Below are positions 1 to 6,234 of a stretch of 6,234 nucleotides of DNA, one piece after another. Location of the stretch: the NCBI GenBank assembly GCA_028875335.1, contig JAPPEF010000182.1:1-6234 (forward strand). Reading direction: 5' to 3'. The position numbers and the translations under genes were made by a program. Numbering within the stretch: the first letter of the stretch is position 1; each line of letters starts with the position of its first letter. Below the pieces are notes generated by a model. It saw nothing but the letters and a program-made list of their open reading frames with translations, was not told the DNA's origin and did not search any database. The DNA is from Gemmatimonadota bacterium (GTDB taxonomy: Bacteria; Latescibacterota; UBA2968; UBA8231).

Positions 1-1
1 C

Positions 2-2209
2 ATCGTCGCAGGATCTCTGCCAATCGCCAGAAGCGGACTGGCTCGACCTCGGCTTATAGGGACGGAAGAGAGAGGTCATTGGGGTGTATTTGCGCTGTTT
101 TTTGCCGTTGGCTTTGTGGCGTTGGGAGGCGAGGTGCTGTGGACGCGCTATTTGGGACTTTTGATCGCCAACACAGTGTATACGTATACGCTGACCTTGA
201 CCGTAGTGCTAGTGGGTTTGGTGTTGGGGAGCGTGCTCGCCTCCCTGTTCTTTGATAGGACAATACACAGAGCGCGGTATTTCGGCGTTCTCCAGGTGCT
301 TTTGGGGCTGGTAGTACTCGTCCTAATGATGCTTCCATCGGACGTCTGGCAGCGTCTGGGGGAGGAGTGGTGGATTTATGCAGTTTTACTGCTGCCTCCT
401 GCTGTTTTAGGAGGAGCATCTTTTCCGCTGGCGGTGAGGATGGTGGTCGAGGAGGCATCCGCAGCGAGTGGGGGCACGGGGAAGATCGCCGCAGTCAACA
501 CGTTGGGGGGAATCGCGGGAGCGTTGGCGATCGGCTTTGTGGGTCTGCCATTCTTCGGTCTGAAGAGCAGTCTCCTCTTCATCACGGGCACGAGCTTGGC
601 CGTCGGGTTCGCTGCGTGGATCTGGCTCGACCGCACGTTTACCCTAGCCGTTAAAGCGGCATTCATAGGGCTCTTCTCGTGCGCATGGCTCGGAGTTCCC
701 TACCTGCTGCCCACCCGTATTCCCGCCGACTTTCTGGGCGAGCGGGAAGAGCTTGTCGACTTCCGCGAGGGCTACGGCTCCAACTTGGCGGTCATCCGCC
801 AAGATCGAGGACTTCAACTCGAGATCAACCGCTGGTGGCAGGGCAGGGACCGCAAGACACACCAAGTAATGGCGGCCCATGTCCCCATGTTGTTGCATCC
901 CGATCCCAAGCGGGTTCTCTTGGTCGGCGTCGGCACCGGCCAGACCGCGGCTCGCTTTCTGCTCTACTCGATTGACCGCCTAGAGTGCGTCGACATTGAA
1001 CCCACCATCTTCAGTTTTATCCGCCCCCATTTCGACTCCCGTTGGATGGAAGATCCGAGAGTCGAACTGATCGGTGCCGACGGCCGCAACTATCTGCGCC
1101 ACACCTCCTCGACTTACGATGTGATTTCCCTCGAATTGGGCCAGCTTTCCCGTCCCGGTGTGGCATCTTTCTATACGGTCGACTTCTATCGCCAAGTAAA
1201 AAAACGGCTGCGTTCTGGCGGTTTTCTGGTTCAATTTGTCCCCTTATCCCTTTTGACCACCGACCATTTCCGCAGCACTGTGCAGAGCTTTCTCGAGGCT
1301 TTCCCCCACAGCCTGTTGTGGTACAATACTTCAGAATTGCTGCTCATCGGCAGTGGACGGGATTTCGCCATTGATCGGGCCATTCTCGAAGGACGTCTAT
1401 CTAACGAAAAAATTCGCCGGGATCTAGAGTACAGCCACTGGGGAGGCCCCCTCTACTGGCTCAACCGACCACAGGTCTTTTGGGGCAGCTATTTGATGGG
1501 ATCTGGTGGTTTAGCCAAACTGGCGAATGAGGCCCCTGTTTACAGGGACGATCGGCCCGTTCTCGACTACGCGGTCGCTCGCGCCTTTGTAAATCGGACA
1601 AACGCGCTCCCGACGCTCGATCTTTTGCAAAAGTATTTGGAACCCGTTGCCACCTTGATGTCTGTTGGGTCATATGAAAAGAGGACCATTGAGGAAATAA
1701 GGAGCAAAAACCTGCGGGAAATTGCCGTTAGCGCCGCCCTCCGGCAAGCCAAGGTCCTAATCGCCGTCCGCAACTATCTGGACGCCGCGAAACTATTGGC
1801 AGCTACCCTGCAGCAACTCCCCGAACACCTAGTAGCTCGGCGCACTCTCGCGGATGTACTGATGCGCTTGGGCCGCTTTGCAGAAGCGAGGGTCCATTAC
1901 ACCCAAGTCGTACAAATCGCCCCGCAAGATGTACAGGCCTTGGACGGCTTGGCTCTGGCATTCCACCAGTTGGGGCACCTCGACGAAGCGATCCACCACT
2001 ACAAGGCTGCACTGCGGCTACAGCCCGACCGGGCGGAAACCTGTAGCAATCTCGGCGGAGCGCTAGCCCGGCGAGGCAAGCTAAAAGAAGCCCAGTTTTA
2101 TCTCGAAAAAGCACTCCAGCTCAAAACTGACTTCGCCGATGCCAAACGGAACCTCGCCCAAGTACAAGCGGCCTTACAGCGAAGGGAGAAATCGCGCACT
2201 ACACCGTAA
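2..2209 (+). CDS. Membrane-bound spermidine-synthase-like protein with TPR repeats (5'-partial)
   Basis: The frame is open from the first full codon, so the start lies upstream. The GTG at 116 falls inside a transmembrane helix and is not a credible start. The visible 735 residues hold about seven hydrophobic segments (residues ~27-235). The first contains ALGGEVLWTRYL, a close match to the conserved ALGYEVLWTR signature of fused MFS/spermidine-synthase proteins. A Rossmann methyltransferase-like domain follows (~255-440), with SAM-site-like GVGTG (309-313), acidic DIEP (331-334), GADGRNY (358-364) and YDVISLE (372-378). The family-typical DDRPVLDY is at ~517-524. About four TPR units occupy ~578-725. 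True spermidine synthases carry a catalytic Asp in a D-S/A-x-DP-type motif after the YDVI strand. Here the stretch reads SLELGQLSRPG, so aminopropyl transfer to putrescine is doubtful. The family assignment is firm; substrate and role are unknown. It ends in TAA and converges on the minus-strand selenoprotein gene. Confidence 0.88.
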   Translation: MVAGSLPIARSGLARPRLIGTEERGHWGVFALFFAVGFVALGGEVLWTRYLGLLIANTVYTYTLTLTVVLVGLVLGSVLASLFFDRTIHRARYFGVLQVLLGLVVLVLMMLPSDVWQRLGEEWWIYAVLLLPPAVLGGASFPLAVRMVVEEASAASGGTGKIAAVNTLGGIAGALAIGFVGLPFFGLKSSLLFITGTSLAVGFAAWIWLDRTFTLAVKAAFIGLFSCAWLGVPYLLPTRIPADFLGEREELVDFREGYGSNLAVIRQDRGLQLEINRWWQGRDRKTHQVMAAHVPMLLHPDPKRVLLVGVGTGQTAARFLLYSIDRLECVDIEPTIFSFIRPHFDSRWMEDPRVELIGADGRNYLRHTSSTYDVISLELGQLSRPGVASFYTVDFYRQVKKRLRSGGFLVQFVPLSLLTTDHFRSTVQSFLEAFPHSLLWYNTSELLLIGSGRDFAIDRAILEGRLSNEKIRRDLEYSHWGGPLYWLNRPQVFWGSYLMGSGGLAKLANEAPVYRDDRPVLDYAVARAFVNRTNALPTLDLLQKYLEPVATLMSVGSYEKRTIEEIRSKNLREIAVSAALRQAKVLIAVRNYLDAAKLLAATLQQLPEHLVARRTLADVLMRLGRFAEARVHYTQVVQIAPQDVQALDGLALAFHQLGHLDEAIHHYKAALRLQPDRAETCSNLGGALARRGKLKEAQFYLEKALQLKTDFADAKRNLAQVQAALQRREKSRTTP

Positions 2210-2224
2210 ATATGGACTCTCTTT

Positions 2225-3121
2225 TCACCGCACGAGCGTCATCTTGTGGCTCTCTGCTCTATTTCCGCTACTCAAACGGTAAAAGTAAATGCCAGAGGGT
2301 ACTAGCCGCCCTCCGGCGTCCCGACCTTCCCAATTTACCCTATGACGACCGGTCTGCCGCCGCCCAACCACCAGATTGGCCACAGGCCGTCCCAGTATAT
2401 CGAAAACCTGCAAATGCACTTCTGTTTCACTGGACAGACTGAAAGGGATGATCGTGCCGCTGTTAAAGGGATTGGGGTAATTCCTCTCCAACTCAAAATT
2501 CCTTGGTTGCCCATCCGACATTTCAAGCTCTGCGGTCGCCTCTAGCTGTTCCAGTTCCTTATCTCCAGCCACAAGCGCCGCGCCCAAATTATTCAGCGCT
2601 CGCTCGATGTGCTGGCGGATAACCTGTTCGTTGAATCGGCGGGCAACAGCGCCCACCGAACGATAGCGCAGAATCCCCTCGTGGTCGATCACCGCATAGT
2701 TGTGCTGGGTAAAACCGTAGAGGGCTCCTACTGTACTGGCCTGGAGAAGCAGAGGATAGGTCGTCCCTGTCCGCTGGCGAAAACTCAAGTCCACCTGTCG
2801 GCTGATGCCGTCCGCTACATCAACGCCAATCAAGGCGAATTCCTCCCCTTTAAAATCCTGCCAAATCCGCTCTATCTTCGCGGCCTCCGCGAGACAGTGA
2901 CTTCAGATGAAACCAAAGAAGTTGATGAGGACCACCTTGCCGCGGAAGTCGTTCAGAGACACATAGTCGCCCTCTAGCTGCTGCAAAGTGAAGTCCGGCG
3001 CTAGATCGCCCACCTCGGGCACTTGCCCCATCGTCCCTTGGACACTTAACAGCAGAGCGATCAGTGGCCCCCCAAAAACGCCTCTGCTCCCCCTCACGCA
3101 ACAGTTCATCGCCTTGACCAT
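2225..3121 (-). CDS. Predicted secreted selenoprotein: TlpA/AhpC-like redoxin (UxxC) with C-terminal FlgD/T9SS-like domain
   Basis: Two reading-frame segments (3121-2906 and 2902-2225) share one frame and are separated only by TGA at 2905-2903. Read through, they give 298 residues. A signal peptide lies at ~1-33 (hydrophobic GPLIALLLSV). The redoxin domain (~36-165) opens with VGDLAPDFTL and then KVVLINFFGFI. TGA is codon 73, followed by SHC, so it occupies the first Cys position of CxxC, with the resolving Cys at 76. The domain continues through EEFALIGVDV and YAVIDHEGILRYR. After a charged linker comes the C-terminal domain (~210-298): NYPNPFN at 214-220, VFDILGRPVANLV, SGIYFYRL, and a final KMTLVR, typical of FlgD-like/type IX sorting domains. 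The likely job is thiol-disulfide or peroxide reduction in the periplasm or at the cell surface. The usual cis-Pro region reads QHNYAVID, without Pro. The ATG at 3121 is preceded by in-frame TAA at 3160-3158; the ATG at 3109 is an alternative. No strong Shine-Dalgarno site is visible. A nonsense mutation or sequencing error remains possible. Confidence 0.85.
2872..2897 (-). promoter_or_regulatory. Putative bacterial SECIS hairpin
   Basis: On the minus strand the hairpin begins 5 nt after the TGA. The 5' arm CTGTCTCGCGG pairs with the 3' arm CCGCGAAGATAG over 11 base pairs, including one G-U wobble and one bulged A. The apical loop is AGG, or GAGGC if the closing pair is open. The loop starts about 16 nt after the TGA and carries G in the first two loop positions. 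These traits fit known bacterial SECIS elements, which lie in the coding region just downstream of the UGA and are bound by SelB. The element also encodes LAEAAKI-type redoxin residues, so coding and structural constraints overlap. Pairing was done by eye; no folding energy was computed. Confidence 0.72.
2903..2905 (-). other. In-frame UGA, predicted selenocysteine codon (Sec73)
   Basis: This is the only in-frame TGA among roughly 1,970 codons of the four genes. It falls exactly at the first catalytic Cys of the redoxin motif (FI-TGA-SHC, aligned to the family's TWCPPC). The same gene terminates at another TGA (2227-2225), and Trp is encoded by TGG throughout. Wholesale reassignment of TGA is therefore unlikely, and context-dependent Sec insertion is the best reading. 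Confidence 0.83.
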
Positions 3122-3190
3122 CTTGGTATATTTTATCTGTTTTATTGGATCCGTAATTTACATTGATTCCCGTGGACAGAAGAAGATTCA
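3122..3190. promoter_or_regulatory. Divergent intergenic region of the selenoprotein and PPIase genes
   Basis: These 69 bp separate two divergent start codons and must hold, or overlap with, both promoters. The left part is AT-rich (around 3127-3148, with TATATTTTAT), unlike the flanking coding DNA. A purine-rich AGAAGAAG stretch about 6 nt before the ATG at 3191 is the probable ribosome-binding site of the PPIase gene. I see no convincing paired -35/-10 hexamers on either strand. Confidence 0.4.
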
Positions 3191-4837
3191 ATGAAACACC
3201 TCCTACTGGCTTGCTTAGTTTTTTCAACTAGCTGCAGCCCTCCCGAAGAATCTCTCGTGGCGGAAGTTGGCCCGCACCAGATCAGCGCACGCCTGTTGCA
3301 CCTCTATGTGGAAGAACTGCCCGACGGGCTACGCACCCAAAAGACAGGCGATGAGGCCCGCCAGTACTACCTCCAAGCCCTGATTGACCGCCGACTTTTG
3401 CTGCTAGAGGCCCGTTCCCGAGGACTCGATACCACCAGCGATTTTCAAAATTCAGTCCAAGACGCCGTCAATGCTCGGGTCAGGTCGATATATAAATCAC
3501 AGGAAATAGCTTCTAAAGTCAAAATATCAAATGACACAGTACGTCGCTATTTCGAAAAGGAAGGCTACGGTCGAGAGCGTCTGCTCAACGCCATCAAAGT
3601 AGGGAGCCGGGCTGCCATCGACACCGTTCTTCAGGAACTGAGGGCAGGCCGTCCCTTTGAGGAGGTCGCCCAGGCTCGCTCTCTGGACGAGCGCTCGGCC
3701 GAACGGGGTGGCGAGTTGGGCTTTATCGGCCGGGACCAACTAGAGTCACTTCACATCCCACCGGTGGTCTTCAAGACCCTGCCTCAAGATCAACTCTCAG
3801 AGCCCCTGCCCGCGGGTTCGGCCTGGCATGTTCTGCGCTTTAGTGAAGACCGCTCGGCCTCTTATGAGAAATACCAAGCGAGGATCGCCAGTCTACTCTA
3901 CCAAAAGCGTCTCGCCCAGGTAGAGGCCGAACACTTGGAGCAACTGCGCGATTCCTTCAAAGTGCGCCTCAACCTGTCTGCCCTGCGCGAGCTGGTCAAC
4001 GCCTATCAGGCAAAGCAACCCACGCTCATAGAAGGGAATTCGACGGCTTTATACACCTATAACGACGGCGAAATAACCCTGGGGCAAGTCCAGGAATTTT
4101 TGCGTCAGCGGAATATCAGTTTTGGCCTTGCCGACAGCGCCCAAGCTGTGGTCACCCTAAATCGGTATTTTTTGGAAGCCCATCTGATCCAGGAAGCAGC
4201 CCGAAAAGATGGCTTTTACCAAACGCCTGAGATGCAGAAGTTTGTCGAGCGCACCGCGAATGCCAAACTTCTTGAAATCGTGAGAAAGAGCGTCATAGCC
4301 GACCTAATTGACCTCTCCGAAGAAGACGTGCGCCACTACTACGACACCCATTTGGAGACCTTCCGCCACAGCGAGGCCGTATGGATTGAGGAAGTGCTGC
4401 TCCCCACTCAGGCCGACGCCCTGCAGGTCAAAGCCCAAATAGAAGCAGGTGCACCCTTTGAGCAATTCGTCGATAAGAGCTTGAGGGCCGACGCACAAAA
4501 ATACAATGGGCGATATCACTTCCACATGCTGGGAAGAGTCCGCTATCCCGTGCTTGTACCCGCTGTTTTCCAATCCCAACAGGGCCAACTTGAAGGTCCT
4601 TTGCAAGTAGAAGGAGGCCACTCTGTATTTCGCGTCATAGAACGGGAAGAAAGCAGCATTGAACCTTTTGAGGCTGTTCAACAGCGGGCCCGGGCACTAG
4701 TCCGTTTAGAGCGGGAGACCCAAGCGCTAAATGCCTTTCTGGTGCAACTAAGAAAAAAATATGCTGACCAGATCAAAATCTACCCCGACCGCCTCAAGGG
4801 AGCAGTGCCCGATTCCCTATTGCTAGCCCAAAACTAA
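3191..4837 (+). CDS. Peptidyl-prolyl cis-trans isomerase lipoprotein, SurA/PrsA-like, two parvulin domains
   Basis: The 548-residue protein starts MKHLLLACLVFSTSC, a short signal peptide with a lipobox-like FSTSC. Cys15 is the likely lipidated residue, although Ser at -3 is unusual. An N-terminal SurA-like chaperone region follows (~20-125, with YLQALIDRRLLLLEARSRGLD). The first parvulin domain (~130-220) carries the hallmark GGELGFIGRDQL at 173-184 and ends in AWHVLRFSEDR. A second chaperone-type helical segment (~285-390) precedes a diverged second parvulin-like domain (~395-487, EAVWIEEVLLPT to HSVFRVIERE). In the latter the usual GG-x-LG motif is replaced by GRYHFHMLGRV. A helical tail follows. 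The expected role is folding or escort of exported proteins in the periplasm while membrane-anchored. The start is supported by AGAAGAAG just upstream. It is divergent from the selenoprotein gene and ends in TAA with no clear intrinsic terminator. Confidence 0.9.
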   Translation: MKHLLLACLVFSTSCSPPEESLVAEVGPHQISARLLHLYVEELPDGLRTQKTGDEARQYYLQALIDRRLLLLEARSRGLDTTSDFQNSVQDAVNARVRSIYKSQEIASKVKISNDTVRRYFEKEGYGRERLLNAIKVGSRAAIDTVLQELRAGRPFEEVAQARSLDERSAERGGELGFIGRDQLESLHIPPVVFKTLPQDQLSEPLPAGSAWHVLRFSEDRSASYEKYQARIASLLYQKRLAQVEAEHLEQLRDSFKVRLNLSALRELVNAYQAKQPTLIEGNSTALYTYNDGEITLGQVQEFLRQRNISFGLADSAQAVVTLNRYFLEAHLIQEAARKDGFYQTPEMQKFVERTANAKLLEIVRKSVIADLIDLSEEDVRHYYDTHLETFRHSEAVWIEEVLLPTQADALQVKAQIEAGAPFEQFVDKSLRADAQKYNGRYHFHMLGRVRYPVLVPAVFQSQQGQLEGPLQVEGGHSVFRVIEREESSIEPFEAVQQRARALVRLERETQALNAFLVQLRKKYADQIKIYPDRLKGAVPDSLLLAQN

Positions 4838-4866
4838 ATCCAGCGCTATTTTGTGGATGTGTTTTC

Positions 4867-4900
4867 CTCGCGACTCGCGTCGGAGTGCTCACGCTGTGAG
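4867..4900 (+). terminator. Tandem small hairpins after the PPIase gene (possible transcript end)
   Basis: CTC-g-CGAC pairs with GTCG-GAG around a TCGC loop (4867-4885). It is followed by the perfect hairpin CTCAC-gct-GTGAG (4888-4900). They lie 30-60 nt past the PPIase stop. Neither is followed by a U tract, so they are not a classic intrinsic terminator. They may protect the 3' end or be incidental. Confidence 0.25.
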
Positions 4901-4998
4901 GGCCTAGCCTCGATAACCGCCATCAAACGATTCTAAAAAAAGTCTGTTTATAGTAATCTATATTTCTTAAAATAACATCGTACATTTCTCGGCTCTGA

Positions 4999-5028
4999 CA
5001 GCATGTCCATGCTGCAGGTCCTGCGCAG
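4999..5028. promoter_or_regulatory. Cluster of interlocking dyads, operator-like or 5'-leader structure
   Basis: Three inverted repeats lie back to back. CAGCATG-tc-CATGCTG spans 4999-5014 with perfect 7-bp arms. GCAGG-t-CCTGC spans 5014-5024. CTGCGCAG spans 5021-5028 as an 8-bp palindrome. The cluster lies between the AT-rich putative promoter and the Shine-Dalgarno site of the discoidin gene, a place suited to a dimeric regulator or a leader-RNA structure. No regulator is identified. Confidence 0.35.
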
Positions 5029-5049
5029 TTGATACCGTCACATGCGCAC

Positions 5050-5055
5050 AGGAGG
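5050..5055 (+). promoter_or_regulatory. Strong Shine-Dalgarno site of the discoidin-domain gene
   Basis: AGGAGG lies 5 nt before the ATG at 5061 and fixes that start codon. It is the only canonical Shine-Dalgarno site visible at the starts in this window. Confidence 0.8.
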
Positions 5056-5060
5056 CCCCT

Positions 5061-6234
5061 ATGAGACGCCCGAGTTACTCCTCTCACTGCCCTGCCCTGA
5101 TTCTCATCTTCTTGCTCGGCCTGATCCTCGTGCCACCCCAGCTAGCTGACGCTCAGAAGCGGGGCTATCGGATCGCCGGCAACCAAATCATTGTCAACTC
5201 CCCAGCCCACTGGGAGCGTTGGAGTATGCCCATCCATGCCGTGAACATACTCCCCTCCGGCGGCGTTCACCCCCACTTCTCCCGTTCCCGATTTAATGTC
5301 CTAGACGACTTGGAGACCTATAATCGTCGCTTGCCAGAACTCAGGCGCAAGAAAGGTCAAACCGTTGTCTCAAATATCGACAGCACTGAAACGCTGGATG
5401 TCTTCGGTAACGTCATACGCGATCGCAAGAAAAATCCTCTCTACACCCATCTATCTCGCATAGGTATCAGCCGCGTTGGATCCAATCCCAGGGCCGCGGC
5501 CAATATTCTGGACGGCGACCCCAATACCTTCTGGGAACCCGATTTCAACGACTCCATAGAGGATTGGTGGGTCGAGGTGGACCTCGGCCGGAGCCTGCCC
5601 GTCGACGAGTTGGTCTTAAACTTTGTCGATGAGTCGTTGGGCGATCCCTTCCGCCAGTTCAGAATATTGAGTGCCCCTTTCCAAAAGGTACTCAACCACG
5701 AGGTAAACGAAATTCCCTTTCGCCGCGAAGGCGGCACCAAAGGTTCCAACGAGGACCAGCGGGTGTTCTCTTTTCAGCTAGACCAATTTCAGGCCGATGA
5801 CAACTGGATTGGGGAAACCGTCCAGGTGATCCGCATTGTAGTAACCGATTCCAAATTCGGCCGGGGCCAATTGATCTCAGAGGAGGAATGGTCTGCTCTG
5901 AACTCAGCGGATCGGGGAGATGTTGTCTATTTCGTTAGGAACCAGCGGGGATTCGAAGAACCGGTTGAAAAATCTGTCTACGACAACCTGCCGCCCGAAC
6001 GCCAAGGCAAAATAGAGCACTACATCCGCGAGCGCCCCCGACTGGCCGACATCCAGGTCTGGGGGTTTGGGGACAATCTCAGCCCGGGGCTCGTAGAAGG
6101 GGGCGGCTCGGCCGCCTTTCACGGGGCCAACGATTCCTTTTCTCCGGCCCCGGCATTTGACGGGGACGGAGGCTCCAACTTTATCCACCTAGTCTGGTCT
6201 CCGACGGTGGACCGAGGAGTTCTGTTCGTGGATA
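5061..6234 (+). CDS. Secreted discoidin (F5/8 type C)-like domain protein (3'-partial)
   Basis: The frame runs open from the ATG at 5061 to the window edge, giving 391 visible residues and no stop. A signal peptide is clear at residues 1-32: MRRPSYSSH, a hydrophobic core LILIFLLGLILV, and likely cleavage near LADA-QKRG. A discoidin-like jelly-roll domain follows (~130-338). It shows ANILDGDPNTFWEP (148-160), WWVEVDLGRSLPVDELVLNF (169-188), FRQFRILSA and the late strand VIRIVVTDS. It closes with LADIQVWGFGD (328-338). About 60 residues, partly charged and helix-like (~268-327), are inserted before the closing strand. A second similar unit seems to begin at ~365 (AFDGDGGSNFIHLVWSP, then GVLFVD) and leaves the window. 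Such domains usually bind glycans or cell surfaces. Any catalytic or anchoring part would be downstream, so the overall function is unknown. Confidence 0.8.
   Translation, partial: MRRPSYSSHCPALILIFLLGLILVPPQLADAQKRGYRIAGNQIIVNSPAHWERWSMPIHAVNILPSGGVHPHFSRSRFNVLDDLETYNRRLPELRRKKGQTVVSNIDSTETLDVFGNVIRDRKKNPLYTHLSRIGISRVGSNPRAAANILDGDPNTFWEPDFNDSIEDWWVEVDLGRSLPVDELVLNFVDESLGDPFRQFRILSAPFQKVLNHEVNEIPFRREGGTKGSNEDQRVFSFQLDQFQADDNWIGETVQVIRIVVTDSKFGRGQLISEEEWSALNSADRGDVVYFVRNQRGFEEPVEKSVYDNLPPERQGKIEHYIRERPRLADIQVWGFGDNLSPGLVEGGGSAAFHGANDSFSPAPAFDGDGGSNFIHLVWSPTVDRGVLFVD

What the first reader, a model, noticed from the sequence alone, without database searches (positions are those of the whole stretch)
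2225..3121. Selenoprotein hidden as two split ORFs: UGA at the first catalytic Cys of a redoxin
The upstream 72-codon and downstream 225-codon segments are in the same frame, with one TGA between them. Both sides match one redoxin domain continuously (APDFTL...KVVLINFFGFI / SHCLAEA...FALIGVDV...YAVID). The TGA replaces precisely the first Cys of CxxC, and the second Cys is kept. A random nonsense mutation would be unlikely to hit exactly that codon and leave 225 intact codons after it. Standard annotation would miss or truncate this gene.
Basis: partly seen in the sequence, partly recalled or inferred. Interest (0 to 1): 0.93.

Follow-up and report, generated by a model that had tools for sequence, protein, structure and literature searches.

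The report
Selenocysteine redoxin with secretion tail
A bacterial gene that annotation cuts short at a UGA stop codon most likely makes a single redox protein with selenocysteine in its active site, predicted to be exported out of the cell, because the UGA is kept in the six closest relatives found, which carry genes for inserting selenocysteine.

Summary
Window 3121..2225 (-) is one 298-codon frame broken only by TGA at 2905-2903 (codon 73), at the first Cys position of a redoxin CxxC motif; Cys76 is kept. The TGA stands in 7 of 7 orthologues (dN/dS 0.16 in the redoxin part after it). In 64 genomes of the phylum (Latescibacterota) the 29 best redoxin-domain matches all carry one TGA. A Cys protein 88% identical to one UGA paralogue exists. 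A bacterial-SECIS-like hairpin sits 16 nt after the UGA, and its codons are frozen (mean synonymous difference 2% against 40% elsewhere). Of the six closest genomes all have tRNA-Sec, selA and selD; five have selB, one a fragment. The selenoprotein reading is supported. Beyond it: the protein carries a type IX secretion (T9SS) sorting tail, and relatives carry T9SS genes, so it is probably an exported UxxC ResA/TlpA-like thiol-disulfide oxidoreductase. UxxC redoxin selenoproteins are a known kind; my paper searches found none with a T9SS tail, nor this phylum-wide set with three SECIS types. Sec incorporation, export and catalysis remain untested; the window's own genome is not held.

The parts
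2225..3121 (-). whole selenoredoxin gene, 298 codons plus TGA stop; Sec at residue 73
2903..2905 (-). in-frame TGA, predicted selenocysteine codon (residue 73), first position of the UxxC motif
   Evidence: TGA in 7 of 7 orthologues
2894..2896 (-). codon of the second, kept active-site Cys76 (U-S-H-C)
   Evidence: Cys three codons after the UGA in 36 of 36 aligned UGA genes
2878..2892 (-). SECIS-like hairpin UCGCGG-AGG-CCGCGA; its 3-nt loop (2884-2886) starts after 16 nt from the UGA
3026..3121 (-). probable signal peptide (residues 1-32), judged by eye only
   Evidence: sequence inspection; low pLDDT over most of residues 1-28
2663..3013 (-). AhpC-TSA/Redoxin domain (residues 37-153), ResA/TlpA-like fold
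2240..2479 (-). C-terminal T9SS type A sorting domain (residues 215-294), Ig-like
   Evidence: PF18962 30.2 bits, cut-off 27; TIGR04183 39.4 bits, cut-off 23
3122..3190 (.). 69-bp divergent intergenic region shared with the PPIase gene
3191..4837 (+). divergent neighbour: parvulin-type peptidyl-prolyl isomerase (lipoprotein-like N-terminus by eye)
   Evidence: kept beside the gene in L001-L005 and L021
2..2209 (+). convergent neighbour: fused MFS/spermidine synthase-type protein with TPR repeats (5' end outside the window)
   Evidence: NF037959 49 bits, cut-off 40
5061..6233 (+). next gene, 3' end outside the window; F5/8 type C-like domain just under the Pfam cut-off
   Evidence: PF00754 27.9 bits, cut-off 28.2

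Best explanation
The two ORFs are most likely one selenoprotein gene whose UGA73 is read as selenocysteine with the likely help of a SECIS-like hairpin 16 nt downstream, giving what is predicted to be a UxxC thiol-disulfide oxidoreductase of the ResA/TlpA fold that would be exported through the type IX secretion system. Shown here: the continuous frame, the conserved UGA at the catalytic Cys column, purifying selection on both sides, the frozen hairpin codons, a Sec/Cys exchange between near relatives, and Sec machinery and T9SS genes in relatives. Inferred: SelB and tRNA-Sec insert Sec here; the protein leaves the cytoplasm by an N-terminal signal and is passed on by T9SS through its tail; the low-pKa selenol attacks disulfides (or oxidised thiols) of extracytoplasmic proteins and Cys76 resolves the selenenylsulfide. 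The divergent, co-conserved PPIase gene, and CxxC TlpA-like genes next to several UGA paralogues, fit a role in folding or redox upkeep of exported proteins; this part is speculative.
For: Frame and domain. UGA in 7 of 7 orthologues; dN/dS 0.071 before the UGA (codons 30-72), 0.155 in the redoxin part after it, 0.286 in the tail. Full-window synteny with five contigs (L001-L005) at 90-93% DNA identity. In 64 genomes the 29 best redoxin-domain matches all have exactly one TGA; of the printed rows 42 carry one TGA, one a TAA, one a TAG, the rest no stop. 36 of 36 aligned UGA genes (window plus loci mostly picked because they carry a TGA) have the UGA three codons before a kept Cys. Cys protein P0076 is 87.7% identical over 138 residues to UGA paralogue L026 and pairs with it in the tree (96/80) among UGA genes. 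SECIS: over codons +4 to +8 the mean per-column synonymous difference is 0.024 against 0.40 elsewhere, and 0 of 130 five-column runs elsewhere are as low; 89.5% of stem cells paired against 30-48% when slid; 15 of 28 distinct genes beat 95% of synonymous recodings, against 7.5% of 468 control positions. Machinery: tRNA-Sec at 69-72 bits in 5 of 5 close genomes, ARAGORN tRNA-Sec, anticodon tca, in 5 of 5, and in G051; SelA, SelD in 6 of 6 and SelB over cut-off in 5 of 6. All 30 genomes with a printed TGA match have a selA match; 0 of 18 genomes without one do. Tail and export: TIGR04183 and PF18962 over cut-off; SprA_N and Peptidase_C25 each in 5 of 6 close genomes and 0 of 14 controls. Fold: redoxin core pLDDT 91-98; top solved-structure matches 2ls5, ResA and 3kcm.
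Against: No Sec has been measured. The window's own genome is not held, so machinery is inferred from relatives. Rfam finds nothing in the window, and the window's hairpin taken alone is only modestly better than chance (6% of synonymous recodings as good; shuffle z -2.3, 5 of 200 shuffles as good). 13 of 28 genes do not beat 95% of recodings; in four (second gene of L029, both genes of L064, L086) a quarter or more of recodings are as good. Many paralogue hairpins are weaker than -7.5 kcal/mol or have their loop 15 nt from the UGA. In one search two of five measures (pairs with double change, further pair types) do not exceed shuffles (125 of 500), and the double change G-C/U-A is in four close kin, so about one event. 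The tRNA-Sec search is unspecific at its default E (14 of 14 controls ring, 5 over cut-off); at 1e-10 two of 14 ring. SelB in G005 and selA in G049 are fragments; no tRNA-Sec was found in G045 and G054 although they hold UGA redoxins. The Sec/TGA association over genomes is not corrected for kinship. Signal peptide judged by eye. In five of five tailed paralogues scanned PF18962 is absent or under its cut-off and the tail shows as FlgD_ig (TIGR04183 is over cut-off in L080); three paralogues are too short to have a tail.
Confidence: 0.83

Rival explanations
1. Sequencing error or pseudogene: a Cys codon changed to TGA by error or mutation, and the gene is dead.
For: TGA splits the frame in the standard code.
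Against: Same TGA in 7 of 7 orthologues from separate assemblies, no other stop, dN/dS well below 1 on both sides; 67 other clusters in the protein database have the length of the part after the TGA.
Confidence: 0.01
2. UGA is a true or regulated stop: the gene makes a 72-residue fragment and a separately started 202-residue protein with the T9SS tail, as databases now hold it.
For: The downstream ORF is held as its own protein.
Against: The split falls inside one thioredoxin fold, between strand 63-69 and helix 74-90, and leaves the second ORF without a signal peptide (by eye) although it bears an export tail; the codons just after the UGA are frozen as a hairpin; among printed matches UGA genes occur only in genomes with selA.
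Confidence: 0.05
3. UGA73 is recoded, but mostly as another residue (for instance Cys or Trp by near-cognate readthrough or a reassigned code).
For: Cys homologues exist.
Against: Genome-wide reassignment is unlikely: the gene itself ends in TGA and the three neighbouring long ORFs of the window are free of TGA; tRNA-Sec, selA, selB and selD are present in relatives, and SelD itself carries one in-frame TGA in 40 of the 47 genomes over its cut-off.
Confidence: 0.03
4. A selenoprotein, but a peroxidase (peroxiredoxin-like) rather than a thiol-disulfide oxidoreductase.
For: Pfam AhpC-TSA/Redoxin; AhpE-type peroxiredoxins follow close behind ResA in the fold search.
Against: Sec is not in a PxxxTxxU context (motif as given in PMC13188914); a resolving Cys sits at UxxC; 2ls5, ResA and 3kcm rank first.
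Confidence: 0.15
5. A selenoprotein kept in the periplasm or outer membrane; the tail is only an Ig-like domain and does not direct T9SS export.
For: The tail also matches FlgD_ig; only two T9SS families were checked.
Against: TIGR04183 and PF18962 over their cut-offs; SprA_N and Peptidase_C25 each in 5 of 6 genomes.
Confidence: 0.2

Closest known systems
Prx-like thiol:disulfide oxidoreductase selenoproteins (PF00578, UxxC; PMC13188914 Table 1, PMC1088965)
   Same: AhpC-TSA domain, Sec at the first position of UxxC, Cys homologues, bacterial-type SECIS in the coding region
   Different: This one has a C-terminal T9SS sorting tail; the parts of the two papers that I saw mention no such tail. 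No direct alignment with those family members was made.
Redoxin family selenoprotein (PF08534, UxxC; PMC13188914 Table 1)
   Same: Redoxin domain (43.1 bits, cut-off 26.6) and UxxC
   Different: Only the table entry was seen; relation by sequence not tested
ResA, thiol-disulfide oxidoreductase (PDB 1su9, 1st9)
   Same: Trx-like fold, TM-score 0.86-0.87 by target length
   Different: 24-25% identity; no Sec and no sorting tail (recalled, as is its membrane-bound role in cytochrome c maturation); the window protein scores far below the NCBIfam ResA cut-off (53.8 of 170 bits)
T9SS type A cargo proteins (TIGR04183)
   Same: C-terminal sorting domain over cut-off; T9SS genes in relatives
   Different: The cargo domain is a predicted selenocysteine redoxin
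ResA-like WAxxUGC motif protein (NF041054)
   Same: ResA-like domain with a U motif in its name
   Different: 19.1 of 300 bits: not a member; motif here is UxxC, not UGC

Membership tests
bacterial selenoprotein | in-frame UGA within one conserved domain | tested here: met
bacterial selenoprotein | homologues with Cys or UGA in the same column | tested here: met
bacterial selenoprotein | SECIS hairpin: loop 3-9 nt, G in first two loop positions, 16-37 nt from UGA, stem 4-16 bp, MFE at most -7.5 kcal/mol (model as given in PMC13188914) | tested here: met
   window: loop AGG, 16 nt, 6 bp, -8.0 kcal/mol; codon constraint. Several paralogues miss the energy or, at 15 nt, the distance
bacterial selenoprotein | selA, selB, tRNA-Sec and selD in close relatives | tested here: met
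   six closest genomes: tRNA-Sec, SelA, SelD 6 of 6; SelB over cut-off 5 of 6, fragment in G005
bacterial selenoprotein | machinery in the window's own genome | not testable with these tools
   no whole genome held
bacterial selenoprotein | Sec found in the protein | not testable with these tools
   needs mass spectrometry or 75Se labelling
UxxC Prx-like / redoxin selenoprotein | PF00578 or PF08534 domain with Sec codon at UxxC | tested here: met
   U-S-H-C
peroxiredoxin (TxxU type) | PxxxTxxU/C active site | tested here: not met
   sequence reads NFFGFIUSHC
NCBIfam ResA (NF002854) | score over the curated cut-off | tested here: not met
   53.8 of 170 bits
T9SS type A cargo | C-terminal sorting domain | tested here: met
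   TIGR04183 39.4 bits, cut-off 23; PF18962 30.2, cut-off 27
T9SS type A cargo | T9SS genes in close relatives | tested here: met
   SprA_N and Peptidase_C25 each in 5 of 6 close genomes, neither in G005; other components not tested
T9SS type A cargo | N-terminal signal peptide | tested here: inconclusive
   hydrophobic N-terminus seen by eye; no predictor at hand
T9SS type A cargo | actual secretion | not testable with these tools
   needs experiment

The most novel reading that the evidence does not exclude
Latescibacterota run an exported, possibly surface-displayed selenoproteome: paralogous UxxC redoxins with at least three SECIS types and different outward modules (T9SS-type sorting tail, or Ig plus dockerin-like end), some in operons with a CxxC TlpA-like partner. 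They would be the first selenoproteins known to be sent out by the type IX secretion system and would carry selenium-based disulfide chemistry to the outside of the cell.
Probability: 0.5. Interest if true: 0.75.

Novelty: new variant of a known kind. Interest (0 to 1): 0.6.

Why it matters
If true, the 67 near relatives in the protein database are N-terminally cut, with the catalytic half missing; the only source names seen for them (P0012, P0035; also the distant P0090) read 'T9SS type A sorting domain-containing protein'. It would extend selenocysteine use to predicted T9SS cargo, in an uncultured phylum for which my paper searches found no selenoprotein report. It also offers a natural set (recent Sec/Cys exchange, three SECIS types) for testing why Sec is kept in an enzyme facing the outside.

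Tried and rejected
Pseudogene or read error: rejected. Alternative genetic code: not supported. Rfam hit for the hairpin: none. Close Cys orthologue (80% or more identical, full length): none among the 120 listed of 3610 matches; only 7996 candidates were scored.

Paper searches: 'selenoprotein' + 'type IX secretion' + 'selenocysteine' 0 papers; 'selenoprotein' + 'T9SS' 1 paper and 'selenoprotein' + 'sorting domain' + 'thioredoxin' + 'selenocysteine' 1 paper, the same Porphyromonas CRISPR paper PMC13055991, listing only; 'selenocysteine' + 'extracellular' + 'bacterial selenoprotein' + 'signal peptide' 1 tick paper, listing only; 'selenoprotein' + 'Latescibacter' 2 papers: the passages of PMC8318568 name a Latescibacteria bin and discuss selenoproteins of another organism, and PMC10340089 was seen in the listing only. 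PMC1794560 was seen in passages. Library: open-licence PubMed Central only; no preprints, few subscription papers.

A first run of the codon test failed on a wrong pattern and was repeated. In one search the 17 genes were picked by a pattern that contains the SECIS stem, which would be circular; the same 17 are exactly the 17 top scorers (86 bits or more), where the scored stretch begins some 26 residues after the UGA, past the hairpin, so the pick does not depend on it. In one search one row under 20 bits (a second stretch of L022) was dropped. TGA position was not checked for the TGA rows of G034, G038, G039, G040, G041 and G048:C96, which did not pass the search.

Full report
What is there. 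On the minus strand, 3121..2225 holds one 298-codon frame with a single internal TGA, codon 73 at 2905-2903. Standard ORF calling breaks it into a 72-aa and a 202-aa piece. Pfam sees one AhpC-TSA domain running across the TGA (residues 37-153, 59 bits, cut-off 26) and a C-terminal Por_Secre_tail (30.2 bits, cut-off 27); NCBIfam gives TIGR04183, T9SS type A sorting domain, 39.4 bits against a cut-off of 23. The motif is U-S-H-C.

The UGA is conserved. A protein search scored 7996 candidates and listed 120 of 3610 matches: the top 68 clusters (the window's own and 67 others, 80-92% identical) are 195-203 aa long and cover 67-68% of the query, the length of the part after the TGA; the five of the 67 that I printed start just there. 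A genome scan found five contigs at 94-97% identity over the redoxin region, titled Latescibacterota/Latescibacteria or Gemmatimonadota/Gemmatimonadetes; all five genomes fall in one phylum set of the genome tool. The full window aligns with all five at 90-93% DNA identity in the same gene order. A sixth genome, G051, adds a further orthologue. All 7 orthologues, window included, have TGA at this codon and no other stop; mean dN/dS is 0.071 before it (codons 30-72), 0.155 in the redoxin part after it and 0.286 in the tail.

The wider family. In 64 genomes of the phylum, 54 have a redoxin-domain match at E 1e-6; the 29 best matches all carry exactly one TGA, and in the printed rows 42 have one TGA, one a TAA and one a TAG (both in G032), the rest none; further matches were not printed. 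In 36 aligned genes, drawn from the window and from loci mostly picked for having a TGA, the UGA stands at the same column with Cys three codons later. Homologues with Cys at the UGA column include P0074 and P0076. P0076 is 87.7% identical over 138 residues to the UGA paralogue L026 and pairs with it in the tree (96/80), among UGA genes: a recent Sec/Cys exchange. The tree of 48 rows (36 UGA, 12 Cys chosen by me) needs four label changes; several rows have long branches and the tool warns about one join.

The hairpin. Right after the UGA lies UCGCGG-AGG-CCGCGA (2892..2878), its loop 16 nt from the UGA; a 56-nt fragment folds at -18.8 kcal/mol, z -2.3 against shuffles, 5 of 200 as good. It fits the bacterial SECIS model as printed in PMC13188914 (SECIS section read). 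In the 17 closest genes, codons +4 to +8 (Leu-Ala-Glu-Ala-Ala in the window) show a mean per-column synonymous difference of 0.024 against 0.40 elsewhere; none of 130 five-column runs elsewhere is as low; with one row for the window's close clade, 0.036 against 0.52, 0 of 117. Across two SECIS types in the same register, 15 distinct sequences keep 89.5% of cells paired against 30-48% when slid, including a G-C to U-A double change in four; these four are close kin, so this is about one event, and two of the five covariation measures do not exceed shuffles. A third type, with a GGUC-like loop, occurs in the distant group. Scored against synonymous recodings, 15 of 28 distinct genes beat 95% of recodings, against 7.5% of 468 control positions; the window itself stands at 6%, and in four genes a quarter or more of recodings are as good.

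The machinery. tRNA-Sec over the Rfam cut-off, at 69-72 bits, lies in 5 of 5 close genomes (at that E the search also rings in 14 of 14 control genomes, over cut-off in 5), and ARAGORN calls tRNA-Sec with anticodon tca in 5 of 5. At E 1e-10 it is in 42 of 64 genomes and in 2 of 14 controls, E. coli and M. jannaschii. Over curated cut-offs: SelB 44 of 64, SelA 45 of 64, SelD 47 of 64; SelD itself carries one in-frame TGA in 40 of those 47. Among the six closest genomes SelA, SelD and tRNA-Sec are in 6 of 6 and SelB over cut-off in 5 of 6, with a fragment in G005. All 30 genomes with a printed TGA redoxin have a selA match (in G049 below the cut-off); 0 of 18 genomes without one do (one-sided p 6e-7; 8e-5 if only the 54 genomes with a redoxin match are used), not corrected for kinship. 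Two of the 30 (G045, G054) show no tRNA-Sec. The window's own genome is not held.

Fold and likely function. AlphaFold2 with a 51-row alignment gives block pLDDT 91-98 for the redoxin core and 86-95 for the Ig-like tail, joined by a helix; pTM is 0.56, so their mutual placement is open. The best solved-structure matches are 2ls5 (putative disulfide isomerase), ResA (1su9 and others) and 3kcm by fold, with AhpE peroxiredoxins close behind, and 3kcm and 2ls5 by sequence. With UxxC and no PxxxTxxU site, a thiol-disulfide oxidoreductase is more likely than a peroxidase; this is inference.

Export. SprA_N (in an open frame of about 2,100-2,190 aa) and a Peptidase_C25 domain (PorU-type; naming recalled) are each found in 5 of 6 close genomes, not in G005, and in 0 of 14 control genomes. 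With the sorting tail and a hydrophobic N-terminus seen by eye, T9SS export is predicted, not shown. The divergent neighbour is a parvulin-type PPIase, kept beside the gene in L001-L005 and L021; a role in folding of exported proteins is a guess from this.

Relatives of the thing. Of ten paralogues scanned, five (L080, L028, L059, L081, L031) have a FlgD_ig tail over cut-off, with PF18962 absent or below cut-off; TIGR04183, tried on L080 only, is over its cut-off (26.4 of 23). L024 has no tail domain; L026 and L055 are as short. L063, L064, L071 and L088 carry Ig-type domains and a dockerin- or EF-hand-like end; Dockerin_1 is just under the Pfam cut-off, while NCBIfam dockerin_GC and choice_anch_D are over theirs in L064, the only one of these tried.

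Against what is known. UxxC Prx-like and Redoxin selenoproteins are listed in PMC13188914 (outline, SECIS section and two of three parts of the selenoprotein section seen) and in PMC1088965 (passages; 22 Prx-like sequences in the Sargasso Sea set). So this is a new variant of a known kind. What I did not find, within the searches, is a selenoprotein with a T9SS tail or a report on Latescibacterota selenoproteins. No NCBIfam selenoprotein model reaches its cut-off on it.

Verdict. That the gene is a selenoprotein: about 0.95. That it is also an exported UxxC oxidoreductase: about 0.6-0.7. The score of 0.83 is for the statement as worded, with function and export marked as predicted.

Noticed in passing
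L080 1162-2501; L099 1625-4041; L095 1284-2775: A CxxC TlpA-like redoxin gene lies next to a UxxC redoxin paralogue on the same strand (touching or close), with a divergent DUF6029 gene in L080 and L099: a possible two-step redox pair.
   Followed up: partly
L064, L066, L071, L094: In another group of the phylum UxxC redoxins with Ig and dockerin- or EF-hand-like ends come in tandem pairs, in L094 near an ECF sigma factor and a redoxin gene without TGA.
   Followed up: partly
L095 (L029) 562-2252: Two different UGA redoxin genes lie in tandem on one short contig.
   Followed up: no
L026 573-1190 (-) and protein P0076: Sec-codon and Cys versions 87.7% identical over 138 residues: a recent exchange.
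   Followed up: yes
SelD loci, e.g. L079: Selenophosphate synthetase carries one in-frame TGA in 40 of the 47 genomes over the SelD cut-off.
   Followed up: no
G032:C12, G032:C31, G032:C34, G032:C9: One genome shows two tRNA-Sec matches, and the TAA and TAG redoxin rows are also from it.
   Followed up: no
window 2-2209: Fused MFS/spermidine synthase-type and TPR protein, convergent with the selenoredoxin and kept in the five aligned contigs.
   Followed up: no
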